Source: Halosimplex rubrum (lineage in GTDB: Archaea > Halobacteriota > Halobacteria > Halobacteriales > Haloarculaceae). From it: a DNA stretch of 64,000 nucleotides. The stretch lies in the NCBI RefSeq assembly GCF_013415885.1, contig NZ_CP058910.1, forward strand, positions 4,030,001-4,094,000. Reading direction: 5' to 3'. The notes below the pieces were generated by a model. It did not search any database and was not told the origin of the DNA. It worked only from the letters and a program-made list of their open reading frames with translations. Shown in pieces: positions 1 through 64,000 of this stretch; position 1 is the first letter of the stretch, and every line of letters starts with the position of its first letter. The position numbers and the translations under genes were made by a program.

Positions 1-1
1 G

Positions 2-295
2 ACGGACTCGCCGACCCCGACCGAGGCGTCGGCCGGCGGCGCGACGGGGACGCCGGCCGCGGGCGGCGACGGCGCGGCGACGACACCGACGAGCGGCGGT
101 GTCGTCGCGGGCGGCGGCACCGAGGCCGGTGGCGGCGCGAGCGGGTCGAACGCGATCTCGCCGTCCTCGGGCGGCGGCGGTCCCATCGGTGGGGACGCGC
201 CGACGCGGCTCGCGGTGTTCGTCGCCGCGATCAGCGCCGCGCTCTCGACCGCGTACGTCGCGCTGCGGCGGCTGAACGACGGGGGAGAACGGTGA
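2..295 (+). CDS. C-terminal part of a Gly/Ala/Thr-rich surface protein with a terminal membrane anchor
   Basis: The reading frame is open from the first base of the window and stops at TGA 293-295; the start lies outside. The visible 97 residues begin with a low-complexity Thr/Pro/Gly/Ala stretch, as in haloarchaeal surface protein stalks. One hydrophobic segment follows (about LAVFVAAISAALSTAYVAL) and then a short basic tail, RRLNDGGER. This suggests an extracellular protein anchored by a C-terminal helix. The stop overlaps the GTG of the next gene by 3 bases, so the first three genes look like one operon. No domain can be named from the fragment. Confidence 0.7.
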   Translation, partial: TDSPTPTEASAGGATGTPAAGGDGAATTPTSGGVVAGGGTEAGGGASGSNAISPSSGGGGPIGGDAPTRLAVFVAAISAALSTAYVALRRLNDGGER

Positions 296-615
296 CCGGC
301 GCGCTCGCCGCGGTGAGTCCCGGCGACCTCCTCGCGGGGTACGGCCCGGCCCTGCTGTGGGCGGGGTTCGCGGCGCTGGCCGTCGGCGGCGGCCTGCTCG
401 TCGTCGCGGCGCTGGAGGCCCGGGTCGGGCTCTCGGCGCTCCCCGCGGCCGGCGTCGGCGGCGCCGTCGGCCTCCTCGCCGTCGTCGCGCTGCTGGCCGT
501 CCCGCTCGTCCGGACGGCGCTCGCGACCGCCGCGCTCGCCACGGCCGTCAGCCTCGTCGTCGTCCTCGGCGTGGTCGTCGCCGCGGAACTCGCCACGGTT
601 CCGGTGTCGTCGTGA
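292..615 (+). CDS. small polytopic membrane protein, 107 aa
   Basis: The frame starts at GTG 292 inside the stop region of the upstream gene and ends inside the GTG of the next gene, which is typical translational coupling in haloarchaea. The protein is almost entirely hydrophobic, with three or four membrane helices (around residues 14-41, 50-71 and 79-100), and is rich in Ala, Val, Leu and Gly with few charges. No family is recognised. Tight coupling to a surface-protein gene upstream and a seven-helix protein downstream suggests that the three products work together at the membrane. Confidence 0.65.
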   Translation: MTGALAAVSPGDLLAGYGPALLWAGFAALAVGGGLLVVAALEARVGLSALPAAGVGGAVGLLAVVALLAVPLVRTALATAALATAVSLVVVLGVVVAAELATVPVSS

Positions 616-1517
616 CGGGAGTCGTCGTCGGCGCGGGAGCGATCGACCGCCCGCTCCAGATCGGCGTCCTCCTCGACTTCCCGCCGCTACTGGCGCCCGC
701 CACCATCGGCGTCGGCATCCTCCTGCTGACGGTGTGGTTCGTCGCCGACCGGTTGCTCCCCGCGCTCGGCCTCGACGGCGGTCCGGCCTCCGAGACGGTG
801 CTCGTCGCCACGCTCGTCGTCGGCCTGTTCACGACCGCGCTCGGGGCCGCCGCCACCACCGACGCGGTCTGGGCGGTCGCGCTGTTGCTCTTCCTCGTCG
901 GCCGGGGCGTCGAGGGCGCCGTCTTCGTCCGCTTGCTCCGGAAACTGGCGGCGTACGCCCGCAAGGCGGCCCTTTGGCTCCTCGGCCTCCTCGACCGCGG
1001 CGGCGCCCGCGGTCGGTCGAGCGGGGGCGGGGCTCGGCGCGCCGCCCGGTCGTTCGCCGAGAAGCTCGTCAGGAAACTGCTCTACCGGCTGGTCGCGCTC
1101 GGGTTCCTCCTGGTCGCGGTCGGTGCAACGGTCGTCCTCGCGGCGACCGCCGTGGACTTCGGCGGCTACACGATACCGCAGGTGTACGCGCTGGTCGTCG
1201 GCACCTCGGCGCTGTTCGCGCTCGCCTGGAACATCCGGCCGGCGCTGGACCGCCTCGGCCCCCTGCCGTTCGGCGGCGTCATCTGCTGCGTGGTCGGCGC
1301 GGAGGTGTACAACTTCCCGACCGTCGGACTCGCGCCGACGGCCGTACAGAACGCCCTCGAAGCGGGCGACCGACTTATCGCGGTGTCGTTCCTCGACTTC
1401 GGGGACGTGCCGACCGAACTCGCCGTCGTGGTCGTCGGCATCGGCGCCTACGTCCTCGGCGCGGCGTTCGCGGCGATCGTCGTCGTCAAAAACGACCGGC
1501 GGACGGCCCGCCGGTAA
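612..1517 (+). CDS. polytopic membrane protein, 301 aa, unknown function
   Basis: The start is the GTG at 612 that overlaps the upstream stop by four bases (GTGA). About seven hydrophobic segments are visible, the first near residues 28-46. A cytoplasmic-looking basic and glycine-rich loop near residues 130-155 (GRSSGGGARRAARSF) separates an N-terminal group of helices from a C-terminal group. A Cys-Cys pair (GGVICCVVG) lies in a late helix. The C-terminus is basic (KNDRRTARR). No domain is recognised. Membership of the same operon as a surface protein is the only functional hint. Confidence 0.65.
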   Translation: MTGVVVGAGAIDRPLQIGVLLDFPPLLAPATIGVGILLLTVWFVADRLLPALGLDGGPASETVLVATLVVGLFTTALGAAATTDAVWAVALLLFLVGRGVEGAVFVRLLRKLAAYARKAALWLLGLLDRGGARGRSSGGGARRAARSFAEKLVRKLLYRLVALGFLLVAVGATVVLAATAVDFGGYTIPQVYALVVGTSALFALAWNIRPALDRLGPLPFGGVICCVVGAEVYNFPTVGLAPTAVQNALEAGDRLIAVSFLDFGDVPTELAVVVVGIGAYVLGAAFAAIVVVKNDRRTARR

Positions 1518-1573
1518 CCGCCGATCCGGGCGAGAGCGGTACGTTGTTGACGGGACGCCCCGTATCGGCGGGT

Positions 1574-2581
1574 ATGGCGAGCGAGGGGCTCCTCCGACCC
1601 GAGACGGACGACGACGACGACGGACCGCGACTGGCGACCGACGAACCCCACCCGGACGTGCAGTCGGTGCTGCGCTCGCGGCGCTGGCTCCGGCCGGTCG
1701 CGCTGTCGACGCTGGGCGCCCGCGGCGCCCGCCTCCTGGCGAAACTCGGTCTGTGGCTCCAGGACGACGACCCGCCCGCGGTCGGTGACGTGACCGACCT
1801 GACGGTCCCCGGTCCCGACGGCGCGATCCCGGTCCGTCGGTACCGACCCGCCCGATCGGGACCGTACCCGACGGTCGTCTTCTACCACGGCGGCGGGTTC
1901 GTGCTCGGGGACCTGGAGAGCCACGACCACCTCTGTCGGCGGCTGACCGTCGAGAGCGGCTGCGAGGTCGTCGCGGTCGACTACCGCCTGGCGCCCGAAT
2001 ACCCGTTCCCCAAACCCGTCGAGGACGCCTACGCGGCGCTGGAGTGGGCGGCGGACGACCCGCCCGCCCTGGACGGTGACGGAGGGCTGGCGGTCGCCGG
2101 CGACAGCGCCGGCGGCAACCTCGCGGCCGTCGCCGCCCTGATGGCCGCCGAGCGCGGGGGGCCGGCCCTGGACTACCAGAGCCTGGTCTACCCCGCCGTG
2201 GGGACCCGCGAGGAGCAGGCCTCGATGCGGGAGTACGCGGGCTACGTCCTCACCGAGGACGACCTCCGCTGGTTCGACCGCTGCTACTACGGCGGGGAGA
2301 TCCACCGGCGCAACCCCTACGCCGACCCCTCGCGGGCCTGCGACCTGTCGGGCGTCCCGCCGGCGACGGTCGTGACCGCGGGGTTCGACCCGCTGCGGGA
2401 CGGCGGGATCGCATACGCCCGCCAGCTGGTCGGCGACGGCGTCTCGGTCCGCTTCCGGAACTACCCGGACATGGTCCACGGGTTCGTCGGGATGCTCTCC
2501 GAGAGCGAGGGCGTGGCCCGCGCGCACGAGGCCGTCGCGGATATCGGCGCGGACCTGCGGACGGCGCTGGACCGGGCGTGA
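1574..2581 (+). CDS. alpha/beta hydrolase, hormone-sensitive-lipase-type esterase
   Basis: The 335-residue protein has the hallmarks of the HSL (family IV) esterases. The oxyanion-hole motif HGGG is at residues 105-108 and the nucleophile elbow GDSAGG has Ser178. The likely acid is Asp272 in GFDPLRDGG and the catalytic His is H302 in DMVHGF. Such enzymes hydrolyse short acyl esters. The acidic N-terminal 65 residues (a run of five Asp) form the usual cap region. The ATG at 1574 was chosen because in-frame sequence upstream is antisense-like and overlaps the preceding gene. It lies 56 bases after the upstream gene and appears to be its own unit. The substrate cannot be told. Confidence 0.9.
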   Translation: MASEGLLRPETDDDDDGPRLATDEPHPDVQSVLRSRRWLRPVALSTLGARGARLLAKLGLWLQDDDPPAVGDVTDLTVPGPDGAIPVRRYRPARSGPYPTVVFYHGGGFVLGDLESHDHLCRRLTVESGCEVVAVDYRLAPEYPFPKPVEDAYAALEWAADDPPALDGDGGLAVAGDSAGGNLAAVAALMAAERGGPALDYQSLVYPAVGTREEQASMREYAGYVLTEDDLRWFDRCYYGGEIHRRNPYADPSRACDLSGVPPATVVTAGFDPLRDGGIAYARQLVGDGVSVRFRNYPDMVHGFVGMLSESEGVARAHEAVADIGADLRTALDRA

Positions 2582-2590
2582 AACCGCCGG

Positions 2591-3109
2591 TCAGACGGCC
2601 GCCGCGACCGCGGGGGTGACGGCGGACTCGACCCAGGCGGCAACGACGAGCAGGGCGAGCGCGAGCAGAAATCGCTCCAGGCTCTCGACGACGGCCGAGC
2701 GCCGCAGCAGCGTCTCCTGGGTGCCGGTCAGGTACTGGACCACCTCCGCGGGCAGTCCGAGCCCCGCCGCGCCGGCGAGCACGAACGCCGGTAACTCGAA
2801 GACTCCGTGGGGCGCCACCAGCATCACCGACCGAATGACCCGTTCGCTGGCGGCGACCGCGTAGCCGATGATAAATCCGTTGTAACAGAGCGTCACGGCC
2901 GTCGCCACGCCGAACGTGACGCTCCCGGCGTACAGTATCGCGGCCACCGTGGCGTTGCGCGAGAGGAAAAACCACGCGGACCGCTCGCCGACCGACGGAA
3001 CGGGCACCGGCGTCGCCGTCCGCGAGAGAGCGCCACCCACGAGGAGTCCGAGGAAAAAGAGCGCAGCCGACGCCGCGAGCGGCCTGTCGAGACGTGCCGT
3101 CCTCGACAC
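2591..3109 (-). CDS. SpoIIM/DUF95-family membrane protein
   Basis: The 172-residue protein has about five membrane helices (near 11-28, 53-75, 76-90, 104-120 and 146-165). It carries the SpoIIM/DUF95 core motif as PHGVFELPAFVLAGAAG at residues 100-116, with the conserved Pro-His-Gly and Glu. DUF95 proteins occur as stand-alone membrane proteins, but they are also a standard part of circular bacteriocin clusters, where they act in maturation, secretion or immunity. Here it is the last gene of a three-gene minus-strand unit, 2 bases from a 64-residue membrane protein and following a hydrophobic peptide gene. That order fits a bacteriocin-like locus. Family assignment is firm; the role is inference. 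Confidence 0.8.
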   Translation of the reverse strand: MSRTARLDRPLAASAALFFLGLLVGGALSRTATPVPVPSVGERSAWFFLSRNATVAAILYAGSVTFGVATAVTLCYNGFIIGYAVAASERVIRSVMLVAPHGVFELPAFVLAGAAGLGLPAEVVQYLTGTQETLLRRSAVVESLERFLLALALLVVAAWVESAVTPAVAAAV

Positions 3110-3111
3110 GG

Positions 3112-3306
3112 TCAGTCGGCCCGCCAGTAGATGGCGGCGCCCGCCGCGACGAGTCCGGCGACGACCACCGGGATCGACGCGACGGCGACCGTTCGCTCGA
3201 CCGTGACGTAGTCGGACGCGACGTAGACGCCGGCGGTCGCTAGCGCGCCGGCCAGGATCGCGACGCTCGCGGCGTGTCGTTCGGTGCGTGCGTCTGTGTG
3301 ACTCAT
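3112..3306 (-). CDS. small two-helix membrane protein, possible immunity protein
   Basis: Sixty-four residues with two membrane helices, about 13-31 and 40-59, and short polar ends (start MSHTDARTERH, end YWRAD). It lies between the hydrophobic peptide gene (12 bases upstream) and the SpoIIM-like gene (2 bases downstream), so the three are almost certainly co-transcribed. Circular bacteriocin clusters usually include a small hydrophobic, often basic immunity protein of about this size. This one is neutral rather than strongly basic, so the immunity role is a guess from context only. Confidence 0.6.
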   Translation of the reverse strand: MSHTDARTERHAASVAILAGALATAGVYVASDYVTVERTVAVASIPVVVAGLVAAGAAIYWRAD

Positions 3307-3318
3307 TGCGGTGAGTCG

Positions 3319-3612
3319 TCAGGCACCCGCGGCGACTACCAGACCCGCGCCGCCGGTGACCGCACCGGCCAGCGCCAGGCCGCTCAGCGACGACGCGCTG
3401 ATACCGGCGCCGACGACGGCACCGGTCCCGGCCGAAGCGCCGCCCGCGGCCGCGCCGCTATCGGTGACGTAGTACGCCGCGTGGAGGAGCCCATCGGTCA
3501 CTCCCCCGAAGGCGACGGTCGCGACGACCCCGCCGATGGCCAGCGCGGTCAGAATCGCGACGAGTTTGTCCTCCGATACATCGAACTGCTTTGCGTTCAC
3601 GTTCGCGTTCAT
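3319..3612 (-). CDS. hydrophobic 97-aa peptide, candidate circular-bacteriocin-like precursor
   Basis: ATG 3612 is chosen over a GTG four codons upstream. The product has a short polar leader (MNANVNAKQFDVSEDK). About 81 very hydrophobic, Gly/Ala-rich residues follow, beginning LVAILTALAIGG, with little charge (two Asp, one His) and no Lys, Arg or Cys. A polar leader followed by a hydrophobic helical core and no cysteines matches circular bacteriocin precursors such as carnocyclin A, whose core also begins LVA and contains GGVTxGL (here GGVTDGL, residues 36-42). The two downstream genes are a tiny membrane protein and a SpoIIM/DUF95 protein, the usual partners. Other possibilities are a holin-like peptide or a small structural membrane protein. 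The gene is likely real; its function is inferred. Confidence 0.6.
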   Translation of the reverse strand: MNANVNAKQFDVSEDKLVAILTALAIGGVVATVAFGGVTDGLLHAAYYVTDSGAAAGGASAGTGAVVGAGISASSLSGLALAGAVTGGAGLVVAAGA

Positions 3613-3650
3613 ACGGGGTATCACCCACTGACGTGTGTTTCACCCATCAC

Positions 3651-3657
3651 AATAAAG
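3651..3657 (-). promoter_or_regulatory. probable TATA element of the 3612-2591 minus-strand unit
   Basis: On the minus strand the sequence reads CTTTATT about 39 bases before ATG 3612, within an AT-rich divergent intergenic stretch. It is a plausible archaeal TATA box giving a short 5' untranslated leader. This is inferred from position and composition only. Confidence 0.4.
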
Positions 3658-3678
3658 TCATTGGTGTTGAATGTATTT

Positions 3679-3691
3679 TAAAAATACTATA
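3679..3691 (+). promoter_or_regulatory. probable TATA element of the Yip1-like gene
   Basis: The stretch TTAAAAATACTAT lies 28-40 bases before ATG 3719, inside the most AT-rich part of the 106-base divergent spacer. It fits a haloarchaeal TATA box for a leaderless or nearly leaderless transcript. The divergent layout could allow co-regulation of both sides. Confidence 0.45.
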
Positions 3692-3718
3692 GGTAGAGTG
3701 TGATTAAACGGCGATTAC

Positions 3719-4399
3719 ATGACATTCGTAAATACTTTATTTACGTCACTCGACCGGTCCGGTGTGATCCGAGGGCTCCTCAGTGACCCGGACGACTTCT
3801 TCGCTCGCCAGTCCGCGGACCCGAGCTTCGCGGCGCCGGTCGCCGTCGTGTTCGTCGCGGGCGTCGCGATCAACCTGAACACGGTGCTGGTGTTACCGGC
3901 GCTCGCGGAGTCGCTCTCGGGGCGGAGCGAGACGATCGCACGCGTCGTGACGCTCGTCGGGGCCGCGGGGGGAACGCTGGGGATCTTCGGACTGTGGTTC
4001 ATCTACGCTGGGACGTTCCACACGATTTCGGTCTACTTCGACGGCGACGGCCGCTTCCGGACGCTCTTTCTCCTCACCGGGTGGGGCTTTCTCCCGCTGG
4101 TCCTGCAGGGAGTGTTCGGTGCGGCGATGTTCCAGTACACCCTTCAGCACGTGACCGTGCCCCAGGACCCCGCGCAGTTCGACTCGTTCGTCGGGGGGTT
4201 GAACGACCGACCGCCGCTGTTGGTCAGCTCCGCCACGCGGCTCGTCTTCCTGGCGTGGCAAGCGGTACTCTGGACGTTCGCCGTCAGTCACGGTCGTCGA
4301 CTGAGCGTCCGAGAAGCGCTCGCCACCGTCGGTCCGGCGGTGTTCGTGACCCTGGCGGTCAACGTCCACAGCGTCGCCGGCGCAGTGCTCGCCGGGTGA
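3719..4399 (+). CDS. Yip1-like membrane protein, 226 aa
   Basis: The protein has about five hydrophobic segments (near residues 38-62, 73-99, 115-138, 170-190 and 200-222). It starts with a soluble segment containing LLSDPDDFFARQ, the pattern of prokaryotic YIP1-domain proteins (an 'xxxP..FF' entry followed by a helical bundle). Yip1-like proteins are integral membrane proteins of unknown biochemical role. The start ATG follows an AT-rich promoter shared divergently with the hydrophobic-peptide unit. This makes it a candidate fifth-column partner of that locus, for example in export or membrane integrity; this is inference from adjacency. Confidence 0.65.
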   Translation: MTFVNTLFTSLDRSGVIRGLLSDPDDFFARQSADPSFAAPVAVVFVAGVAINLNTVLVLPALAESLSGRSETIARVVTLVGAAGGTLGIFGLWFIYAGTFHTISVYFDGDGRFRTLFLLTGWGFLPLVLQGVFGAAMFQYTLQHVTVPQDPAQFDSFVGGLNDRPPLLVSSATRLVFLAWQAVLWTFAVSHGRRLSVREALATVGPAVFVTLAVNVHSVAGAVLAG

Positions 4400-4425
4400 G
4401 ACGCCGGCGGCACTGCGGTCGAGTC

Positions 4426-5544
4426 TCAGAACCCGAACGCCCGGCGGTACTGGGGCGGCCCCGAGACCTCGTCGGTCGCGTCGAGTGCGTCGGCCGCCCG
4501 GAGCCCGAAGTACGGGTCACGGAGGAACTGCCGGCCGACGATGGCCAGGTCGGCGCGGTCGTTGGCGACGACCGCCTGGGCCTGCTCGGGCGTCGTGATC
4601 CCGCCGACCGTCCCGACGGCGATATCGCTCTCGGCCCCCCCGCAGACCGCCTCGGCCAGCGGAAGCTGGTAGTTCGGGCCGGTCTGCTCGGGCCACGAGC
4701 CCGGCGCGATGCCGCCGCTGGACACGTCGATCAGGTCCGCGCCGATCCCGGCGAGGCGGTCGGCCAGGCGCGCCGACTGCTCGGCGGTCCACGACTCGCG
4801 GTCGTCGAACCAGTCGGTGCCGGAGATCCGGACGAAGACGGGCTTGCCCTCGGGCCAGACCTCCCGCACCGCCTCGGTGACCTCCCGCGTGAGGCGGGTG
4901 CGGCCCTCGAAGTCGCCGCCGTAGTCGCCCTCGCGGTGGTTGGTCACCGGCGAGAGGAACTCGTGGAGCAGGTAGCCGTGGGCGGCGTGGACCTCGGCGA
5001 CCTCGAAGCCGGCGTCCCGGGCGCGCTCGGCGGCCGTCCTGAACGAGTCGATCACCTGCTCGATGTCGCCCTGGTCCATCTCGCGGGTCGGCGGCGCGTC
5101 GACGCGCTCGCCGTCGTCGTCCTCGTAGGGCCACGGGGTCCCGCTCGGACCGACGACCTCCCAGCCGCCGTCGTCGGGGTACAGCGGCCGGCTGCCCTCC
5201 CACGGACGGCTCTTGGAGGCCTTGCGGCCGGCGTGGGCCAGCTGGATGCCCGGGACGGCGCCCTGTTCTTTCACGAATCGCGTCGTCCGGGCGAGCGCGT
5301 CGGCCTGGTCGTCGTTCCAGATACCGAGGTCTTCGGGCGTGATCCGGCCGCGCTTCTCGACGGCGGTCGCCTCGGCCATCACGAGGCCGGCGCCGCCCAC
5401 CGCCCGCGAACCGAGGTGGACGTGGTGCCACTCGGTCGCGCGGCCGTCGCGGGCCTCACAGGAGTACTGGCACATCGGCGAGACCATCAGCCGGTTCGGT
5501 ATCGTGGTGTCCCGGAGTTCGAGCGCGTCGAAGAGATCCGTCAT
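4426..5544 (-). CDS. NADH:flavin oxidoreductase, old yellow enzyme family (YqjM-like)
   Basis: The 372-residue TIM barrel begins TDLFDALELRDTTIPNR and has the class-II OYE signature SPMCQYSCE, with Cys25 as the flavin-modulating cysteine of YqjM-type enzymes. It contains HAGRKA, the FMN/substrate-binding HAAHGYLLHEFLSP with following N-R-x-D-x-YGG, and the C-terminal phosphate-binding GRQFLRDP. These enzymes use FMN and NAD(P)H to reduce activated C=C bonds. The start at 5544 matches the family N-terminus and avoids a nine-residue extension from an upstream ATG. It appears to be monocistronic and is convergent with the Yip1-like gene. Confidence 0.92.
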   Translation of the reverse strand: MTDLFDALELRDTTIPNRLMVSPMCQYSCEARDGRATEWHHVHLGSRAVGGAGLVMAEATAVEKRGRITPEDLGIWNDDQADALARTTRFVKEQGAVPGIQLAHAGRKASKSRPWEGSRPLYPDDGGWEVVGPSGTPWPYEDDDGERVDAPPTREMDQGDIEQVIDSFRTAAERARDAGFEVAEVHAAHGYLLHEFLSPVTNHREGDYGGDFEGRTRLTREVTEAVREVWPEGKPVFVRISGTDWFDDRESWTAEQSARLADRLAGIGADLIDVSSGGIAPGSWPEQTGPNYQLPLAEAVCGGAESDIAVGTVGGITTPEQAQAVVANDRADLAIVGRQFLRDPYFGLRAADALDATDEVSGPPQYRRAFGF

Positions 5545-5638
5545 CACCCGGCCTAGCGACTGCCTGTTCAAGTATCGTCCGCCCGCCGCGTCGCTTTCCG
5601 GTTTCTCGATCGGGGCTGTCGGCCCGTGGACGCCGCCG

Positions 5639-6169
5639 TTATCCCTCCCACTCCTCGCGCAGGACGGCGTACACGTCCCGATCGACGTACTCCCCGTCGA
5701 CGAAGTCGTCGTCGCGCTTGGTGCCCTCGTGGACGAACCCCAGCTTCTCGGCGACCCGTTTCGAGGCCTCGTTGTCGGCGTGAACGGTGGCGGAGATCCG
5801 GTGCAGCCGAAGCTCCTCGAAGCCGTGGTCGAGGACCAGCCGTGCGGCCTCCGTCGCGTAGCCCTCGCTCTGGTGGTCGGGGTGGACCCAGTAGCCGAGG
5901 TTGGCCCACCCGCGGCGGTCGTCGATTGGCGCCAGCGACACGTCTCCGACCGGCTCGCCGTCGTCGCAGATCAGCAGCTCCACGGCGTCGTCGCCGGCCA
6001 TCCGGTCGAACAGCTCCGACTCGTAGGCCTCGCCGCTGACCGGCGTGTCGGGGCCGGCGGTCCGGCGAACGCTCGGGTGGTGTGACCCCTCCTGATGGAA
6101 GTTCATGTCCTCCGCTTCGACGGTCCGCAGTTCGACCGTCTCGCCCTCGATGAAGACCGGTCCTGGCAT
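5639..6169 (-). CDS. GNAT acetyltransferase, RimJ/RimL type
   Basis: The 176-residue protein starts MPGPVFIEGETVELRTVEAED, the usual RimJ/RimL N-terminal strand and substrate region. It contains the acetyl-CoA segment around NLGYWVHPDHQSEGYATEA, in which Q/R-x-x-G-x-A becomes Q-x-E-G-Y-A. The late motif RISATVHADNEASKRVAEKLGF is typical of N-acetyltransferases acting on protein N-termini or small molecules. ATG 6169 is preferred to one nine codons upstream because the family homology starts there. The target is unknown. Confidence 0.88.
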   Translation of the reverse strand: MPGPVFIEGETVELRTVEAEDMNFHQEGSHHPSVRRTAGPDTPVSGEAYESELFDRMAGDDAVELLICDDGEPVGDVSLAPIDDRRGWANLGYWVHPDHQSEGYATEAARLVLDHGFEELRLHRISATVHADNEASKRVAEKLGFVHEGTKRDDDFVDGEYVDRDVYAVLREEWEG

Positions 6170-6232
6170 GGCGCAACCGTCGCGGCCCGTCGACAAAAAT
6201 TCGAGTGTCGGGACCGGCCTTCGGGGCCGCCG

Positions 6233-6505
6233 TCAGGTCGTCGATGGGGGCTCGGCGTGCCAGCCGGGGTCGCGGCCCGTCCGTTCGATACGGTCGGACC
6301 GGCACGCCGGGCAGAAGTCCGGTCTGGCGTCCGCGCTCCGGGGGACGTAGACCGCGCCGCCGCACTCCACGCACGCGTCGTCGGCGATCGTCACGCAGTC
6401 GCCACAGACGTTGAAGTCGTCGACTGTCAGCTCTCGCAGGGGTTCGAGTTGTTTGTCCAAGGTGTACTCGTCGATGACCGCCTGACAGTTTTGGCACGGT
6501 TTCAT
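6233..6505 (-). CDS. small zinc-ribbon protein with four CxxC pairs, 90 aa
   Basis: Four CxxC pairs are visible: CQNC (residues 4-7), CGDC, CVEC and CPAC, spaced as two zinc sites. Between them lies a conserved-looking linker (DEYTLDKQLEPLRELTVDDF). The protein is acidic and soluble, and ends in a low-complexity tail. Such small rubredoxin/zinc-ribbon proteins are common in haloarchaea and may bind nucleic acid or mediate protein contacts; nothing more specific is visible. It is divergent from the HAD gene at 6648. Confidence 0.7.
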   Translation of the reverse strand: MKPCQNCQAVIDEYTLDKQLEPLRELTVDDFNVCGDCVTIADDACVECGGAVYVPRSADARPDFCPACRSDRIERTGRDPGWHAEPPSTT

Positions 6506-6647
6506 TGCGATACATACTCACACATGAGACAGTGTCACATAGTTCTACCGCCGTCGCGGTATTTCGCCGGTGGTCCGCCACAGGGGTCGTTCCCAGCGAC
6601 GGATCTGCGGTCGCAAGCTCTTTAGCCGCGGGCGACGCAGAGGGACC

Positions 6648-7304
6648 ATGACCTACGATACCGTCGTGTTCGACAACGACGGTGTCCTCGTCGGCCGAAC
6701 GCGGTTCGACGTCCTCCAGGAAGCGACCGAGGAGACGTTCGCGCAGTTCGGTGTGTCCGACCCGGACCCCGACCACGTCGAGGACATGACGATCGGAGCG
6801 ACCCCCGAACAGGTGAACAGCGTCTGCGATACCTACGGCTTCGAGCCGACGGAGTTCTGGCGCACCCGCGACAGCACGGTCTCGGGCGCACAGCAGGACG
6901 AGGCCCGGGCGGGACGGAAGACGCCCTACGGGGACATCGACACGCTGACGAACCTCGACGTCGCGACGGGGATCGTCAGTTCGAACCAGCAGGAGACGGT
7001 GGATTTCCTCCTCGACCACTTCGAGATCGGGCGGCACTTCGACACCGCCTACGGCCGCGAGGCGACCGTCGAGAGCCTCACGCTCCGGAAGCCGAACCCC
7101 CACTACATCGAGCGGGCGCTCGCTGACCTGGACGCCGAGTCGGCGCTGTTCGTCGGCGACAACGAGTCCGACATCGTCGCCGCCGAGAACGCCGGCATCG
7201 ACTCGGCGTTCATCCGCCGGCCCCACCGGAGCGACTGGGACCTGAACGTCTGGCCCACCTGGGACATCGACTCGCTCGACCGCCTCCACGACATCTGCGG
7301 CTGA
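6648..7304 (+). CDS. HAD-superfamily hydrolase (phosphoglycolate-phosphatase-like)
   Basis: The 218-residue protein has HAD motif I as FDNDG (Asp9 nucleophile, Asp11 acid/base), motif II in GIVSSN, motif III Lys in LRKPNP, and motif IV as GDNESDI with two acidic residues for Mg2+. The helical cap insert at residues 20-85 places it in HAD subfamily IA with phosphoglycolate phosphatase-like enzymes. A TATA-like CTCTTTAG lies 23-30 bases before the ATG, so the transcript is probably leaderless. Its substrate, probably a small phosphorylated metabolite, cannot be determined here. Confidence 0.88.
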   Translation: MTYDTVVFDNDGVLVGRTRFDVLQEATEETFAQFGVSDPDPDHVEDMTIGATPEQVNSVCDTYGFEPTEFWRTRDSTVSGAQQDEARAGRKTPYGDIDTLTNLDVATGIVSSNQQETVDFLLDHFEIGRHFDTAYGREATVESLTLRKPNPHYIERALADLDAESALFVGDNESDIVAAENAGIDSAFIRRPHRSDWDLNVWPTWDIDSLDRLHDICG

Positions 7305-7359
7305 CGGGTCGGCGGGACCGCCGGCCGGTGCCGCGTCGTCGTTGCAGGGTTCCGAGTGA

Positions 7360-8283
7360 CTACGTCGCCCACCGCGGTCGCGTCGGCACGTCGAAGCGGT
7401 CGGTGACGACCAGACCGGCGGCGAACAGCCCCGCGAGCGCGACCGGGACCCAGTTGCCGAAGGCGGCGTTGACGCCGCCCCAGAGGATCACGAAGCTCAC
7501 CATGTCGTCGAGCATGAACGGGCAGTCGTCCAGCCGCGCGAGCAGCGCCTCCCGGTCCAGCCCGAAGTCGAAGGCGCCGACGGCGACAGTCGCCGAGAGG
7601 ACCCAGCCGGCGTAGTTGCTCCAGGGGACACCGTAGAAGGCGCCGCCGCCGTCGTACGCCCAGAAGCCCAGCGCGACCGCGCCCGGGTCGAGCACCAGGT
7701 CGATCCCGACCACCGTCGCGACGACGACCGGGAGCCGGACCCACGGCGAGCGCGCCAGGTCGCCCAACAGCAGGAGACAGAGCAGGTAGCTGTTGAGGAC
7801 GAGCGGGAAGAAGAAGACGGGCAGGGCGAGCGGGACGCCGCCGAGCATCGGGCCCAGCGCGACGCCGTACTCGAAGGCGCCGTAGGGCCACCCCGTCGTG
7901 ACGCCGACGAACTCGATACCGTAGGCGTAGGCCGCGAGCGCGACCAGCGCGAGCGTCGCCTTTCGGTCGACCAGCGGTGCGACCCCCGCCACGAGCGGCA
8001 GCCGCATCACGACGACGCCGACGAGGACGAGCCAGGGGTTGAACGCCAGCGCCTCGGGGAGCCAGGCGAGCCGGGTCGCGAGCGCCGCGGGGAGCGCCGC
8101 GACGGCGGGGGCGAACCAGCCCAGGGCGCTGGCGAGCAGGAGGACGGCGCCGGTGACGGGGAAGACGACCGCGATGGTGAAGCGATTGGTCCGGACCAGT
8201 CGATCCAGGCGGGCCTCGACGCGGTCGCGGTCGAGCGCCCCGGCGGTGGGCCAGCCGGCCGACTCGACCCAGTCAGGCGCCAT
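7360..8283 (-). CDS. cruF: bisanhydrobacterioruberin hydratase
   Basis: The 307-residue protein has about seven membrane helices and CruF-type motifs such as YGIEFVGVTTGWPYGAF and DLVLDPGAVALGFW. CruF hydrates the terminal double bonds of the C50 intermediate bisanhydrobacterioruberin, the last step to bacterioruberin, the red membrane carotenoid of haloarchaea. It is the third gene of a minus-strand operon after crtD and lyeJ, overlapping lyeJ by 11 bases; this is the gene set characterised in Haloarcula japonica. The function assignment rests on family resemblance plus this conserved order. Confidence 0.9.
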   Translation of the reverse strand: MAPDWVESAGWPTAGALDRDRVEARLDRLVRTNRFTIAVVFPVTGAVLLLASALGWFAPAVAALPAALATRLAWLPEALAFNPWLVLVGVVVMRLPLVAGVAPLVDRKATLALVALAAYAYGIEFVGVTTGWPYGAFEYGVALGPMLGGVPLALPVFFFPLVLNSYLLCLLLLGDLARSPWVRLPVVVATVVGIDLVLDPGAVALGFWAYDGGGAFYGVPWSNYAGWVLSATVAVGAFDFGLDREALLARLDDCPFMLDDMVSFVILWGGVNAAFGNWVPVALAGLFAAGLVVTDRFDVPTRPRWAT

Positions 8284-9163
8284 CGACGATCACCCAGAGG
8301 CCGCCCATCGTCAGGAGCGTGCCGACGGCGGTGTTGAGGAGCGGGAACCACCAGTAGGCGCGGTCGACCGACACGTCGGTCAGCGCGACGGCGGCGGTGA
8401 ACACGGGGTAGACGGCGAGCAGGCCGCCCCAGTAGGGGTGGACCAGCCAGAAGACCGCCGCGGCGGCCGCCCAGACGACCGCGCAGTAGGCGTAGGTCCA
8501 CCGCTCGCCCAGCAGCGTCGCGGTCGTCTCGATGCCCGCGGCGCGGTCCGGTTCGATGTCCGGGACCGCCGAGAAGGTGTGCATCGCCATCGTCCACAGC
8601 CACGCGCCGGCGACCGCCAGCGCCGGCGGGAACGCGCCCGCGACGGTCGCGTACGCCACCACGCCCGGGAGGACGTACAGCCCGTTCGACAGCGAGTCGA
8701 GGACGGGCGTGGTCTTGAACCGGAACGGCGGCGCGCTGTACTGGACCGACAGGGCGAGGAAGGCCAGCATCGCGAGGACCGCCTCGGTCGGCAGGACCGG
8801 CAGTATCGCGACCCCGAGGACGCCGCTCGCCAGCACCGCGGCGACGACGGCGCGACTCCCCCGGTAGCGGACCTCCTTGTCCGCTTTCTTGGGGTTCTCC
8901 TCGTCGATGTCGGCGTCGAACACGTCGTTGACGCCGTAGAGGAAGACGTTCGCCGGGAGCAGGAAGTACGCGGCCAGCGCGACCGTCAGCGGCGTGAACA
9001 GCGCCGCAGTCGTGCGCGCGGCAAAGACGGTCCCGACCATCACCGGGCCGGCCAGGTACAGCCAGAACCGCGGCCGCGAGAGCCGGAGGAGATACCCGAC
9101 GGTGGTGTCGGGGGGCGCGAGCGCGCCGAGGCGAGCGGTCAGCGAGGCCATCGCGTCGGGCAT
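8273..9163 (-). CDS. lyeJ: lycopene elongase / 1,2-hydratase (UbiA prenyltransferase)
   Basis: The 296-residue protein has about eight membrane helices and the UbiA-family aspartate motif NDVFDADID near residue 78, followed by a second acidic motif, DIEPDRAAGIET. In haloarchaea LyeJ adds C5 prenyl units to both ends of lycopene and hydrates them, which commits carbon to C50 carotenoids. It sits between crtD (15 bases away) and cruF (11-base overlap). The start ATG 9163 gives MPDAMASLTARLG; a second Met four codons later is an alternative. Confidence 0.92.
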   Translation of the reverse strand: MPDAMASLTARLGALAPPDTTVGYLLRLSRPRFWLYLAGPVMVGTVFAARTTAALFTPLTVALAAYFLLPANVFLYGVNDVFDADIDEENPKKADKEVRYRGSRAVVAAVLASGVLGVAILPVLPTEAVLAMLAFLALSVQYSAPPFRFKTTPVLDSLSNGLYVLPGVVAYATVAGAFPPALAVAGAWLWTMAMHTFSAVPDIEPDRAAGIETTATLLGERWTYAYCAVVWAAAAAVFWLVHPYWGGLLAVYPVFTAAVALTDVSVDRAYWWFPLLNTAVGTLLTMGGLWVIVDGA

Positions 9164-9178
9164 ACTCGGTCGAGCGGC

Positions 9179-10732
9179 TTAGTTCACGTCCTCGACGAGC
9201 GCCTGTGCGGTGTGCTGGCCGCTGATGAGACACATCGGGACGCCGATTCCGGGCGTCGTGAACGAGCCGGTGAAGTACAGTCCGTCGACCGCATCCGAGC
9301 GGTTCGGCGGCCGCAGCAGTGCGGTCTGGGGAAGGGTGTGGGCCAGCCCCAGCGCCGTCCCAGCCGTCGCGTTGTAGCGGTCGACGAACTCGGAGACGCA
9401 GAACTCCTCCTCGAAGACGATGCGGTCCCGCAGATCCGTCCCGGTGTGCTCGGCCACGTCGTCGAGGATCTGTTCGCGGAACCGCTCGCGCTGGGCCGGC
9501 GAATCCTCCAGCCCGGGCGCGATGGGTACGAGGACGAACAGGTTGCTGTGGCCCTCGGGCGCGACGGTGTCGTCGGTCTTCGAGGGGACACAGAGGTAGT
9601 AGGCGGGTTCGTCGGGCCAGCCGGGCTCTTCGAATATCTGGTCGAAGTGGGGGTCCCAGTCGTCCGGGAGCACCAGCGTGTGGTGAGCGAGTTCGGGCAC
9701 GTCGCCCTCGACGCCGAGATAGAGGAGGTATGCCGAGGGGGCGTAGGTGCGGTCGTCCCAGTAGTCGGCGTCGTACTGGCGTTCGTGCTCGGGCAGCAGC
9801 TCCTGCTCGGCGTGGGCGTAGTCGGCGTTGACGACCACGCGGTCCGGTCGGCGCTCTTCGCCCGCATCGTCGACGACGAGGAAGCCCCGCTTGCGGCGGG
9901 TGATCTCCTCGACTTCGACGCCGGTCTCGAAGCTCACTCCGAGTTCACGGCAGAGGTCGACGAACGCGTCGACGACGACGCCGATGCCGCCCGGGTGGTT
10001 CCCGTCCTCGTCGGCCTCGTTGGCCACGGGGTAGTACACGCCCATGTTGAAATCGACGTGACTCATCATGTTGTACAGCGCCGGCGTGTTGCGGGGCGAG
10101 CCGCCCAGGAACACCAGCGTGTACTGCATGATCTGCTTGAGCTTGGGGTTCTCGAAGTACCCGTCGACGTGGCTCTGCATCGACCGCAGGAGTGTGAGCC
10201 CCACGGGCGCGGCGCGCATCACGTCCAGGTCGACCCAGTCCCGGAGCGAGGAGCGGTCCTCGTAGACGAACTTGTCCATCGCCGTCTCGTAGTGGCGTTC
10301 GCTGGTCGCGAGGTACTCGTCGAAGGCTTCGCCCGCCCCCGGCTCGATCGACTCGAACAGCTCGCGGTTTTTCGCCCGGTCGGCGGCGATGTCGACCCGC
10401 TCGCCGTCGCCGGCACCCACCCCTTCGCCCTTGAAGAAGACCCGGTAGTGCGGGTCGAGCCGTTCGAGGTCGTAGTAGTTGCCCGGGGCCTTCCCGAAGT
10501 GGCCGAAGAAGCGCTCGAACACGTCGGGCATGAGGTACCACGAGGGACCCATGTCGAAGCGAAAGCCCTCGGCTTCGAGGCGGCTGGCGCGGCCGCCCAG
10601 CTGGTCGTTTTTCTCCACGAGCGTCACGTCCGCGCCGGCGTCGGCGAGGTACGCAGCCGTCGAGAGACCGCCGACGCCGCCGCCGACGACCGTTACCGAC
10701 TCGCCGTCCGCCCGTCCCGATAGCCCTGCCAT
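9179..10732 (-). CDS. crtD: carotenoid 3,4-desaturase (phytoene-desaturase family)
   Basis: The 517-residue flavoprotein begins with a Rossmann FAD motif VVGGGVGGLSTAAYLA (residues 15-31) and the following Glu in LVEKNDQLGGR. It ends with the carotenoid-oxidoreductase signature around GLYFTGSFTTPGIGVPM and ISGQHTA. CrtD introduces the 3,4 double bonds in the C50 bacterioruberin pathway. ATG 10732 was chosen because it places the FAD loop 15 residues in; upstream in-frame codons overlap the divergent SDR promoter. It is the first gene of the crtD-lyeJ-cruF operon. Confidence 0.93.
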   Translation of the reverse strand: MAGLSGRADGESVTVVGGGVGGLSTAAYLADAGADVTLVEKNDQLGGRASRLEAEGFRFDMGPSWYLMPDVFERFFGHFGKAPGNYYDLERLDPHYRVFFKGEGVGAGDGERVDIAADRAKNRELFESIEPGAGEAFDEYLATSERHYETAMDKFVYEDRSSLRDWVDLDVMRAAPVGLTLLRSMQSHVDGYFENPKLKQIMQYTLVFLGGSPRNTPALYNMMSHVDFNMGVYYPVANEADEDGNHPGGIGVVVDAFVDLCRELGVSFETGVEVEEITRRKRGFLVVDDAGEERRPDRVVVNADYAHAEQELLPEHERQYDADYWDDRTYAPSAYLLYLGVEGDVPELAHHTLVLPDDWDPHFDQIFEEPGWPDEPAYYLCVPSKTDDTVAPEGHSNLFVLVPIAPGLEDSPAQRERFREQILDDVAEHTGTDLRDRIVFEEEFCVSEFVDRYNATAGTALGLAHTLPQTALLRPPNRSDAVDGLYFTGSFTTPGIGVPMCLISGQHTAQALVEDVN

Positions 10733-10859
10733 TACCCGCTTGTGGGTGCCCACGACTGAAAAAGGGGGTGCCCAACCGGTGCGGTCGGCGGGTCGCGCGC
10801 CGCTCGCCCGCCGTCGCCTCGTCGGGACGCTCATGACGGACCGGTCCCAACGGCGCGGT

Positions 10860-11546
10860 ATGGACGGAGCGACGGTCGTCGTCACGGGCGGAACGCGGGG
10901 GATCGGCAGGGCGACGGTCGAGGCGGTCGCCGACGCGCGCGCACACGTCGTCACCTGTGCCCGCGACGCCGACGCGCTCGACGACCTCGCCGAACGGATC
11001 CGCGCGTCGGGCGGGACGATCACGACCCAGCGGGCCGACGTGCGCGACGAGTTCGACGCCGAGCGGCTACTGGAGACCGCGGCCCGCGAGGGCGGGGCCG
11101 TCGACGCCGTCGTCGCCAACGCCGGCGTCTACCACGGCGACGCCGGCGAGACGCCGATCGACCGCGAGTCCTACGCGGCGTTCGACGACACGATGCGGAC
11201 GAACGCCCGCGGCGTCTTCGCGACGTTTCGCGAGGCCCGGCCCCACCTCGCCGACGACGCGCGCCTGCTCGCGCTCTCGGGCGGAATCGCGCGCGAAGCC
11301 CGCGCGGGCTTCGGCGCCTACGCCGTCTCGAAGGCCACAGTCGAGGCCGTCGTCCGCCAGTTCGCCGCCGACACCGAGTGGCCGGCGGCCGTCGTCGACC
11401 CCGGCGCCGTCGCCACCGACCTGACGGGCGGCCGCGGTACCGACCCCGAACGGGCCGCCGATCTGGTGGTCTGGGCCGCCCGCGACGCCGACCCCGACCG
11501 ACTCGACGGGAGCGTCCTCGACCGCCGCGCCATGCGCGAGGCCTGA
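10860..11546 (+). CDS. short-chain dehydrogenase/reductase
   Basis: The 228-residue protein has the SDR cofactor motif TGGTRGIG at residues 9-16, the structural NAGV (in VVANAGVYHG), a catalytic Ser in LALSGG, and YxxxK in YAVSK. It is somewhat shorter than usual (about 250). These enzymes use NAD(P)H to oxidise or reduce alcohols or ketones; the substrate is not evident. ATG 10860 is preferred over an in-frame ATG nine codons upstream because it starts directly at the first beta strand. It is divergent from crtD, with a 127-base spacer. Confidence 0.88.
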   Translation: MDGATVVVTGGTRGIGRATVEAVADARAHVVTCARDADALDDLAERIRASGGTITTQRADVRDEFDAERLLETAAREGGAVDAVVANAGVYHGDAGETPIDRESYAAFDDTMRTNARGVFATFREARPHLADDARLLALSGGIAREARAGFGAYAVSKATVEAVVRQFAADTEWPAAVVDPGAVATDLTGGRGTDPERAADLVVWAARDADPDRLDGSVLDRRAMREA

Positions 11547-11612
11547 TACCCGTCGACCCCCACCGCCCGCTCTCGGCCGCTCTCCGGCCCGTTCGTCTCC
11601 CGAGCGACAGCC

Positions 11613-11675
11613 TTATTAACATCAACTTCCGTGTTGCTAAACGATGGGTATTAACGAACCTTCTGATGTTAATAA
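11613..11675. promoter_or_regulatory. 12-base perfect inverted repeat straddling the start of the ZIP gene
   Basis: TTATTAACATCA (11613-11624) and its exact reverse complement TGATGTTAATAA (11664-11675) flank the ATG at 11644, separated by 39 bases. A further TATTAAC occurs at 11649-11655, and TTGCTAA at 11634-11640 partly mirrors the left arm. The AT-rich arms stand out in very GC-rich DNA. They could be an operator for a metal-responsive repressor or a hairpin over the translation start. The arms are seen directly; the role is inferred. Confidence 0.5.
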
Positions 11676-12522
11676 CGAGACGGGACGGCTCTCGCCGGTC
11701 GGCGGCGCGGGCGTCGCGCTACTGCTGGTGCTGTCGGTCGTGGCGGTCCTGGCCGAGACGTGGAAAGTGCTGATCGTGGGGTGGGTGGCGTTCGCGGCGA
11801 TGGCCGCGGGGGCGTATCTCGGCGCGCGAGCGACGGAGACGGACCCCCAGCGGCTCGTGTGGGGCTACGGCCTGGCCAGCGGCGCGATGGTGACCAGCGC
11901 GGCGATGTTCCTGGTCCCGCAGGCCATCGGCATCGCCGGCAACGGCGGTATCGCGCCGCAGATCGGTGGTATCGGCATCGCCGCCGGGATCGTCGTCGGC
12001 TACAGCGGCCACGTCGTCGGCCACCGGCTCACCCACCGCGACCTCCCGATGGACGTGACGACCGCCCAGATCACCGCCCACGCGCTCTCGGCGGGCCTGA
12101 TCATCGGTCTCGTCTACGGCTCGATGCCGACGCTCGGCCTGCTGCTCGGTCTCGCCATCGTCTCGCACAAGGGCCCCGCGGGCTACGCCGCCGCGCGGCG
12201 CCTGCGCCGCAGCGGCAAGCCGGTCTCGGCGCTGCTCCTCCCGGCCGCCGGCGTCGGCATCACCGCCGTCCCGACCGCGGCGCTCCCGGTCCCCGAGATC
12301 GCGACGCTCAACGCCGTCGTCTTCGGCTTCGCCGCGGGTATCTTCCTCCACATCGCCATGGACTTCCTCCCCGTCTGCGACGCCGGCTCCGAGATCGACG
12401 AAGTGTGCTCGCTCCACGAGGAGTCCCACGACCTCCTGGACCGACTGCGGATCCACGCCGTCGGCAGCACCGTCGTCGGCGCGGCGGTCGTCGTCGTCGC
12501 CTGGGTCGCGGTCTCGCCGTAG
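11644..12522 (+). CDS. ZIP-family divalent metal transporter
   Basis: The 292-residue protein has about eight hydrophobic segments. It has ZIP-type motifs in the metal-binding helices: HALSAGLIIG (helix 4 HxxxG-like) and VSHKGPAGYA (helix 5 H-K-x-P). A late GFAAGIFLHIAMDFLP also matches the family. A His-containing segment (YSGHVVGHRLTHRDLP) and a CDAGSEIDEVCSLHEE loop could bind metal. ZIP proteins bring Zn2+, Fe2+ or Mn2+ into the cytoplasm. The start lies within a perfect inverted repeat, which suggests tight, perhaps metal-dependent, control. Confidence 0.82.
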   Translation: MGINEPSDVNNETGRLSPVGGAGVALLLVLSVVAVLAETWKVLIVGWVAFAAMAAGAYLGARATETDPQRLVWGYGLASGAMVTSAAMFLVPQAIGIAGNGGIAPQIGGIGIAAGIVVGYSGHVVGHRLTHRDLPMDVTTAQITAHALSAGLIIGLVYGSMPTLGLLLGLAIVSHKGPAGYAAARRLRRSGKPVSALLLPAAGVGITAVPTAALPVPEIATLNAVVFGFAAGIFLHIAMDFLPVCDAGSEIDEVCSLHEESHDLLDRLRIHAVGSTVVGAAVVVVAWVAVSP

Positions 12523-12525
12523 GTC

Positions 12526-12712
12526 TCGACGCCGGTGAACTCGAACCGCGCGCCCCCGGCCTCGAACACGCGCTCGCGGTCGGCCTCGGGGATCCCCGGG
12601 CCGTCGCGACCGTCTCGACGGCGAAGTCGCCTCGCCCGTCTCGGCGGCGGCCAGACCGCCGGACTCGGGGTCGTCGACGTAGAGGACTCGGATCGAGTCC
12701 GGTGACGACCGA
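12526..12712 (-). pseudogene. decayed receiver/histidine-kinase remnant
   Basis: On the minus strand three frames give joined fragments of a haloarchaeal sensor protein. DSIRVLYVDDPESGGLAA resembles the start of a receiver domain (normally VLYVDDDP). DFAVETVATA resembles its next segment. DGPGIPEADRERVFE matches the ATP-binding G1 box of histidine kinases, and GGARFEFTGVE their usual C-terminal end. Most of the gene is missing and the pieces lie in different frames within fewer than 190 bases. It is therefore a heavily deleted pseudogene between the ZIP and SHOCT genes. Confidence 0.6.
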
Positions 12713-12732
12713 CTCGTCAACGTTCCAGCGAA

Positions 12733-12753
12733 CAGACCGATTATAACGGTCTG
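12733..12753. promoter_or_regulatory. palindrome enclosing a TATA-like core
   Basis: CAGACCG (12733-12739) and CGGTCTG (12747-12753) are perfect inverted arms around ATTATAA. On the minus strand this reads as TTATAAT, about 20-30 bases before the decayed sensor gene. It may be the surviving promoter/operator of that pseudogene. Confidence 0.35.
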
Positions 12754-12780
12754 GGAGTATCAGCCGGAAAAACGGCCTCC

Positions 12781-12823
12781 CCCGGCGCCGCGCGGCAGGA
12801 GAGACCCGGCGCCGCGCGGCAGG
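12781..12823. repeat. two 19-base direct repeats
   Basis: CCCGGCGCCGCGCGGCAGG occurs at 12781-12799 and again at 12805-12823 with a five-base spacer (AGAGA). It lies in the non-coding spacer after the sensor pseudogene and just downstream of the SHOCT gene stop. It is probably a replication-slippage duplication. Confidence 0.5.
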
Positions 12824-12848
12824 CGGGGTCCGGCGTCGGGCCACCGAC

Positions 12849-13307
12849 TCACTCCCGCTCGCGCTCGCGTTGGCGGTCGGCCGACAGGTCGACGCCGGCC
12901 CCGGCGGACCCGGTCGGGTCGACCCCCTCGGGGACCTCGACGCCTTCCGTCTCCAGCAGGCGTTCGAGTCGGCGCTCGAACTCGACGTCGTCGATCTCGC
13001 CGGCCGCGTAGCGCTCCCGGAGCCGCTGGAGGGCGTCGTCCTCGCCGTCGCGTTCGTCGCCGCGAGGTGCGCCGGTCGTTCGGTCCCGCTCGCGTCGCTC
13101 GCCGAGGTGCTCCCGCAGGTCGACGTGCTCCGAGAGGATCCCCAGCACCGGCACGAGGAGGAACCACCCGACGATGGCGACGACGGCGGCCGCGTTCCCG
13201 CCGACGAAGATGGCCGCCAGGGCCGCGAGCGGGAGCGTCGCGACCGCGACGATCCCGACCAGCGCCTCCATGGGGTCGTCCGTCCCCCCGTTCGGTTCGT
13301 CGCTCAT
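12849..13307 (-). CDS. membrane protein with C-terminal SHOCT domain, 152 aa
   Basis: Two adjacent membrane helices (about residues 16-36 and 39-57) are followed by a charged linker. A SHOCT domain follows at about 95-125: ALQRLRERYAAGEIDDVEF then RRLERLLETE. SHOCT is a short helical domain found at the C-terminus of many small membrane proteins and is thought to aid oligomerisation. ATG 13307 (MSDEPNGGTDD) is the sensible start, since upstream in-frame sequence is promoter-like. No partner gene is obvious. Confidence 0.75.
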   Translation of the reverse strand: MSDEPNGGTDDPMEALVGIVAVATLPLAALAAIFVGGNAAAVVAIVGWFLLVPVLGILSEHVDLREHLGERRERDRTTGAPRGDERDGEDDALQRLRERYAAGEIDDVEFERRLERLLETEGVEVPEGVDPTGSAGAGVDLSADRQRERERE

Positions 13308-13454
13308 GTCCGACGATACCGCCCCGGGCGCCATAATTTCCGGGGACGACCGCGTCCGGTCGGCGGGCCCACGAACGGGTCCAGCCGCCGAACGAGCGCA
13401 TCCGGTCACCGACCGAGCCGATAGCGATATGCTCTCGGCCGGCGTACAGACGTT

Positions 13455-13715
13455 ATGCCAATCAGTATCGACCAGTTCGAACAGACGCCCGAGCAGCAGC
13501 TCCGCCCGCCCGCGGCCGGCTCCGAGAACGCCGACCGCGTGCTCGCCTACCTCACCGAGCGCCGCGAGGAAGCGTTCACGCCGGCGGAGATCTGCCAGGG
13601 TACCGGCGTCCCGCGCGGCAGCGTCGGCGTCGTCCTCGCGCGGCTCGAAGACCGGGGTCTGGTCCGCCACCGCGGCGCCTACTGGACCGTCAGCCCGAAA
13701 GCGACCGCGCGATAG
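13455..13715 (+). CDS. MarR-like winged-helix protein, 86 aa
   Basis: The protein is a single winged helix-turn-helix: helix 1 ADRVLAYLTERREEAF, helix 2 TPAEICQGTGV, recognition helix RGSVGVVLARLEDRGLV and wing RHRGAYWTV. An N-terminal extension (MPISIDQFEQTP) may contact a partner. It is probably a DNA-binding regulator. It is divergent from the SHOCT gene and convergent with tfs; targets are unknown. Confidence 0.75.
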   Translation: MPISIDQFEQTPEQQLRPPAAGSENADRVLAYLTERREEAFTPAEICQGTGVPRGSVGVVLARLEDRGLVRHRGAYWTVSPKATAR

Positions 13716-13751
13716 CGGGCGGCCGCCCGCCGTCTGCGGGTCGATCCCGGA

Positions 13752-14075
13752 TCAGTTGTACTCGCGCCAGCGGTGGCCACACTCCGTACACTTGAAGAAT
13801 CGCGTCGGCGGCTCGTCGGCGGAGCCGGTCTGTTTGATCGTGTACCAGGCGACGCCGTTGCCGCAGTCCTCGCAGGTGACGCTCTTGTCTTTGGGTTTGC
13901 CCTCGAAGTTCGCGCCCTCCTCGGTCTCGACGACCTCCTCGCCGGATTGCTCGGCGGTGCTGACGAACCGGTCGGCCAGGTCGTCGTCCTTCCCGACGGT
14001 GGCGCCGCAGCTCTTGCAGACCATCTCGTCGCCGTCGGCGTGCATCATCGAACCGCAGTCGTCGCAGAACTGCAT
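13752..14075 (-). CDS. tfs: transcription factor S (TFS, TFIIS-like cleavage factor)
   Basis: The 107-residue protein has an N-terminal zinc ribbon (CDDCGSMMHADGDEMVCKSC, residues 4-23) and a C-terminal TFIIS-type ribbon. The latter has CEDCGNGVAWYTIKQT and CTECGHRWREYN around the acidic pair in SADEPPTRFF. That Asp-Glu tip enters the RNA polymerase active site and stimulates cleavage of backtracked transcripts. Length and both ribbons match archaeal TFS. It is transcribed from its own ATG with a short spacer to the 14172 gene upstream. Confidence 0.93.
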   Translation of the reverse strand: MQFCDDCGSMMHADGDEMVCKSCGATVGKDDDLADRFVSTAEQSGEEVVETEEGANFEGKPKDKSVTCEDCGNGVAWYTIKQTGSADEPPTRFFKCTECGHRWREYN

Positions 14076-14171
14076 GGTACCACGCCCGTTGACCGCCCGG
14101 GCGTAAGTATACCTCGCTCTCCCACAGCCGCCGCAGGGTCGTCGTTCGGCAGCTCAGTTCGTCGCCGCCTG

Positions 14172-14852
14172 TCAGGCGTCCTCTTCGAGGTCCCGACGCT
14201 CCTCGACGACCGGGCAGTTGCTCACCTGGACGCGGTCGACGTCGACGAACGCCAGGATGTCGGTGCCCTCGTGGCCGCAGGTCACGTCCGGGGGGCGCGA
14301 GAAGTGCTCGCACCCCTCGCAGTAGCCGTGTTTCGACACCGTGACCACGTCGTCCTCCTCGCCCTCGGCGGGTGCGCCGTCGGCGTCCCCGTCGCTCGCG
14401 CCGGGCTCCGCGGTGAGCCGCTCCCACACCTCGTCGGGGTCGATCCCCTCGACGCCCGACCGCTCGAAGGCGCTCGCCGACGACTCGAAGGGGTCCTCGT
14501 CGGACACGGTCACGTCCGCGAGCGGGTCCTCGCTGCGCTCGTCGACCCGTTCCGCCTCGTCGGTGGCATCGACCCGTTCGCTCCCGCTTCGGTCGCCCAT
14601 GTACTCGAAGGGGTCGGGGTCGACCGCGTCGGCCGTCCCGCCCGCGGGGTCGCGTTCGCCCGCGGACGTTCCGATGTCGTCTTCGCCGCCCGCCGGTCCG
14701 GCGTCGTCGCCGTCGGGGCCGTCGGGGCCGTCGCCGAGGGAGTCGAAGGGGTCGCCGTCGCGCTCGCGGTACTCGCCGAACGACTCGAAGGGGTCGCCGC
14801 GGCCGTCTTCGGCGCTCTCGTCGGAACCGTCGGTGTCGGGGTCGTCGCTCAC
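14172..14852 (-). CDS. acidic protein with repeated DPFE motifs and a C-terminal Cys cluster, 226 aa
   Basis: The first 150 residues are highly acidic and disordered-looking. They contain a repeated short motif: DPFESFGEY, DPFDSLGD, DPFEYMGD and DPFESSASAF. A folded-looking C-terminus holds GYCEGCEHFSRPPDVTCGHEG, a possible zinc site, ending VSNCPVVEERRDLEEDA. The repeated motif looks like a docking peptide. It lies four bases from the coiled-coil zinc protein at 14857 and near a KaiC-like protein, so a joint complex is plausible. Function is not known. Confidence 0.65.
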   Translation of the reverse strand: MSDDPDTDGSDESAEDGRGDPFESFGEYRERDGDPFDSLGDGPDGPDGDDAGPAGGEDDIGTSAGERDPAGGTADAVDPDPFEYMGDRSGSERVDATDEAERVDERSEDPLADVTVSDEDPFESSASAFERSGVEGIDPDEVWERLTAEPGASDGDADGAPAEGEEDDVVTVSKHGYCEGCEHFSRPPDVTCGHEGTDILAFVDVDRVQVSNCPVVEERRDLEEDA

Positions 14853-14856
14853 GATA

Positions 14857-15786
14857 TCAGCTCCCGTCGGCGGCGTCGGGGACGTTCGAACGGTCCGTCT
14901 CGTCCCCGGCTTCCAGCTTCCGCGCGACGGTCAGCTTCGGCTTGCCGAACAGCCCGCCCGGCAGCGCCACGTCGCTGACGGTCGCGTCGCAGTGGGGGCA
15001 CTTGGGCTCGTGCAGCAGCGCGATGTCGACGGCCTGCGAGCAGTTCTCGCAGACCGCCCGGTCCACGTCGAGCTCCGCCGCGGTGGCCTTCAGCCGGTCG
15101 ATGGCGTCGGTGCCCGTCGAGCGGGCCTGCTCGGCCTCGCGGAGGTCGCTGACCACCCAGGCCACCGTCCGCAGGCGCTCCTCGACCTCGTCGAGCCGGT
15201 CGGTCGCCCGCTCGATCTCGCTCACGCGGTCGTCGAGGGCGTCGACTCGCTCCTCGGCGGCGGCCGCGTCCGCGGTCGCCTCGTCGACTCGCGATTCGAG
15301 GGCCGAGAGCGACGACTCCAGGTCGTCGACGGCCGTCGAGAGCGTCGCGAGCTCGCCGAACTCCGGGTGGGTGTGGTCGGCCTCGGCCTTGCCGTCGGCC
15401 TCCCGTTTCACCTGAACGACCCGGTCGCGCACGTCCTGTATCTTGTCGGTGAACTCCGCCTCGACGCGGTCGATCTCGGCCGACAGGCCCTCCTCGACGG
15501 CGTCGAGGTCGCCGCCCCCGCCGTCGACGCGCTCGGCGACGGCGTCGGCGATGTCGGGCAGTCGCTCGGCGATCACGTCGCGTACTTCGTCCTCCACGTC
15601 GGTCCCCAGCGCGGCGGTCACGTCCTCGTCGCCGAACTCCTCGGCGGCGCGGTAGGACGCGAGTAACTGGACGACGACGGCCTCCCGGTCGACGTCGAGG
15701 TCGGCGGCCTTCCGGTCCAGCCAGGCCTCTACGTCCGCGGGCAGGGTCACGGACACGCCGGCGTCGTCCGACGACTCGCTCGCCAT
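14857..15786 (-). CDS. ribbon-helix-helix / coiled-coil / zinc-ribbon protein, 309 aa
   Basis: Residues 10-50 (GVSVTLPADVEAWLDRKAADL and the next helix) look like a CopG-type ribbon-helix-helix. The middle (about 85-225) is a long heptad-rich coiled coil, for example VDDLESSLSALESRVDEATA. Near the C-terminus is a zinc ribbon, CENCSQAVDIALLHEPKCPHC, then LFGKPKLTVARKLEAG. The layout suggests a dimeric DNA-associated scaffold. Its gene is four bases upstream of the DPFE-repeat gene and downstream of the KaiC-like gene. Confidence 0.65.
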   Translation of the reverse strand: MASESSDDAGVSVTLPADVEAWLDRKAADLDVDREAVVVQLLASYRAAEEFGDEDVTAALGTDVEDEVRDVIAERLPDIADAVAERVDGGGGDLDAVEEGLSAEIDRVEAEFTDKIQDVRDRVVQVKREADGKAEADHTHPEFGELATLSTAVDDLESSLSALESRVDEATADAAAAEERVDALDDRVSEIERATDRLDEVEERLRTVAWVVSDLREAEQARSTGTDAIDRLKATAAELDVDRAVCENCSQAVDIALLHEPKCPHCDATVSDVALPGGLFGKPKLTVARKLEAGDETDRSNVPDAADGS

Positions 15787-15909
15787 TAGTTCCTCTTGAC
15801 GGGAGTAAGCAGTTAAGGGTTTGCCACCGGTTCTCGAAATTCGAACTGGCGGACCCGACCGATACCGCCCCTCGCGGCCGTTCTCCGGCGGATCGCGGAC
15901 GGGATCCCG

Positions 15910-16752
15910 TCAGCGGATCTTGCGCACGTCGCTGATGTCGAAGCCGCCGTCGCCGACCTCCGTCTCGAACTGGACGATGTTCTCGTCGTCGATCCCCGAG
16001 AGGACGCCCCGGAACTGCTTGACGACGAGCGTGCGCGCGCGAGTGGAGCCGCCGCTGGCCCACTCGAACTCCAGGGTGCCGTCGACGCCGTCGACGAGCT
16101 GGCCGTACTCGGTCGACGAGACGGTCTCCTGGTTGAGGTGGACGAGGATGACGCCGTTCCAGCGGTCGGCACCCTTCTGGAGGCCCTTGACCAGAAAGGC
16201 GATGTCCGTCCAGTCGAGGTTCTGGTCGCGGCCGGCGGTGCTGACGAGGTCGCTGATCGAGTCGATGACGACTAGGTTGCCCGGGGCGTGTTCGCTCAGC
16301 CGGCTGCCGAGTTCGCCGAGGATGTCGTCCCGTTCCTGGCGCGCTCGCAGGTCGCGGATGTCGGCGGTCGCCTCGGCGTACCAGTCCCGGGGGACCGGGC
16401 TCTGGTGGAAGTACTGCTCGGAGAGGTCGTGGTAGCGGACCGCCTCCATACCGGCGTCGACGATGTCCGTCTCCATCGTGGTCCGCACCTCGCTCTCGAA
16501 GCACTCGCGGCTCTCGGTGAACGAGATGAAGTGAACCTCCCCGGGAGGGTTCGCGTTCGCGGCCAGGTCGCCGTAGTAGAGGTCGTGTAACTCCGAGTCG
16601 GTCTCGGCGAGGGCGTTCAACAGCGTGCTCGTCTGGAGGAACTCCCGCGACCCCGCGCCGCCCTCGCCCGCGACGAGGACGACGCTGCCCGTCGGCGCGC
16701 CGCCGCCGAGGGTCGTGTCGAGCTGGCGGACCCCGAAGGGTATCCGGTCCAT
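15910..16752 (-). CDS. KaiC-like RecA-fold protein with degenerate Walker A
   Basis: The 280-residue protein begins FGVRQLDTTLGGGAPTGSVV, the usual KaiC/RadA-like entry into the P-loop. The P-loop itself is GEGGAGSR (residues 29-36), so the invariant Lys is missing. A Walker B strand (LVVIDSISDLV) and downstream RecA-core strands (GVILVHLNQETVSSTE) remain. Such haloarchaeal 'HTR-like' ATPase relatives may bind nucleotide weakly or act as sensors. ATG 16752 starts directly before the conserved region. It heads a minus-strand group with the coiled-coil and DPFE proteins. Confidence 0.75.
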   Translation of the reverse strand: MDRIPFGVRQLDTTLGGGAPTGSVVLVAGEGGAGSREFLQTSTLLNALAETDSELHDLYYGDLAANANPPGEVHFISFTESRECFESEVRTTMETDIVDAGMEAVRYHDLSEQYFHQSPVPRDWYAEATADIRDLRARQERDDILGELGSRLSEHAPGNLVVIDSISDLVSTAGRDQNLDWTDIAFLVKGLQKGADRWNGVILVHLNQETVSSTEYGQLVDGVDGTLEFEWASGGSTRARTLVVKQFRGVLSGIDDENIVQFETEVGDGGFDISDVRKIR

Positions 16753-16835
16753 GCGACCACCATTCTCTCCCGCCCGTTTACCTGTTGCGCCGCCATTCTC
16801 GCTCGCTGAAACGGTGGGTCGGCGCTTGGCAGGTG

Positions 16836-17804
16836 TCAGTCGTCCGCGACCGTCGCGCCCTCGTCGCGCGGGCGAGCGACGACGACGCGTCCCCCGTCCG
16901 CCGCGTCGGACAGCGCCGCCCGCGCCGCGTCGGCCACCTCCGGCGCGTAGTCGGCGTCGGTCAGCGCGTACACCGTGGGTCCCCACGAGGACTGGCCGGC
17001 GCCGGCGACCGCCGGGTGGTCCGAGAGAGCGTCGATGATCGCCCCCGCGGGCGGTCGGTAGACGCCGCCCTGTTCGTCGGCGTACCAGGCGCCGTTGAGC
17101 CGGCCGAGCCGGGCGATCGCGTCGCCGAACGCCGCCCGGTCGCCCGTCGCGGCCGCCGGGAGCAACCCCTGGGTGACAACCAGCGCGATCTCCTCGGCGA
17201 TCCCCGGGTCGGCGCGCTCGACGACCGAGCGCATGCTCGCGTCCTCCTCGTCGCCGCTGCGGCCCGGGCCCGCCTCGGGGATCGCGAGGACGAACCGCCA
17301 GGAATCGGGCAGGTCGTGGCGCGCGACGACCGGCGGGACCGCCCACTCGCCCTCCGCGGGCGGCGCGGTGGTGAACCGCTCGGTCGGGTGGCCGCCGTCG
17401 ACGACGAACCCGCCCGACTCGAAGGTCGCGACGCCGATGCCGCTGCGACCGCCGCGTCCCAGTGTCGGCGCGCACTCCCGCGGATCCACGTCGATGTCGT
17501 AGGCGCCGGCGACGGCGACGAGCGCGGCGAGCGCGAGCTGGGTCCCGCTGCCGAGGCCGGCGTGGCGGGGGAGTCGCTCGTCGACGCGGACGGTCGCCCC
17601 GGGCACGTCGAGGTGGTCGACGACGCGCTCGACGTAGGGCCGCGCCGCGTCGTCGTCGCAGTCGACGGCCTCGGCCCGTTCGGCGCGCAGGTCGAGTCGC
17701 GGTTCGGCGAGCGCGAGGCCGACGCCGCCGTAGAGGCGTTCGTGTGCCAGCGAGAGGTTCTGGAAGCCGACGTGGACGCGCCCGCCGACCGTGACTCTGG
17801 TCAT
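16836..17804 (-). CDS. GHMP-superfamily enzyme, beta-ribofuranosylaminobenzene 5'-phosphate synthase family
   Basis: The 322-residue protein has the beta-RFAP synthase pattern: VGGRVHVGFQNLS at the N-terminus, the GHMP glycine loop RHAGLGSGTQLALA, GRGGRSGIGVATFESGGFV, and the late GQSSWGPTVYAL. Beta-RFAP synthase condenses PRPP with p-aminobenzoate or hydroxybenzoate in methanopterin-type cofactor synthesis. Haloarchaea are not known for methanopterin-dependent methanogenesis, so the actual cofactor here (a pterin/folate analogue) is uncertain. Family placement is firm; the reaction is inferred. Confidence 0.85.
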   Translation of the reverse strand: MTRVTVGGRVHVGFQNLSLAHERLYGGVGLALAEPRLDLRAERAEAVDCDDDAARPYVERVVDHLDVPGATVRVDERLPRHAGLGSGTQLALAALVAVAGAYDIDVDPRECAPTLGRGGRSGIGVATFESGGFVVDGGHPTERFTTAPPAEGEWAVPPVVARHDLPDSWRFVLAIPEAGPGRSGDEEDASMRSVVERADPGIAEEIALVVTQGLLPAAATGDRAAFGDAIARLGRLNGAWYADEQGGVYRPPAGAIIDALSDHPAVAGAGQSSWGPTVYALTDADYAPEVADAARAALSDAADGGRVVVARPRDEGATVADD

Positions 17805-18024
17805 GCCGTCACCGAAGTCGCCCCGCTCCTACGGCCTTTCGACAGCGGCCGTCGTCGCCGGAGCCCGGGACGGCCCCGCCGGATCCCGGCCGGCGCCGCC
17901 GCTGGCGCCCCGAGCGTCGCCGGTCTCCTCACGGCGTCTGGCTTCCGACGAATCGGCCGCGAACGGCCGTATCGGGTGGATAAGCCGTCATTTACAATCC
18001 GGTCGGGGCGGCGTAGACGAGGGC

Positions 18025-19155
18025 ATGAGTGAACAGCGACCGCCCGGCGACCGCCGGGACGAGTCCGTTCGCGACGGCGGGAGGGAGTCGGCGCCGTCGG
18101 CGGTGGGGGGCGGCGACGACACCGACCCGGCGGTGGGGGGCGGCGACGACACCGACCCGGCGGTGACGGGGGCGGCGACCGCCGACCGCGACTCGCGGCC
18201 GACCGCCCGAGACCCGCCGTCCGGGATCGACGGCGGCGAGCGCGACGCCGCGGCCGGCGACGGGGCCGACGAGCGCGGGGCCGGCCCGCTCGCGACCGCC
18301 GTCGAGGACGCGACGACCGTCGAACCGTGGACGCCCGCCTCGCCGACGGGCCACGAGGCCGCGTCCGTCCGGCGGCACCTCCGGCGCGACGAGTCGCTAC
18401 AGGCCGTCGACGCCGCCAGACTGCTCGGCGACGGCGGCGGCCGGGCGGCGGTCGGCCTCAGCGACGACCGCCTCCTCGCCGTCACCGACGACGGCCTCCT
18501 GAGCGTCGGGCTCGACCGGCTGGCGGCGGTCCGCAGCTCCGTCGACTCGACGCTGGGACTGCGCGGCCGCGACGCCCGCTTGCTCGGCGGCGTCGGCTAT
18601 CTCTGTTCGGTGGTCGCGTTCCTCGGCGTCCTCGGGACGGCCGCCGAGCCGCTGACGCCGTCGCTCGCACTGGCCGCCGTCGGGGGCGCGCTCGCCGCCG
18701 ACCACGTCCGCCGGGAGGGCGTCGCCCCGGACGGGCGGACGCTGACCGATCGACTCCGCCGCTTCGACCCGCTCGACACCCTCGCCGACGCGCTCGGCGG
18801 GCTCGAACGCCGCGTCCGCGGCAGCGCCGGCGACGACCCGCTGGGTCGCTGGGGCGCGGCCGCGCTCGCGGTCGGCCCGTTCGCGACGCTCGTCGCGCTG
18901 GAGGGGAGCGTCCTCCCGCCGCTGTTCGCGCTGGCGACGGTCGCGTGCTTCGGGCTGGTCGTCTACGCCGTGCGCAACGGCGACGAGTTCGACGGGACGG
19001 AAGTGGTCCGACGACGCCGCCGGACGGTCACCGCGACGTTCGACGACGGCAGCGCCCTCGCCCTTCGCACCCACCCCGAATCGCCGCTCGACCGCGAACT
19101 CGCGGCCCGCGTCGGCGAACTGTCGCGGCGTCCGGTCTCGGGCGAGGACGACTGA
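18025..19155 (+). CDS. membrane protein with long acidic N-terminus, 376 aa, unknown function
   Basis: The first 120 residues are disordered, acidic and Gly/Asp-rich, and include an exact in-frame duplication of AVGGGDDTDP. A compact region (LQAVDAARLLGDGGGRAAVG then LSDDRLLAVTDDGLLSV) resembles a PH-like or 'bPH' fold strand pattern. Two pairs of membrane helices follow, near 192-230 and 280-315. The end RTHPESPLDRELAARVGELS could be a second PH-like piece. ATG 18025 was chosen because upstream in-frame sequence overlaps the promoter and the divergent GHMP gene. No family is named with confidence. Confidence 0.65.
   Translation: MSEQRPPGDRRDESVRDGGRESAPSAVGGGDDTDPAVGGGDDTDPAVTGAATADRDSRPTARDPPSGIDGGERDAAAGDGADERGAGPLATAVEDATTVEPWTPASPTGHEAASVRRHLRRDESLQAVDAARLLGDGGGRAAVGLSDDRLLAVTDDGLLSVGLDRLAAVRSSVDSTLGLRGRDARLLGGVGYLCSVVAFLGVLGTAAEPLTPSLALAAVGGALAADHVRREGVAPDGRTLTDRLRRFDPLDTLADALGGLERRVRGSAGDDPLGRWGAAALAVGPFATLVALEGSVLPPLFALATVACFGLVVYAVRNGDEFDGTEVVRRRRRTVTATFDDGSALALRTHPESPLDRELAARVGELSRRPVSGEDD
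18101..18160. repeat. perfect 30-base tandem duplication inside a coding region
   Basis: The unit at 18101-18130 (starting CGGTGGGGGGCGGCGACGAC) is repeated exactly at 18131-18160, and a third partial unit begins at 18161. It keeps frame and duplicates ten residues of the disordered N-terminus of the 18025 protein. It is recent slippage by its perfect identity. Confidence 0.9.
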
Positions 19156-19196
19156 CCGAGCCGCTCATCGGCGGGAGAGAGCGACCCTCGGGCGGG

Positions 19197-20195
19197 TCAC
19201 GCGAGCGGCAGCAGTTCCGTGGGGAGACTGCCCGGCAGTTCGTCGCGGTCGTGTTCGGCGTCGAAGTGCAGGTCCGGCCCGCGGGCGACCAGCCGCTTGG
19301 GGTTGACGTCCGGGTGGGTCGTGTAGTAGTGCTCCTTGATGTGGTCCATGTTCACCGTCTCGGCGACGCCCGGCGTCTGGTAGAGGTCGCGCAGGTACGG
19401 CCAGAGGTTGTCGTACTCGTGGATCGCTCTGACGTTGCACTTGAAGTGGGTGTGGTACACCTCGTCGAAGCGGACCAGCGTCGTGAACATGCAGATGTCC
19501 GCCTCGGTCAGGCGGTCGCCGGCGAGGTAGCGCTGGTCGGCCAGCACCTCGTCGTAGTGGTCCAGGGCGTCGAACAGCTCGTCGACGGCCTCGTCGTAGG
19601 CCGCCTGCGAGCCGGCGAAGCCGGCCCGATACACGCCGTTGTTGATCGGGTCGTAGATGTCGTCGATGATCTCGTCGACCGTCTGGCGGTACCCCTCGGG
19701 ATAGAGGTCCACGTCGCGCTCGGCCACGTCGTCGAACTCCGTGTCGAGCATCCGCAGGATCTCCTCGGACTCGTTGTTGACGATGGTCTCCGCTTTCCCG
19801 TCCCACAGGACCGGGACCGTCACGCGACAGGTCGCGTCCGGGTCCGCTTCCTGGTAGACCTCCCGGAGGTAGTCGCTCCCGTTGACCGTGTCTGGCGTAC
19901 ACCCCGCCTTCTCGGGGGTGAACTGCCAGCCACCGTCGTCGCGGTAGGGGTCGACGATATCGACCGAGATCGCGTCTTCGAGGCCCTTCAGCGACCGGAT
20001 CAGCAGGGTCCGGTGAGCCCACGGGCAGGCGTAGGAGACGTAGAGGTGGTACCGACCGGCCTCGGGCTGAAAGCGCGCGTCGGGGTCGTCCGCGACGCGG
20101 TCGCGGAAGGTCGTCTCCCCGCGCTCGAACTCCCCGTCTTCGTTCGTGTATTCGTCGATGTCCGTCCGCCACTCGCCGTCGACGAGTTTGTTCAT
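19197..20195 (-). CDS. glutathionyl-hydroquinone-reductase-like glutathione S-transferase
   Basis: The 332-residue protein has the Xi-class GST active-site motif YACPWAHR (Cys57), a thioredoxin-like N-domain (residues 45-160) and an all-helical C-domain. The C-domain contains YDPINNGVYRAGFAGSQ and GDRLTEADICMFTTLVRFD, as in ECM4/YqjG. These enzymes reduce S-conjugated hydroquinones by way of the catalytic Cys. Haloarchaea use gamma-glutamylcysteine rather than glutathione, so the physiological thiol is likely that one (inference). ATG 20195 begins MNKLVDGEW, as in the family. It is divergent from the 20330 gene. Confidence 0.9.
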   Translation of the reverse strand: MNKLVDGEWRTDIDEYTNEDGEFERGETTFRDRVADDPDARFQPEAGRYHLYVSYACPWAHRTLLIRSLKGLEDAISVDIVDPYRDDGGWQFTPEKAGCTPDTVNGSDYLREVYQEADPDATCRVTVPVLWDGKAETIVNNESEEILRMLDTEFDDVAERDVDLYPEGYRQTVDEIIDDIYDPINNGVYRAGFAGSQAAYDEAVDELFDALDHYDEVLADQRYLAGDRLTEADICMFTTLVRFDEVYHTHFKCNVRAIHEYDNLWPYLRDLYQTPGVAETVNMDHIKEHYYTTHPDVNPKRLVARGPDLHFDAEHDRDELPGSLPTELLPLA

Positions 20196-20329
20196 AGGCG
20201 TCCGTTGGGTCGCGAGCGGGAAAAGGTCCCCAGTGGCGCGCGGGTAACCGGACGGTCGTCCGGCGGACCGACGCAAGCGTTTAGTATCACCCTGTCGATG
20301 GCTACGCCAGTCACGCGCGGTGCGGGGGA

Positions 20330-22510
20330 ATGAAACACGTCATCGAAGTCGAGAACGGGGACGCACAGGTGCTCACGGAGACGGGGAGCGGCGGCCTGAT
20401 CGGTCGGGGGCTCCTGCACGACCGCCCGCTCGCCGAGTACGTCGAGCCGGCCGAGACCCCCAGGTTCGTCGTCCGGAACAGGAAACGGGGATTCGTCGTC
20501 GAAGAGGCGGACGGCGGAGCGAGCGACGAGCCGGTCGAGACCGGGCAGGTCGCGCCCGACGGCGACCACAGCGCGGCGGCGCTGGTGACGGACGGTCGGG
20601 TGCTGTTCGCCGTCGGCCGCGCCGACGGGGACCGCACGCGGTCGGTGCCGCTGGACGAGGTGGTCGACGCCCGCACGGAGGCGGGGTTGCGCAACGCGAC
20701 GCTCGTCCTCGACACCGTCGCGGGGGCGCAGTACCGGTTCCCCTCGCGGGGCGACCTGGACGCGGTCAGGGAGTTCGTCGACGCCGCCGCGGGGGTCTGG
20801 TCGCGCGCTGAGCGCCACCTCGAAGCCGCCGAGGAGACGCTCGACCGCGTCGAGCGGGCCTTCGAGGCCGGTGACGTGGACGTGGTGCTGGCGGCGGTCG
20901 GCGACGTGCGCGCGACGCTCGACGCCGCTCGCGAGACGGCGGCGTCGCTGGACGGCGCCGCGGCGTCGGTGGACGACCGCATCGAGGCCTACCGCGAGCG
21001 GTTGCGCGCCTACGAGCGCCGCGCCTACGCCGAACAGGCCGAGCAGGCCCGCGAGCGCGGCCACACCCGCTGGGACGACGACGCCTACGAGACGGCCGCC
21101 GACCACTTCGAGCGGGCGGCCGACAGCTACGCGGCGGCGCTGTCGGTCGACGCCGACCGGCCGAGCGACGAGTCGATCGAGCGCCGGCGGACGAACCTCG
21201 ACGCCGAGCGCGAGCGCCTGGCCGCCGCGCCGCTCGAACGCGCCGAGCAGGCGGTCGAAGTCGCCCGGTCGACCGACGACACCGAGGTCGCCGTCACGTG
21301 GTGGGTGCGGGCGCTGGAGCGGTACGAACGGCTCCGCGCGCTCGACTGGGGACGGGACGACCCCCGTTTCGACGGCGACCGCGAGGCGGTTCGCGAGCGA
21401 CTCGCCACCGTCGCCGAGGCGCTGGTCGACGCGCGCTGTGAGCGCGCCCGACGGGCGCTCGACGCCGCCGACGGGGCGCCTCCCGCGGCGGCCGCGGCCG
21501 CCTGCGACCGCGCCGAGTCCTCGCTCGACGCCGCTCGGGCGGTCGCCCGCGAACGGGTCCCCGACGCGCTCGACGCCGTCGAGGACCTCGACGACCGACT
21601 CGCCGCCCGCCGACCCGATCCGTCCGCGACCGACCGCGACGATACCGACGACACCGACGCCGCGACCGTCGTCGTCCCGCCCGAAGCGGCCGACGGGGAC
21701 GCGAGCGACGACGGCGAGGGCGAGACGGAGCCCCGTTCCGAGACGAGCGTCGAACCCGACGGCGACGCGGGGACCGACGGGACGGAGACCGACGACGGGG
21801 CCGGCTCGGCGGACAGCGAGTGGACGCTCGCCGACGACGGGACGGACGACGAGTGGCTGAGCGCCGAGCGAACGGCCACGTCGACCGCCGCCGACGGGTC
21901 CGCCGCCGAGGCGGTCGCGGACGCGGTCGCCGACGCGTCCGAGGCCGAAGTGGTCGCGGACGCCGCCGACGCGGCCGACGCCGTCCTCGGGAGCGGAACC
22001 GGCGATGGCGACCGGGCGGACGACGCGGACGGGAGGGACGCCGAAGACGACTCGAACGACGGCGAGACGAGTGACGAACGCGACGGCGGTGACGGGGTCG
22101 ACACCGCGGACGGGTGGACGCCCGCGGCACTGGCGGGCCTCGATACCGACGGGTTCAGGCGGGTCGTCGCCGAGTGCTTCGGGGCGACCGGGTGGACGGT
22201 CGACGCGGTCGACGACGCGGTCGACCTCCGCGCGAGGGCCCCGGGTCCGGCGGACGTACGCGCGGGCGTCCTCGCCGTCCACGCGGACGCCGCGTCGACG
22301 GTCGACGGGTCGGCGGTCGAGCGCCTCGCTGGCGCGGTCGAGCGCGACGGCGACCTCGACGCGGCGGTGGTCGTCGCCGGCGCGACGCTCCCCCGGACAG
22401 CCCGCGAGCGCGCCGAGGACACCGGCGTAGCGGTGGTCACACCCGGTGCGCTGGTCGACGAACTCGACGGCCACGAGGTCTCGGTCCCCCGCGACGGAGC
22501 CGAGCGGTGA
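20330..22510 (+). CDS. PH-like / coiled-coil / Mrr-type endonuclease-fold fusion, 726 aa
   Basis: The N-terminal 150 residues form two strand-rich PH-like pieces (for example AALVTDGRVLFAVGR and VLDTVAGAQYRFPSR). Residues 155-420 are long helical coiled coils with repeated AExAxERG patterns. Residues 425-590 are an extremely acidic disordered linker. The C-terminal 110 residues look like an Mrr/restriction-endonuclease-like domain: LDTDGFRRVVAECFGATGW, a core with GVLAVHADA, VVVAGATLPRTARERAEDTG and VVTPGALVDELDGH. The catalytic D-ExK pattern is not clear, so it may be inactive. It could be a membrane- or DNA-associated sensor; function is inferred. Confidence 0.7.
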   Translation: MKHVIEVENGDAQVLTETGSGGLIGRGLLHDRPLAEYVEPAETPRFVVRNRKRGFVVEEADGGASDEPVETGQVAPDGDHSAAALVTDGRVLFAVGRADGDRTRSVPLDEVVDARTEAGLRNATLVLDTVAGAQYRFPSRGDLDAVREFVDAAAGVWSRAERHLEAAEETLDRVERAFEAGDVDVVLAAVGDVRATLDAARETAASLDGAAASVDDRIEAYRERLRAYERRAYAEQAEQARERGHTRWDDDAYETAADHFERAADSYAAALSVDADRPSDESIERRRTNLDAERERLAAAPLERAEQAVEVARSTDDTEVAVTWWVRALERYERLRALDWGRDDPRFDGDREAVRERLATVAEALVDARCERARRALDAADGAPPAAAAAACDRAESSLDAARAVARERVPDALDAVEDLDDRLAARRPDPSATDRDDTDDTDAATVVVPPEAADGDASDDGEGETEPRSETSVEPDGDAGTDGTETDDGAGSADSEWTLADDGTDDEWLSAERTATSTAADGSAAEAVADAVADASEAEVVADAADAADAVLGSGTGDGDRADDADGRDAEDDSNDGETSDERDGGDGVDTADGWTPAALAGLDTDGFRRVVAECFGATGWTVDAVDDAVDLRARAPGPADVRAGVLAVHADAASTVDGSAVERLAGAVERDGDLDAAVVVAGATLPRTARERAEDTGVAVVTPGALVDELDGHEVSVPRDGAER

Positions 22511-22599
22511 GCGACTGCGACGACACGGGGCGAGGCGGCCCCGACGAACCGAGGGCGGCGAGTGCGACGCGTTCGCACGAGGTCGAGCGGGTTCGAAGG

Positions 22600-22607
22600 C
22601 TTTATCC
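22600..22607 (+). promoter_or_regulatory. TATA element of rpl10e
   Basis: CTTTATCC lies 30-37 bases before ATG 22637 in an otherwise GC-rich spacer, at the right distance for an archaeal TATA box with a very short leader. Confidence 0.5.
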
Positions 22608-22636
22608 ACCCGCTCGGACTCGTTTACGGCAAGACT

Positions 22637-23167
22637 ATGTCGGACAAACCTGCCTCGATGTACCGGGACATCGACAAGCCCGCGTACACCCGACGGGAGT
22701 ACATCACGGGTATTCCCGGTTCGAAGATCGCACAGCACCAGATGGGCGACAAGAACGCGGACGGCGACGACTACCCGGTCCAGATCAGCCTCGTCGTCGA
22801 GGAGTCGGTCCAGCTCCGCCACGGCTCGATGGAGGCCTCCCGGCTCTCGGCCAACCGCCACCTGATCAAGGAGTTCGGCGAGGGCAACTACAAGATGGTC
22901 CTCCGGAAGTTCCCCCATCAGGTCATCCGAGAGAACAAGCAGGCGACCGGTGCGGGTGCGGACCGCGTCTCCGACGGCATGCGCCAGGCGTTCGGCAAGA
23001 TCGTCGGCACCGCCGCCCGCATCCAGGCCGGCGAGCGCCTCTTCACGGCCTACTGCGACGTCGACCAGGCCGAGGAAGTCAAGGAGGCCTACCGCCGCGC
23101 GTACAACAAGATCACTCCGCCCTGCCGCATCAAGGTCGAACGCGGCAATGAACTGCTGATCCGGTAA
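22637..23167 (+). CDS. rpl10e: 50S ribosomal protein L10e (uL16)
   Basis: The 176-residue protein starts [30 protein letters not shown], then has [20 protein letters not shown] and [18 protein letters not shown], all typical of archaeal L10e. It is a large-subunit protein near the tRNA A-site and peptidyl-transferase entrance. Length matches the family. It is transcribed alone from its own promoter, and a pyrimidine-rich tract follows the stop (CTTCCTCTCGGTTTCTT), a possible terminator. Confidence 0.97.
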
Positions 23168-23333
23168 CGCAGTCTTCCTCTCGGTTTCTTCCCGTCGCGA
23201 GTGACGAGTTCGAGCGGACTCGTCGGGCGTCGACCGGCGGCGCCCGCCGCCCTCGTCATTCGCGACCACGGGTCCCACACGCGCGACCGCTGGTAGCGGA
23301 GGGGCTAAGTGGGACTCGTCGCAACGGACGGGC

Positions 23334-24197
23334 ATGCTCCGGCTGGCGGTCGCCACGAACGCCGAAACGTACGAGCGGATGGGCGGGCCGCTCGGCGACC
23401 GCGGCATCGACGTCGACCACGTCCGCACCCGCGAGCGGACGGTCCACCTGACCGACCCCCCGTGGGACGACTTCGACGCCGGGTTCGTCTTCCCGCCGCG
23501 CCTGATGGAGGGCGGCGTCGCCGACGCCGCGCTGGGCGTCCCCTGGGTCAACGACCGCGAGGCGATCCTCCGCTCGCGCAACAAAGCGGGCGTCGTCGCC
23601 CGTCTGGCCGCCGCCGACGTGCCCGTCCCCGAGACGGTCGTGGTCTCGAACCCCGTCGACGAGTCCGAGGTCGTCGCCGCCTTCGAGCGGCTGGACCCGC
23701 CGGTCGTCGTCAAGCCCAACTCCACGACCCGCGGCGTCGGTGTCGCGAAGGCGAGCGATCTGGACTCGCTGCTCGGCGTCGTCGACTACCTCGACCTCGT
23801 CCACGACTTCCGGGCCACCGGCGACAAGTCCTTCCTCCTCCAGGAGTACCTCCCCGGCGCGACCGACTACCGCGTGATGGTGCTCGACGGCGAGTACGTC
23901 GGCGCGGTCGAGCGACGGCTCCCCGACGACGCGCTCGCGGCGGGCCAGTGGAAGCACAACGTCCACCGCGGCGCCCAAGCGAGCCGCGTCGATCTCGACC
24001 CGGAACTCCGCGAGCTGGCCGAGCGGACCGCCGACGCGCTCGACATCCCCTTCCTCGGCGTCGACCTGCTCGTCACGGACGAGCGGCGGGTCGTCAACGA
24101 GACCAACGCCCGCCCCACCATCGACGACGCCGAGAAGTACGCCGACGGCTTCTGGGACGATCTGGCCGATCTGGTCCGTCGGACCGCCGACGAGTAG
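23334..24197 (+). CDS. RimK-like ATP-grasp ligase
   Basis: The 287-residue protein has a RimK-type ATP-grasp layout: an N-terminal Rossmann-like part and an ATP-binding VVKPNSTTRGVGVAKASD. A lid with FLLQEYLPGATDYRVMVLDG follows, with Mg2+/substrate residues in FLGVDLLV and VVNETNARPTID. Relatives add glutamate to ribosomal protein S6, to LysW in amino-acid synthesis, or to small molecules. The acceptor here is not evident. It follows rpl10e on the same strand but 166 bases away, with its own start. Confidence 0.85.
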   Translation: MLRLAVATNAETYERMGGPLGDRGIDVDHVRTRERTVHLTDPPWDDFDAGFVFPPRLMEGGVADAALGVPWVNDREAILRSRNKAGVVARLAAADVPVPETVVVSNPVDESEVVAAFERLDPPVVVKPNSTTRGVGVAKASDLDSLLGVVDYLDLVHDFRATGDKSFLLQEYLPGATDYRVMVLDGEYVGAVERRLPDDALAAGQWKHNVHRGAQASRVDLDPELRELAERTADALDIPFLGVDLLVTDERRVVNETNARPTIDDAEKYADGFWDDLADLVRRTADE

Positions 24198-24203
24198 TCG
24201 ATA

Positions 24204-24710
24204 TCAGTCCCGACCGTCCGCGGCGACCCGCTCCAGCTCGGCGAACTCCTCGTCGGAGTAGGCGATCACCCGCACGTCCGAGAGCCCGTCCGCCTCGTAG
24301 CCGTCGATGGCTTCGCAGACGATCCGCGCTCCTTCGGCGAACGCGAAGCCGGCGGCGCCGGTACCGAGGACGGGAACGACGACCGACTCGCAGCCCAACT
24401 CGTCGGCGCGGGCGAGCGCGTTGCGCGTCGCGTCGGCGATCGACTGTTCGGTGGCGCGGCCGTCGCCGTAGTGGGGCATCGCGGCGGCGTGGATCACGTG
24501 GTCGGCGTCGAGCGCGTAGGCGTCGGTGACGGCCACGGCGCCCAGATCGACCGGTCCCTCGGCCATCGCGTCCTCGTTGATCGGCCCGCCCGCCGCGCGG
24601 CGGAGCGCGCCGGCGACGCCGCTGCCCATCCGCAGGCTCGTCCCCGCCGCGTTGACCAGCGCGTCGGCCGACTGGGCCGCGATGTCGCCCTGAACAGTGT
24701 CGAACTGCAC
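24204..24710 (-). CDS. macrodomain protein (ADP-ribose / O-acetyl-ADP-ribose hydrolase)
   Basis: The 168-residue protein is a single macrodomain: TVQGDIAAQSADALVNAAGT, MGSGVAGALRRAAG (the glycine loop), a central strand HVIHAAAMPHYGDGRATEQS and VVVPVLGTGAAGFAFAEGAR. MacroD-type domains bind ADP-ribose and remove mono-ADP-ribose or deacetylate O-acetyl-ADP-ribose. It is convergent with the RimK-like gene, 6 bases between stops, and lies next to the tRNA gene used by the integrated element. Confidence 0.92.
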   Translation of the reverse strand: MQFDTVQGDIAAQSADALVNAAGTSLRMGSGVAGALRRAAGGPINEDAMAEGPVDLGAVAVTDAYALDADHVIHAAAMPHYGDGRATEQSIADATRNALARADELGCESVVVPVLGTGAAGFAFAEGARIVCEAIDGYEADGLSDVRVIAYSDEEFAELERVAADGRD

Positions 24711-24811
24711 GTCCGGAGCTCGGAGCGCGAACGGCTAAAAGGCGTCCCCGGGCCGTGGGGCGCGCGAACCCGGTAGGCTAAAGGGCTGGCACCCAAAATC
24801 GTGGGACGCGA

Positions 24812-24886
24812 GGGCCCGTATCTCAGTCTGGTTAGAGAGAGCGGCTCATAACCGCTTCGTCCTTGGTTCAAATCCGAGCGGGCCCA
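24812..24886 (+). tRNA. tRNA with CAU anticodon (elongator Met or Ile2)
   Basis: The 75-base sequence folds as a cloverleaf. Acceptor arms GGGCCCG (24812-24818) and CGGGCCC (24879-24885) pair perfectly, with discriminator A24886. The anticodon stem AGCGG/CCGCT encloses loop CTCATAA (anticodon CAT), and the T loop is GGTTCAAATCC. It lacks the A1-U72 pair and other initiator features, so it is an elongator tRNA-Met or a tRNA-Ile2 whose C34 is modified. CCA is not encoded (ACTC follows). Its 3' end is the integration site of the downstream element. Confidence 0.95.
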
Positions 24887-24889
24887 CTC
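24874..24889 (+). repeat. attL core overlapping the tRNA 3' end
   Basis: CCGAGCGGGCCCACTC covers the last part of the T-arm, the acceptor 3' strand, the discriminator and three flanking bases. It is identical to 33938-33953. Tyrosine recombinases of archaeal elements commonly use such tRNA 3' sequences, restoring the gene on integration. Confidence 0.88.
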
Positions 24890-25058
24890 AACTTCTCGGC
24901 GTTCTGTGTCCGTACAGAATCGTCTCCTATAGCCGCTCGGGAGGTGATTTTCAGGCGCTAAGTGGAATCGAGAGCGGCCCGCTCAAATCGGAGTCCAACC
25001 AAGAGCTAACCGGCCACCTCTCACGTCCGGCGGTTACCGTAGCCGGAGGTGATGCGGC

Positions 25059-25295
25059 ATGAGCCGCTCACACCCCGATGCGGATGGGAAAGACGTGCCC
25101 GAGACGGCCGTTCGGAACCGCTCGCAGTGGGCGGACACGCTCCACCGGCCGGACCCGGACAGTGACGAGCCAAAGCCGGCGTGCGTCGAGCCGGATTACC
25201 GAGAGGACGCGGACTTCACGGACGTTCCCGTCGCGGCATATCCGCACTACAAGCTCTGCGGGAACCCGGAGTGTTTCGGGAGTGAGTGGTGGTGA
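25059..25295 (+). CDS. small protein with CGNPEC motif, element-borne, 78 aa
   Basis: First gene of the left operon of the element. It has an unusually clear Shine-Dalgarno sequence, GGAGGTGAT, six bases before the ATG (25045-25053). The start MSRSHPDADGKDVPET is followed by a segment with YREDADFTDVPVAAYPHYK, then LCGNPECFGSEWW at the C-terminus, a possible half zinc site. It overlaps the next gene at GTGA 25292-25295. No function is recognised; similar small acidic Cys-containing proteins are frequent in haloarchaeal elements. Confidence 0.6.
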   Translation: MSRSHPDADGKDVPETAVRNRSQWADTLHRPDPDSDEPKPACVEPDYREDADFTDVPVAAYPHYKLCGNPECFGSEWW

Positions 25296-25492
25296 CGTTC
25301 CAGTCGTCGCTGTTCCACTACGAAGAAGACCTATCGCCGCTCTCTGAAGCCGAGAGAGAGGTGTACGAGGCGGTTGAACAGGACGGTTACGGGATGCGCG
25401 AGTACGCCCGTAAGACCGGGCGTTCGCCCGGCACCGTCGGGAACCTGCTCCGCCGCGCTCGCCGCCGTCTCGACGGGGGTGAGCACGCGTGA
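25292..25492 (+). CDS. sigma-region-4-like helix-turn-helix protein, 66 aa
   Basis: The likely start is GTG 25292, the last of three consecutive GTG codons, which overlaps the upstream stop by four bases. The product has an N-terminal segment (TFQSSLFHYEEDLSPL) and a helix-turn-helix of the sigma-70 region 4 / LuxR kind. The pattern is LSEAEREVYEAVEQDGYGMR, then EYARKTGRSPGTVGNLLRRA, then RRRLDGG. Such proteins in archaea act as DNA-binding regulators, not as sigma factors. It is coupled on both sides by GTGA overlaps. Confidence 0.65.
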   Translation: MTFQSSLFHYEEDLSPLSEAEREVYEAVEQDGYGMREYARKTGRSPGTVGNLLRRARRRLDGGEHA

Positions 25493-26358
25493 GCGACGGG
25501 CGAGATCTTGCTTCGACCGAGCAAGAGTTCTGGGCCGGTGCGGCCAGTGGTTCCTCGCGGAAGATGCTGGCCCGGGCCCAGCGGTGGCTCGAAGGCCCCC
25601 GACCGTCGCGGATCATGGTCAACTACCAGACCATGCTGAACGGGCGGGACTCCCGCTGGCGGGACTACGACCTGTTCATCGACCCCGGCGCCTACTCGAT
25701 GTTCGCCCCGCCCGAGAATGGCGGCCAGGGTCTCGCCGAGTACCCCGAATCGACGGAGTTGTACCTCCAGGCCATTGGGACGCTCCAGCCCGCGAAGTAC
25801 GCCTGGCGGGATTACGTCTGCGAGGACGACGTACGGAAGTTCCACGATTGGAGTGTCCACGAACAGCAACAGCGGACTCTGGAAGCGCATATCGAGTGTG
25901 CGGAGCTACACGATATCCTCGATATCAGCGCCGAACCCGTTGCTGTGGTGCAGGGCTGGGAACCCGAGGATTACCAGCGACACGCGGAACTACTCCGTGA
26001 TCACGATTTGGTGACTGAGCGGGTCGGCATCGGAACGATGTGCGGCCGGGACGACGTGGAAGTCTGCGAGGAGATCGTCGCTGCCGTCCGCGAGGTACTC
26101 CCCGACGTAGAGTTGCACGCGTTCGGATTGGACAAGCGGTGCTACGACAGCGAATTCATCATCGGCGAGATCACTTCGACGGACTCGTTGGCGTACTGCT
26201 ACCGGTATCAGCGACCCGCCGGGTGGACTCGGTGGGAGTACATCTTCAAGCTCTATCTGGACCACCGTGCCGCCTGGGACGACGCGGTCGGAGGCACCGA
26301 GTACCAGTCTCGTGAGAACCGCGATCGCGGGCAGTCTTCACTGGAGGGGTTCGCGTGA
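25489..26358 (+). CDS. tRNA-guanine-transglycosylase-like enzyme, DpdA-type candidate
   Basis: The 289-residue protein resembles a reduced TGT barrel. It has an N-terminal MVNYQTMLNGRDSRWRDYD, then DLFIDPGAYSMF (compare DSGGFQ around the TGT nucleophile region; Asp65). Next come DVRKFHDWSVHEQQQRT, PVAVVQGWEPEDYQRHAELL (compare VQGG.Y.DLR), VGIGTMCGRDDVEV and ELHAFGLD. It lacks the archaeal PUA and other tRNA-binding domains. Stand-alone TGT relatives in phages and genomic islands (DpdA) put 7-deazaguanine bases into DNA. A DNA-modifying role is therefore inferred, perhaps protecting the element. It is coupled by GTGA overlaps to both neighbours. Confidence 0.65.
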   Translation: MSDGRDLASTEQEFWAGAASGSSRKMLARAQRWLEGPRPSRIMVNYQTMLNGRDSRWRDYDLFIDPGAYSMFAPPENGGQGLAEYPESTELYLQAIGTLQPAKYAWRDYVCEDDVRKFHDWSVHEQQQRTLEAHIECAELHDILDISAEPVAVVQGWEPEDYQRHAELLRDHDLVTERVGIGTMCGRDDVEVCEEIVAAVREVLPDVELHAFGLDKRCYDSEFIIGEITSTDSLAYCYRYQRPAGWTRWEYIFKLYLDHRAAWDDAVGGTEYQSRENRDRGQSSLEGFA

Positions 26359-26504
26359 CCGGGTTCGTCCGAGCGTCCCGACTCTACGACGTAGAGGCGG
26401 GCGAGCGTGTCCGCTGGGACTGGAGCGGTCAGCAACCAATTGCCGAGAGTGAGCGCCGTGTCGAGCGCGCGGTAACGGAGGGTGCCGGGGATGCGGGCGG
26501 TTGA
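26355..26504 (+). CDS. small basic-acidic protein, 49 aa
   Basis: A short frame starting at GTG 26355 that overlaps the upstream stop (GTGA) and ends 14 bases inside the next gene. The sequence starts MTGFVRASRLYDVEAGERVR and continues with WDWSGQQPIAESERRVERAV. The tight overlap on both sides of a coherent operon argues that it is real. No function is recognised. Confidence 0.5.
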   Translation: MTGFVRASRLYDVEAGERVRWDWSGQQPIAESERRVERAVTEGAGDAGG

Positions 26505-28131
26505 TCCCTCTTGGCACGAGTACGCGGCGAACCTCCTGTTCGCGGAGGACGGTCTGGGGCCGTACTTCGCCGCGGACGCTCGGGTCAAAGACGGCGGGGG
26601 GAGCCAACACGCCCGCTTCGAGGTGGCCGGCGAGTCATGGGTCGTGAAGCTCTACTATCAAGATTCCGGCATCGTCCATCCCGGCCCATCTACGCCCACG
26701 GGGACGGAGTTCCGCCTGGATGAAATTCGGGAGTTCCGCCTACACGTCGCCCGAGACTCCGGCGAGGACCCGGTCGGCGAGCAGAGCTTCAACGCGCATC
26801 TCGCGCCGCGCTGGCAGGGGATGCAAGTCGAGAGCGACGACGGGCAACGCTTCGAGATGGACGTGCCCGACGAGATGGACGAGGGCGTGAACGTCCGCAT
26901 CCAGGGGAGCAACATCAACGCGTTCCGATACTCCCGCCTGCTGAAGCGCGCCGCCGAAGCGGTCGGGATCTCGATGGGATACTTCGAGAACCCACTGGAG
27001 TTCAGCAACACCCAGGACGCCGAGCGGTACGTCCGGGTTCACACGGACGAGAGCGGCCCCGTCCACGCCCGCGACGGCCCGGTAGCGACGATGGGCCACT
27101 TGCTCGAAGACGACCGCACCGGATACCGCAAGATCGTGCAGAACGACGACGACGAACACGGGCGCAACCTCCCTGGCTACTATCACACGGTAACGCTCGG
27201 TCCTCAGCGCGTCCGAGAGGCGTTCCCCTCGCACGAGTTGCCCGTGGAGGTCAAGCACTACTACTCCCGCGAGGCGCTCGCTCGGGACCCAGACGATCCC
27301 CTGGCGCACCCGAAGGTCGGTGTGTCGTATCAGGTGAGTCGCTGGGACGATACGCTCGGCGCCGATGAGGAAGCGCTGGCACAGCTCGAACGCGAGTTAG
27401 ACCGGGTACTCCATGCGGTACTTATCGACGCCGGTCTGGACGTAGCGCCCGACCACGGGAGCGGCCCGTTCGTCGAGGATGCGTACTTCGACGCAGAGGT
27501 GAGCGACGGCTTCGAGGAGCCGCCGACGCTGGACATGGCGCACATCCACCACGAACAGGAGAGCGTCGTGTTGAAGCACGTCAAGGACGGCCTCTCACCG
27601 GTCCAGTGGGAATCGCTGGAAGTCCTGGTTACCGACGGTGGTGAAGTGGCCCCGGCCGATATCGCGGAACAGAAGGACCGACACGTCGATAGCGTCCGCG
27701 ACGCGCTCCGGAAGATGGACGAACTCGTGGAGCGCGAGTACGGGAGCGTGTCGCTCCGGTCGACCTACGTCGCCGAACTGGTTCACGACGCCGTACAGCG
27801 GGCGGAGGAAGCCCTGAGAGACGCCGCGTCGGCGACGGCGAAGGCCCTGGAAGCGGCCGAGCGGGGTTTGGACGAACGGACAAGCGCGCTGCTGGCGTTC
27901 TGCGACCGCTACGACATCGATTACCGGGACAAGGGCGACGCGCGGATGAAGATCCGCTTCGGCGAGTTGGACCCCGATGAGGACCCCTCGCCGGCGTTCC
28001 TGGCGAAGCAGGCCTTCTCGATGTGGACCGACGCGAAGCAAGACGCCGAGCGGTTTCGCTCTGCCGTGGTGAAGTGGACACGACCGGGCGGAGAGAACTG
28101 TCGGGTGGACGCCTGGCGGCTACTGGCGTAG
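26491..28131 (+). CDS. large element-borne protein with winged helix and coiled coil, 546 aa
   Basis: ATG 26491 (MRAVDPSWHEYAANLLF) is preferred over GTG 26482. The first half is mixed alpha/beta with no recognised motif. Residues about 365-430 form a MarR-like winged helix: DGLSPVQWESLEVLVTDGGE, VAPADIAEQKDRHVDSVRDA and LRKMDELVEREYGSVSL. A helical stretch rich in Ala/Glu follows (about 435-480), then a charged C-terminus. It is the largest protein of the left operon. In its position it could be the replication or partition-associated protein of the element; this is only inference. Confidence 0.65.
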   Translation: MRAVDPSWHEYAANLLFAEDGLGPYFAADARVKDGGGSQHARFEVAGESWVVKLYYQDSGIVHPGPSTPTGTEFRLDEIREFRLHVARDSGEDPVGEQSFNAHLAPRWQGMQVESDDGQRFEMDVPDEMDEGVNVRIQGSNINAFRYSRLLKRAAEAVGISMGYFENPLEFSNTQDAERYVRVHTDESGPVHARDGPVATMGHLLEDDRTGYRKIVQNDDDEHGRNLPGYYHTVTLGPQRVREAFPSHELPVEVKHYYSREALARDPDDPLAHPKVGVSYQVSRWDDTLGADEEALAQLERELDRVLHAVLIDAGLDVAPDHGSGPFVEDAYFDAEVSDGFEEPPTLDMAHIHHEQESVVLKHVKDGLSPVQWESLEVLVTDGGEVAPADIAEQKDRHVDSVRDALRKMDELVEREYGSVSLRSTYVAELVHDAVQRAEEALRDAASATAKALEAAERGLDERTSALLAFCDRYDIDYRDKGDARMKIRFGELDPDEDPSPAFLAKQAFSMWTDAKQDAERFRSAVVKWTRPGGENCRVDAWRLLA

Positions 28132-28445
28132 CGGTCGGCCGCCCGCGGGCCGGGAAGGTCCCGGTTCGCGGGTAGTGGCGACGCTCTCGAAGTCTCTATT
28201 TTCCGGGTATTTTCGCCTGGTTTGCGGGGTGTAGGCCGGGGTGCTGGGGGAGATCGATGGCGTCGAGCCGGGGAGCGATGGGCTGTGGGCGATGGGCTGT
28301 AGCCACCGCCCGAACGGAAACCCGACCTGGGCGGTCGCGTTTCCACTTAGGGGTGTGGCTAAGGCCACATCATCAAAATACACCGCATACCTCTGAAACC
28401 CATATGGTTTTACAAGCACTTGATGCAATACATCCATCCTGAATT
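28132..28445 (+). other. transition spacer between GC-rich operon and AT-rich cassette
   Basis: No gene seen. The first two thirds are GC-rich with repeats of GCGATGGGCTGT (28275-28286 and 28289-28300). From about 28365 composition changes abruptly to AT-rich, with GGTTTTACAAG and CATCATCAAAATACACC upstream of ATG 28446, probably the cassette promoter. The switch marks the left border of an acquired cassette. Confidence 0.6.
28275..28300 (+). repeat. two copies of GCGATGGGCTGT at the left edge of the cassette
   Basis: The 12-base word occurs at 28275-28286 and 28289-28300. A third identical copy is at 31401-31412, beyond the right end of the AT-rich cassette, so the cassette is bracketed by direct repeats. 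Confidence 0.7.
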
Positions 28446-29039
28446 ATGAATAGCCTTCAGTCTCTCAAAGAGCATTCTCCCGGAGTCCTGTTTTTATTGA
28501 CATATAGCAGTATTATAGGATTCACAGAGTTTGCGTCTACCCCTCCGAAAATTCTACTGTTCGGCATTCTGTTGCCCGTGATATCTGTTGTCGGTATCTC
28601 AGAGGCAGTAACCAGTTACCTAATTAAAGAATTCTACGAGCCTGTTGGAGTGGAATCCTATCTTGAGGCTCTCGATATCGTTTCTGAAGACGAAGAAGCA
28701 TTACAGGAGATCGACGACAGGGCTATCCTTGATCAACTGCCCCACGACTCAGAAGACGTAGTATCAGTCTCTGAGACAAATGTTGAGCTTTTCAATAAAG
28801 TTCCCGGCGAAGTTTACGATCCGATTGACAAACGGATCCGTGGTGAAGTTACAACGCTCATTTGTTGTCTATTGATTGGACTTTCTGCTCCTGTTGTTGG
28901 ACACTTCTACTACAACCAAATTATCGCACTAGGGGGGATCCTACTGACTATTTTAGCGTTGGCAACAGCTTTACATTACTACAATGATCTAATAGAGATC
29001 ATCCAGTACTCACCTAAACGGGTCAAACATGAGAATTAA
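28446..29039 (+). CDS. four-helix membrane protein, candidate effector of an ABC-three-component-like cassette
   Basis: The 197-residue protein has two helix pairs, about residues 12-28 and 35-58, then 132-151 and 157-176. They are separated by an acidic soluble segment of some 70 residues (starts FYEPVGVESYLEALDIVSED). The C-terminus is basic (SPKRVKHEN). No signal peptide or enzyme motif is seen. Codon use is AT-rich, unlike the host genes. It overlaps the ATPase gene by 11 bases, so the two are co-translated. A membrane-disrupting effector controlled by the ATPase is a reasonable hypothesis, not shown. Confidence 0.7.
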   Translation: MNSLQSLKEHSPGVLFLLTYSSIIGFTEFASTPPKILLFGILLPVISVVGISEAVTSYLIKEFYEPVGVESYLEALDIVSEDEEALQEIDDRAILDQLPHDSEDVVSVSETNVELFNKVPGEVYDPIDKRIRGEVTTLICCLLIGLSAPVVGHFYYNQIIALGGILLTILALATALHYYNDLIEIIQYSPKRVKHEN

Positions 29040-30759
29040 TTCGCTGTCAATCTATGACTTTGCTCGGGAAGAATTCACCTTCGGAGGGAGTGTGGAGATC
29101 CCCCAAACTGATGGGGAAGACTGGTTGATAAAAGGTGAAAATCAGAGTGGAAAAACGCTCACATTTAACGCAATCAGGTACGCAATTTTAGGCGATACAA
29201 TAAGTCTGCAGACGGGGCACGGTAATTCTGTAGAATCAGAGTTAACTAATGGAACTAAGATTCATCGGAAGGAATCCGGCCTGTCAGTAAAAACAGAAAG
29301 TGAGGGAGAATTTGGGCCAGAGACCGGTGAAGAGGTTATATCGGGTGCGATTGGGAAGCGAAATCTAGTTGGCCTAAGCTTCATCCATTCTCATTTTGAT
29401 CAACTACCTCTAGAAAAGCTAAATCGGCCGAAGAGGATTGAGGTCATTTTAAAATCAACGGACAAGGGGCTAGCTGAGGAAATTGAATCTGAGAAAAAAG
29501 AACTAGAGAGGATTGAATCGCAGATCGATGAAATGGAGAGCGACAGAACTGCATTGAGCAGCAAAATCTCAGACCGGAAATCTTTGATCACGGAGCTTGA
29601 GAGGCAAAAAGAAAATTGGGAAGAGGTATTGAGATTAGCCGAAAGAGACGATCTGAGGGCAATAAGCGAAACACTAAGAGAACATCCTGATTTAGAGCAG
29701 AAAATAAATGACTGCATCTCTAGGAGAAACAGTCTTCAAACCGACCTTCAGGAATTAAGGAACGAAAAATCAGTAGCGGAAGACAGAGATCGAGAAATAG
29801 ATGAATTAATTCTAGATGCCATGGACGAATTCATTTGTCCAGTATGTGATGGAAGGGTGGGAAAAGGAAAATCGAAAAATAGACTGAGTAGTGGCTGTTG
29901 TCCATTCTGCAATCGTGAACGCGATCTAGAGAAAGTCCGCCAAGACCTCAAAGATGAACAGAATGTAACAGAGAAGGACTTAGACGAGATCAGTGAAGAG
30001 ATCCAAGAATTGGAGGAAGAACTCGAAGGTACGACTGAAAAGATTGAATCGCTGAAGCAGGAACGAGAGGAGTTAGATGAAGTTAACAATAAAGTAATAG
30101 ATGTTCTCCATGACTACGATCATGAGATAGATGAAATCATAGATATTGCGAGAGAGAGGGTGGCAAATATCGAATCAAAATTAGGTGAATATGGTGATAT
30201 GGTGATCTCTTTAGAGGAAAGAAAAGCCGATAAAGTCGCTGAAATTGAGGAATTAGAATCATTGAAAAGGTCAAGTATGGAACAATTGCGCGAGTTGGAA
30301 GAGGAGTCTGCCGAGCGAAATATCGAAAACTTTCGGCAAAAGTGGCAGGATTATCACTCCAAGCTGGCTCCCGATCTTGCCCGTGAAATCAAAATTCGAA
30401 GAGAAGGGGGACAAAGAGGAGAAATCGCGCTTATCGATGATGGGGGTCGTAACAGACTATATGATCGGAGAGGTGACCTAAGTGATGCAGAAATTGTTCT
30501 CCTGAATATCTCGTTTGTCTGTACAATCCTCGATAAAGCTTCTAAGATTGGAGAAATCGATTGGGAGGTTTTGGTATTAGATGAACCCTTTGCACGCCTT
30601 GATCCTCAAGTAAAACAGAAATCTCTTGATTTCCTTGTAGAGACGCCTTTTCAGATAATTCTCACTTCCTCGGATCCGGAAGTCTGGAAAGAATTCCAGG
30701 CATCGGAGACTACGGAGCTAACTAGACAACAGCAATCAGAACTAAGCCAGTTCTCATAA
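29029..30759 (+). CDS. Rad50/SMC-like ABC ATPase with Cys hook, cassette core
   Basis: The 576-residue protein has Walker A GENQSGKT (residues 36-43) right after MRINSLSIYDF. Two long coiled-coil arms (about 140-265 and 300-450) flank a zinc-hook-like region, CPVC at 270-273 and CCPFC at 290-294. After the coils come a degenerate ABC signature GDLSDAEIVLLNIS, Walker B VLVLDEPFARLD and the H-loop region ILTSSDPEVW, where the usual His is replaced. It is much shorter than Rad50 (about 900; the genuine Rad50 lies at 52503-55202). This form matches ABC ATPases of three-component conflict systems. It is AT-rich in codon use and translationally linked to both neighbours. Confidence 0.82.
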   Translation: MRINSLSIYDFAREEFTFGGSVEIPQTDGEDWLIKGENQSGKTLTFNAIRYAILGDTISLQTGHGNSVESELTNGTKIHRKESGLSVKTESEGEFGPETGEEVISGAIGKRNLVGLSFIHSHFDQLPLEKLNRPKRIEVILKSTDKGLAEEIESEKKELERIESQIDEMESDRTALSSKISDRKSLITELERQKENWEEVLRLAERDDLRAISETLREHPDLEQKINDCISRRNSLQTDLQELRNEKSVAEDRDREIDELILDAMDEFICPVCDGRVGKGKSKNRLSSGCCPFCNRERDLEKVRQDLKDEQNVTEKDLDEISEEIQELEEELEGTTEKIESLKQEREELDEVNNKVIDVLHDYDHEIDEIIDIARERVANIESKLGEYGDMVISLEERKADKVAEIEELESLKRSSMEQLRELEEESAERNIENFRQKWQDYHSKLAPDLAREIKIRREGGQRGEIALIDDGGRNRLYDRRGDLSDAEIVLLNISFVCTILDKASKIGEIDWEVLVLDEPFARLDPQVKQKSLDFLVETPFQIILTSSDPEVWKEFQASETTELTRQQQSELSQFS

Positions 30760-30760
30760 T

Positions 30761-31237
30761 ATGTCCGAAGAAAGCCAAGATCCGTTAAATGAAGAAGAAG
30801 CACGAATTCACCCTAGGATTTTGCTTCTTGATGAATTTGGCGGCGAGATAATCAGCAAACAGAAGTATTTCAAATCTTTATACCACTATCGCGAAGAAGT
30901 TGATGATATCGGGATCGAGGAGTGGCCGTTCCAGCACAAATCGTTCGGACCGACAGAAGAAGGGTTGTCTAAGATATTAAAGACATATGATGATTGTGGG
31001 TTGGTAGTCGTAGAGAAAACAGATGAATACTATGTCTACAAGCAGACTGAGAAGGGATCAAGGTTTGCAGAGGGACTGCGCAGGGGACTTCGAATGCTAA
31101 GAAAAGACTACACAAAAGAGAGGGAGAAATCACTAGAGCTTGTTGCTAAACTTGATAAAGATCGTTCAGGGAGCGAAATAGCTGATGATATCGACATTCA
31201 AAAGAAGAAGTCTGAGCCTTTCGGTATTGATCAATAG
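30761..31237 (+). CDS. winged-helix small subunit, candidate 'middle component' of the cassette
   Basis: The gene starts one base after the ATPase stop. Residues 15-105 fold like a winged helix of the YwgA/MC kind: HPRILLLDEFGGEI, KSLYHYREEVDDIG, FQHKSFGPTEEGLSKILKTY and DDCGLVVVEKTDEYYVYKQT. A charged helical tail follows (EGLRRGLRMLRKDYTKERE). In ABC-three-component systems a small protein of this type links the ATPase to the effector. AT-rich codon use matches the other two genes. The role is inferred from order and fold. Confidence 0.65.
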   Translation: MSEESQDPLNEEEARIHPRILLLDEFGGEIISKQKYFKSLYHYREEVDDIGIEEWPFQHKSFGPTEEGLSKILKTYDDCGLVVVEKTDEYYVYKQTEKGSRFAEGLRRGLRMLRKDYTKEREKSLELVAKLDKDRSGSEIADDIDIQKKKSEPFGIDQ

Positions 31238-31400
31238 AATTCTTGTATAATCGTATACTATTCTAATTACTGGTTTATAGGGTCTACCAATATCCCAGGA
31301 CGAGAAGCATTCGCACGTCGCGCGCCTTATATATAGACTCCTCTGGCCACTTTCGAGCGCGGCCCATGGCGTGCGTCGCTCGCCATCGAGGCGAGCGGAC

Positions 31401-31412
31401 GCGATGGGCTGT
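31401..31412 (+). repeat. third copy of GCGATGGGCTGT, right edge of the cassette
   Basis: Identical to 28275-28286 and 28289-28300. The preceding bases (GAGCGGAC) also resemble sequence near attR (33962-33969), which suggests that related non-coding DNA surrounds the cargo. Confidence 0.6.
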
Positions 31413-31809
31413 AAAGGGGAGGCGGTAGACGCCGACAGATAGACACTCGCTTGCGGTCTGGTGATTTTCTGTCGAACAGTGTCGATGAAAATTCGTCGTT
31501 CATCACTCTAATTGGGGTATAGTGTCGGCGGAATCGGTTAGAGTGGATACCTGCTGTCGGTGATTAATATAGGGGGGACGGTTTCCGTTTACATCTTTCC
31601 ACCCCTCCGCTGTCTCTCGATTACTGGTTGCTCGATGGAAAGTAGATCTGCGGCTCCTAACTGACCTTCCTCGGCATACCGATTGATTCGCCATCGACAA
31701 GCCCTCTTAGTGGAGAGTTATACGGTTTCACACCTGAGAAGGCCACCCGAATCGGGGGTTCTGCGATGCGACCCCCAGCGGTCGCGCGTCGAGAGAAGCG
31801 TTTGACGCG

Positions 31810-31844
31810 ATATGCACACGAACGAGATCGCGCCGTGTGCATAT
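31810..31844. repeat. 11-base perfect inverted repeat
   Basis: ATATGCACACG (31810-31820) and CGTGTGCATAT (31834-31844) are perfect inverted arms with a 13-base spacer. It lies about 135 bases beyond the repressor stop in non-coding DNA. It could be an operator or a replication-initiation site of the element. Confidence 0.6.
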
Positions 31845-31978
31845 TCGAGCCTGAATCGACCACGAGGGAGGAGTATCGGCTACTGTAGACAATGGGCTGA
31901 GATGGGCTTTAAGAAAAAGTAGCTCTCCAGTTGCTCGCTCTGACCGGAAATGAGGTGTCGTGTGTACGAGATACGAAC

Positions 31979-32287
31979 CTATTGTTCGTCCAGATATCGA
32001 CCGAAATCGTCCACCTCGTCGTATTCATCGCGGTGTTGGAGTGCCAGTACGCCGCGCTCCGTGATCTCGTACAGTCCCGAGTTCTCTGCGGGACCGACCT
32101 TCTCGACCAGGCCGAAGTCTTCCAGCACCGGGAGTCGGTTATTGATGTTCTTCCGACTCTTGTCGGTGTGGTGTTCCAAGTTCGGTGCTACGTTCCGACC
32201 GTGTTCGTTCAGAGCTTCGAGGATCAGGAAGTCAGTAGGCTGTACGAGGCGCACGTTTTGGACCTTGTTGCACATCTCCATTGCCAT
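31979..32287 (-). CDS. phiH1-type winged-helix repressor
   Basis: The 102-residue protein has a haloarchaeal phage-repressor winged helix: VQPTDFLILEALNEHGRNVA, PNLEHHTDKSRKNINNRLPV, LEDFGLVEKVGP and SGLYEITERGVLALQ. It resembles the phiH1 repressor family that controls lysogeny genes in haloarchaeal viruses and elements. Three in-frame ATGs open the gene (32287, 32281 and 32275), so the exact start is uncertain. It is transcribed away from the integrase and probably represses the 32554-32851 region or itself. Confidence 0.8.
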   Translation of the reverse strand: MAMEMCNKVQNVRLVQPTDFLILEALNEHGRNVAPNLEHHTDKSRKNINNRLPVLEDFGLVEKVGPAENSGLYEITERGVLALQHRDEYDEVDDFGRYLDEQ

Positions 32288-32636
32288 CGGTAATCAGTCT
32301 ACTTTAGTCCATTAGTAATTGCTTACAATAAGTGTGGATAGGAATTGCCAACGGTAATTACAAGTAGCTACTGCCTAAATCGTGCTGGCAGAGCGAGACA
32401 CCCGCCGCTGGGGAAGTTGGTCAGAGTGAGGAGGGTGCCGCCAGCCGAGGAGGTTCCCCGCCGGCTGGGTGCCGCTCTTGCGAGCGAACACATGCACAGG
32501 GAACGCCCGCCACATCAAAAGTCAGGTGACGTACAGAATTGCCCGCGACCCGGTTTCACTTTCACCGCCGATATAGCGAAAATTCGGGGGACGGGTCTGG
32601 TTACCAACTACTTTCACTTTCACCACACGCGTCTGG
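32288..32636 (+). other. 349-base regulatory spacer between repressor and integrase unit
   Basis: No gene seen. It starts AT-rich (ACTTTAGTCCATTAGTAATT then GCTTACAATAAGTG), which gives TATA-like sequence for the repressor on the minus strand. It then becomes GC-rich and holds two copies of TTTCACTTTCACC. This is the likely control region for the repressor/integrase switch. Confidence 0.5.
32554..32625 (+). repeat. two TTTCACTTTCACC direct repeats, possible operator
   Basis: TTTCACTTTCACC occurs at 32554-32566 and 32612-32624, 58 bases apart (centre to centre), just before the small ORF at 32637. Each copy is itself a TTTCAC doublet. Such spaced repeats upstream of the integrase unit are good candidates for repressor sites. 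Confidence 0.5.
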
Positions 32637-32759
32637 ATGAACTCTTTTACAAGGGCGACAGAACGTGCCGACTGGCTCGTGGTCGCCCGCCGCAGATGCC
32701 GAACCTGTCCAAAGTGCGGGCATCTGCGGTGTGCGTCCACGGTGCCCCCAACAGAGTGA
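32637..32759 (+). CDS. small zinc-finger protein, 40 aa
   Basis: ATG 32637 opens a 40-residue frame with a basic middle (VVARRR) and a dense Cys cluster, CRTCPKCGHLRC, ending CASTVPPTE-like. Three CxxC-type spacings could bind one zinc. Its position between the putative operators and the integrase, and the structured Cys pattern, support a real small protein. Tiny zinc-finger proteins are common in haloarchaeal elements. No function is known. Confidence 0.5.
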   Translation: MNSFTRATERADWLVVARRRCRTCPKCGHLRCASTVPPTE

Positions 32760-32767
32760 GGTACACC

Positions 32768-32851
32768 ATGCGATGGAATCAGCGGTACGACCGTAAGCCT
32801 GCGCATTGCGCCGAAAGTAATCAGTCTGATAGTCGGAGGTGGGCCGCGTGA
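32768..32851 (+). CDS. 27-aa basic peptide coupled to the integrase
   Basis: The frame MRWNQRYDRKPAHCAESNQS... ends in TGA 32849-32851, which overlaps the integrase GTG 32848 by four bases. The overlap suggests translational coupling, either as a leader peptide or as a tiny excisionase-like protein. Only its position and basic composition support it. Confidence 0.35.
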   Translation: MRWNQRYDRKPAHCAESNQSDSRRWAA

Positions 32852-33870
32852 GCAACGGTCTGGAGGCGATGGCTCCAGACGCCGCGCTCGATATGTATCT
32901 GGAAACGCGGCGCGGCGAAGCGTCCGATAACACGCTCCAGAGCCACAAGTATCGAATCGGCAAGTTCGTGGAGTGGTGCGAGGAGGAGAACATCACGAAC
33001 CTGAACGACCTGAGCGGCCGGGATCTTCACACGTTCCGGGTGTGGCGGCGCGAGGAAGGGGATCTGAAGATGGTTACCCTCCGCGGGCAATTATCCACGC
33101 TCCGGTCGTTCCTCCGGTTCTGTGCGTCGGTGAACGCGGTGCCGGAGGGCCTTCGCTCGAAGGTGATGCTCCCAACCGTCAGCACCGACGAACAGGTGAG
33201 CGACACGTCCCTTGACGCCGCGAGGGCCGAGAACATCCTGGCCTATCTCGACCGGTATCAGTACGCATCCCGGCAACACGTCATCATACTCACGCTGTGG
33301 CACACGGGGATGCGAGTCGGTGCGCTTCGAGCGCTCGACTTGGACGACTGCCAGCTCGATACGCGCTCCCCTGGCATCGAGTTGGTTCACCGGCCAGAAC
33401 AGGACACTCCGCTCAAGAACAAGGAGCGGGGTGAGCGGTGGGTCGCTCTTTCGGAGCGTATCGCTCGGGTGCTACAGGATTACATCGAGGGACCCCGTGA
33501 GGATGTGACCGACGACTACGGGCGCGAACCCTTGGTGACGACAAGCCACGGCCGCCCGACCACTTCCACCCTTCGGGACGCGATTTACTGCGTCACTCGC
33601 CCATGTGCGGTCGGCGAGGGGTGCCCGCACGACCGCGACCCGGACGACTGCGACGCTACCCACATCCACCGGGCGAGTACGTGCCCGTCAAGCCGGTCAC
33701 CCCATGACGTTCGGAGCGGGGCGATTACCGCCCACCTCTTGGAGGACGTTCCGCACGAGATCGTGAGCGACCGGATGGACGTGAGCCGGAAGGTGCTGGA
33801 CAAGCACTACGACCGGCGCACGAAACGCGAGAAGATGGAACAGCGACGCGACTACCTCCCAGACAACTGA
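32848..33870 (+). CDS. tyrosine recombinase / integrase
   Basis: The 340-residue protein has an N-terminal SAM-like core-binding domain (residues 12-100; DNTLQSHKYRIGKFVEWCEE). A C-terminal catalytic domain follows, with Arg I in HTGMRVGALRALDL, the box-II HxxR as SPHDVRSGAI, and the nucleophile Tyr in KHYDRR. A Cys-rich insert (CAVGEGCPHDRDPDDC) is typical of haloarchaeal integrases. GTG 32848 was chosen for the four-base overlap with the preceding peptide; GTG 32839 is possible. It ends 67 bases before attR, the usual arrangement for an integrase that recognises that end. Confidence 0.93.
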   Translation: MSNGLEAMAPDAALDMYLETRRGEASDNTLQSHKYRIGKFVEWCEEENITNLNDLSGRDLHTFRVWRREEGDLKMVTLRGQLSTLRSFLRFCASVNAVPEGLRSKVMLPTVSTDEQVSDTSLDAARAENILAYLDRYQYASRQHVIILTLWHTGMRVGALRALDLDDCQLDTRSPGIELVHRPEQDTPLKNKERGERWVALSERIARVLQDYIEGPREDVTDDYGREPLVTTSHGRPTTSTLRDAIYCVTRPCAVGEGCPHDRDPDDCDATHIHRASTCPSSRSPHDVRSGAITAHLLEDVPHEIVSDRMDVSRKVLDKHYDRRTKREKMEQRRDYLPDN

Positions 33871-33937
33871 AACAGACATGACCGCAAGCAAGGCTTACGT
33901 TTCGACTCGAATGCATCGACTAGCAAATACTAACGTC

Positions 33938-33953
33938 CCGAGCGGGCCCACTC
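33938..33953 (+). repeat. attR core
   Basis: CCGAGCGGGCCCACTC, identical to 24874-24889 in the tRNA. It follows the integrase directly and overlaps one arm of a nine-base inverted repeat (CCACTCTTC 33948-33956 / GAAGAGTGG 33980-33988). Confidence 0.85.
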
Positions 33954-34044
33954 TTCTGCGAGGAGCGGACGCGATGAGCGAAGAGTGGAGCGCACGGATT
34001 TGAAGTAGACCTGACGCGCACAGCGAAGCGAGCACGTCAGGGCG

Positions 34045-34071
34045 TGGTTCACAATCCGGGCGGGCCCACTC
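34045..34071 (+). repeat. third, decayed tRNA-end copy outside attR
   Basis: GGTTCACAATCCGGGCGGGCCCACTC-type sequence matches the T-arm and acceptor end of the tRNA (GGTTCAAATCCGAGCGGGCCCACTC) with one inserted base and one substitution. It extends further into the T-arm than attR does. The 90 bases before it hold a seven-base inverted repeat (CCTGACG 34010-34016 / CGTCAGG 34035-34041). It is likely a scar of an older integration at the same tRNA. Confidence 0.65.
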
Positions 34072-34128
34072 GAACTTAAGCGAACACGACCGCCCCTGAT
34101 CGTTTGCGACCGCCACATCCCGGCGAGA

Positions 34129-34491
34129 TCACTTGTACGATTCGCCGGGTGCCTCCGCGGCGGCGTCCTCCAGGCGGGCCCGGACCGCCCGCTCCGGATC
34201 GACGAGCGCCAGCGTATCCTCGTCCTCGTCGTAGGTCACGATGCCGGCCGCCTCCATCGGGGGAATGCGTTCCTCGACGAGTTCTGCACGGACCGTATCG
34301 AGGGTGATCGCGTCGATCGTCTCGCCGTCGCTGGCGGCCTTGAACCGGGCGGCCTCGTTGACCAGCAACACCATCCCGCGTTCGCCGTCCGACTGTTCGA
34401 GGAGCGTCCGGACGACCAACCGAGCGAGCGGGTGGTCCAGGCCGTCGTCGCGGTCCCGCGAGAGCCAGCCGTCTTCCTGCGATCCATCCAT
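34129..34491 (-). CDS. acidic winged-helix-like protein, 120 aa
   Basis: ATG 34491 (MDGSQEDGWLSRDRDDG) is preferred over an upstream in-frame ATG. The core resembles a winged helix found in many haloarchaeal small proteins: LARLVVRTLLEQSDGERGMV, AITLDTVRAELVEERIPPME, AAGIVTYDEDEDTLAL. A helical C-terminal tail follows. It is probably regulatory or structural. It is the first host gene beyond the integrated element, on the opposite strand to the integrase. Confidence 0.65.
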   Translation of the reverse strand: MDGSQEDGWLSRDRDDGLDHPLARLVVRTLLEQSDGERGMVLLVNEAARFKAASDGETIDAITLDTVRAELVEERIPPMEAAGIVTYDEDEDTLALVDPERAVRARLEDAAAEAPGESYK

Positions 34492-34829
34492 GCGGTGGGT
34501 GAGCGCTGCCCGGTAATAACGGTATCTCCCGAACCCCCTCGGAAGACGGACGGTCGCCTCGAACGCCACTTCGGGTCGCGCTTCACGGCGTCCGGTCGGC
34601 GTCGACCCGCCGAGCGGTGTGGGACAACCCGTCGACGCCGTGACCGACCGGTTTTAGTCGGGCGCTGGAGGCTCGCGAAGCCCCTTTTCCCGTCGCTCCC
34701 ACCGTCGGCGATCGCTCACCTCGCGGATTCGGTATCGCGGAATAGAGTTTACGACACCGGTCTCGAACGATGGACACCCGCCGCTGTCGGGAGTGAGAGC
34801 GACCGTCGCTGGCGGTGAAAACGAGGGTT
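34492..34829 (-). other. 338-base spacer between two minus-strand genes
   Basis: No gene or clear repeat seen. Minus-strand GACTAAAACCGG (about 34649-34660) is a weak TATA candidate too far from ATG 34491 to assign. The stretch CCCCTTTTCCCGTCGCTCCC near 34680 is pyrimidine-rich on the plus strand only. Confidence 0.4.
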
Positions 34830-35213
34830 TCAGGCGATCTGGTCGCGGTACTCCTCGGCCGAAAGCAAGTCGTCGAGTTCGGACTCGTCGCTCAGTTGGA
34901 CTTCGATCAGCCAGCCGTCGCCGTAGGGGTCCTCGTTGACGAGTTCGGGGCGGTCGGCCAGGTCGTCGTTGGCGGCGACGACGGTGCCCGAGACGGGGGC
35001 GTAGATGTCGGAGACGGCCTTGATCGACTCGACGACGCCGAAGTCCTCGCCGGCGGTGAGCGCGTCGCCCTCGTTCGGGAGGTCGACGAAGACCACGTCG
35101 CCGAGTTCGTCCTGAGCGAACTCGGAGATACCGATGCGCACACTGGTGTCGTCGACCCGTGCCCACTCGTGGGAGTCGAGATAGCGCAGGTCGTCGGGAA
35201 CGTCGAAGCTCAT
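34830..35213 (-). CDS. gcvH: glycine cleavage system H protein
   Basis: The 127-residue lipoyl protein begins [20 protein letters not shown] and carries the lipoylated Lys65 in [17 protein letters not shown]. It contains [18 protein letters not shown], all standard for GcvH. It shuttles the aminomethyl group between the P, T and L proteins of glycine cleavage. Its ATG overlaps the gcvT stop by four bases (35210-35213), so both are translated from one message; gcvP is not in the window. Confidence 0.96.
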
Positions 35214-36304
35214 CTATCGAGGAATGGGGTCGCGGTGGTACGTGCTTTCTTCGGTTCGCCCCGCACTTCGACGCGGACCGATTCGTCGAGGCCCACGCCG
35301 ACGGGCAGGTACGCCAGGCCGATCCCACGGCCCAGCGTCGGACTCATCGTCCCGCTGGTGATCTCGCCGAGGCGCTCGCCGTCGGTCGACGCCACGGGAT
35401 AGCCCGCCCGCGGGACCCCGCGGTCGACCAGTTCGATCCCCCGCAGCTTCTCGTCGACGCCCTCCACGTCGACCCCTTCCAGCGCGTCGCGACCGACGAA
35501 CTCGCTGTCCAGGTCGACGGCGAAGCCGATGCCCGCCTCGTAGGGGTTGCGCGGGTTCTCCTCGGGGTCGAAGTCCTGCCCCGAGAGGAGAAATCCCATC
35601 TCCAGCCGGAGCGTGTCCCGTGCGCCGAGCCCGCAGGGCGGGCAGTCCAGCGCCGACCAGACCGTCTCGGCCTCGTCCCAGGGGTAGATCAGCTCGTAGC
35701 CGGGTTCGCCGGTGTAGCCGGTCCGGGAGACGAGCGTCTCGACGCCCGCCACGTCTCCGACCGTCGTCTCGAACCGACCCAGCTCGCCCAGATCGGCGTC
35801 CGTCTCGGCCGCGAGGAGCTCCCGGGCGTCGGGACCCTGGAGGGCGACCATCGCGAACGACTCCGTTCGGTTCTCCACGGTGGCGTCGAGCTCCCACGAC
35901 TCGCGGTGGTCGACCCAGCGGTCGGCCATCTCGTCGTCGTGACCGGCGTTCGGAACCACCAGATAGTCGGCGTCGACCGACCACGCCTCGGGCGGGCGGT
36001 AGACGACGGTGTCGTCGAGCATCGCACCGCGGTCGTCGGTGACCGCGGCGTAGTTCGACTCGCCCGGGTCGAGGTCGGCCACGTCGTTGGTCACCAGCCG
36101 GTTCGTCAGTCGGCGGGCGTCGGGGCCGGAGACGGTCAGTTGGCTCATGTGCGACACGTCGAAGCGACCCACCGACTCGCGGACCGCCTCGTGTTCCGCC
36201 CGGATGGAGTCGAACTCGACGGGCATCTCCCACCCGCCGAACTCGGTCAGCGTCGCGCCGCTCGCCTCGTGAGCCGCCGTGAGCGGCGGCTGTCTGAGCG
36301 TCAT
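35210..36304 (-). CDS. gcvT: aminomethyltransferase, glycine cleavage T protein
   Basis: The 364-residue protein begins [20 protein letters not shown] and has the GcvT folate-binding fold. Motifs include [48 protein letters not shown] and the catalytic-region [20 protein letters not shown] protein transfers the methylene group to tetrahydrofolate (or the haloarchaeal equivalent) and releases ammonia. It is the first gene of gcvT-gcvH. ATG 36304 is the family-typical start. Confidence 0.95.
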
Positions 36305-36545
36305 ACCCCGATTTCCGCCCGCCAGCGACGTAACGTTGTCGTCGCCCGCGTGCGCGCTCGCGAGCCACGGCTTCGCCCGCGCCACCCCCAGCGTCCGATG
36401 CCACCAACCGAATATCGCTATATCGAATACCGCCTCCGGCTTCGCACGCTCGCGACCGCGTCGCGGGGACCGGCTCGCAGCGGAGAGGCTCGCCCGGCCG
36501 TTTGCCGGTCGGTTTCGCACAGTTTCCGACCCGGAAACCGTGATC

Positions 36546-36555
36546 CCTTTTATAT
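36546..36555 (+). promoter_or_regulatory. probable TATA element before the MMPL unit
   Basis: CCTTTTATAT lies 29-38 bases before ATG 36584 in a GC-rich spacer of 279 bases after the divergent gcvT start. It fits an archaeal TATA box for a leaderless start at 36584. Confidence 0.5.
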
Positions 36556-36583
36556 GTCCTATCGGGCTGTCGTGTCGAACGCG

Positions 36584-36682
36584 ATGGTTCCCGAACCGCA
36601 CCCACGCCGAATCGCCCTCCCGCCCGGCCAGCGCGAACCGCCGGGCGGCGCACCGCGCGCGCCCGCGGAGGTGGCGCCGTGA
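36584..36682 (+). CDS. 32-aa proline/arginine-rich peptide coupled to the MMPL gene
   Basis: The frame MVPEPHPRRIALPPGQREPP... begins about 30 bases after a good TATA box. It ends in TGA overlapping the GTG of the MMPL gene by four bases (36679-36682). A leaderless start followed by an overlap suggests that this short frame delivers ribosomes to the exporter gene. Peptide function is unknown; it may be a leader only. An in-frame ATG at 36554 lies inside the TATA region and is rejected. Confidence 0.4.
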   Translation: MVPEPHPRRIALPPGQREPPGGAPRAPAEVAP

Positions 36683-39276
36683 GCCGCTTCGACCGCCCGT
36701 TCCGGTTCGTCACGGAGCACAACCTCGTCGTGCTCCTGCTCATGCTGCTGGTGACCGCCGGCGTCGTCGCCGGGATCGGCCAGCTAGAGACCCAGAGCCG
36801 GATGAACGGCTCCGACGCGGTCGGCGACACGGAGGTCGCACAGAAACTCGACTACATCCGGGCGAACTACGGAGCGAACGACAGCGAGTCGAACGCCACG
36901 TCGGTCAGCCCCGCACCGGTCTACGTCCGCAGCGACGGCGGGAACGCCCTCTCGAAGGCCGCCCTGCTGGACTCGCTTTCGTTCCAGCGCCAGGTGGTCG
37001 ACAACGAGTCGGTCGCCGCCGCACTCGGCGACCGGGAGCCGTTCGGCGTCGCGAACCTCGTCGCGAAGCGGCTCGCGGGGAGTCCCGCCGCCTCCCTCGC
37101 CGACCAGGTCGCCGCGCTCGAATCGGCGAGCGCGACCGAGGTCGAACGCGCCGTCGAGTCGACGGCCACCGAGAACTCCTCGGCCGCCGCGTTGCTCCCC
37201 AGCGACTACGAGCCGGGGACGGCGACCGCCGAGAGCCGTCGAGTGCTGTTCGAATTCGAGAGCGCCGACGACGGCGACGCCGCGGCCGAACGGCGTACCG
37301 CCGCGACCGCCGCGCTGTACGAAGCGGCCCGGGACCGCTCGGGCCCCGAGTACTTCACGCTCGGCGAGCACGCGGCCGCGACGGCCAACGCCAACTACAG
37401 TCAGCAGATGATCGAGCTGATCCTCCCGGTCGCGCTGCTGGCCATCCTGTCGGTGCTCGCGTTCGCCTACCGCGACCTGGTGGACGTGATCGTCGGGTTC
37501 ACCGGCGTCGTCCTCTCGGTGCTGTGGATGTTCGGCATCCTCGGCTGGATGGGGATCCCCGCCGGGTTCACGCTCATCATCGGTCCCGTCCTCGTCGTCG
37601 GCCTCAGCGTCGACTACGGGTTGCACGTGTTCACGCGCTACCGCGAGGAGCGCGAGGCGCGGAGCGCCTCGCGGGAGCAAACGGGGAGCGCGCGGCGCGA
37701 CACGACCCGTGAGCAACGCGGTGACGGCGAGGAGATCCGCGAGCCGATGGCCCGCGGGCTCTCGTCGGTCGCCGTCGCGCTCGGGCTGGTGACGCTGACG
37801 GCCGCGGTCGGGTTCATGTCGAACATCACGAACGAGTTCGGCGTCATCAGGCAGCTGTCGATCGGCATCACGCTGGGCGTCGTCTCGACGTTCGTCGTCT
37901 CGCTGACGCTCGTCCCGGCGCTGAAGGTGACCGTCGACCGCCTGCTCGAACGCGTGGGCCTCGACCGTCGCAAGCAGCCCCTCGGCGAGACCCGTCTGAT
38001 CGAACCGCTGCTCGGGAGCGGCGTCCGCCTCGCCAAGCGGGCCGCGCCCGTCGTGATCGTCCTCGCCCTCGTCGCCGGGTCGGCCGGCGCCGTCGCGTGG
38101 ACGGATCTCGACCGCCAGTCGGTCCAGCAGAACCAGGACGACATCGCCGACTGGAAGCAGGATCTGCCCGGGCCGCTCGCCTGGGAGACGAGCGAGTTCG
38201 ACGCCCTGTCCGCCTACGTCGACGACAACTACCGCGCCGCCGACGAGGACGCCCGCAGCCGGTCGCAGGTGTTGCTGGAGGGCGACGTGACCTCGCCGGC
38301 CGCGCTCGCCGCCGTCCGGACCGTCCACGACCGCGCGGCCGAGGAAGGAGCGGTGTTCCAGCGGGCGGGCTCGGTCCCGGCCGTCTCGCCGCTGTCGGTG
38401 ATGGGATCGGTCGCCGCCGGAGACGACGAGTTCGCGGCGACGCTCGCCGAGGCCGACACCGACGGCGACGGCGTCCCCGACCGGAACGTCGAGAACGTCT
38501 ACGACGCGTTCTACGCCGCCGCGCCCGAGCAGGCGAGTCGGGTGGTCGAGCGCACGGACGACGAGTACCAGTCGCTTCGGGTCGTCGTCCCGATCGCCGA
38601 GAGCGCGACCATCGCCGAGCAGGCCGACGCCATGCAAGCGGTCGCCGGGGGCGTGAGCGCCGACGGTGTCGACGCCACCGCGGTCGGCACCGGGACGCTC
38701 AACGAGGCCGAGCTGTCCCAGACCACCGACAGCATCCTCACGACGCTGGTGGTCGCGCTCGCCGCCGTCGCCGTCCTGCTGACGCTCATCTACCGGCTCG
38801 CCACCGGGAGCGCGACCCTCGGCGCGGTGACGGGCGTCCCCATCGTCCTCGTGACCGCGCTGGTCGTCGGCGCGATGTACCTGCTCGCGATCCCGCTGAC
38901 GCTGCTGACCTCGCTGTTGCTCAGCCTCGTCGTCGGGCTCGGTATCGACTACAACATCCACGTCAGCGACCGGTTCGCCCAGGAACTGGAACGGGGCCGG
39001 ACCGTCACCGGCGCGCTGCGGACGGCGGTGACCGGCACCGGCGGCGCGTTGCTGGGCAGCACCCTCACCTCCGTCGGGGCGTTCAGCGCCCTGCTGCTCC
39101 ACCCCCACCCGCAGATCACGAGCTTCGGGGCGCTCGTCGTCGTCGCCCTCTCGCTGTCGTTCGTCGTCGCCGTGTTCGTCCTCCCCAGCCTGTTGCTGGT
39201 GTGGGCCGACTACGGCAGCGTCGACGCGGTCCGCAGCGAATCCCCGGCCCGCGAGGGGCCGATGGCACAGGACTGA
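36679..39276 (+). CDS. RND-superfamily MMPL exporter, 865 aa
   Basis: The protein has the two-repeat RND/MMPL layout. An N-terminal helix (residues 13-32) precedes a large extracellular loop (35-240). Helices 2-6 contain VVGLSVDYGLHVFTRYREE, a second extracellular loop follows (about 475-670), and helices 8-12 contain VVGLGIDYNIHVSDRF. The GLxxDY motifs carry the proton-relay Asp of this family. An arginine/glutamate-rich cytoplasmic insert (about 325-355) follows the first repeat. HpnN/MMPL relatives export lipids or hydrophobic compounds. GTG 36679 is fixed by overlap with the preceding peptide. Confidence 0.9.
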   Translation: MSRFDRPFRFVTEHNLVVLLLMLLVTAGVVAGIGQLETQSRMNGSDAVGDTEVAQKLDYIRANYGANDSESNATSVSPAPVYVRSDGGNALSKAALLDSLSFQRQVVDNESVAAALGDREPFGVANLVAKRLAGSPAASLADQVAALESASATEVERAVESTATENSSAAALLPSDYEPGTATAESRRVLFEFESADDGDAAAERRTAATAALYEAARDRSGPEYFTLGEHAAATANANYSQQMIELILPVALLAILSVLAFAYRDLVDVIVGFTGVVLSVLWMFGILGWMGIPAGFTLIIGPVLVVGLSVDYGLHVFTRYREEREARSASREQTGSARRDTTREQRGDGEEIREPMARGLSSVAVALGLVTLTAAVGFMSNITNEFGVIRQLSIGITLGVVSTFVVSLTLVPALKVTVDRLLERVGLDRRKQPLGETRLIEPLLGSGVRLAKRAAPVVIVLALVAGSAGAVAWTDLDRQSVQQNQDDIADWKQDLPGPLAWETSEFDALSAYVDDNYRAADEDARSRSQVLLEGDVTSPAALAAVRTVHDRAAEEGAVFQRAGSVPAVSPLSVMGSVAAGDDEFAATLAEADTDGDGVPDRNVENVYDAFYAAAPEQASRVVERTDDEYQSLRVVVPIAESATIAEQADAMQAVAGGVSADGVDATAVGTGTLNEAELSQTTDSILTTLVVALAAVAVLLTLIYRLATGSATLGAVTGVPIVLVTALVVGAMYLLAIPLTLLTSLLLSLVVGLGIDYNIHVSDRFAQELERGRTVTGALRTAVTGTGGALLGSTLTSVGAFSALLLHPHPQITSFGALVVVALSLSFVVAVFVLPSLLLVWADYGSVDAVRSESPAREGPMAQD

Positions 39277-39298
39277 CCCGACCCCCGGACTCCCCCGT

Positions 39299-40771
39299 TC
39301 AGTTCTGCCGCGAGCGCGCGACCGCGCCGACGACCGCCGCGACGACCGCACCGACCGCGAGCACGGTGCCGAGCGGCGACGGTCCGGAGCCCGAGGTGGG
39401 CGTCCCGAGCACGCTGTCGCCGTTCGAGTTCGACTCGGTGTCGTCGCCGTCGCCGCCGTCGGCTCCGTCGCTCACGGTCCCCGCTCGGTCACTCTCGGTT
39501 TCGTCGCCCTCGGTCGCGGTCGGCGACGCCCCGACGGCACCCACGTCCTCCTCGGGGATCAGCCGCGAGCTCTCGAATCCGGTGAGGTAGTCGTAGCAGG
39601 CCTCGATGTCGGCGGTGTCGAAGTCGGCGCCGCCGGTCGATTCGACGACGCCGCCCTCGCCGATATCGGCCATCGTCGGACCGGTCGACTCGTCGCCGGT
39701 GCCCACGCGCTCGACGTCGTAGGGCTGGTACGGCGAGTACACCTCCCAGACCACCTCGCCGTCGGGCGTCACCTCGACGATGCGGTGGGCCCGCCGGTCG
39801 GCGATCAGCGTGTTGCCGTTCGGCAGCCGGTCGGCGTCGCGAGGCTCGCTCAGCCTGCCGCCCCGAACCGCCCACGTCCGGTTCCACGAGTCGCCCTCGC
39901 GCTCGTACTCGACGACGCGGTCGTTGAGGCTGTCGGCGACCAGCACGGTCGCGTTGCCGCCCTCGCTACCGAGGTAGTCGGGGTTGTGCTGCTCGTGGAG
40001 GATCGAGGTGTCGTCGTCCTCGCCGAGCGTCCACTCGACCTCCTTCGTCTCGCGATCGATGGCGACCACCTTGTCGAAGTTGCGGACCGAGACCATGACG
40101 ACGCCGTCGCGGATCTGCTCGACGTCGTTGTTGTGGGTCCAGTCGCCGCCGAACTCGCCGCCGCCCGACTCGGGGTAGTGCTCGCTGTAGTTGGCGAAGT
40201 AGTACTCCCAGGTGACCCGCTCCTGGGTGAGGTTGTAGATCAGCACGCGGTCCTCGCCGTCCCGGCTCATGTCGTTCATGAGGAGTTCGTCGCCGTTGAT
40301 CAGGTCCACGTCGTGGGTGTCGTAGGCGTTCTCGAAGCGGCGTTCCGAGACGTGCTCGCCCGTCTCGGGGTCGATCTCCTCGATCAGCGTGTCCCGGCTG
40401 TCGGTCGTCGCCTGGAGGATATTGCCGTTGTCGAGCACGTCGATGTCGTAGCTCCACCAGCGGCCGGCCGCCGTGTCGTTGTGGACGCCGACGATCGACC
40501 CGTTCGGCCGAGCGCCGACGACCATCGCGGAGGTCTTCTCGCCGCCGCGGGCGCCCTGGATCGAGAACAGGGTCGACCGCTCGGGCGTTCGTTCCATCGT
40601 TCCGACGCAGGGATTCGACGCCTGTTGGAGGCCGGTCGCCCCGAGGTCGACGGCGGGCGCGGCGCCCGCGCCGGAGCGGTCGCCGGCCGTCGCGACGCCG
40701 CCGGTGGCGCCTGCGACCGGGACCGCCAGCAGCAGCGCGACGAACAGAGTAGAGAGGACGGTTCTGCGCAT
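39299..40771 (-). CDS. secreted arylsulfotransferase-family beta-propeller protein
   Basis: The 490-residue protein begins with a Sec-type signal (MRRTVLSTLFVALLLAVPVA). A propeller built of repeated strands follows: VGVHNDTAAGRWWSYDIDVL, DTHDVDLINGDELLMNDM, GDWTHNNDVEQIRDGVVMVS and PRDADRLPNGNTLIADRRAH. This is the pattern of ASST-type proteins. A Thr/Asp/Gly-rich stalk and a C-terminal helix with a basic end (AVARSRQN) anchor it to the cell surface. ASST enzymes transfer sulfate between phenols; the catalytic His is not certain here. Function is therefore family-level only. Confidence 0.8.
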   Translation of the reverse strand: MRRTVLSTLFVALLLAVPVAGATGGVATAGDRSGAGAAPAVDLGATGLQQASNPCVGTMERTPERSTLFSIQGARGGEKTSAMVVGARPNGSIVGVHNDTAAGRWWSYDIDVLDNGNILQATTDSRDTLIEEIDPETGEHVSERRFENAYDTHDVDLINGDELLMNDMSRDGEDRVLIYNLTQERVTWEYYFANYSEHYPESGGGEFGGDWTHNNDVEQIRDGVVMVSVRNFDKVVAIDRETKEVEWTLGEDDDTSILHEQHNPDYLGSEGGNATVLVADSLNDRVVEYEREGDSWNRTWAVRGGRLSEPRDADRLPNGNTLIADRRAHRIVEVTPDGEVVWEVYSPYQPYDVERVGTGDESTGPTMADIGEGGVVESTGGADFDTADIEACYDYLTGFESSRLIPEEDVGAVGASPTATEGDETESDRAGTVSDGADGGDGDDTESNSNGDSVLGTPTSGSGPSPLGTVLAVGAVVAAVVGAVARSRQN

Positions 40772-40856
40772 CTGCCACGAGTATCGACCGAGGCGGTTAA
40801 CTCGGTTACGACTCCCAGCGGAGTCGCCACCGACCGCGACGGCGACCCCGATACCG

Positions 40857-41684
40857 CTACGGCGACCCGCGGTAGAACTCGACCAGCCGTCGCGTGTGGG
40901 GATGGGTCGGGTCGTCGAGTACCCGGTCGGTCGACCCGGCTTCGACGACGTGGCCGTCGTGCAGGACCGCAAGCCGGTCGGCGAGCGTCGCCAGCGCCGG
41001 GAGTTCGGTCCCGAGCGCGACGAGTGTGGGACCGCCGGCGCCGGTGGCCCCGCCGCCGGTTCCGACCGCCGATTCGAAGCTACCCAGGCGGTCGCCACGG
41101 GCGAGGTGGGCGACCGCGGCCGGGCAGTCGTCGACGACCAGCACCGCGGGGTCGGCCAACGCCGCCCGTGCGAGGTCCGCGAGCTGGGTCGCGGCGGCGT
41201 TCAGTTCTCGGGCGCGCGCGTCGAGCACGCGGTCGGCGTCGAGGCCCACCGCCGAGAGCAGCCGCTCGGCTCGCGCCTCGTCGGTTCCGGTCGCTCGGAG
41301 CGCCGGCCGGAACTGCCCGCGGAGCGTCGAGGTGGGGTCGAACCCACCCGCGTCGCCGCCGACGACGGCGACCGCCTCGCGGCGGAACCGCTCGCGTTCG
41401 GCGTCGTCGAGGTCGAAGACCGAGACCGGGTCGCCGCCCTCCGGGCGGTAGCCGACCGACCCGGAGACGCGAGCCGACGCCGGGAACCCGTCGACCAGCG
41501 CCCGCGCGAGCGTCGTCTTTCCGCTCGCGCCGTCGCCGACGACCGCCAGTCGATCGCCGCGCTCGACGGCCAGGTCCAGTCGGTCGAGGACCTCGTCGCC
41601 GCCGTACGCGACCGAGAGGCGTTCGACGGCGAGGACCGGGTCGTCGGGTTCGTCGACGGGGGCGTCGACCGGCGCGGCGACCAT
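40857..41684 (-). CDS. ABC-type ATP-binding protein with degenerate motifs
   Basis: The 275-residue protein resembles OppD/DppD-type ATPases. It starts with VLAVERLSVAYGGDEVLDRL, has an intact Walker A GDGASGKT (residues 50-57), and has the C-terminal THPHTRRLVEFYRG typical of peptide-transporter ATPases. The ABC signature is replaced by ELNAAATQLADLARA. Walker B reads VLVVDDCPAAVA, with Asp-Cys in place of the catalytic Glu-Pro. No permease or substrate-binding gene is adjacent. It is likely a paralogue with reduced hydrolysis or a regulatory role. Confidence 0.75.
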   Translation of the reverse strand: MVAAPVDAPVDEPDDPVLAVERLSVAYGGDEVLDRLDLAVERGDRLAVVGDGASGKTTLARALVDGFPASARVSGSVGYRPEGGDPVSVFDLDDAERERFRREAVAVVGGDAGGFDPTSTLRGQFRPALRATGTDEARAERLLSAVGLDADRVLDARARELNAAATQLADLARAALADPAVLVVDDCPAAVAHLARGDRLGSFESAVGTGGGATGAGGPTLVALGTELPALATLADRLAVLHDGHVVEAGSTDRVLDDPTHPHTRRLVEFYRGSP

Positions 41685-41774
41685 CGTGGCACGACGTTCG
41701 GGCTTCGGCCATCTATGGGTTCCGGCGGTTCCCCGAAGCGTCACGCCTATACTCGGCGGTGGGGAATCGCGGGT

Positions 41775-42299
41775 ATGAGCTGGCTGCGGGGGCTGTTCGG
41801 CGACGGCGAGTCGGCGGGCGCGGACGACCCGAGCGATGCGACCGCCGCGGGCGCGACCGGGAACGACCGCGACGCTCGCGGGCACGACCAGCCGCGGGTG
41901 GGGCTGTTCGTCGACGGGCCGAACGTCCTGCGCGAGGAGTTCGACGTGGACCTGGACGACGTGCGGGACGCGGCCGAGCGCTACGGCCACCTCGCGTTCG
42001 GGCGCCTCTACCTGAACGAGAACGCGCCGGCGGGGCTGATCCAGGCCGCCGAAGCGCGGGGGTTCGAGGTCGTCTCGACGAGCGGCGACGTGGACGTGAA
42101 ACTCGGCGTCGACGCGACGGCGGCGACCGTCGAGGAATCGATCGACGTGCTCGTCGTCGCCTCCCGGGATACGGACTTCAAGCCGGTGCTGGAGGCGGCC
42201 GCCGAGCGCGGGCTGGCGACCATCGCCGTCGCGCCCGGCGAACACGGCCGCTCGGACGCGCTCCGCAACACCGCCCACGAGTCGATCACGCTGGAGTAG
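41775..42299 (+). CDS. NYN/LabA-like PIN-fold nuclease domain protein
   Basis: The 174-residue protein has an N-terminal low-complexity acidic region. A NYN (LabA/DUF88) domain follows: VGLFVDGPNVLREEFDVD (first catalytic Asp), FGRLYLNENAPAG, DVDVKLGVDATAATV and the late acidic motif VLVVASRDTDFKPVLEAA. NYN proteins are metal-dependent RNases or RNA-binding proteins of the PIN superfamily. It is divergent from the ABC ATPase gene. The RNA target is unknown. Confidence 0.85.
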   Translation: MSWLRGLFGDGESAGADDPSDATAAGATGNDRDARGHDQPRVGLFVDGPNVLREEFDVDLDDVRDAAERYGHLAFGRLYLNENAPAGLIQAAEARGFEVVSTSGDVDVKLGVDATAATVEESIDVLVVASRDTDFKPVLEAAAERGLATIAVAPGEHGRSDALRNTAHESITLE

Positions 42300-42373
42300 C
42301 GGCGGGCCGACCCGACCCCCTGGCCCACCGGCCGTAGTACAACAGTTAACTCGGCGGGGGCGCATCGGTCGGT

Positions 42374-42469
42374 ATGCGCAGGATCGACGGTCGGAAACTC
42401 GCGGCCGGGCTGGTGACGGCGCTACTGGTCGGACTCCTCGTCGGATACGTCCTCGCGGTGGTCCTCTGA
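42374..42469 (+). CDS. 31-aa single-helix membrane peptide
   Basis: The frame reads MRRIDGRKLAAGLVTALLVG followed by a hydrophobic end (GYVLAVVL). It is a single membrane helix with a basic N-terminus. It closely resembles the N-terminus of the next gene (MLRIDGRVLAASVLGVFLVG), which suggests a partial duplication that kept only the anchor. It starts at ATG 42374 with no long upstream leader. It is probably real but tiny. Confidence 0.55.
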   Translation: MRRIDGRKLAAGLVTALLVGLLVGYVLAVVL

Positions 42470-42578
42470 CCCGCGGGGTCGCCCCACCGCGCCGACCGGG
42501 CGCCCCGCGGCCGGTCTCGCGTTCAAGGCGTGATAATCGGGGCCGAGTCTTTAACCGGGCGAGCGGAAATCGTCGGAC

Positions 42579-43463
42579 ATGCTCCGGATCGACGGACGCG
42601 TGCTCGCCGCGTCCGTGCTCGGCGTCTTCCTCGTCGGCGCCATCGTCGGATTCGCGGTCGGCGGCGGAAGCGGGCAGCCCGGCGGCCCGACGACGCCGAC
42701 CGACGCCGGGCCGGGCGACGGCGCCGCGCCGACGCCGACGCCCTCGCCGGTTCCGACGCCGACGGGGACGGCCCTCCCGACGACTGCGGCGACCGCTTCG
42801 CCGACCGCCTTCCCGACGGCGACGCCCCCGTCCACTCCGACGGCGACGCCCTCGCCGGTTCCGACGCCGACGACGACTCTCGCGCCGACGGTGACGTCCG
42901 AACCGACGCCGACGGCCACGCGGACGCCGACCCTGATCCGCCGGTTCGACACCGCGGAGATCGAGCGACAGCTGCGACGGCTGATCAACGACTGGCGGGA
43001 GGACCGGGGACTCGAACCGTTCGGCTACCCCGACGGGACGGTCGTCCGGAAACTCGACCGGATGGCGACCGCTCACAGCGTCGACATGGCCGACCTGGGC
43101 GAGACGGTCCACCGGATCGACAACCGCTCCAGCGCAGGCCGCTACCGCGCCGCCGAGCTCTTCGAGACCTGCCAGTTCAAGAAGAGCGACGCACAGTACA
43201 TCGTGACGCCGACGCGCAACCGCCTGGAGGTGCTGGGCAAGACCTACGCCGGGAAATCCTACCGGGGGCCGAACGGCACTCGCTACAACGAGAACGAGTC
43301 GATGGTCGCGCGAGCGGTCTTCGAGAACTGGCGGACCGACTCGGTGTTCCGCGACCGGCTCGCGTACGCCAACGCCACCCGGATCGGCATCGGCATCGAG
43401 ACCACGGAGCGAAACGAGGTGTACGTGGCCGGGAACCTCTGTGGCGTCTACGGGAGCGCGTAA
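42579..43463 (+). CDS. membrane-anchored CAP-domain (SCP/PR1-like) surface protein
   Basis: The 294-residue protein has an N-terminal helix (residues 8-28). A Thr/Pro-rich stalk (about 38-122, with TPTPSPVPTPT twice) likely spans the S-layer. A CAP domain follows from about 125: EIERQLRRLINDWREDRGLE, MATAHSVDMADLGETVH (CAP His region), a Cys pair (FETCQFKK and GNLCGVYG) and MVARAVFENWRTDSVFRDRL. CAP domains are extracellular, with diverse binding roles. It is a surface protein of unknown ligand. Confidence 0.82.
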   Translation: MLRIDGRVLAASVLGVFLVGAIVGFAVGGGSGQPGGPTTPTDAGPGDGAAPTPTPSPVPTPTGTALPTTAATASPTAFPTATPPSTPTATPSPVPTPTTTLAPTVTSEPTPTATRTPTLIRRFDTAEIERQLRRLINDWREDRGLEPFGYPDGTVVRKLDRMATAHSVDMADLGETVHRIDNRSSAGRYRAAELFETCQFKKSDAQYIVTPTRNRLEVLGKTYAGKSYRGPNGTRYNENESMVARAVFENWRTDSVFRDRLAYANATRIGIGIETTERNEVYVAGNLCGVYGSA

Positions 43464-43547
43464 CGCGGGCCGTTCCCCGGCGGCCCGCGGTCGCCTCGCC
43501 GACCCCACAGCGAACGGTTTTTTCGAGCGCGCGCCGGAGGCCCGGAC

Positions 43548-44396
43548 ATGAACGCGGAGATAGCGGGTCCGGTCCTCGACGACCACATGCACTTAGACCC
43601 CGTCCACGGCCGCGGCGTCGACGCCGCCCGCGAGTTCGCCGACAGCGGCGGCACGCACCTGCTCGTCGTCAACAAACCCTCCTGGCACCTCCTCGATTCG
43701 CTGCCCGAGGGCGCCGACGACTTCCGCGAGGTGTTCGACCTGACCGTCGACGCGGTCGAGCGGGCCAGCGAGGCGTTACCGGGACGGGCCTGGCCGGTGC
43801 TGGGCGTCCACCCGGCGCTCGTCTCGCAGCTCGTCGACGAGGGGCTCGACCCCGAGGAAGCCCGGGACCTGATGCAGACCGGGCTCGACACGGCGGCGGA
43901 GTACGTCGCCGACGGGCCGGCGCTCGCGCTCAAGTCCGGTCGGCCCCACTACGACGTGAGCGACGCCGTCTGGACGGCCTCGAACGACGTGATGAGACAC
44001 GGGTTCGGCCTCGCGGCGGAGACCGGCTGCGCCATCCAGCTGCACGCCGAGAGCGGCGAGGACTTCACGGAAGTCGCCGAGTGGGCCGAAGCGCGGGGAC
44101 TCGCGCCCGAACGCGTCGTCAAGCACTACTCGGGCGGTCGGCTGGACGGGATCACCAAGAGCGTCATCTCCCACAAGGACGAACTCGAACTCGCGATCGA
44201 GGAGGACGAACCGTTCATGATGGAGACCGACTTCATCGATGATCCGGACCGGCCGGGGGCGGTGCTGGGCGTCGGGACGGTCCCTTCGCGGGTACGCTGG
44301 CTGCGCGAGCGGGGCTACGACGAAGCCATCGAGCGCGCCCACGTCGATACGCCGGCGGCGGTGTACGGCATCGACACCGAAGGGACGCTGGAGTGA
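43548..44396 (+). CDS. TatD-like metal-dependent hydrolase
   Basis: The 282-residue protein has the amidohydrolase/TatD metal motif LDDHMHLD at residues 9-16, then WPVLGVHPALVSQL, CAIQLHAESG, VVKHYSGGR and the late Asp in FMMETDFIDDP. The archaeal TatD-related (DUF/'TatD-related') proteins are DNases or small-molecule hydrolases. The gene precedes a small zinc-ribbon gene on the same strand by 39 bases. The substrate is not known. Confidence 0.85.
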   Translation: MNAEIAGPVLDDHMHLDPVHGRGVDAAREFADSGGTHLLVVNKPSWHLLDSLPEGADDFREVFDLTVDAVERASEALPGRAWPVLGVHPALVSQLVDEGLDPEEARDLMQTGLDTAAEYVADGPALALKSGRPHYDVSDAVWTASNDVMRHGFGLAAETGCAIQLHAESGEDFTEVAEWAEARGLAPERVVKHYSGGRLDGITKSVISHKDELELAIEEDEPFMMETDFIDDPDRPGAVLGVGTVPSRVRWLRERGYDEAIERAHVDTPAAVYGIDTEGTLE

Positions 44397-44435
44397 GCCG
44401 GTACCTTTTCGATTCGCTGAGGGGAACGGGTGGGC

Positions 44436-44660
44436 ATGGACGACCATCGCTGTCCAGACTGCGGCGTCTCGATGGAGGAAGTCGAGTTCGGCATGAGCGA
44501 CGCCTGGAACCCCCACGTCAGGACCGGCGAGAAGCGCGAGGGCCTGCTCGGCAAACTCGGGATGAGCGAAACGGCGGACGTGACCACGCTGATGTGCCCC
44601 GAGTGCGGGCTGTTGCGGTTTTACGCCGATATCGACGAGGGCGAAGAGGACGCCTACTGA
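44436..44660 (+). CDS. small zinc-ribbon protein, 74 aa
   Basis: ATG 44436 gives MDDHRCPDCGVSMEEVEFGM; a GTG two codons upstream is less likely. Two CxxC pairs, CPDC (residues 6-9) and CPEC near residue 53 (TLMCPECGLLRFYADID), form one zinc ribbon around a basic linker. It has an acidic tail. Similar small proteins occur throughout haloarchaea. Its role is unknown; it is possibly co-transcribed with the TatD-like gene. Confidence 0.8.
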   Translation: MDDHRCPDCGVSMEEVEFGMSDAWNPHVRTGEKREGLLGKLGMSETADVTTLMCPECGLLRFYADIDEGEEDAY

Positions 44661-44818
44661 GGCCGGGCTGTGTGGTCGTGGTGCGGTCGCTGTGGCCGCG
44701 AGCGCGTGCCCGCGCAGGGGCGCGGGCCGCGAGACCTCGGGGAAGGGCAGGCTTGCCGCGGATGTCCGGCGCCGGAGGCGCCGGTTCACCGGCCGCGAGG
44801 CGGAGCCGAGCGGTCGGC

Positions 44819-44900
44819 CTTTTTCGCCCACGTTTTTGCGCCGAGCGGTACCCGCAGGGCCGAAGGCCCGAGGATACCCGAGGCGGAAAAAGGTGGGTCG
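44819..44900. repeat. structured non-coding repeat, copy 1
   Basis: An 82-base element runs from a T-tract (CTTTTTCGCCCACGTTTTTG) to an A-tract (GGCGGAAAAAGGTGGGTCG). In between is a hairpin GGGCC-GAA-GGCCC flanked by CGAGCGGTACCCGC and CGAGGATACCCGAGG. A second copy occurs at 49710-49793 with a changed but still pairing stem. The 274-base spacer (44661-44934) holding it contains no gene and several further GC hairpins (GGCGCC-GGA-GGCGCC). Confidence 0.65.
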
Positions 44901-44934
44901 AAAGCCATATCACCGGAGCGACGAACGACGTTGT

Positions 44935-45516
44935 ATGAGCAATCAGCCGGGGGAGTACTACACGCCCGAACGCTGGCAGAACTGGCTGGACAGGATCGAC
45001 GAGGAGGACCTCGACCCCGAGGACGACGACACCGCGCAGTTGCTCTGGAACATGCAGGACGACACGGCCATCGCCGTCGTCAAGGTCGTCTCCGACTTCG
45101 AGGAGGGCGTCCTCGACGAGGACGAAGCCCTCTCGGAGATCGAGGAGATGCGCGAGGTCGTCCTCGCCGAGCCGGAGTTCGACGACGAACAGGCGCTGAT
45201 GCTCGTCGACAGCGTCCAGACCTCGCTGGTCTGTGTCTTCTACGCGGCCGAGGAGTTCGTCGTCGGCGGCACCGCCGAGGACGCGCCCATCGGCGAGTAC
45301 GTCGGCGCCGCGGCCGACGCCGAGGCCGAAGAGGACCTGGACACGGCGCTTTCCTACTGCGTCCAGGCGGGGACGCTCGTCATCGACGGCGCCGAGTTCG
45401 ACCCGTCGATGGCCGAGGAGGTCGACCCCGGGCTCGTCGTCCAGTGGGTCAACGGGCTCGACAGCCTCCAGACGGCGATGAAAGACCCCGAAGTCGTCGA
45501 GGAAGACGACGAGTAA
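44935..45516 (+). CDS. DUF2150-family protein, 193 aa
   Basis: The acidic protein begins SNQPGEYYTPERWQNWLDRI and continues with LLWNMQDDTAIAVVKVVSDF, IEEMREVVLAEPEF and TSLVCVFYAAEEFVVGG. This sequence pattern is characteristic of the archaeal DUF2150 family. It is mostly helical and soluble, with no catalytic motif seen. ATG 44935 begins just after the structured repeat and a short spacer. Function unknown; the family is conserved in Euryarchaeota. Confidence 0.8.
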   Translation: MSNQPGEYYTPERWQNWLDRIDEEDLDPEDDDTAQLLWNMQDDTAIAVVKVVSDFEEGVLDEDEALSEIEEMREVVLAEPEFDDEQALMLVDSVQTSLVCVFYAAEEFVVGGTAEDAPIGEYVGAAADAEAEEDLDTALSYCVQAGTLVIDGAEFDPSMAEEVDPGLVVQWVNGLDSLQTAMKDPEVVEEDDE

Positions 45517-45676
45517 CCCTCCGAGGCGCACGCGACGGTCCGCGGCGGCGTCCCCGCCGCCGCGACGGCCCGCGCGGCCGCCGTCGACCGACCCCGGCTC
45601 GACGGGCGAGCGGTCGTTATCAGGGTGGAAAATCGGGGACACAGGTTTTTGCACGCCGAGGCGGTAGTCCGGCGAC

Positions 45677-48292
45677 ATGGAGCCGTGGGACGACAGGGGC
45701 CAGTCCATCCAGATCGGGGCGGTCCTGGTCTTCGCGGCGCTGATCCTCCTGTTGTCGCTGTACCAGGCGACGATCGTCCCACAGCAGAACGAACAGGTCG
45801 AGTTCGACCACAGCCAGCAGGTCCAGGGGGACCTGCTCGACCTTCGCAACGCCGTCACGTCGATGTTCGGCGAGTCGGCGAGTCGGTCGGTGTCGATCCG
45901 GCTGGGGACGACCTATCCCTCGCGAGTGCTGGCGGTGAACCCGCCGCCGGTGTCGGGGCTGTTGCGGACTGATGGGACCGCCGACGGCGACGTGTCGTTC
46001 GCGCTCTCGAACGTCGAAGCGCTGGACGAGGAGACGGACGATTTCTGGGACACCGGCGGGTCGCCGCGGGAGTACCGGACGGGTGCGATGGTCTACCGGC
46101 CGAGCTACAACGAGTACGGCCAGCCGCCCCGGACCGTGTACGACTCGACGGTGCTGTACGACAACTTCACCTTCGAGGGGGCGACCATCGCGCGCAGCGA
46201 CCAGACGCTCGTCGACGGATCGACGGTCTCGCTGGTCGCGCTGAACGGCTCCCTCCAGCGGTCCTCGTCCGGCGCCACGTCCGTCGACGTGCGACCGGTC
46301 AGCGCGTCGAGCACGACGGTGGCGGTGACGAACCGGGCGCCGAGTGACCCCCTCACGGTCCGGACCGCGACCCGACTGCCCGAGTCGACCTGGGAGGAGT
46401 TGCTGGCCGACGAGGCGAACGTGACCGACGTGCGGACGAGTTCGCTGCCGGTCGACGGGTTCCGGACGCTGGAAGTCGACCTGCGGCCGGGCACCTACGA
46501 GCTTCGGATGGCGAAAGCGGGCGTCGGGACGCGGGTGACGGGGACGGACCCGGCGTACATGACCGACCTGGCCGCGGACGGGTCGACGGTGCCCGAGGGG
46601 GGATCGGTCCGGCTGACCGTCGAGGTGCGCGACGCGTTCAACAACCCGATTGCCGGCGTGAATGTGACCGGGAACTCGACGGATCCGGCGGTCGGGACGC
46701 TCGCCTCGAACGAGGTGACGACCGGCGACGACGGCCGGGCGACGTTCCGCTTCGACGCGAAGTCGGTCACCGCGGAGACGGACGTGCCCGTCGAGTTCAA
46801 CTTCACGCTCGATTCGTCCCCTTCGGCGTTCGATCCGCGCGACCCGGAGGACATCGAGGCCGTGGTCGAGGTCCAGAACACGCAAGTCCCCGGGGGGTCG
46901 GGCGGTGGCGGCGCGGGCTACTCGCTCACCTGGACGGACGCCACCTCGCTCCCGGGGACGACGAGCGGCGGTGAGCCCTGCACGTCGGCGCCCGACCCGT
47001 GCGAGGTGGCGATGCAGTCCGAGACCTCGACGAGCCAGATCGGGGCGCCGGTGGGCTTCGGATCGAACGACACGGGCGTCGCGCGCGTCCTCCAGCGGTC
47101 GACCGCGACGGACTCGGACGGCACGGCGGAGACGACGGTACGGTTCGAGCGCGCCGTGGGCAACGCGACGCTGTGGACTCAGAGCGCCGGCACCAACGAC
47201 ACGCGGCTCGTCTCGACGCCGTCCTACGAGAGCTTCGAGTCGGGCTTCGGGAAGTACGGCGTGTTCGGCTCGTTCCAGGGGTCGGGCCCGGAGTTGACCT
47301 CGGCCCAAGGATCGAACAGCGGGTCGTCGGCGATCGTGTTGCACGGTGGCGACGACGGCGGCATCGTCACGACCGGGTACGACACGACCGGCGCCGAGAT
47401 GGTCGTCGTCCAGTACTGGGCCAAAGAGAGCGACGAGGGCGACCTGAACGACGGTAACGGCGCCCTGTACGTCGAGTATCTGGACGGTGCCGGGACCTGG
47501 CAGACGGCGGACACGCTCCCGCTGACCGGGACGAATCCGGGACAACAGCGGATCGTCAGACTCGGAGCCGACGCGATCCACGGGAACTTCTCTCTTCGCT
47601 TCCGCCAGCAGGGCGCCGACGACGCCAACGACGAGTGGCTGATCGACGACCCCCAGATATCCGTGATCGGGAAGGCCGTGGGCGGCGGCGAGGCCGGCGG
47701 GCGGGCGCCGGAGAACGGTGGTGGCGGTCCGGGCGACGGACCCGCAGACACGACCCCGCCGACGATCTCCGAGGCGGAGGCCACTCACGACGATAACTCC
47801 TTTTTGCCGTTCGGCGATTTCGACGACGAAGTTTTATTTACCGTCGATTCAGAGGACGCTTCGGGCGTGGAAAGCATCACTCTCACCGTCCAGCGGTCCA
47901 CGAACGGAAATCAGTTGGCCCAGCGGACGGTCCAGTCACCACCGGGCGGTGACCTCGACGGCGAAGCGCTTGATCTCGGCACCGAGGTGAGTTTCAACGG
48001 GAACAACGGCCTGGACATCACTATCGAGGTGGTCGACACCGTCGGTAACAGCAGGACCTGTACCGGGAAGATCGACTCCGAGGACGGAACCGTCTCACTG
48101 GCGGACGGAAGTCTCTCGTGCAGTCAGACCTCGGTCGCCTCCGTTCCGCTCGTCGCGCCGCCGGGCGGCGGAGCTGGTGGTGCTCTTCCCCCTTCCGTTG
48201 CCGTCTTCGGCGTGTTGGTCGCCCTCGCTGCGGCCGCGGTGATGGGGAGCCAGTTCCCTTTGCCCGTCGTTCGACACCCGTCGATACGATAG
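45677..48292 (+). CDS. large pilin-like surface protein with Ig-like domains, 871 aa
   Basis: The N-terminus DDRGQSIQIGAVLVFAALIL, with Gln-Val-Glu-Phe helix continuation (NEQVEFDHSQQVQGDLLDLR), resembles haloarchaeal type-IV-pilin-like proteins. Residues 265-430 look like a Big-1-type Ig domain (VPEGGSVRLTVEVRDAFNNP), and 515-670 like a jelly-roll (VVVQYWAKESDEGDLNDG, DEWLIDDPQISVIG). A Gly-rich spacer precedes another Ig-like domain (TTPPTISEAEATHDDNSF). A C-terminal helix ends in VVRHPSIR. It is probably a surface-exposed adhesin or filament-associated protein. ATG 45677 is 35 bases after a T-rich stretch. Confidence 0.75.
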   Translation: MEPWDDRGQSIQIGAVLVFAALILLLSLYQATIVPQQNEQVEFDHSQQVQGDLLDLRNAVTSMFGESASRSVSIRLGTTYPSRVLAVNPPPVSGLLRTDGTADGDVSFALSNVEALDEETDDFWDTGGSPREYRTGAMVYRPSYNEYGQPPRTVYDSTVLYDNFTFEGATIARSDQTLVDGSTVSLVALNGSLQRSSSGATSVDVRPVSASSTTVAVTNRAPSDPLTVRTATRLPESTWEELLADEANVTDVRTSSLPVDGFRTLEVDLRPGTYELRMAKAGVGTRVTGTDPAYMTDLAADGSTVPEGGSVRLTVEVRDAFNNPIAGVNVTGNSTDPAVGTLASNEVTTGDDGRATFRFDAKSVTAETDVPVEFNFTLDSSPSAFDPRDPEDIEAVVEVQNTQVPGGSGGGGAGYSLTWTDATSLPGTTSGGEPCTSAPDPCEVAMQSETSTSQIGAPVGFGSNDTGVARVLQRSTATDSDGTAETTVRFERAVGNATLWTQSAGTNDTRLVSTPSYESFESGFGKYGVFGSFQGSGPELTSAQGSNSGSSAIVLHGGDDGGIVTTGYDTTGAEMVVVQYWAKESDEGDLNDGNGALYVEYLDGAGTWQTADTLPLTGTNPGQQRIVRLGADAIHGNFSLRFRQQGADDANDEWLIDDPQISVIGKAVGGGEAGGRAPENGGGGPGDGPADTTPPTISEAEATHDDNSFLPFGDFDDEVLFTVDSEDASGVESITLTVQRSTNGNQLAQRTVQSPPGGDLDGEALDLGTEVSFNGNNGLDITIEVVDTVGNSRTCTGKIDSEDGTVSLADGSLSCSQTSVASVPLVAPPGGGAGGALPPSVAVFGVLVALAAAAVMGSQFPLPVVRHPSIR

Positions 48293-48330
48293 TCGACAGG
48301 CACTTGTAGGAGTCTCACGGAATTCGACGC

Positions 48331-49677
48331 ATGACATCCGTCGGTATCGACGCCATCGAGATCCGGACGGGGAAGCTGCGACTGGACCTGCCGGAGACGT
48401 TCGCGCCGGCGCAGGGCGACGACCCCGGCAAGTACACGAAAGGGCTCGGTCTGAACGCGAGTTCGTTCCCGGACGTGTACGAGGACATCGTGACGATGGG
48501 GGCCAACGCGGCCCACGACCTGATGGAGCGCAAGGGTCTGGAGCCGGAGGACATCGGCCGCATCGACGTGGCGACGGAGTCGGCGTTCGACAACTCCAAG
48601 CCCGTCTCGACGTACATCGCGGGCTGTCTCGAACAGGTGTACGACGGCGACTTCCACCACGCCAACAAGGGCGAGCGCAAGTTCGCCTGCATCTCGGGCA
48701 CCCAGAGCTTAGACGACGCGTACAACTGGATCCGCGCGGGACGCAACCGCGGTCGCTCGGCGCTGGTGATCGCCACCGACACCGCGCTGTACGCCCGCGA
48801 CGACCCCGGTGAGGCCACCCAGGGCGCCGGCGCCGTCGCCTTGCTCGTCAGCGAGGACCCCGACGTGGTCGAACTGTCGACCGATCAGGGCTACGGCAGC
48901 GCCGACGAGACGGACTTCCTGAAGCCCCAGCAGCAGTTCCCGAGCGTCGACGGCAAGCGATCCGTGCAGGTGTACCTCGCGCGGATGCGCGAGGCCGTCG
49001 AGGACTTCGAGTCCGTCGCGGGGACGATCCACCCCGACGACGCGGCGCTGATCCCCTTCCACACGCCGTTCCCGGGGATGGTCCGCAAGGCCGCCGCGCT
49101 CGCGTTCCGCCACGTCAGCCGCGACACGGAGATCGAGGAGGACCTCGCCGGCGAGATCGGCCGCCAGCCCCGCCGCGAGGCCTTCGACAGCGAGGAGGCG
49201 TTCCGCGAGGCCGCCGCCGACTACACCGACGATCTGACCGACACCGACGCCTACCGCGAGTGGTACGCCGAGACCGTCGAGCCCACGCTGACGATCTCCC
49301 GCGAGGTCGGCAACTGGTACACCGGGTCGGTCCACGTCGCCCGCCTCTCCGGGCTGAAGGCCGCCTACGAGGACGATATCGACATGACCGGCGAGACACT
49401 GATCGTCGGTTCCTACGGCTCGGGCGCCCAGGCGGAGATCCACGCCGAGACCGTCCAGTCGGGCTGGGCCGAGGAGATCGAGGCCCTCGATGTCGACGAG
49501 CAGTTGGCGGCGCGCTACGAGTTGACCTTCGAGGAGTACGAGGACGTCCACGACGTACACAACCACGACGAGGACGCCGGCGCCGCCGACGTGGACCAGT
49601 TCACCGCCCCCGAGTCGGAGTTCGTCTTCGACGGCTGGGGTCGGATGGGCGAGCGCAAGTACACCTACGTGGAGTGA
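48331..49677 (+). CDS. hmgB: hydroxymethylglutaryl-CoA synthase
   Basis: The 448-residue protein begins TSVGIDAIEIRTGKLRLDLP and has the eukaryote-type HMGS motifs. These are DIGRIDVATESAFDNSKPVS, the catalytic Cys in FACISGTQSLDDAYNW, the active His in LIPFHTPFPGMVRKAAAL, and GSYGSGAQAEIHAETVQ. It condenses acetyl-CoA with acetoacetyl-CoA, the entry to the mevalonate pathway that supplies archaeal lipids and the carotenoids made by the crtD operon. The last 60 coding bases are duplicated downstream at 49795 onward. Confidence 0.96.
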   Translation: MTSVGIDAIEIRTGKLRLDLPETFAPAQGDDPGKYTKGLGLNASSFPDVYEDIVTMGANAAHDLMERKGLEPEDIGRIDVATESAFDNSKPVSTYIAGCLEQVYDGDFHHANKGERKFACISGTQSLDDAYNWIRAGRNRGRSALVIATDTALYARDDPGEATQGAGAVALLVSEDPDVVELSTDQGYGSADETDFLKPQQQFPSVDGKRSVQVYLARMREAVEDFESVAGTIHPDDAALIPFHTPFPGMVRKAAALAFRHVSRDTEIEEDLAGEIGRQPRREAFDSEEAFREAAADYTDDLTDTDAYREWYAETVEPTLTISREVGNWYTGSVHVARLSGLKAAYEDDIDMTGETLIVGSYGSGAQAEIHAETVQSGWAEEIEALDVDEQLAARYELTFEEYEDVHDVHNHDEDAGAADVDQFTAPESEFVFDGWGRMGERKYTYVE

Positions 49678-49879
49678 TCGACTGAGAGCGACGGCGTCGC
49701 TCGAAGTCGCTTTTTTGGTCCAGATTTTTTGGCCGAGCGGGTCCCGCAGGCCCCGGAGGGGCCGAGGAACCCCGAGGCGAAAAAAGGTGGTCGCGAGTTC
49801 GTCTTCGACGGCTGGGGTCGGATGGGCGAGCGCAAGTACACCTACGTGGAGTGATCGACTGAGAGCGACGGCGTCGCTC
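49618..49879 (+). repeat. 85-base direct duplication of the hmgB 3' end around an inserted repeat
   Basis: Positions 49618-49702 (GAGTTCGTCTTCGACGGCTG to GACGGCGTCGCTC) recur exactly at 49795-49879. The second copy has no start or upstream gene and is a truncated hmgB tail (pseudogene fragment) with the same TGA. The 92 bases between the copies (49703-49794) contain copy 2 of the structured repeat. Perfect identity over 85 bases points to a recent event. Confidence 0.9.
49710..49793. repeat. structured non-coding repeat, copy 2
   Basis: An 84-base relative of 44819-44900: CTTTTTTGGTCCAGATTTTT at one end, CGAGGCGAAAAAAGGTGG at the other, with hairpin GGCCCC-GGA-GGGGCC in the middle. Compared with copy 1 the stem differs on both sides and still pairs. 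It follows the hmgB stop, where its T-runs could also end transcription, and lies between the two halves of the 85-base duplication. Confidence 0.65.
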
Positions 49880-49929
49880 CCGAATCGCCGCCCCGCAGTT
49901 TGATAGTGGTCAGGCCGAAACGGGTAGCC

Positions 49930-50679
49930 GTGAGCAACTGGTTGTTCCCGGACCGCGACGTGTCGGGGGCGCCCGACGACGGCGTCGACCCGGCCGACCC
50001 CGACGTGGACCCCGCGGAGGCGAACCTGGACACCGAGGCGACCCACGTCGAACCGCTCCGGGTCGACGCCGTCGACCCGGGGACCAGCATCCTGATCGCG
50101 GGACCGGCGATGACCGGCAAGCGGCGACTGCTGTTCGACCTCGTCGGCGGGTCGGCGTCGAAGACGGCCGCGTTCGTGACGACGAAAAAGCCCGCGCGAA
50201 AGGTGGCCGCCTGGTTCGCCGCGACCCGCCCCGAGACCGAGGTCTGGGACCGCTCCGTCGTCGACTGTACGGGCAGCGCCGGCCGCGAACGACGGTCCCG
50301 CACCCCCGAGATCGACGATCTGCGCGTGGTGTCCAGCCCCGGCGACCTGACCGGCGTCGGCATCGAGCTGACGGGCGTCCTCCGGGAGTGGCACCACGAC
50401 TCGGTCGCGGACCCGCGCGTCGGCCTGCACTCGCTGTCGACGCTGCTGATGTACACCGACCTGAAGCGCGTCTACCAGTTCCTCCACGTCGTCACCACTC
50501 GCGTCGCCAGCGTCGACGGCGTCGGCGTCTACACCCTCGACGTGAGCGCCGGCGGGTCGGCCCACGACGCGCTCAAACAGCTGTTCGACGCCATGGTCGA
50601 GGTCCGCCCCGGCGACGACGGCTCGGAGTTCAGAGTCCGGGGCGGCGACTTCGGCCCCCGCTCGTGGACGACGTTCTGA
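49930..50679 (+). CDS. RecA/KaiC-like haloarchaeal protein, 249 aa
   Basis: GTG 49930 gives MSNWLFPDRDVSGAPDDGVD. After an acidic N-terminus a P-loop-like GPAMTGKR (residues 58-65) sits in SILIAGPAMTGKRRLLFDL. It is followed by strands such as AAFVTTKKPARKVAAWFA, DDLRVVSSPGDLTGVGIEL and VGLHSLSTLLMYTDLKRVY, typical of RecA-fold proteins related to haloarchaeal KaiC-like families. The Lys is present but followed by Arg, not Ser/Thr, so nucleotide hydrolysis is doubtful. Function unknown. Confidence 0.7.
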   Translation: MSNWLFPDRDVSGAPDDGVDPADPDVDPAEANLDTEATHVEPLRVDAVDPGTSILIAGPAMTGKRRLLFDLVGGSASKTAAFVTTKKPARKVAAWFAATRPETEVWDRSVVDCTGSAGRERRSRTPEIDDLRVVSSPGDLTGVGIELTGVLREWHHDSVADPRVGLHSLSTLLMYTDLKRVYQFLHVVTTRVASVDGVGVYTLDVSAGGSAHDALKQLFDAMVEVRPGDDGSEFRVRGGDFGPRSWTTF

Positions 50680-50805
50680 AACGCAGATAGCTGACCGTCG
50701 AACGCGGTCGCCGCGGTCGCCGTCCCGGCGGCGGCGCGAGACCGCGTCGGTGTCGGTACAGGCAGAAGATACTTGTCACGGTGTACCAAACCCGGCGGTG
50801 AAGCC

Positions 50806-51012
50806 ATGACGGACCACGCGACGCGACCCGGCGAGGCGGACAGTGCCGAGAGCCAGCCGTCCGCGGACGTGCGAGTCGCCCCCGCCGACACCGAGGGCGT
50901 CGCCGCCACGGACGCCTACGAGGTCGACGGCGGCGTGGTCCTCTTCGATACCGAGAACCCGCTCGCCTGGGTCGAGTCCGACGACGCGCTCGCGCTCGGG
51001 CGGATGGCCTGA
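50806..51012 (+). CDS. small acidic haloarchaeal protein, 68 aa
   Basis: ATG 50806 (MTDHATRPGEADSAESQPS) is preferred over an in-frame upstream start. The C-terminal half, TDAYEVDGGVVLFDTENPLA then WVESDDALALGRMA, matches a conserved haloarchaeal small-protein family without assigned function. It may be co-transcribed with the 51037 gene 24 bases downstream. Confidence 0.65.
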   Translation: MTDHATRPGEADSAESQPSADVRVAPADTEGVAATDAYEVDGGVVLFDTENPLAWVESDDALALGRMA

Positions 51013-51036
51013 GCGGCGACCGCGGCGACCGACCGA

Positions 51037-51456
51037 GTGGGAACCCTTTTGCACGCGAGCGCGCAACTCGCGGACGTGTTAGGCGACGGTGACGGCGACG
51101 ACGACCCGTTCGAGGACCCCTTCGAGGAGGGACGCTCCGAGTCCTCGCTCGGGCCCGACATCCCGGAGGTGGACGTGCCCGAAGTGGAGGTGCCGTCGGT
51201 CGAGACGAGCCACGACGACTTCGACGCCGACGTGGACCCGGAGCTCAGGCGGACGTTCTGGCGGCTCGTCGTCGTCTTCGACGTCGCCCTGCTCGCGCTG
51301 TCGCTCGGGCCGATGTTCGTCTACTTCCGGGGCGACTGGGAGACGGGCGGCCCGCTGTTCGCGCTCGGCGCGATCTCCTTCGCCTACGGCGTCTTCACCT
51401 ACCGCCGCTATCGCGCCGACGACGACGCCGGCGAGCCGGACGCCGTCGGCGAGTGA
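51037..51456 (+). CDS. small membrane protein with acidic N-terminus, 139 aa
   Basis: The frame starts at GTG 51037 or, as likely, GTG 51076 (VLGDGDGDDDPFEDPFEEG). An acidic cytoplasmic half with repeated PEVxVP patterns leads to two membrane helices (about residues 73-94 and 104-122) and a basic YRRYRADD turn. It belongs to a haloarchaea-restricted type of small membrane protein. Function unknown. Confidence 0.6.
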   Translation: MGTLLHASAQLADVLGDGDGDDDPFEDPFEEGRSESSLGPDIPEVDVPEVEVPSVETSHDDFDADVDPELRRTFWRLVVVFDVALLALSLGPMFVYFRGDWETGGPLFALGAISFAYGVFTYRRYRADDDAGEPDAVGE

Positions 51457-51522
51457 CCGCGTTCCCGCCCGGCGGCCTCGCCGACCGGAACCGCTAACCC
51501 CGCGAGGCCGCTACCGCCGCCC

Positions 51523-52005
51523 ATGCGAACGGTCCGCGACGAGTCCGGGCGGCGTCTGGTCCTGCTGAAGGAGTCGAGCGACGCCTCGCTCGTGCGCGAC
51601 CCCGAGACGGGCGAACAGCGCCACGTCCCCAACGGCCGGATCGAACCCGTCGACGGCGAGTCGCCGCTGGAGACGGCCAGCCGCGCCGTTCCCGAACCGG
51701 TCCGGGCCGTGGCGAGCGCCGTCCACGACGACCGCTCGCTCGGGCTCCTGGTGGAGATCGACGCCCGCTCACCCGTCGACGTGCGGACGCTGACGGACGC
51801 GGTGGACCTCTGCGAGAGCGACCTGCACGGCCACCTCTCGGAGTTCCGGGCGGCCGGTCTCGTCACGGAGACCGACGCCGCCGGCGTCCGCGGCTACGAG
51901 ACGACCGAGCGGGCGAGCGACGGGCTGGCCGCGATGCGCGGCAGTGCCCGCGGCGACGGCGACGACCCGGGGGCTGATGACGACCCCGCAATCGGCGACG
52001 CCTGA
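51523..52005 (+). CDS. winged-helix regulatory-type protein, 160 aa
   Basis: The N-terminal 45 residues (MRTVRDESGRRLVLLKESSD, then VRDPETGEQRHVPNGRIEPV) form a small beta domain. A winged helix follows: VPEPVRAVASAVHDDRSLGL, RTLTDAVDLCESDLHGHLSE and FRAAGLVTETDAAGVRGYET. The tail is acidic. The layout fits a haloarchaeal transcription-regulator-like family. Targets are unknown. Confidence 0.7.
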   Translation: MRTVRDESGRRLVLLKESSDASLVRDPETGEQRHVPNGRIEPVDGESPLETASRAVPEPVRAVASAVHDDRSLGLLVEIDARSPVDVRTLTDAVDLCESDLHGHLSEFRAAGLVTETDAAGVRGYETTERASDGLAAMRGSARGDGDDPGADDDPAIGDA

Positions 52006-52041
52006 CCAAGACATTTACCGGAGCGCTCGCCACGGGGAGGT

Positions 52042-52455
52042 ATGAGCCGGGACCGGCTGCGGGCGCACGTCGTCGGCGAGCGCCCGAAGCGGATCCCGGT
52101 CGCGTTCGGGGTCGGCGTCGCCGCCGCGGTCGCGCTCGAACTCCTCTTGGCGGCACTGGGTGCAAGTGGCGGATTCGCTGTGGTGACCGTCGTCACCTAC
52201 GTCCTCGGTGCCGCGGGGCTGACTCGCCTCGTGCTCCGGTGGTCCGGCGGACTGGTCACCGTCTGGGGCGGCGTGTTCCCCCTGATGTTCGCGTTCGCCT
52301 GGCGGTTGTTCTCGTACGTCGGGCCCGGGCCCAGTTTCGGTCAGATACTCGGCCCGGCGGTCGCGTACACGGTCGGTGTCGGGACAGTGTGGTACGCACT
52401 CGGGATCGCTCTCCTGACGCCGCCCGGAGACTCGCTTGCGCGCCCCACTCGGTAA
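52042..52455 (+). CDS. small four-helix membrane protein, 137 aa
   Basis: Four hydrophobic segments are visible (about residues 19-40, 44-62, 70-90 and 105-126) after a basic start (MSRDRLRAHVVGERPKR). No family motif is recognised. It lies 36 bases after the winged-helix gene on the same strand and is convergent with rad50, so its 3' end abuts that operon. Confidence 0.65.
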   Translation: MSRDRLRAHVVGERPKRIPVAFGVGVAAAVALELLLAALGASGGFAVVTVVTYVLGAAGLTRLVLRWSGGLVTVWGGVFPLMFAFAWRLFSYVGPGPSFGQILGPAVAYTVGVGTVWYALGIALLTPPGDSLARPTR

Positions 52456-52502
52456 TACGGGGTCGCCCGAAACCCGGGCCTGTCCGGGCGTGGCATCCGG
52501 TC

Positions 52503-55202
52503 TCAGTCGTCGGCCTCGACGGCCTCGGCGAGGCGGTCTTCCGGGCTCTCGCGGCGGACCGACGAGCGATTGGTGGTCGAGTCCTTCTCGACGCGGACCA
52601 GGTCGTCGGCGGCGCCGACGAGTTCGTCGTCGTGGCTGACGACGAGGATCTGCTCGACGCCGTACTCGCGCATCGCCTCGACGAGTTCGACGAGCTGGGA
52701 GACGTGGCCCGAGTCGAGGAAGACGGTCGGTTCGTCGAGGATGAGCGGCGGCATCGGGGCCGCGCCCTCGATACCCTCGGCGAGCAGCCGGTAGATGGCA
52801 CACCGGAGGCTGAGGTTAAAGAGGGCGCGCTCGCCGCCCGACAGCTGTTCGGGGTCGAGCGGCTCGCCGTCCTTCTGGTAGACGGTGAGTTCGTACTCGC
52901 CGGAGAGCTCGATGCGGGCGTACGAATCGTTCTGGTAGACCAGATCGAATATCTCGTTGAGCATCGCCTCCAGGCTCTCGACGTTGCGCCGGCGCAGCTC
53001 GGCGCGCAGGTCGCCGTACATCCGCTGGAGTTGCTCGGCCTCCTCGTACAGCGAGTCGAGGCGCTCGACGGCGTCGGCCAGGTCCTCACGGCGCTCGCGC
53101 AGGGACTCGAGTTCCTCGATCTCCGCCTCGACGCCGCCGATCGCGCTCTGTAGCTCGTCGCGCCGTTCGCGCAGCTCCTCCAGCTTCGCGTCGGCCTTCT
53201 CGATGTACTGCTCGGCGTTCTCGCGCTGCTCGCGCGCCCCCTCGATCCGGTCCTCGTCGAACGCCTCCTGCAGGTCCGACCGGCGCTCGCGCTTCTCGGC
53301 GAGGCGTTCGCGGCGCTCGTCGTTGGTCTCTTTGAGGTGCTCGCGCCGGTCGCGCAGGCGCTCGACGGCGTCGGTCGCGTCGGCGACGGCGTCAAGCAGC
53401 TCCTCGACCCGTTCGAGTCGTTCGCGGCGCTCGCGGATCGTTCCGACTTCCTGGTTGATCTCACCGACGCGTTCGCGCGACTCCTCGGCGGCGTCCTCGC
53501 GGTCCGCCGCCGCTTCGCGCTTGTCCGCCGCCTCCGATTCGAGGTCGTCGGCCTCCTCGCGGAGCCGCTCGGCCTGCTCGACCTTCTCTTCGACAGTCTG
53601 TTCCTCCTGTTCGAGTAACTGCTCGAACGTCGATTGGTCGGACCGACACTCACGGATCTCGGACTCGACCTCGACGAGCCGTTCGGCCTCTTCGAGCCGG
53701 TCCTCGAGGTCGTCGCGGCGCTCGCGGGCATCGTCGAGGTCGTTTTCCAGCTCGGCCAGCCGCTCGCGGTCGTCGTCGATAGACTCGACGTGGGGCGAGT
53801 CGTCGACGTCCTGGCCGCATTCGGGACACTTCCCCTGCTCCAGCAGCGCCTCGGCCTCCTCGATCCGCTCGCGCTGGTTCTTCACGTCCGATTCGAGGCT
53901 GGCGACGGTCTCGCGGACCTCGCTCAGATCGTCGCCGACCTCCTCGCGGAGGGTCTCGGCCTCGCCGAAGTCGACGGGCGCATCGTCGAACTCGCTCTCC
54001 AGGGAGTCGATGCGCTCGGCCAGCCCGTCGATCTTCTCGCGACGGTCGCCGAGCGCGTCTCGGGTCTCGGCCACGTCGGATTCGAGGTCGTCGGCCTGCT
54101 CGCGCTTCGCTTCGGCCTGCGATTCGAGGTCGTCGGCGCTCTCCCGGAGGTTCTCGGCCTTGGTCGTGTGCTCGGACACCGCCGCGGTCACCTCCTGCAG
54201 CGTCTCCTGTAGCTCGTCGTCGCGCTCGGCGAGGTCGTCGAGCCGCGACTCGACGGCGGCCGGCTCGGGCAGGTCGTCGGCGCTCCCGTCGAGTTCGGTC
54301 TCGGGGAGCAGATCGCCCAGTTCCTCGCGGTGCTCCGTCCTGGTCTCCCGGTGGTCGGCGATCGTCTCCGCCAGCTCCTCGCGGTCGCGCTCGGTCTCGG
54401 AGATGGTCTCCCGGAGCGCCTCGATATCCGATTCGAGGTCGTCGAGTTCCGCGCGCTTCTCCTCGTGGCTGTCGAGGATCTCCGCGGCTCGGTCGCGCGT
54501 CTCGACGGCCTTCTCGCGCTGGCCCTCGAAGCGTTCGATGTCCGAGGTGACCGATTCGAGGTCCGTCCGGTGGTCGTTGAGCCGCGCGTGGAGGTTCTCG
54601 TCTTCCTTGGCCTCGATCTGGTCGTCGAGCTGTGAGAGCGAGCCGCGCTTGTCCCGGCGGACGCGGTCGACGCCGACGCGGGCGTCGCTGGCGCGCTCGC
54701 GGTACTCCTCCAGTTTCCCGAGTTGGAGCAGCGAGTCGAGCATGTCCTGGCGCTCGTCCGGGCTGGCGTTGATGAGTTTGTTCACCTCGCCCTGGCGGAC
54801 GTACGCGCAGTTGACGAACGCCTCGGCGTCCATCCGCAGCAGGCCCTCGACGTAGCCGCGCACGTCGCGGGCGCCCTCGACGGTCCCCTCGGGTCCCTCC
54901 AGCACGCACTTGGCGGTCTGGGCCTGCTCGCCCGTCGCCCGCACGCGCCGTTCGACGTGGTAGGCGTCGCCGTCGTGGGCGAACCACAGCTCGACCTCGG
55001 CGTCGTCGGCACCGATGGTGACCACCTCGTCGAGGGTGTTGTCCAGCGCCTTCGAGCCGTACAGCGCGAAGAAACAGGCCTCCAGCAACGAGGACTTGCC
55101 GCTGCCGTTGAGCCCGTGGATGACCGTCACCCCGCGGTCGAGGCGCACGTCCGCATCGTCGTAGCACTTGAAGTTCGACAGCCTGACGCGCTCGAACCTC
55201 AC
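52503..55202 (-). CDS. rad50: DNA double-strand break repair ATPase Rad50
   Basis: The 899-residue SMC-like protein begins [20 protein letters not shown] with Walker [10 protein letters not shown] (residues 30-38). It has two long coiled-coil arms, the zinc hook CPECGQDV at residues 459-466, the signature [14 protein letters not shown], Walker [13 protein letters not shown] and H-loop VVSHDDEL. It pairs with Mre11 to process DNA ends. It lies after mre11 with a four-base overlap, the conserved archaeal order. It is a useful reference for the much shorter hooked ATPase at 29029. Confidence 0.97.
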
Positions 55203-56461
55203 TGGTACTCACCCCAGGTGGCCTGGCCGTCCTCGTCCTCGTCCTCGTCGGGCGCTTCGGTTCCGTCGTCGGGCGTCACGTCCGCATCGACGGGCCCCTC
55301 GTCGCCGTCACTGCCTTCGTCTGCAGCGTCGTCGTCCCCAGCGGATCCGGCGGACTCGAACGCCGCGGGGTCGCCGTCCGCGACGAGGTCGGCGACCGTG
55401 TCCTGGACGACGTCGTCGACGTTGGAGTCGGCGACCTTGCTGGCGCGGACGGTCTCGTCGATCGAACGGGCCGCGTCGCTGAGGCCCAGGTCGCGGACGC
55501 GCTCGCGGACGGCGTCGTCGGGGTCGGCGAAGGAAACCTCCCGCTCGCTCTCCTCGGCGGTCTCCCGGCGGTCGGTGACGCGGGCGACCAGCGCCCCGCG
55601 GTCCAGCGCGAACTCCTCGACGGCGGCGGGCGTGACCGGCTCGCCCTCGCCCTCGACGGTCACGACGACGACGGCGTCCGCCAGGTCGTACTCGCCGACG
55701 CGCTGGCGGACGCGCTCGACGCCCTCGCCCTCGCCGAGTTCGAGGTCGACGAAGACGAACTCCCGGGTGTCCAGCCCCCGACGGCGCACGTCCACCTCGC
55801 CGTCGAACTCGACGACGTTGTACCCGCGTTCGTCGCGCTCGGCGGCGCTGGTGCGCTCGGTCGACCCGCAGTAGGTGACCCAGGTGTCGTCGACCTGCGC
55901 GGTCTCGGCGTGGTGGTTGTCGCCGAGCAGGAGCGCGTCGAACTCGACGTCGGTCGTCGCGAAGATCTCGCTGGGGTCCCACTCCCCGAAGTCGAACGGC
56001 TCGAACAGCCCGTGCGTGACCAGGGCGGCGTGGTCGGCGTCGTGGGCGTCCAGGTCGAGTTCGAACCCCTCGCGCTTCGAGCGCGGGACGAAGTCCAGTC
56101 CGTAGAAGGCCGTCGCTCCCACCTCGACGGGGTCGGGGCCGAGTCGGGTGGCGAGCCCGAGCGACTCGAACAGATCGAGCCACTGGCCCTCGCGTTTGGC
56201 CTCGTGGTTGCCGACGACGGCGAGGAAGGGCACGTCGGCGTCGTCGAGCGTCCGCAGGACCGAGAGAGTGCCCATGATGTCGTCGAGGGTCGGCCGCCGG
56301 TCGTGAAAGAGGTCGCCGGCGTGGACGACCGCGTCGACGTCCTCGGCGGCGGCGTCGTCGACCACCTGGCGGAACGCGTCGAGGTAGTCCCGCTTGCGCT
56401 CCGGCCGGTGGTACTGCCGGTAGCCGAGGTGGGTGTCCCCGGTGTGTATCACGCGCGTCAT
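55199..56461 (-). CDS. mre11: DNA double-strand break repair nuclease Mre11
   Basis: The 420-residue protein has the phosphoesterase motifs in order: [44 protein letters not shown] and [12 protein letters not shown]. These ligate two Mn2+ ions for 3'-5' exonuclease and endonuclease activity. The C-terminal 70 residues are acidic and disordered. The gene starts at ATG 56461 and overlaps rad50 by four bases, so the two subunits are made together. Confidence 0.97.
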
Positions 56462-56636
56462 CTGTCACCGGGTACGAAACCCCCGCCTAAAGAGGTGTCG
56501 CGAGCGCGGTGAAAGTGTTCTCGCGCGGTACGGTCGACGTGCTCCCCGGTTCGGCGGTCCCGGCACGGCGGGGCGGTGAGAGAGCGACGAGAACGCGTGG
56601 AGAGCGGCTCGGGCGGAGGACGGTTCGGGGGCGAGA

Positions 56637-56903
56637 CTATTCGATCTCGAGCGTGTAGATCCGCTTGCGGGCGTCGGCGAAGGAGAATCGCGAACTGACC
56701 ACGTCGACGTCTTCGAGTCGGTTCAGCGCGTAGCGGACGGTCCGCGGGGGCAGCAGCGTCTCCTCGGCGAGCTGGCTCTGGGTCAACGCGTCGTTGTACT
56801 CCAGGGTCTTGGCCACCAGTTTCGCGCTCGGCGGCAGGTCGCGAACGGCGTCCCAGCCCTCTTCGGCCGCCGATTCCGCCTCTGCAGTTTCGGACGTGCT
56901 CAT
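56637..56903 (-). CDS. MarR/TrmB-like winged-helix regulator, 88 aa
   Basis: A single winged helix: LPPSAKLVAKTLEYNDALTQ, SQLAEETLLPPRTVRYALNR, LEDVDVVSSRFSFADARKR and IYTLEIE. A 20-residue acidic N-terminal tail precedes it. A TATA-like AAATATTATT on the minus strand lies about 28 bases before ATG 56903, so translation is leaderless. It is divergent from pan with an AT-rich spacer, which could let it influence pan expression (inference). Confidence 0.82.
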   Translation of the reverse strand: MSTSETAEAESAAEEGWDAVRDLPPSAKLVAKTLEYNDALTQSQLAEETLLPPRTVRYALNRLEDVDVVSSRFSFADARKRIYTLEIE

Positions 56904-56930
56904 GCTGTCTTCCGCTTCTGGATACAGCCT

Positions 56931-56940
56931 AATAATATTT
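56931..56940 (-). promoter_or_regulatory. TATA element of the winged-helix gene
   Basis: AAATATTATT on the minus strand, 28-37 bases before ATG 56903; the spacer is notably AT-rich. Confidence 0.55.
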
Positions 56941-57120
56941 CCCGTTTCGAATAATTACCTCTGTGAATCTATCGGCAAGAACCGCGGCCGCGGTCAGCGG
57001 GACGGGATCTCGGTTGTTTCGAGGTAACGTACCACATAATTTTCCCAGAGAATCGGCCGACAGCGTCGGAGACGAGTGAGACATCTCGGATCGGCAAGTG
57101 ACCCGACCGACCCGAAACCT

Positions 57121-57128
57121 CTTATTAT
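57121..57128 (+). promoter_or_regulatory. TATA element of pan
   Basis: CTTATTAT ends 23 bases before ATG 57151, the classic spacing for a leaderless archaeal transcript. Confidence 0.6.
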
Positions 57129-57150
57129 CCCATCCGCTAGCAGGGGTGTA

Positions 57151-58362
57151 ATGACCGACACCGTGGACGAGGTGGACCTGCCGTACGACGACGACGCGTC
57201 CCAACAGGACAAAATCGAGGCGCTGGAGGAGCGCCTGGAGGTGCTCGAGTCGCAGAACGAGGAGATGCGGGACAAGCTGCTGGACGCCAACGCGGAGAAC
57301 AACAAGTACCAGCAGAAACTCGAACGGCTCACCCACGAGAACAAGAAGCTCAAGCAGTCGCCGCTGTTCGTCGCCACGGTGCAGGAGCTGACCGACGACG
57401 GCGTCATCATCAAACAGCACGGCAACAACCAGGAGGCCATCACCGAGGTCACCGACGAGATGCGCGACGACCTCGAACCCGATTCGCGCGTGGCCGTCAA
57501 CAACTCGCTGTCAATCGTCAAGAGCCTCGAAGACGAGACGGACGTGCGCGCCCGCGTCATGGAGGTCGAGGAGTCGCCCGAGGTGACCTACCAGGACATC
57601 GGCGGTATCGAGGACCAGCTCGAAGAGGTCCGCGAGACCGTCGAGATGCCGCTGAAGAACCCCGACATGTTCGAGGAAGTCGGGATCGAACCGCCGAGCG
57701 GCGTCCTGCTGCACGGCCCGCCGGGCACCGGCAAGACGATGCTCGCCAAGGCCGTCGCCAACCAGACCGACGCGACGTTCATCAAGATGGCCGGCTCCGA
57801 ACTCGTCCACAAGTTCATCGGCGAGGGCGCCAAGCTCGTCCGCGACCTCTTCGAGCTCGCCCGCCAGCACGAGCCGTCGGTCCTGTTCATCGACGAGATC
57901 GACGCCATCGCGGCCAAGCGGACCGACTCCAAAACGTCGGGCGACGCCGAGGTCCAGCGGACGATGATGCAGTTGCTCTCGGAGATGGACGGCTTCGAGG
58001 AGCGCGGCGAGATCCGCATCATCGCCGCCACCAACCGCTTCGACATGCTCGACCGGGCCATCCTCCGTCCGGGCCGCTTCGACCGCCTGATCGAGGTGCC
58101 CAAGCCGGACATCGAGGGCCGCGAGCAGATCTTCAAGATCCACACGCGCAAGATGAACCTCGACGAGGAGCTGGACTTCGCCCAGCTGGCCGACATGACC
58201 GGCGAGGCCTCCGGTGCCGACGTGAAGGCCGTCTGCACCGAGGCAGGCATGTTCGCCATCCGCGACGACCGCACCGAGGTCCGCATGCAGGACTTCCTCG
58301 ACGCCTGGGACAAGATCCAGGCCGAAGACGAGGAAGAAGACATCTCGCGTACCTTCGCCTGA
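57151..58362 (+). CDS. pan: proteasome-activating nucleotidase (AAA ATPase)
   Basis: The 403-residue protein has an N-terminal coiled coil (about 20-75) and an OB domain (78-130: [20 protein letters not shown]). An AAA+ module follows with Walker A GPPGTGKT, pore-loop [14 protein letters not shown], Walker [15 protein letters not shown] and arginine fingers in LRPGRFDR. It unfolds substrates for the 20S proteasome. The last residues are SRTFA: the HbYX docking motif appears as Thr-Phe-Ala rather than hydrophobic-Tyr-X. ATG 57151 is chosen because the TATA box lies inside any longer version. Confidence 0.96.
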
Positions 58363-58425
58363 GCGGCGCCCACGGTCGTCGGTCACGACCGCAACCGTTT
58401 TTTCGCTTTCGCTGTCAGTTTCGGT

Positions 58426-58893
58426 ATGCCCTCTAGACGAGACATGCTCCGCGCGACGGCCGGAGCGGCCGCGCTGTCCGCGACCGCCGGCTGTCTCGGA
58501 ACGGGCCCCTCGGCCCCGGTACTCAACTGCCTGAGCGCGACCAACGACACCGCGGAGAGCCAGACCGTCCACGTGCTCGTCGAGCACGAGGGCGAACTCG
58601 CCGCCTGGGAGACGGTCGACCTGGCCGGGCAGGAGGAGTCCGGGGCGTCCCGAAAGTGGGTCGAGCGGACGTGGCCCGCCGAGCCGGCGCCGTTCCTCGT
58701 TCGGGCACGCGTCGAGGGACGCGACGGTCGGAAGCGGGGCGATTCCGCCGAGCTGGCCGACGGGAACTACATCCACTACGATTTCGAGGTCGAGACCGCC
58801 TCCGCGACGCTCTGGAAGAACTCGGTCCCGGACCCGGGCGACCAGTGTGCGGGCGCACCGGTCGCGACCGACACGCCCCGTCCCACCCGCTGA
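58426..58893 (+). CDS. Tat-dependent lipoprotein, 155 aa
   Basis: The N-terminus has a twin-Arg motif (SRRDMLRATAG) and a lipobox ATAGC with Cys23, so the product is likely exported folded and lipidated. The mature part (VLNCLSATNDTAESQTVHVL, then WETVDLAGQEESGASRKWVE) has a small beta-sandwich look, with two more cysteines (CLS near residue 34 and CAGAP near the end). It belongs to a haloarchaeal lipoprotein type without known ligand. Confidence 0.78.
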   Translation: MPSRRDMLRATAGAAALSATAGCLGTGPSAPVLNCLSATNDTAESQTVHVLVEHEGELAAWETVDLAGQEESGASRKWVERTWPAEPAPFLVRARVEGRDGRKRGDSAELADGNYIHYDFEVETASATLWKNSVPDPGDQCAGAPVATDTPRPTR

Positions 58894-58899
58894 GGCGGG

Positions 58900-59949
58900 T
58901 CACCGGCTCGCGTCGCGCTCGTCGACCCGCGGGAGCGAGACGGTGACGACGTTCCCACCCGGTTCGTTCGCCGCGAAGGAGAGTTCGCCGCCGAGCGAGT
59001 TCACGCACCACTGCATCACCCAGAGGCCGACGCCGGTGCCGTGGTAGGTGCTGCTGGCCGCGACGGTCTCGTCGAGCACGTCGGTCTCCACGTCGGGGAT
59101 CGGCGGCCCGTCGTCGGCGACGCGGATCACGCACTGGCCGCCGTCGTCCGCGGTCACGGTCACCTCGACGGTCGGTGACTCGCGGTCGTTGTGTTCGATC
59201 GCGTTCTCGACGGCGTGTTCGAGCGCGTAGCGAAGCCCCTCGTCGGCCATCAGCCAGGCGTTCTCGTCGACGACGAGGGAGAGCTCCGCGTCGGGATAGG
59301 ACTCGCGGGCGCCCTGGACGACGGGTCCGACGACCGCGCGGACGTTCGTCGGCTCCCGCTCGGTCGCGTCGGGTTCGGCCATCTCCTCGATCTGGGTGAC
59401 GGAGTCGCTGAGGCCGCCGACCTCGTCGGCGACTCGCGCGATCGTCTCCGCCTCGGCGGACAGCGCCTCGTCGTCGACGGCCCGGCCGACGTGGGCCGCG
59501 CGCCCTCGCACGAGGTCCATCCTGTTGCGGAGGTTGTGACGGACGATCCGACTGAGCAGGCGCAACCGCCGCTCGCGGGTCCGGTACTCCGTGATGTCGT
59601 CGATCTCCGCGAGGACGCACTCCTCTCCGTCGATAGTCGTCGGACTCAGACGGACCCGAACCCAGCGCAACTCCCCGGTCGCGCGCTCGATCTGCCACTC
59701 GAAGCTCTGGCGCTCGCCGGCGGCGGCCGCCCGGATCCGCCGCGTGGCCTCGCTCTCCGTGTACTTGGTCGACGGTGCGGTGTACTCGCCGACCGACATC
59801 TCCCGGAGCTCCGCCGCCGAGTAGCCGTACAGCTGCTCCAGGCGCTCGTTCACGTCCAGAATCGCACCGCTCTCGGGGTCGTGAAGGGTGATCCCGGTAT
59901 CCAGGTCGTCGAACGCCGACGGGAGCGTTACGCCCCGGAATACACTCAT
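58900..59949 (-). CDS. PAS-domain sensor histidine kinase
   Basis: The 349-residue protein has an N-terminal PAS domain (residues 14-130: DTGITLHDPESGAILDVNER, GELRWVRVRLSPTTIDGEEC). The H-box is LLSRIVRHNLRNRMDLVRG with the phospho-His, followed by an ATP-binding domain with N box LEHAVENAIEHND, G1 VADDGPPIPD and G2 YHGTGVGLWVM. No membrane helix is seen, so it senses a cytoplasmic cue. No cognate response regulator lies beside it. It is convergent with the lipoprotein gene. Confidence 0.92.
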   Translation of the reverse strand: MSVFRGVTLPSAFDDLDTGITLHDPESGAILDVNERLEQLYGYSAAELREMSVGEYTAPSTKYTESEATRRIRAAAAGERQSFEWQIERATGELRWVRVRLSPTTIDGEECVLAEIDDITEYRTRERRLRLLSRIVRHNLRNRMDLVRGRAAHVGRAVDDEALSAEAETIARVADEVGGLSDSVTQIEEMAEPDATEREPTNVRAVVGPVVQGARESYPDAELSLVVDENAWLMADEGLRYALEHAVENAIEHNDRESPTVEVTVTADDGGQCVIRVADDGPPIPDVETDVLDETVAASSTYHGTGVGLWVMQWCVNSLGGELSFAANEPGGNVVTVSLPRVDERDASR

Positions 59950-60082
59950 TACCCGATCGTTGTGATTCCAGTCGCTTACCAGATGGGCCTAAAGAATTTG
60001 GCCGATAGCTACGACCGCGGGACAGCGGTCGGGCTCGACCACTGTCCCGTGGGAGCGACGGGGACGGGAGGGTCCGAGTCGG

Positions 60083-62005
60083 CTACCCCAGCCGGAAGGT
60101 CTCCAGATTCTTCGGCGCGACGGTTCGCATGCCGAACTCCTCGTAGAGCGCCGACGAGAGGTGGTCGGTCGACGACTCGTCGCCGTGGACACAGAGGACC
60201 GTCTCCGGACGGGGGTTCATCGTCTGGACGAACGTCTCCAGGCCCTGACGGTCGGCGTGGCCGGAGAAACCGTCGACCGTCTCGACGCCCATGTTCAGGG
60301 CGACCCGGTCGGCCCCGCGCCCGCTCGTGTCGTTCAGCGAGATCTCGTCGCGACCCTGCTGGATCTGGCGGCCGAGCGTCCCCTCGGCCTGGTAGCCGAC
60401 GAACACCAGCGTGCTCTCCGGGTCGCCGCCGAGCAGGCGGAGCCAGGACATGATCGGGCCGCCGGTGATCATCCCCGAGGTCGTCAGGACGATCGCGGGC
60501 TCGTCGTCGGTGATGTCCCGGCGCATCTCCTCGCCGCCGTCGACCTGCCGGAACTGGTCGGCGAGGAACGGGTTGTCGTCCTCGTAGAGGATCCGCTCGC
60601 GGAGCCGTTCGCGGAGGTGGTCGGGATAGGCGGCGTGGATCGCCGTCGCCTCGCGGATCATCCCGTCGAGGTACACCGGCATCGTCGGGATCCGGTCTTC
60701 CCGCATGGCCTCCTCGAGCACGAGCATGAGCTCCTGTGAGCGCCCGACGGCGAACGCCGGGATGAGGATCTTCCCGCCCTTCTCGTGGGCCTCGTTGATC
60801 ACCGTCTCGAGCTTGCGCTCGGAGTCCTCCTGGTCGGTCTGGTAGTCGTCGCGGCCGCCGTAGGTCGACTCCAGTATCAGGGTCTCGACCCGCGGGAAGT
60901 CGTTGACGGCGCCGTCGAGCAGGCGGGTGTCGCGGTAGTGGATGTCCCCGGAGAACGCGACGTTGTAGAACCCCTCGCCGACGTGGAAGTGCGAGACGGC
61001 CGACCCGAGGATGTGCCCCGCGTTGTGCATCGTCAGCTTCACGTCGGGGGCGATGTCGGTGACGTTGCCGTACTCGACGGGGATCGTGTGTTTGAGCGCC
61101 TCTCGAACCATCGCGCTGTCGTACGGCGGCGTCCGTCCCTCCTTCGAGGCCACGTCGAGGTAGTCGAGCTGGAGCAGTCCCATCAGGTCCCGCGTCGGCT
61201 CGGTCGTGTAGATGGGGCCGTCGTAGCCGTACTTGAACAGGATCGGGATCAGCGCCGAGTGGTCGAGGTGGGCGTGGGTCAGCACGACGGCGTCGATCGA
61301 GTCCGGGCCGGCCGCGAGCGCTTCGGGCGCCTGGAGGTACGGCACCTCCCCCTCGGCGCCGGGCTTGTCGCCGCAGTCGATCAGGATCCGCGTCTCCGGG
61401 GTCGAGAGGAGGAACGAAGCGCGGCCGACTTCGCGACAACAGCCCAGCGTGGTGACGCGGACCCACTCCTCGTCGGTCGTCGTCGGGCTGTGGATCTGCC
61501 GCCCGACGTCTTCGAGGATCGTCTGTCGCTCGTCGCGCTCCCCTTTGAGGAAGTTGCGGACGTTCGAGACCGTCGAGGACTCGATCGGGGGCGTCCGGAC
61601 CACCTCGGGCGTCCAGCCGACCGCCGCCCTGATATCCTCGAGCGTTTCGCCGTGACGGCCGATCACCATCCCCGGCTTCTCGGCCTCGATGTGTACCTCG
61701 CCGGTCGAGCTGTCGAAGTCGAGCGACTGGACGCCGGCGTCGTCCGGGATCGTGTCGCGGATCGTCCCCTCGGCCTCCCGCTCGGGGACGAGCGCGTCCG
61801 CGGTCGGACGGACCGTGATGCGTTTCTTGAACGTACTCGCCAGCTTCGGCACGAGCCGGTCGCGCTCGGCGAACGTCTCCACGTCGGGCGAGTAGATGAC
61901 CAAGTCCGGCCCCTCGAACTGGACGCTCGAGATCTCGATGTCGTCAGGTGTCTCTTCGTCGATCTGCGCGTGGATCTCGTCGATCGAATCGTGTGTCGTT
62001 TTCAT
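60083..62005 (-). CDS. fttA: FttA / aCPSF1 transcription-termination ribonuclease
   Basis: The 640-residue protein has two N-terminal KH-like domains (residues 1-145; HIEAEKPGMVIGRHGETLED). A metallo-beta-lactamase core follows with LTHAHLDHSALIP and a beta-CASP insert (LILESTYGGRD, ILIPAFAVGRSQELMLVLEE, TTSGMITGGPIMSWLRLL). The late DGFSGHADRQGL and TVLCVHGDESS complete the active site. aCPSF1/FttA cuts nascent RNA at U-rich ends and terminates archaeal transcription. Length and domains match the family. It is transcribed alone. Confidence 0.96.
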   Translation of the reverse strand: MKTTHDSIDEIHAQIDEETPDDIEISSVQFEGPDLVIYSPDVETFAERDRLVPKLASTFKKRITVRPTADALVPEREAEGTIRDTIPDDAGVQSLDFDSSTGEVHIEAEKPGMVIGRHGETLEDIRAAVGWTPEVVRTPPIESSTVSNVRNFLKGERDERQTILEDVGRQIHSPTTTDEEWVRVTTLGCCREVGRASFLLSTPETRILIDCGDKPGAEGEVPYLQAPEALAAGPDSIDAVVLTHAHLDHSALIPILFKYGYDGPIYTTEPTRDLMGLLQLDYLDVASKEGRTPPYDSAMVREALKHTIPVEYGNVTDIAPDVKLTMHNAGHILGSAVSHFHVGEGFYNVAFSGDIHYRDTRLLDGAVNDFPRVETLILESTYGGRDDYQTDQEDSERKLETVINEAHEKGGKILIPAFAVGRSQELMLVLEEAMREDRIPTMPVYLDGMIREATAIHAAYPDHLRERLRERILYEDDNPFLADQFRQVDGGEEMRRDITDDEPAIVLTTSGMITGGPIMSWLRLLGGDPESTLVFVGYQAEGTLGRQIQQGRDEISLNDTSGRGADRVALNMGVETVDGFSGHADRQGLETFVQTMNPRPETVLCVHGDESSTDHLSSALYEEFGMRTVAPKNLETFRLG

Positions 62006-62205
62006 GCGTTTCCTTCGAATCCGGGTCCGCGCCGCGAGAACCGCCGAAAAACCCGACGGCTACCGGGTCGATACCTAGACTCAGTTCGAGCGCGAGTAAG
62101 AATCTTCCCTTCCGGACCGAGCGGAGTCGACGCGAACACGCGGGTCGTTCGTCTCCGCGCCCGGGCGACGGAGACGCGCTCCGAGCGATCGGAGCGAGTA
62201 ATAGC

Positions 62206-62215
62206 CTTTAATAAT
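62206..62215 (+). promoter_or_regulatory. probable TATA region of nikR
   Basis: CTTTAATAAT ends 21 bases before ATG 62237. The following ATTGTTG and GTTGTTAT half-repeats (62213-62236) could be an operator. No canonical GTATGA-type NikR box was seen. Confidence 0.45.
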
Positions 62216-62236
62216 TGTTGACGCGTGTGTTGTTAT

Positions 62237-62665
62237 ATGAGCGTCGTAAGCGTCTCGATGCCGGAGGAACTGCTCGAGCGGATCGACCAGTTCGCGGACG
62301 ACCACGGTTACACCGGTCGGAGCGAGGTAGTCCGGGAGGCCAGTCGGAACCTCCTCGGCGAGTTCGAGGACAAGAAACTCGAAGGTCGCGAGCTGATGGG
62401 CGTCATCACCGTCGTCTTCGACTACGAGACGACGACCGTCGAGGAGAAGATGATGCACCTCCGCCACGAACACGAGGACCTCGTCGCCTCGAACTTCCAC
62501 AGCCACGTCGGCGGCCACCACTGCATGGAGCTGTTCATCCTCGAGGGGTCGCTCGAAGACATCTCGACGTTCGTCGGCAAGATCCGGGCGACGAAGGACA
62601 CGCTCACGGTCGACTACTCGGTGCTGCCCGTCGACGACTTCGGGCCGCTCGCCGATATCGACTGA
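62237..62665 (+). CDS. nikR: NikR-type nickel-responsive regulator
   Basis: The 142-residue protein has an N-terminal ribbon-helix-helix ([33 protein letters not shown]). The C-terminal ACT-like domain carries nickel ligands in [19 protein letters not shown] and [11 protein letters not shown]. This matches NikR, a metal-dependent repressor of nickel uptake. ATG 62237 begins just after an AT-rich promoter. No nickel transporter is adjacent, so the target is elsewhere or autoregulatory. Confidence 0.92.
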
Positions 62666-62847
62666 GCCCGTTCTCTCTCCTCGCCGAGTTCAGACCGTAG
62701 CAGCGACGGCTGCGGACTCCTCGGAGTGATATTAAGATTCCATCTACAGACCACAGATAGTATTATAATTAACCTTAGAATTGGTACCGCCGATGGTTCG
62801 AATGTCGCGCCGAAGACGAGATAATCAACGCCTCGAACAACCTCGCG

Positions 62848-62961
62848 ATGGCCACCAGCGTCGCCTACATGGGCCTGATCAGCCTGGCGTTCCTCTGTAT
62901 GGACGGCGGGACCTCGACCGGCCGAACAGCTAAGTCCGCGGGCGTTCACGTTCGGTCGTGA
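62848..62961 (+). CDS. possible 37-aa peptide before the small membrane gene
   Basis: The frame MATSVAYMGLISLAFLCMDG ends in TGA 62959-62961, overlapping the next GTG by four bases. Upstream in-frame codons (RAEDEIINASNN) also look protein-like but lack a clear start before a TAG near 62772. It may be a small coupled peptide or a remnant of a broken gene. The surrounding 62666-62957 spacer has an AT-rich stretch (ATTATAATTAACC) and nothing else recognisable. Confidence 0.3.
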   Translation: MATSVAYMGLISLAFLCMDGGTSTGRTAKSAGVHVRS

Positions 62962-63098
62962 ACGCGCTCGACCGCTTCGACGAGCCCGCGTGGGTCACTG
63001 CCGCGGCGACGCTGGTCAGCTACGGCCTGATACTCGCGGTCCTGTTCGCGCTGCTGTTCGTCGTCCCATTTCTCGTCTACTCACAAACGATCGCCTGA
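62958..63098 (+). CDS. small single-helix membrane protein, 46 aa
   Basis: GTG 62958 opens MNALDRFDEPAWVTAAATLV followed by a hydrophobic stretch SYGLILAVLFALLFVVPFLV and a polar end (YSQTIA). It is a single-pass membrane peptide of a type frequent in haloarchaea. Coding looks convincing from its amphipathic start and helix; function unknown. Confidence 0.6.
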   Translation: MNALDRFDEPAWVTAAATLVSYGLILAVLFALLFVVPFLVYSQTIA

Positions 63099-63135
63099 CC
63101 GACCGCCGGGGATTCGACGGACCGGGACCGACCGG

Positions 63136-63606
63136 TCAGTACGCCCCGGTGGTCACGCTCGTCCCCGCTTCGTACACCGAGCAATCGACGAAGAAGTCGT
63201 CCGCCGGATTTCCGACCTCGACCCAGACGCCGATCCGCTCGCCGTGGTCGGCCGACGCCTCGACGTACAGGAGGCCGGTCGCGCTCGACGATTCCAGCGG
63301 CGCTGCGGCGGCTCCCGGCTCGATCGTCAAGTCGTAGCTATCCGTCCACTCGAACCGAGACTCGTCGACCTCCCCGTCCGCCGCGGCGGCCTCGAAGTCG
63401 TCGCGGAACGAGTCGGTTCGCTCCTCCAGAGGGTCGACCGCACCCACCTTCCAGACCCGCAGGTCGACGCTGCGGGGCGCCCCGCTCTCGTTTTCGACGG
63501 TGTACGGCGGACGGTCCTCGGACTCGGTGCCCGAGACGAGCGAACAGCCGGTGACCGCGACCGCGGCCGGGACGGCGGCGAGCAGGCCGCGCCGCGCCGC
63601 GTCCAT
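63136..63606 (-). CDS. lipoprotein, 156 aa
   Basis: The N-terminus MDAARRGLLAAVPAAVAVTG, then Cys21 in VTGC, is a lipoprotein signal with a weak twin-Arg-like start. The mature domain (PPYTVENESGAPRSVDLRVW, YDLTIEPGAAAAPLESSSA, LLYVEASADHGERIGVWVEV) looks like a small beta-sandwich ending in a conserved-looking CSVYEAG. It resembles the 58426 lipoprotein in style only. ATG 63606 overlaps the upstream stop by one base, so it is co-translated with the 63803 gene. Confidence 0.72.
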   Translation of the reverse strand: MDAARRGLLAAVPAAVAVTGCSLVSGTESEDRPPYTVENESGAPRSVDLRVWKVGAVDPLEERTDSFRDDFEAAAADGEVDESRFEWTDSYDLTIEPGAAAAPLESSSATGLLYVEASADHGERIGVWVEVGNPADDFFVDCSVYEAGTSVTTGAY

Positions 63607-63803
63607 CAGTCGACGAGCTCGGCGATCTGTCGCGCTTCGCCGGAGGGCGAGGCGTTCTTCTCGACCATCCGCAGGACCTCGTGGTCGGTGATCTCGGGGT
63701 AGGGCTTGTCGATGGCGTCCTCGATGAGCGACTTCTCCAGGCGGAAGTCGTGGCCCTCGTAGACCACGTCGACGCCCTGTTCGTCGAACGAGAGAGCGGT
63801 CAT
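63606..63803 (-). CDS. DUF5800-like small protein, 65 aa
   Basis: The sequence MTALSFDEQGVDVVYEGHDF, RLEKSLIEDAIDKPYPEITD and HEVLRMVEKNASPSGEARQI matches a conserved small acidic haloarchaeal protein. It is soluble and alpha/beta, with no catalytic motif. Its stop overlaps the start of the lipoprotein gene (TGATG), indicating one operon. Function unknown. Confidence 0.7.
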   Translation of the reverse strand: MTALSFDEQGVDVVYEGHDFRLEKSLIEDAIDKPYPEITDHEVLRMVEKNASPSGEARQIAELVD

Positions 63804-63923
63804 ACGCCGGGGGTAGGCCAGCGCCCCTTAAATATCTGGAGGTCACGGGAGATCCGCCGACCTGGGTCGCGGACCGCCCGGGGAGCGGATTTATCCGTCG
63901 GGGCCGAGAGTGCGTCGGTACGG

Positions 63924-64000
63924 ATGACAGGGGAGGCGGGCGACGACGGCGACGACCTCAGCGGCCGCGACCTCGCCGGGACGAACTTCCAGGGCGCCGA
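63924..64000 (+). CDS. start of a pentapeptide-repeat protein (truncated by window)
   Basis: ATG 63924 begins MTGEAGDDGDDLSGRDLAGT, then NFQGA at the window edge. The pattern LSGRDLAGTNFQGA is the A(D/N)LxG repeat of pentapeptide-repeat proteins, which form right-handed beta-helices. Only 25 residues are visible. Confidence 0.6.
   Translation, partial: MTGEAGDDGDDLSGRDLAGTNFQGA

Follow-up and report, generated by a model that had tools for sequence, protein, structure and literature searches.

The window analysed here is a stretch of 64 kb from Halosimplex rubrum (4,030,001-4,094,000 of a single-contig genome of 4.48 Mb), and it holds an inserted cassette of four genes, all of them present where the earlier note had placed its open reading frames. 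The features are as follows, in positions of the window.

2583..4424, no strand: inserted cassette of about 1.84 kb; blastn similarity to three same-genus genomes (G004, G003 and G007) ends at about 2564-2572, the end of the esterase gene, and restarts at 4425-4428
2591..3109, minus strand: SpoIIM/DUF95 membrane protein of 172 aa, cassette type (PF01944, E 9e-22; outside the housekeeping clade in the tree)
3112..3306, minus strand: two-helix membrane protein of 64 aa, candidate immunity protein (two hydrophobic segments; counterparts at L133 and L136; co-variation with the core)
3319..3612, minus strand: precursor-like peptide of 97 aa, with a putative leader at about residues 1-37 and a Gly/Ala-rich core at about 38-97
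3319..3483, minus strand: coding sequence of the conserved core (residues 44-97, HAAYYVTDSG...VVAAGA) with its stop codon (homology to the L207 core)
3613..3718, no strand: AT-rich divergent intergenic promoter region of 106 nt, containing GTATTTTTAAAATAC (minus strand), a near-palindromic TATA element
3719..4399, plus strand: Yip1-family membrane protein of 226 aa (PF04893, E 4.1e-18)

The three minus-strand genes form one tight operon, with 12 nt between the 97-aa and 64-aa genes and 2 nt between the latter and SpoIIM, and Yip1 is divergent from it. The GC content is 53% in 3601-3900 compared with about 70% around it. All four products are membrane proteins judging from their sequences, and the Pfam matches, together with the hydrophobic segments of the 64-aa protein (residues 12-30 and 41-59), bear out the earlier note's identification of SpoIIM/DUF95, a divergent Yip1-like gene and a two-helix small protein. 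The Yip1 product also weakly resembles the YknW family (E 9.6e-4, under the family cut-off). YknW is thought to act in resistance. Elsewhere in the window, at 7360-11119, a set resembling C50 carotenoid (bacterioruberin) genes was observed, comprising a membrane protein, a prenyltransferase-like and a phytoene-desaturase-like protein, recognized by their look alone.

The genes flanking the insert encode an esterase and an NADH:flavin oxidoreductase (Pfam), and in the congeners they are convergent neighbours separated by 44 bp in G004, 19 bp in G003 and 138 bp in G007. The insert holds exactly four genes, for SpoIIM, the 64-aa protein, the 97-aa peptide and Yip1, and as it holds only these and its site is unoccupied in three congeners, it is a self-contained mobile cassette, which moves as a unit. 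A fourth congener (G006) carries around 2.4 kb of unrelated genes in the same gap, and a search of 58 related genomes found no copy of the 97-aa peptide. Within the 138-bp spacer of G007 (L223, G007:C18), the long inverted repeat ATACGGAGTATCGCAAG ... CTTGCAATACTCCGTAT could represent a small mobile repeat.

Membership of a known peptide family was rejected for the 97-aa product, for which Pfam gave nothing up to E 10, NCBIfam no relative and a PDB sequence search no hit; the family HMM check proposed in the earlier note likewise came back empty for the peptide with the circular-bacteriocin models PF09221 and TIGR03651. Structure prediction from the single sequence of the peptide alone was uninformative (pLDDT 54). 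The gene is not a chance reading frame, because an ortholog with 67% identity over 95 residues and saturated synonymous sites (pS 0.78, pN 0.22) is found in another haloarchaeal family (G226, L133), where the 64-aa and SpoIIM genes have been kept alongside it in the same order (56% and 55% identity). These three genes are under purifying selection between the two genomes, and the final 31 residues of the peptides are almost identical. No Yip1 was detectable in G226. In a further haloarchaeon (G213, L136), SpoIIM and a 66-aa counterpart of the 64-aa gene (44% protein identity) are kept, whereas of a precursor only an open frame lacking a start is left, encoding the C terminus of a similar core. 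This we read as a decayed precursor gene, although a sequencing error is possible. In two loci, the small-protein and SpoIIM genes are retained and the precursor only in truncated form. At L219 (G517:C10, about 3950-5619) a DUF104/VapB-like frame replaces the precursor start, leaving a core-like C-terminal end, LGLIKASDILYLAELAGVASAGVGAAALVAAGIGVLA, with intact small-protein and SpoIIM genes.

Scanning of genome contigs with the peptide gave no match and with the window SpoIIM only distant relatives. Profile searches with the cassette-type SpoIIM, followed by neighbourhood inspection, revealed cassettes of like anatomy with different peptides in G017 (two), G022, G003, G206 (two) and G208 (four complete). 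The synteny survey suggested in the earlier note thus found the anatomy recurring in further haloarchaea, and the pattern which that note had named as fatal to its idea, a peptide conserved beside unrelated genes without DUF95, was not encountered, SpoIIM/DUF95 being present in the L133 ortholog cluster as well. Some of the relatives (L063, L131 and L066) have two cysteines in the core, a potential disulfide. Other features of these loci were also recorded. In the small genome of G208 (L128, L129 and L130; G208:C1:12000-72000), five cassette-like SpoIIM genes and four complete cassettes with differing cores lie within about 50 kb. In G022, a CPBP/Rce1-type membrane protease (L066:4807-5586; PF02517, E 2.7e-14), a candidate leader peptidase, is encoded two genes upstream of the cassette Yip1. 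A Cys-rich ORF of 64 aa (L064:4322-4516 in G041; MTGPTCARCHCDGAWTCGRCAWEVVCC...) lies near a housekeeping SpoIIM/Yip1 pair.

A phylum-wide search also revealed cassettes in a family designated f21, with one to four copies per genome among the matches listed. We take f21 to be probably Archaeoglobaceae, a hyperthermophile family, in part since cassettes of this kind have been described from Archaeoglobi by Makarova and colleagues. Behind a common leader (consensus VKxWNEEVxKWLAVGMCLAMVGMAVMP), the 18 f21 peptides, which come from 12 genomes, have cores of 53-74 aa. Mean pairwise identity is 0.52 in the leader and 0.25 in the core (around the level of Gly/Ala-rich sequence), and in 147 of the 153 pairs the leaders are more alike than the cores. 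The core of one f21 peptide (L207:8543-8809) is clearly similar to the window core (Smith-Waterman score 125, z 10.7, none of 5000 shuffles above 83) compared with z 2.3 for the two leaders, so one core lies behind different leaders in the haloarchaeon and the f21 archaeon, and a single f21 leader precedes many cores. Bacteriocin and other RiPP precursors behave in this manner. In f21 genomes (L204, L207, L208, L213 and L215), cassettes are often found beside genes that by eye resemble toxin-antitoxin genes (DUF104/VapB, PIN and HicAB).

This modularity of leader and core places the window core from about residue 38-45 onward, and not from Leu17, where the earlier note had expected it to start. 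Cleavage at Leu17 is unlikely, and was discarded on two grounds: no other part of the peptide is as strongly hydrophobic as residues 17-35, and the homology to the L207 core begins at residue 44. A start near residue 38-45 is the better fit. The polar leader of that note was accordingly half right, since the hydrophobic segment lies on the leader side in relatives, and its description of a core free of Lys, Arg and Cys holds, residue 16 being the final Lys and the whole peptide having neither Arg nor Cys. The core would thus be around 55-60 aa long, with a pI of about 4-5; circular bacteriocins are recognized by a cleavable leader and a hydrophobic core of about 58-70 aa.

Among 23 cassettes, the similarity of the cores was correlated with that of the small proteins (Mantel r 0.71, p 0.0005; within f21 alone, r 0.63, p 0.008), a co-variation which depends mainly on three orthologous cassette pairs. 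The three pairs with clearly similar cores within a lineage (window/G226, G017/G208 and L211/L214) are the same three that have similar small proteins. SpoIIM was recognisably related in every closely examined pair, with cores and small proteins mostly unrelated. For the haloarchaeal cassettes, SpoIIM similarity tracks core similarity too (r 0.94), and the window and L207 have similar cores but unrelated small proteins (z -0.3). The co-variation points to the small protein as a cognate partner of the core, most simply a predicted immunity protein, and to SpoIIM as the common machinery. The SpoIIM tree groups all 14 housekeeping proteins in a single starred clade (97/95). The cassette proteins lie outside it, and those from a Priestia plasmid and from plasmid pMETHO01 are placed among them; H_G208e and H_G206b, both haloarchaeal, adjoin the housekeeping clade, and several branches are long.

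Those plasmids were among the four records returned by a tblastn search of 72,556 plasmids with the window SpoIIM. The Priestia megaterium plasmid encodes four precursors annotated as circularin A/uberolysin family, all exceeding the TIGR03651 and PF09221 cut-offs, together with Yip1, SpoIIM and ABC genes. The pMETHO01 plasmid of Methanomethylovorans hollandica carries a divergent Yip1, two hydrophobic peptides of 66 aa (95% mutually identical) that look short-leadered, an 80-aa membrane protein and SpoIIM, with ABC genes near the cluster. When profiles of the window peptide were compared with those of the Priestia and methanogen peptides, no signal emerged, the alignments being too shallow, and the 97-aa peptide had no match in the plasmid collection searched. 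The SpoIIM matches on haloarchaeal plasmids (Halostagnicola and Halomicrococcus) were rejected as cassettes; these proteins are long (around 510-520 aa) and are annotated without a peptide neighbour.

DUF95 is regarded as class-defining for circular bacteriocins (PMC13289728; PMC11580447), and its removal in leucocyclicin Q is reported to leave the mature circular peptide trapped in the cell (cited in PMC7132975). Yip1 is frequent in circular-bacteriocin clusters (PMC8659200; PMC8534725) and is also found in leaderless-bacteriocin clusters (PMC11580447). The window cassette shares with the clusters of cerecyclin and Priestia megaterium p2 a small hydrophobic precursor, a small membrane protein, SpoIIM/DUF95 and an adjacent Yip1. 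The logic of precursor, small membrane partner, SpoIIM and Yip1, largely as proposed in the earlier note, recurs at independent loci and parallels annotated bacterial clusters. Unlike them, the cassette has no ABC ATPase, and its peptide has a long hydrophobic leader and a neutral to acidic, very Gly/Ala-rich core. Surveyed bacterial clusters always encode an ATP-binding or transporter protein (PMC8534725; PMC8659200), whereas no Walker A motif with an ABC signature occurs in a 14-kb stretch around the cassette, as the earlier note had stated. The same motif scan of the fetched haloarchaeal cassette surroundings found only a 989-aa ABC-like protein in L130; ABC ATPases are occasional near f21 cassettes, and the one at L215 appears to belong to an amino-acid transporter.

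The group ii circular bacteriocins (gassericin A, acidocin B, butyrivibriocin AR10 and plantaricyclin A) resemble the window peptide in their long leader, low pI and highly hydrophobic core, which is of similar length (PMC6131525), although no sequence relationship is detectable and their clusters have transporters. TIGR03651 had no match in 325 Halobacteriota genomes, but control genomes were equally blank, so this does not demonstrate absence. As no precursor matches any bacteriocin model, the cassette was not filed under circular bacteriocins, and formal membership of that family fails on both the absent ABC ATPase and the absent PF09221/TIGR03651 match. It appears to work like a circular-bacteriocin cluster with one defining feature missing. 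Kinship with the halocin C8 family (TIGR04449), likewise haloarchaeal antimicrobial peptides, was rejected: the peptide has no TIGR04449 match up to E 10, a TIGR04449 search of G000 was blank, and none of 30 halocin-C8 loci (±1.5 kb) contained a cassette SpoIIM or Yip1.

The best explanation, to which we give a probability of around 0.6, is that the cassette encodes a secreted antagonistic peptide with cognate immunity, whether or not the peptide forms a ring. The 97-aa protein would be the precursor, with the hydrophobic stretch at its N terminus, up to about residue 37, serving as a leader into or through the membrane, and the released Gly/Ala-rich core of about 55-60 aa would act on the membranes of related archaea. 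The 64-aa protein may shield the producer from its own core, and SpoIIM, probably with Yip1, may form a shared membrane apparatus for maturation, export or protection, like DUF95 in bacterial circular bacteriocins. On one reading, the long hydrophobic leader could take over export in place of the ABC transporter. Exchange of the peptide with the machinery kept is what might be expected of weapons between microbes. The weakest step is head-to-tail closure of the core, which is possible but which we consider somewhat doubtful. The observation made in the earlier note therefore stands, and its interpretation is most likely right in kind, with the chemistry unproven.

A linear form of such a peptide, cleaved from its leader as in colicin V/class II or SDP-like peptides and with Yip1 acting in resistance, is counted within that probability and appears unlikely. 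It would suit the weak YknW affinity of Yip1, the occurrence of Yip1 in leaderless-bacteriocin clusters (PMC11580447), the lack of any cyclase or ABC ATPase and the paired core cysteines in L063, L131 and L066; the window core, however, has no Cys, and the SpoIIM/DUF95 protein is considered the mark of the circular class (PMC13289728; PMC11580447).

The gene set has been described before under a different reading. Makarova and colleagues reported in 2014 clusters of arCOG01996 (DUF95) in Archaeoglobi, Pyrococci and methanogens as a possible membrane-associated defence (PMC4158269), and in 2015 proposed a role in membrane remodelling or the formation of vesicles for the SpoIIM-Yip1-small-membrane-protein cassette (PMC5898192). 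In gene set and arrangement, the arCOG01996-arCOG02054-arCOG09673 cassette (SpoIIM, Yip1 and small fast-evolving membrane proteins) is like that of the window, where anatomy and tree likewise give a non-housekeeping SpoIIM beside Yip1 and small variable membrane proteins. It differs in being read as defence or membrane remodelling, with the leader/core structure of the precursor unrecognised; in these papers, as searched, the small proteins are nowhere called bacteriocin precursors, and the lineages given are Archaeoglobi, Methanococci and Thermococci, with Halobacteria not among them (PMC5898192; PMC4158269). The earlier note's statement that no archaeal example has been characterised is consistent with the literature consulted, although some components of the cassette had been reported from other archaea under a different interpretation (PMC4158269; PMC5898192).

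On that published reading (PMC5898192), the peptide and the 64-aa protein would be permanent small subunits of a membrane-remodelling or vesicle complex, with no secretion. The membrane nature of all four products and the role of eukaryotic Yip1 in vesicle traffic would agree with this. We nevertheless consider it improbable, as a patchy inserted cassette missing in congeners, tandem copies with unrelated cores behind one leader, and loci with truncated precursors and retained partners are not as expected of a housekeeping complex. An intracellular toxin-antitoxin or abortive-infection cassette, in which a membrane-damaging peptide toxin is checked by the 64-aa and SpoIIM proteins, is very doubtful: the cassette is mobile, compact and patchy, and several f21 copies lie beside VapB/DUF104-, PIN- and HicAB-like genes, but such pairs need no leaders, and the constant leader, swapped cores and SpoIIM/Yip1 set suit an exported precursor family better.

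Within the secreted-peptide reading, it may tentatively be proposed, at less than even confidence, that these cassettes represent a large unrecognised family of archaeal circular bacteriocins free of ABC transporters, with hydrophobic leaders instead, the cores being swapped among leaders and between salt-loving and hyperthermophilic archaea, each with its own immunity protein, in a mobile cassette of four genes. No circular archaeal bacteriocin is described in the literature searched. The 2019 mBio survey of archaeal antimicrobial peptides by Makarova and colleagues may already contain the bacteriocin idea.

Little is known of antimicrobial peptides in archaea. If the proposal is true, a gene set read as membrane remodelling would become a wide bacteriocin system, extending even to hyperthermophiles. 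How bacteria join the two ends of such peptides is, to our knowledge, an unsolved problem, and the transporter-free version with four genes would be a minimal system in which to find the membrane protein that closes the ring.
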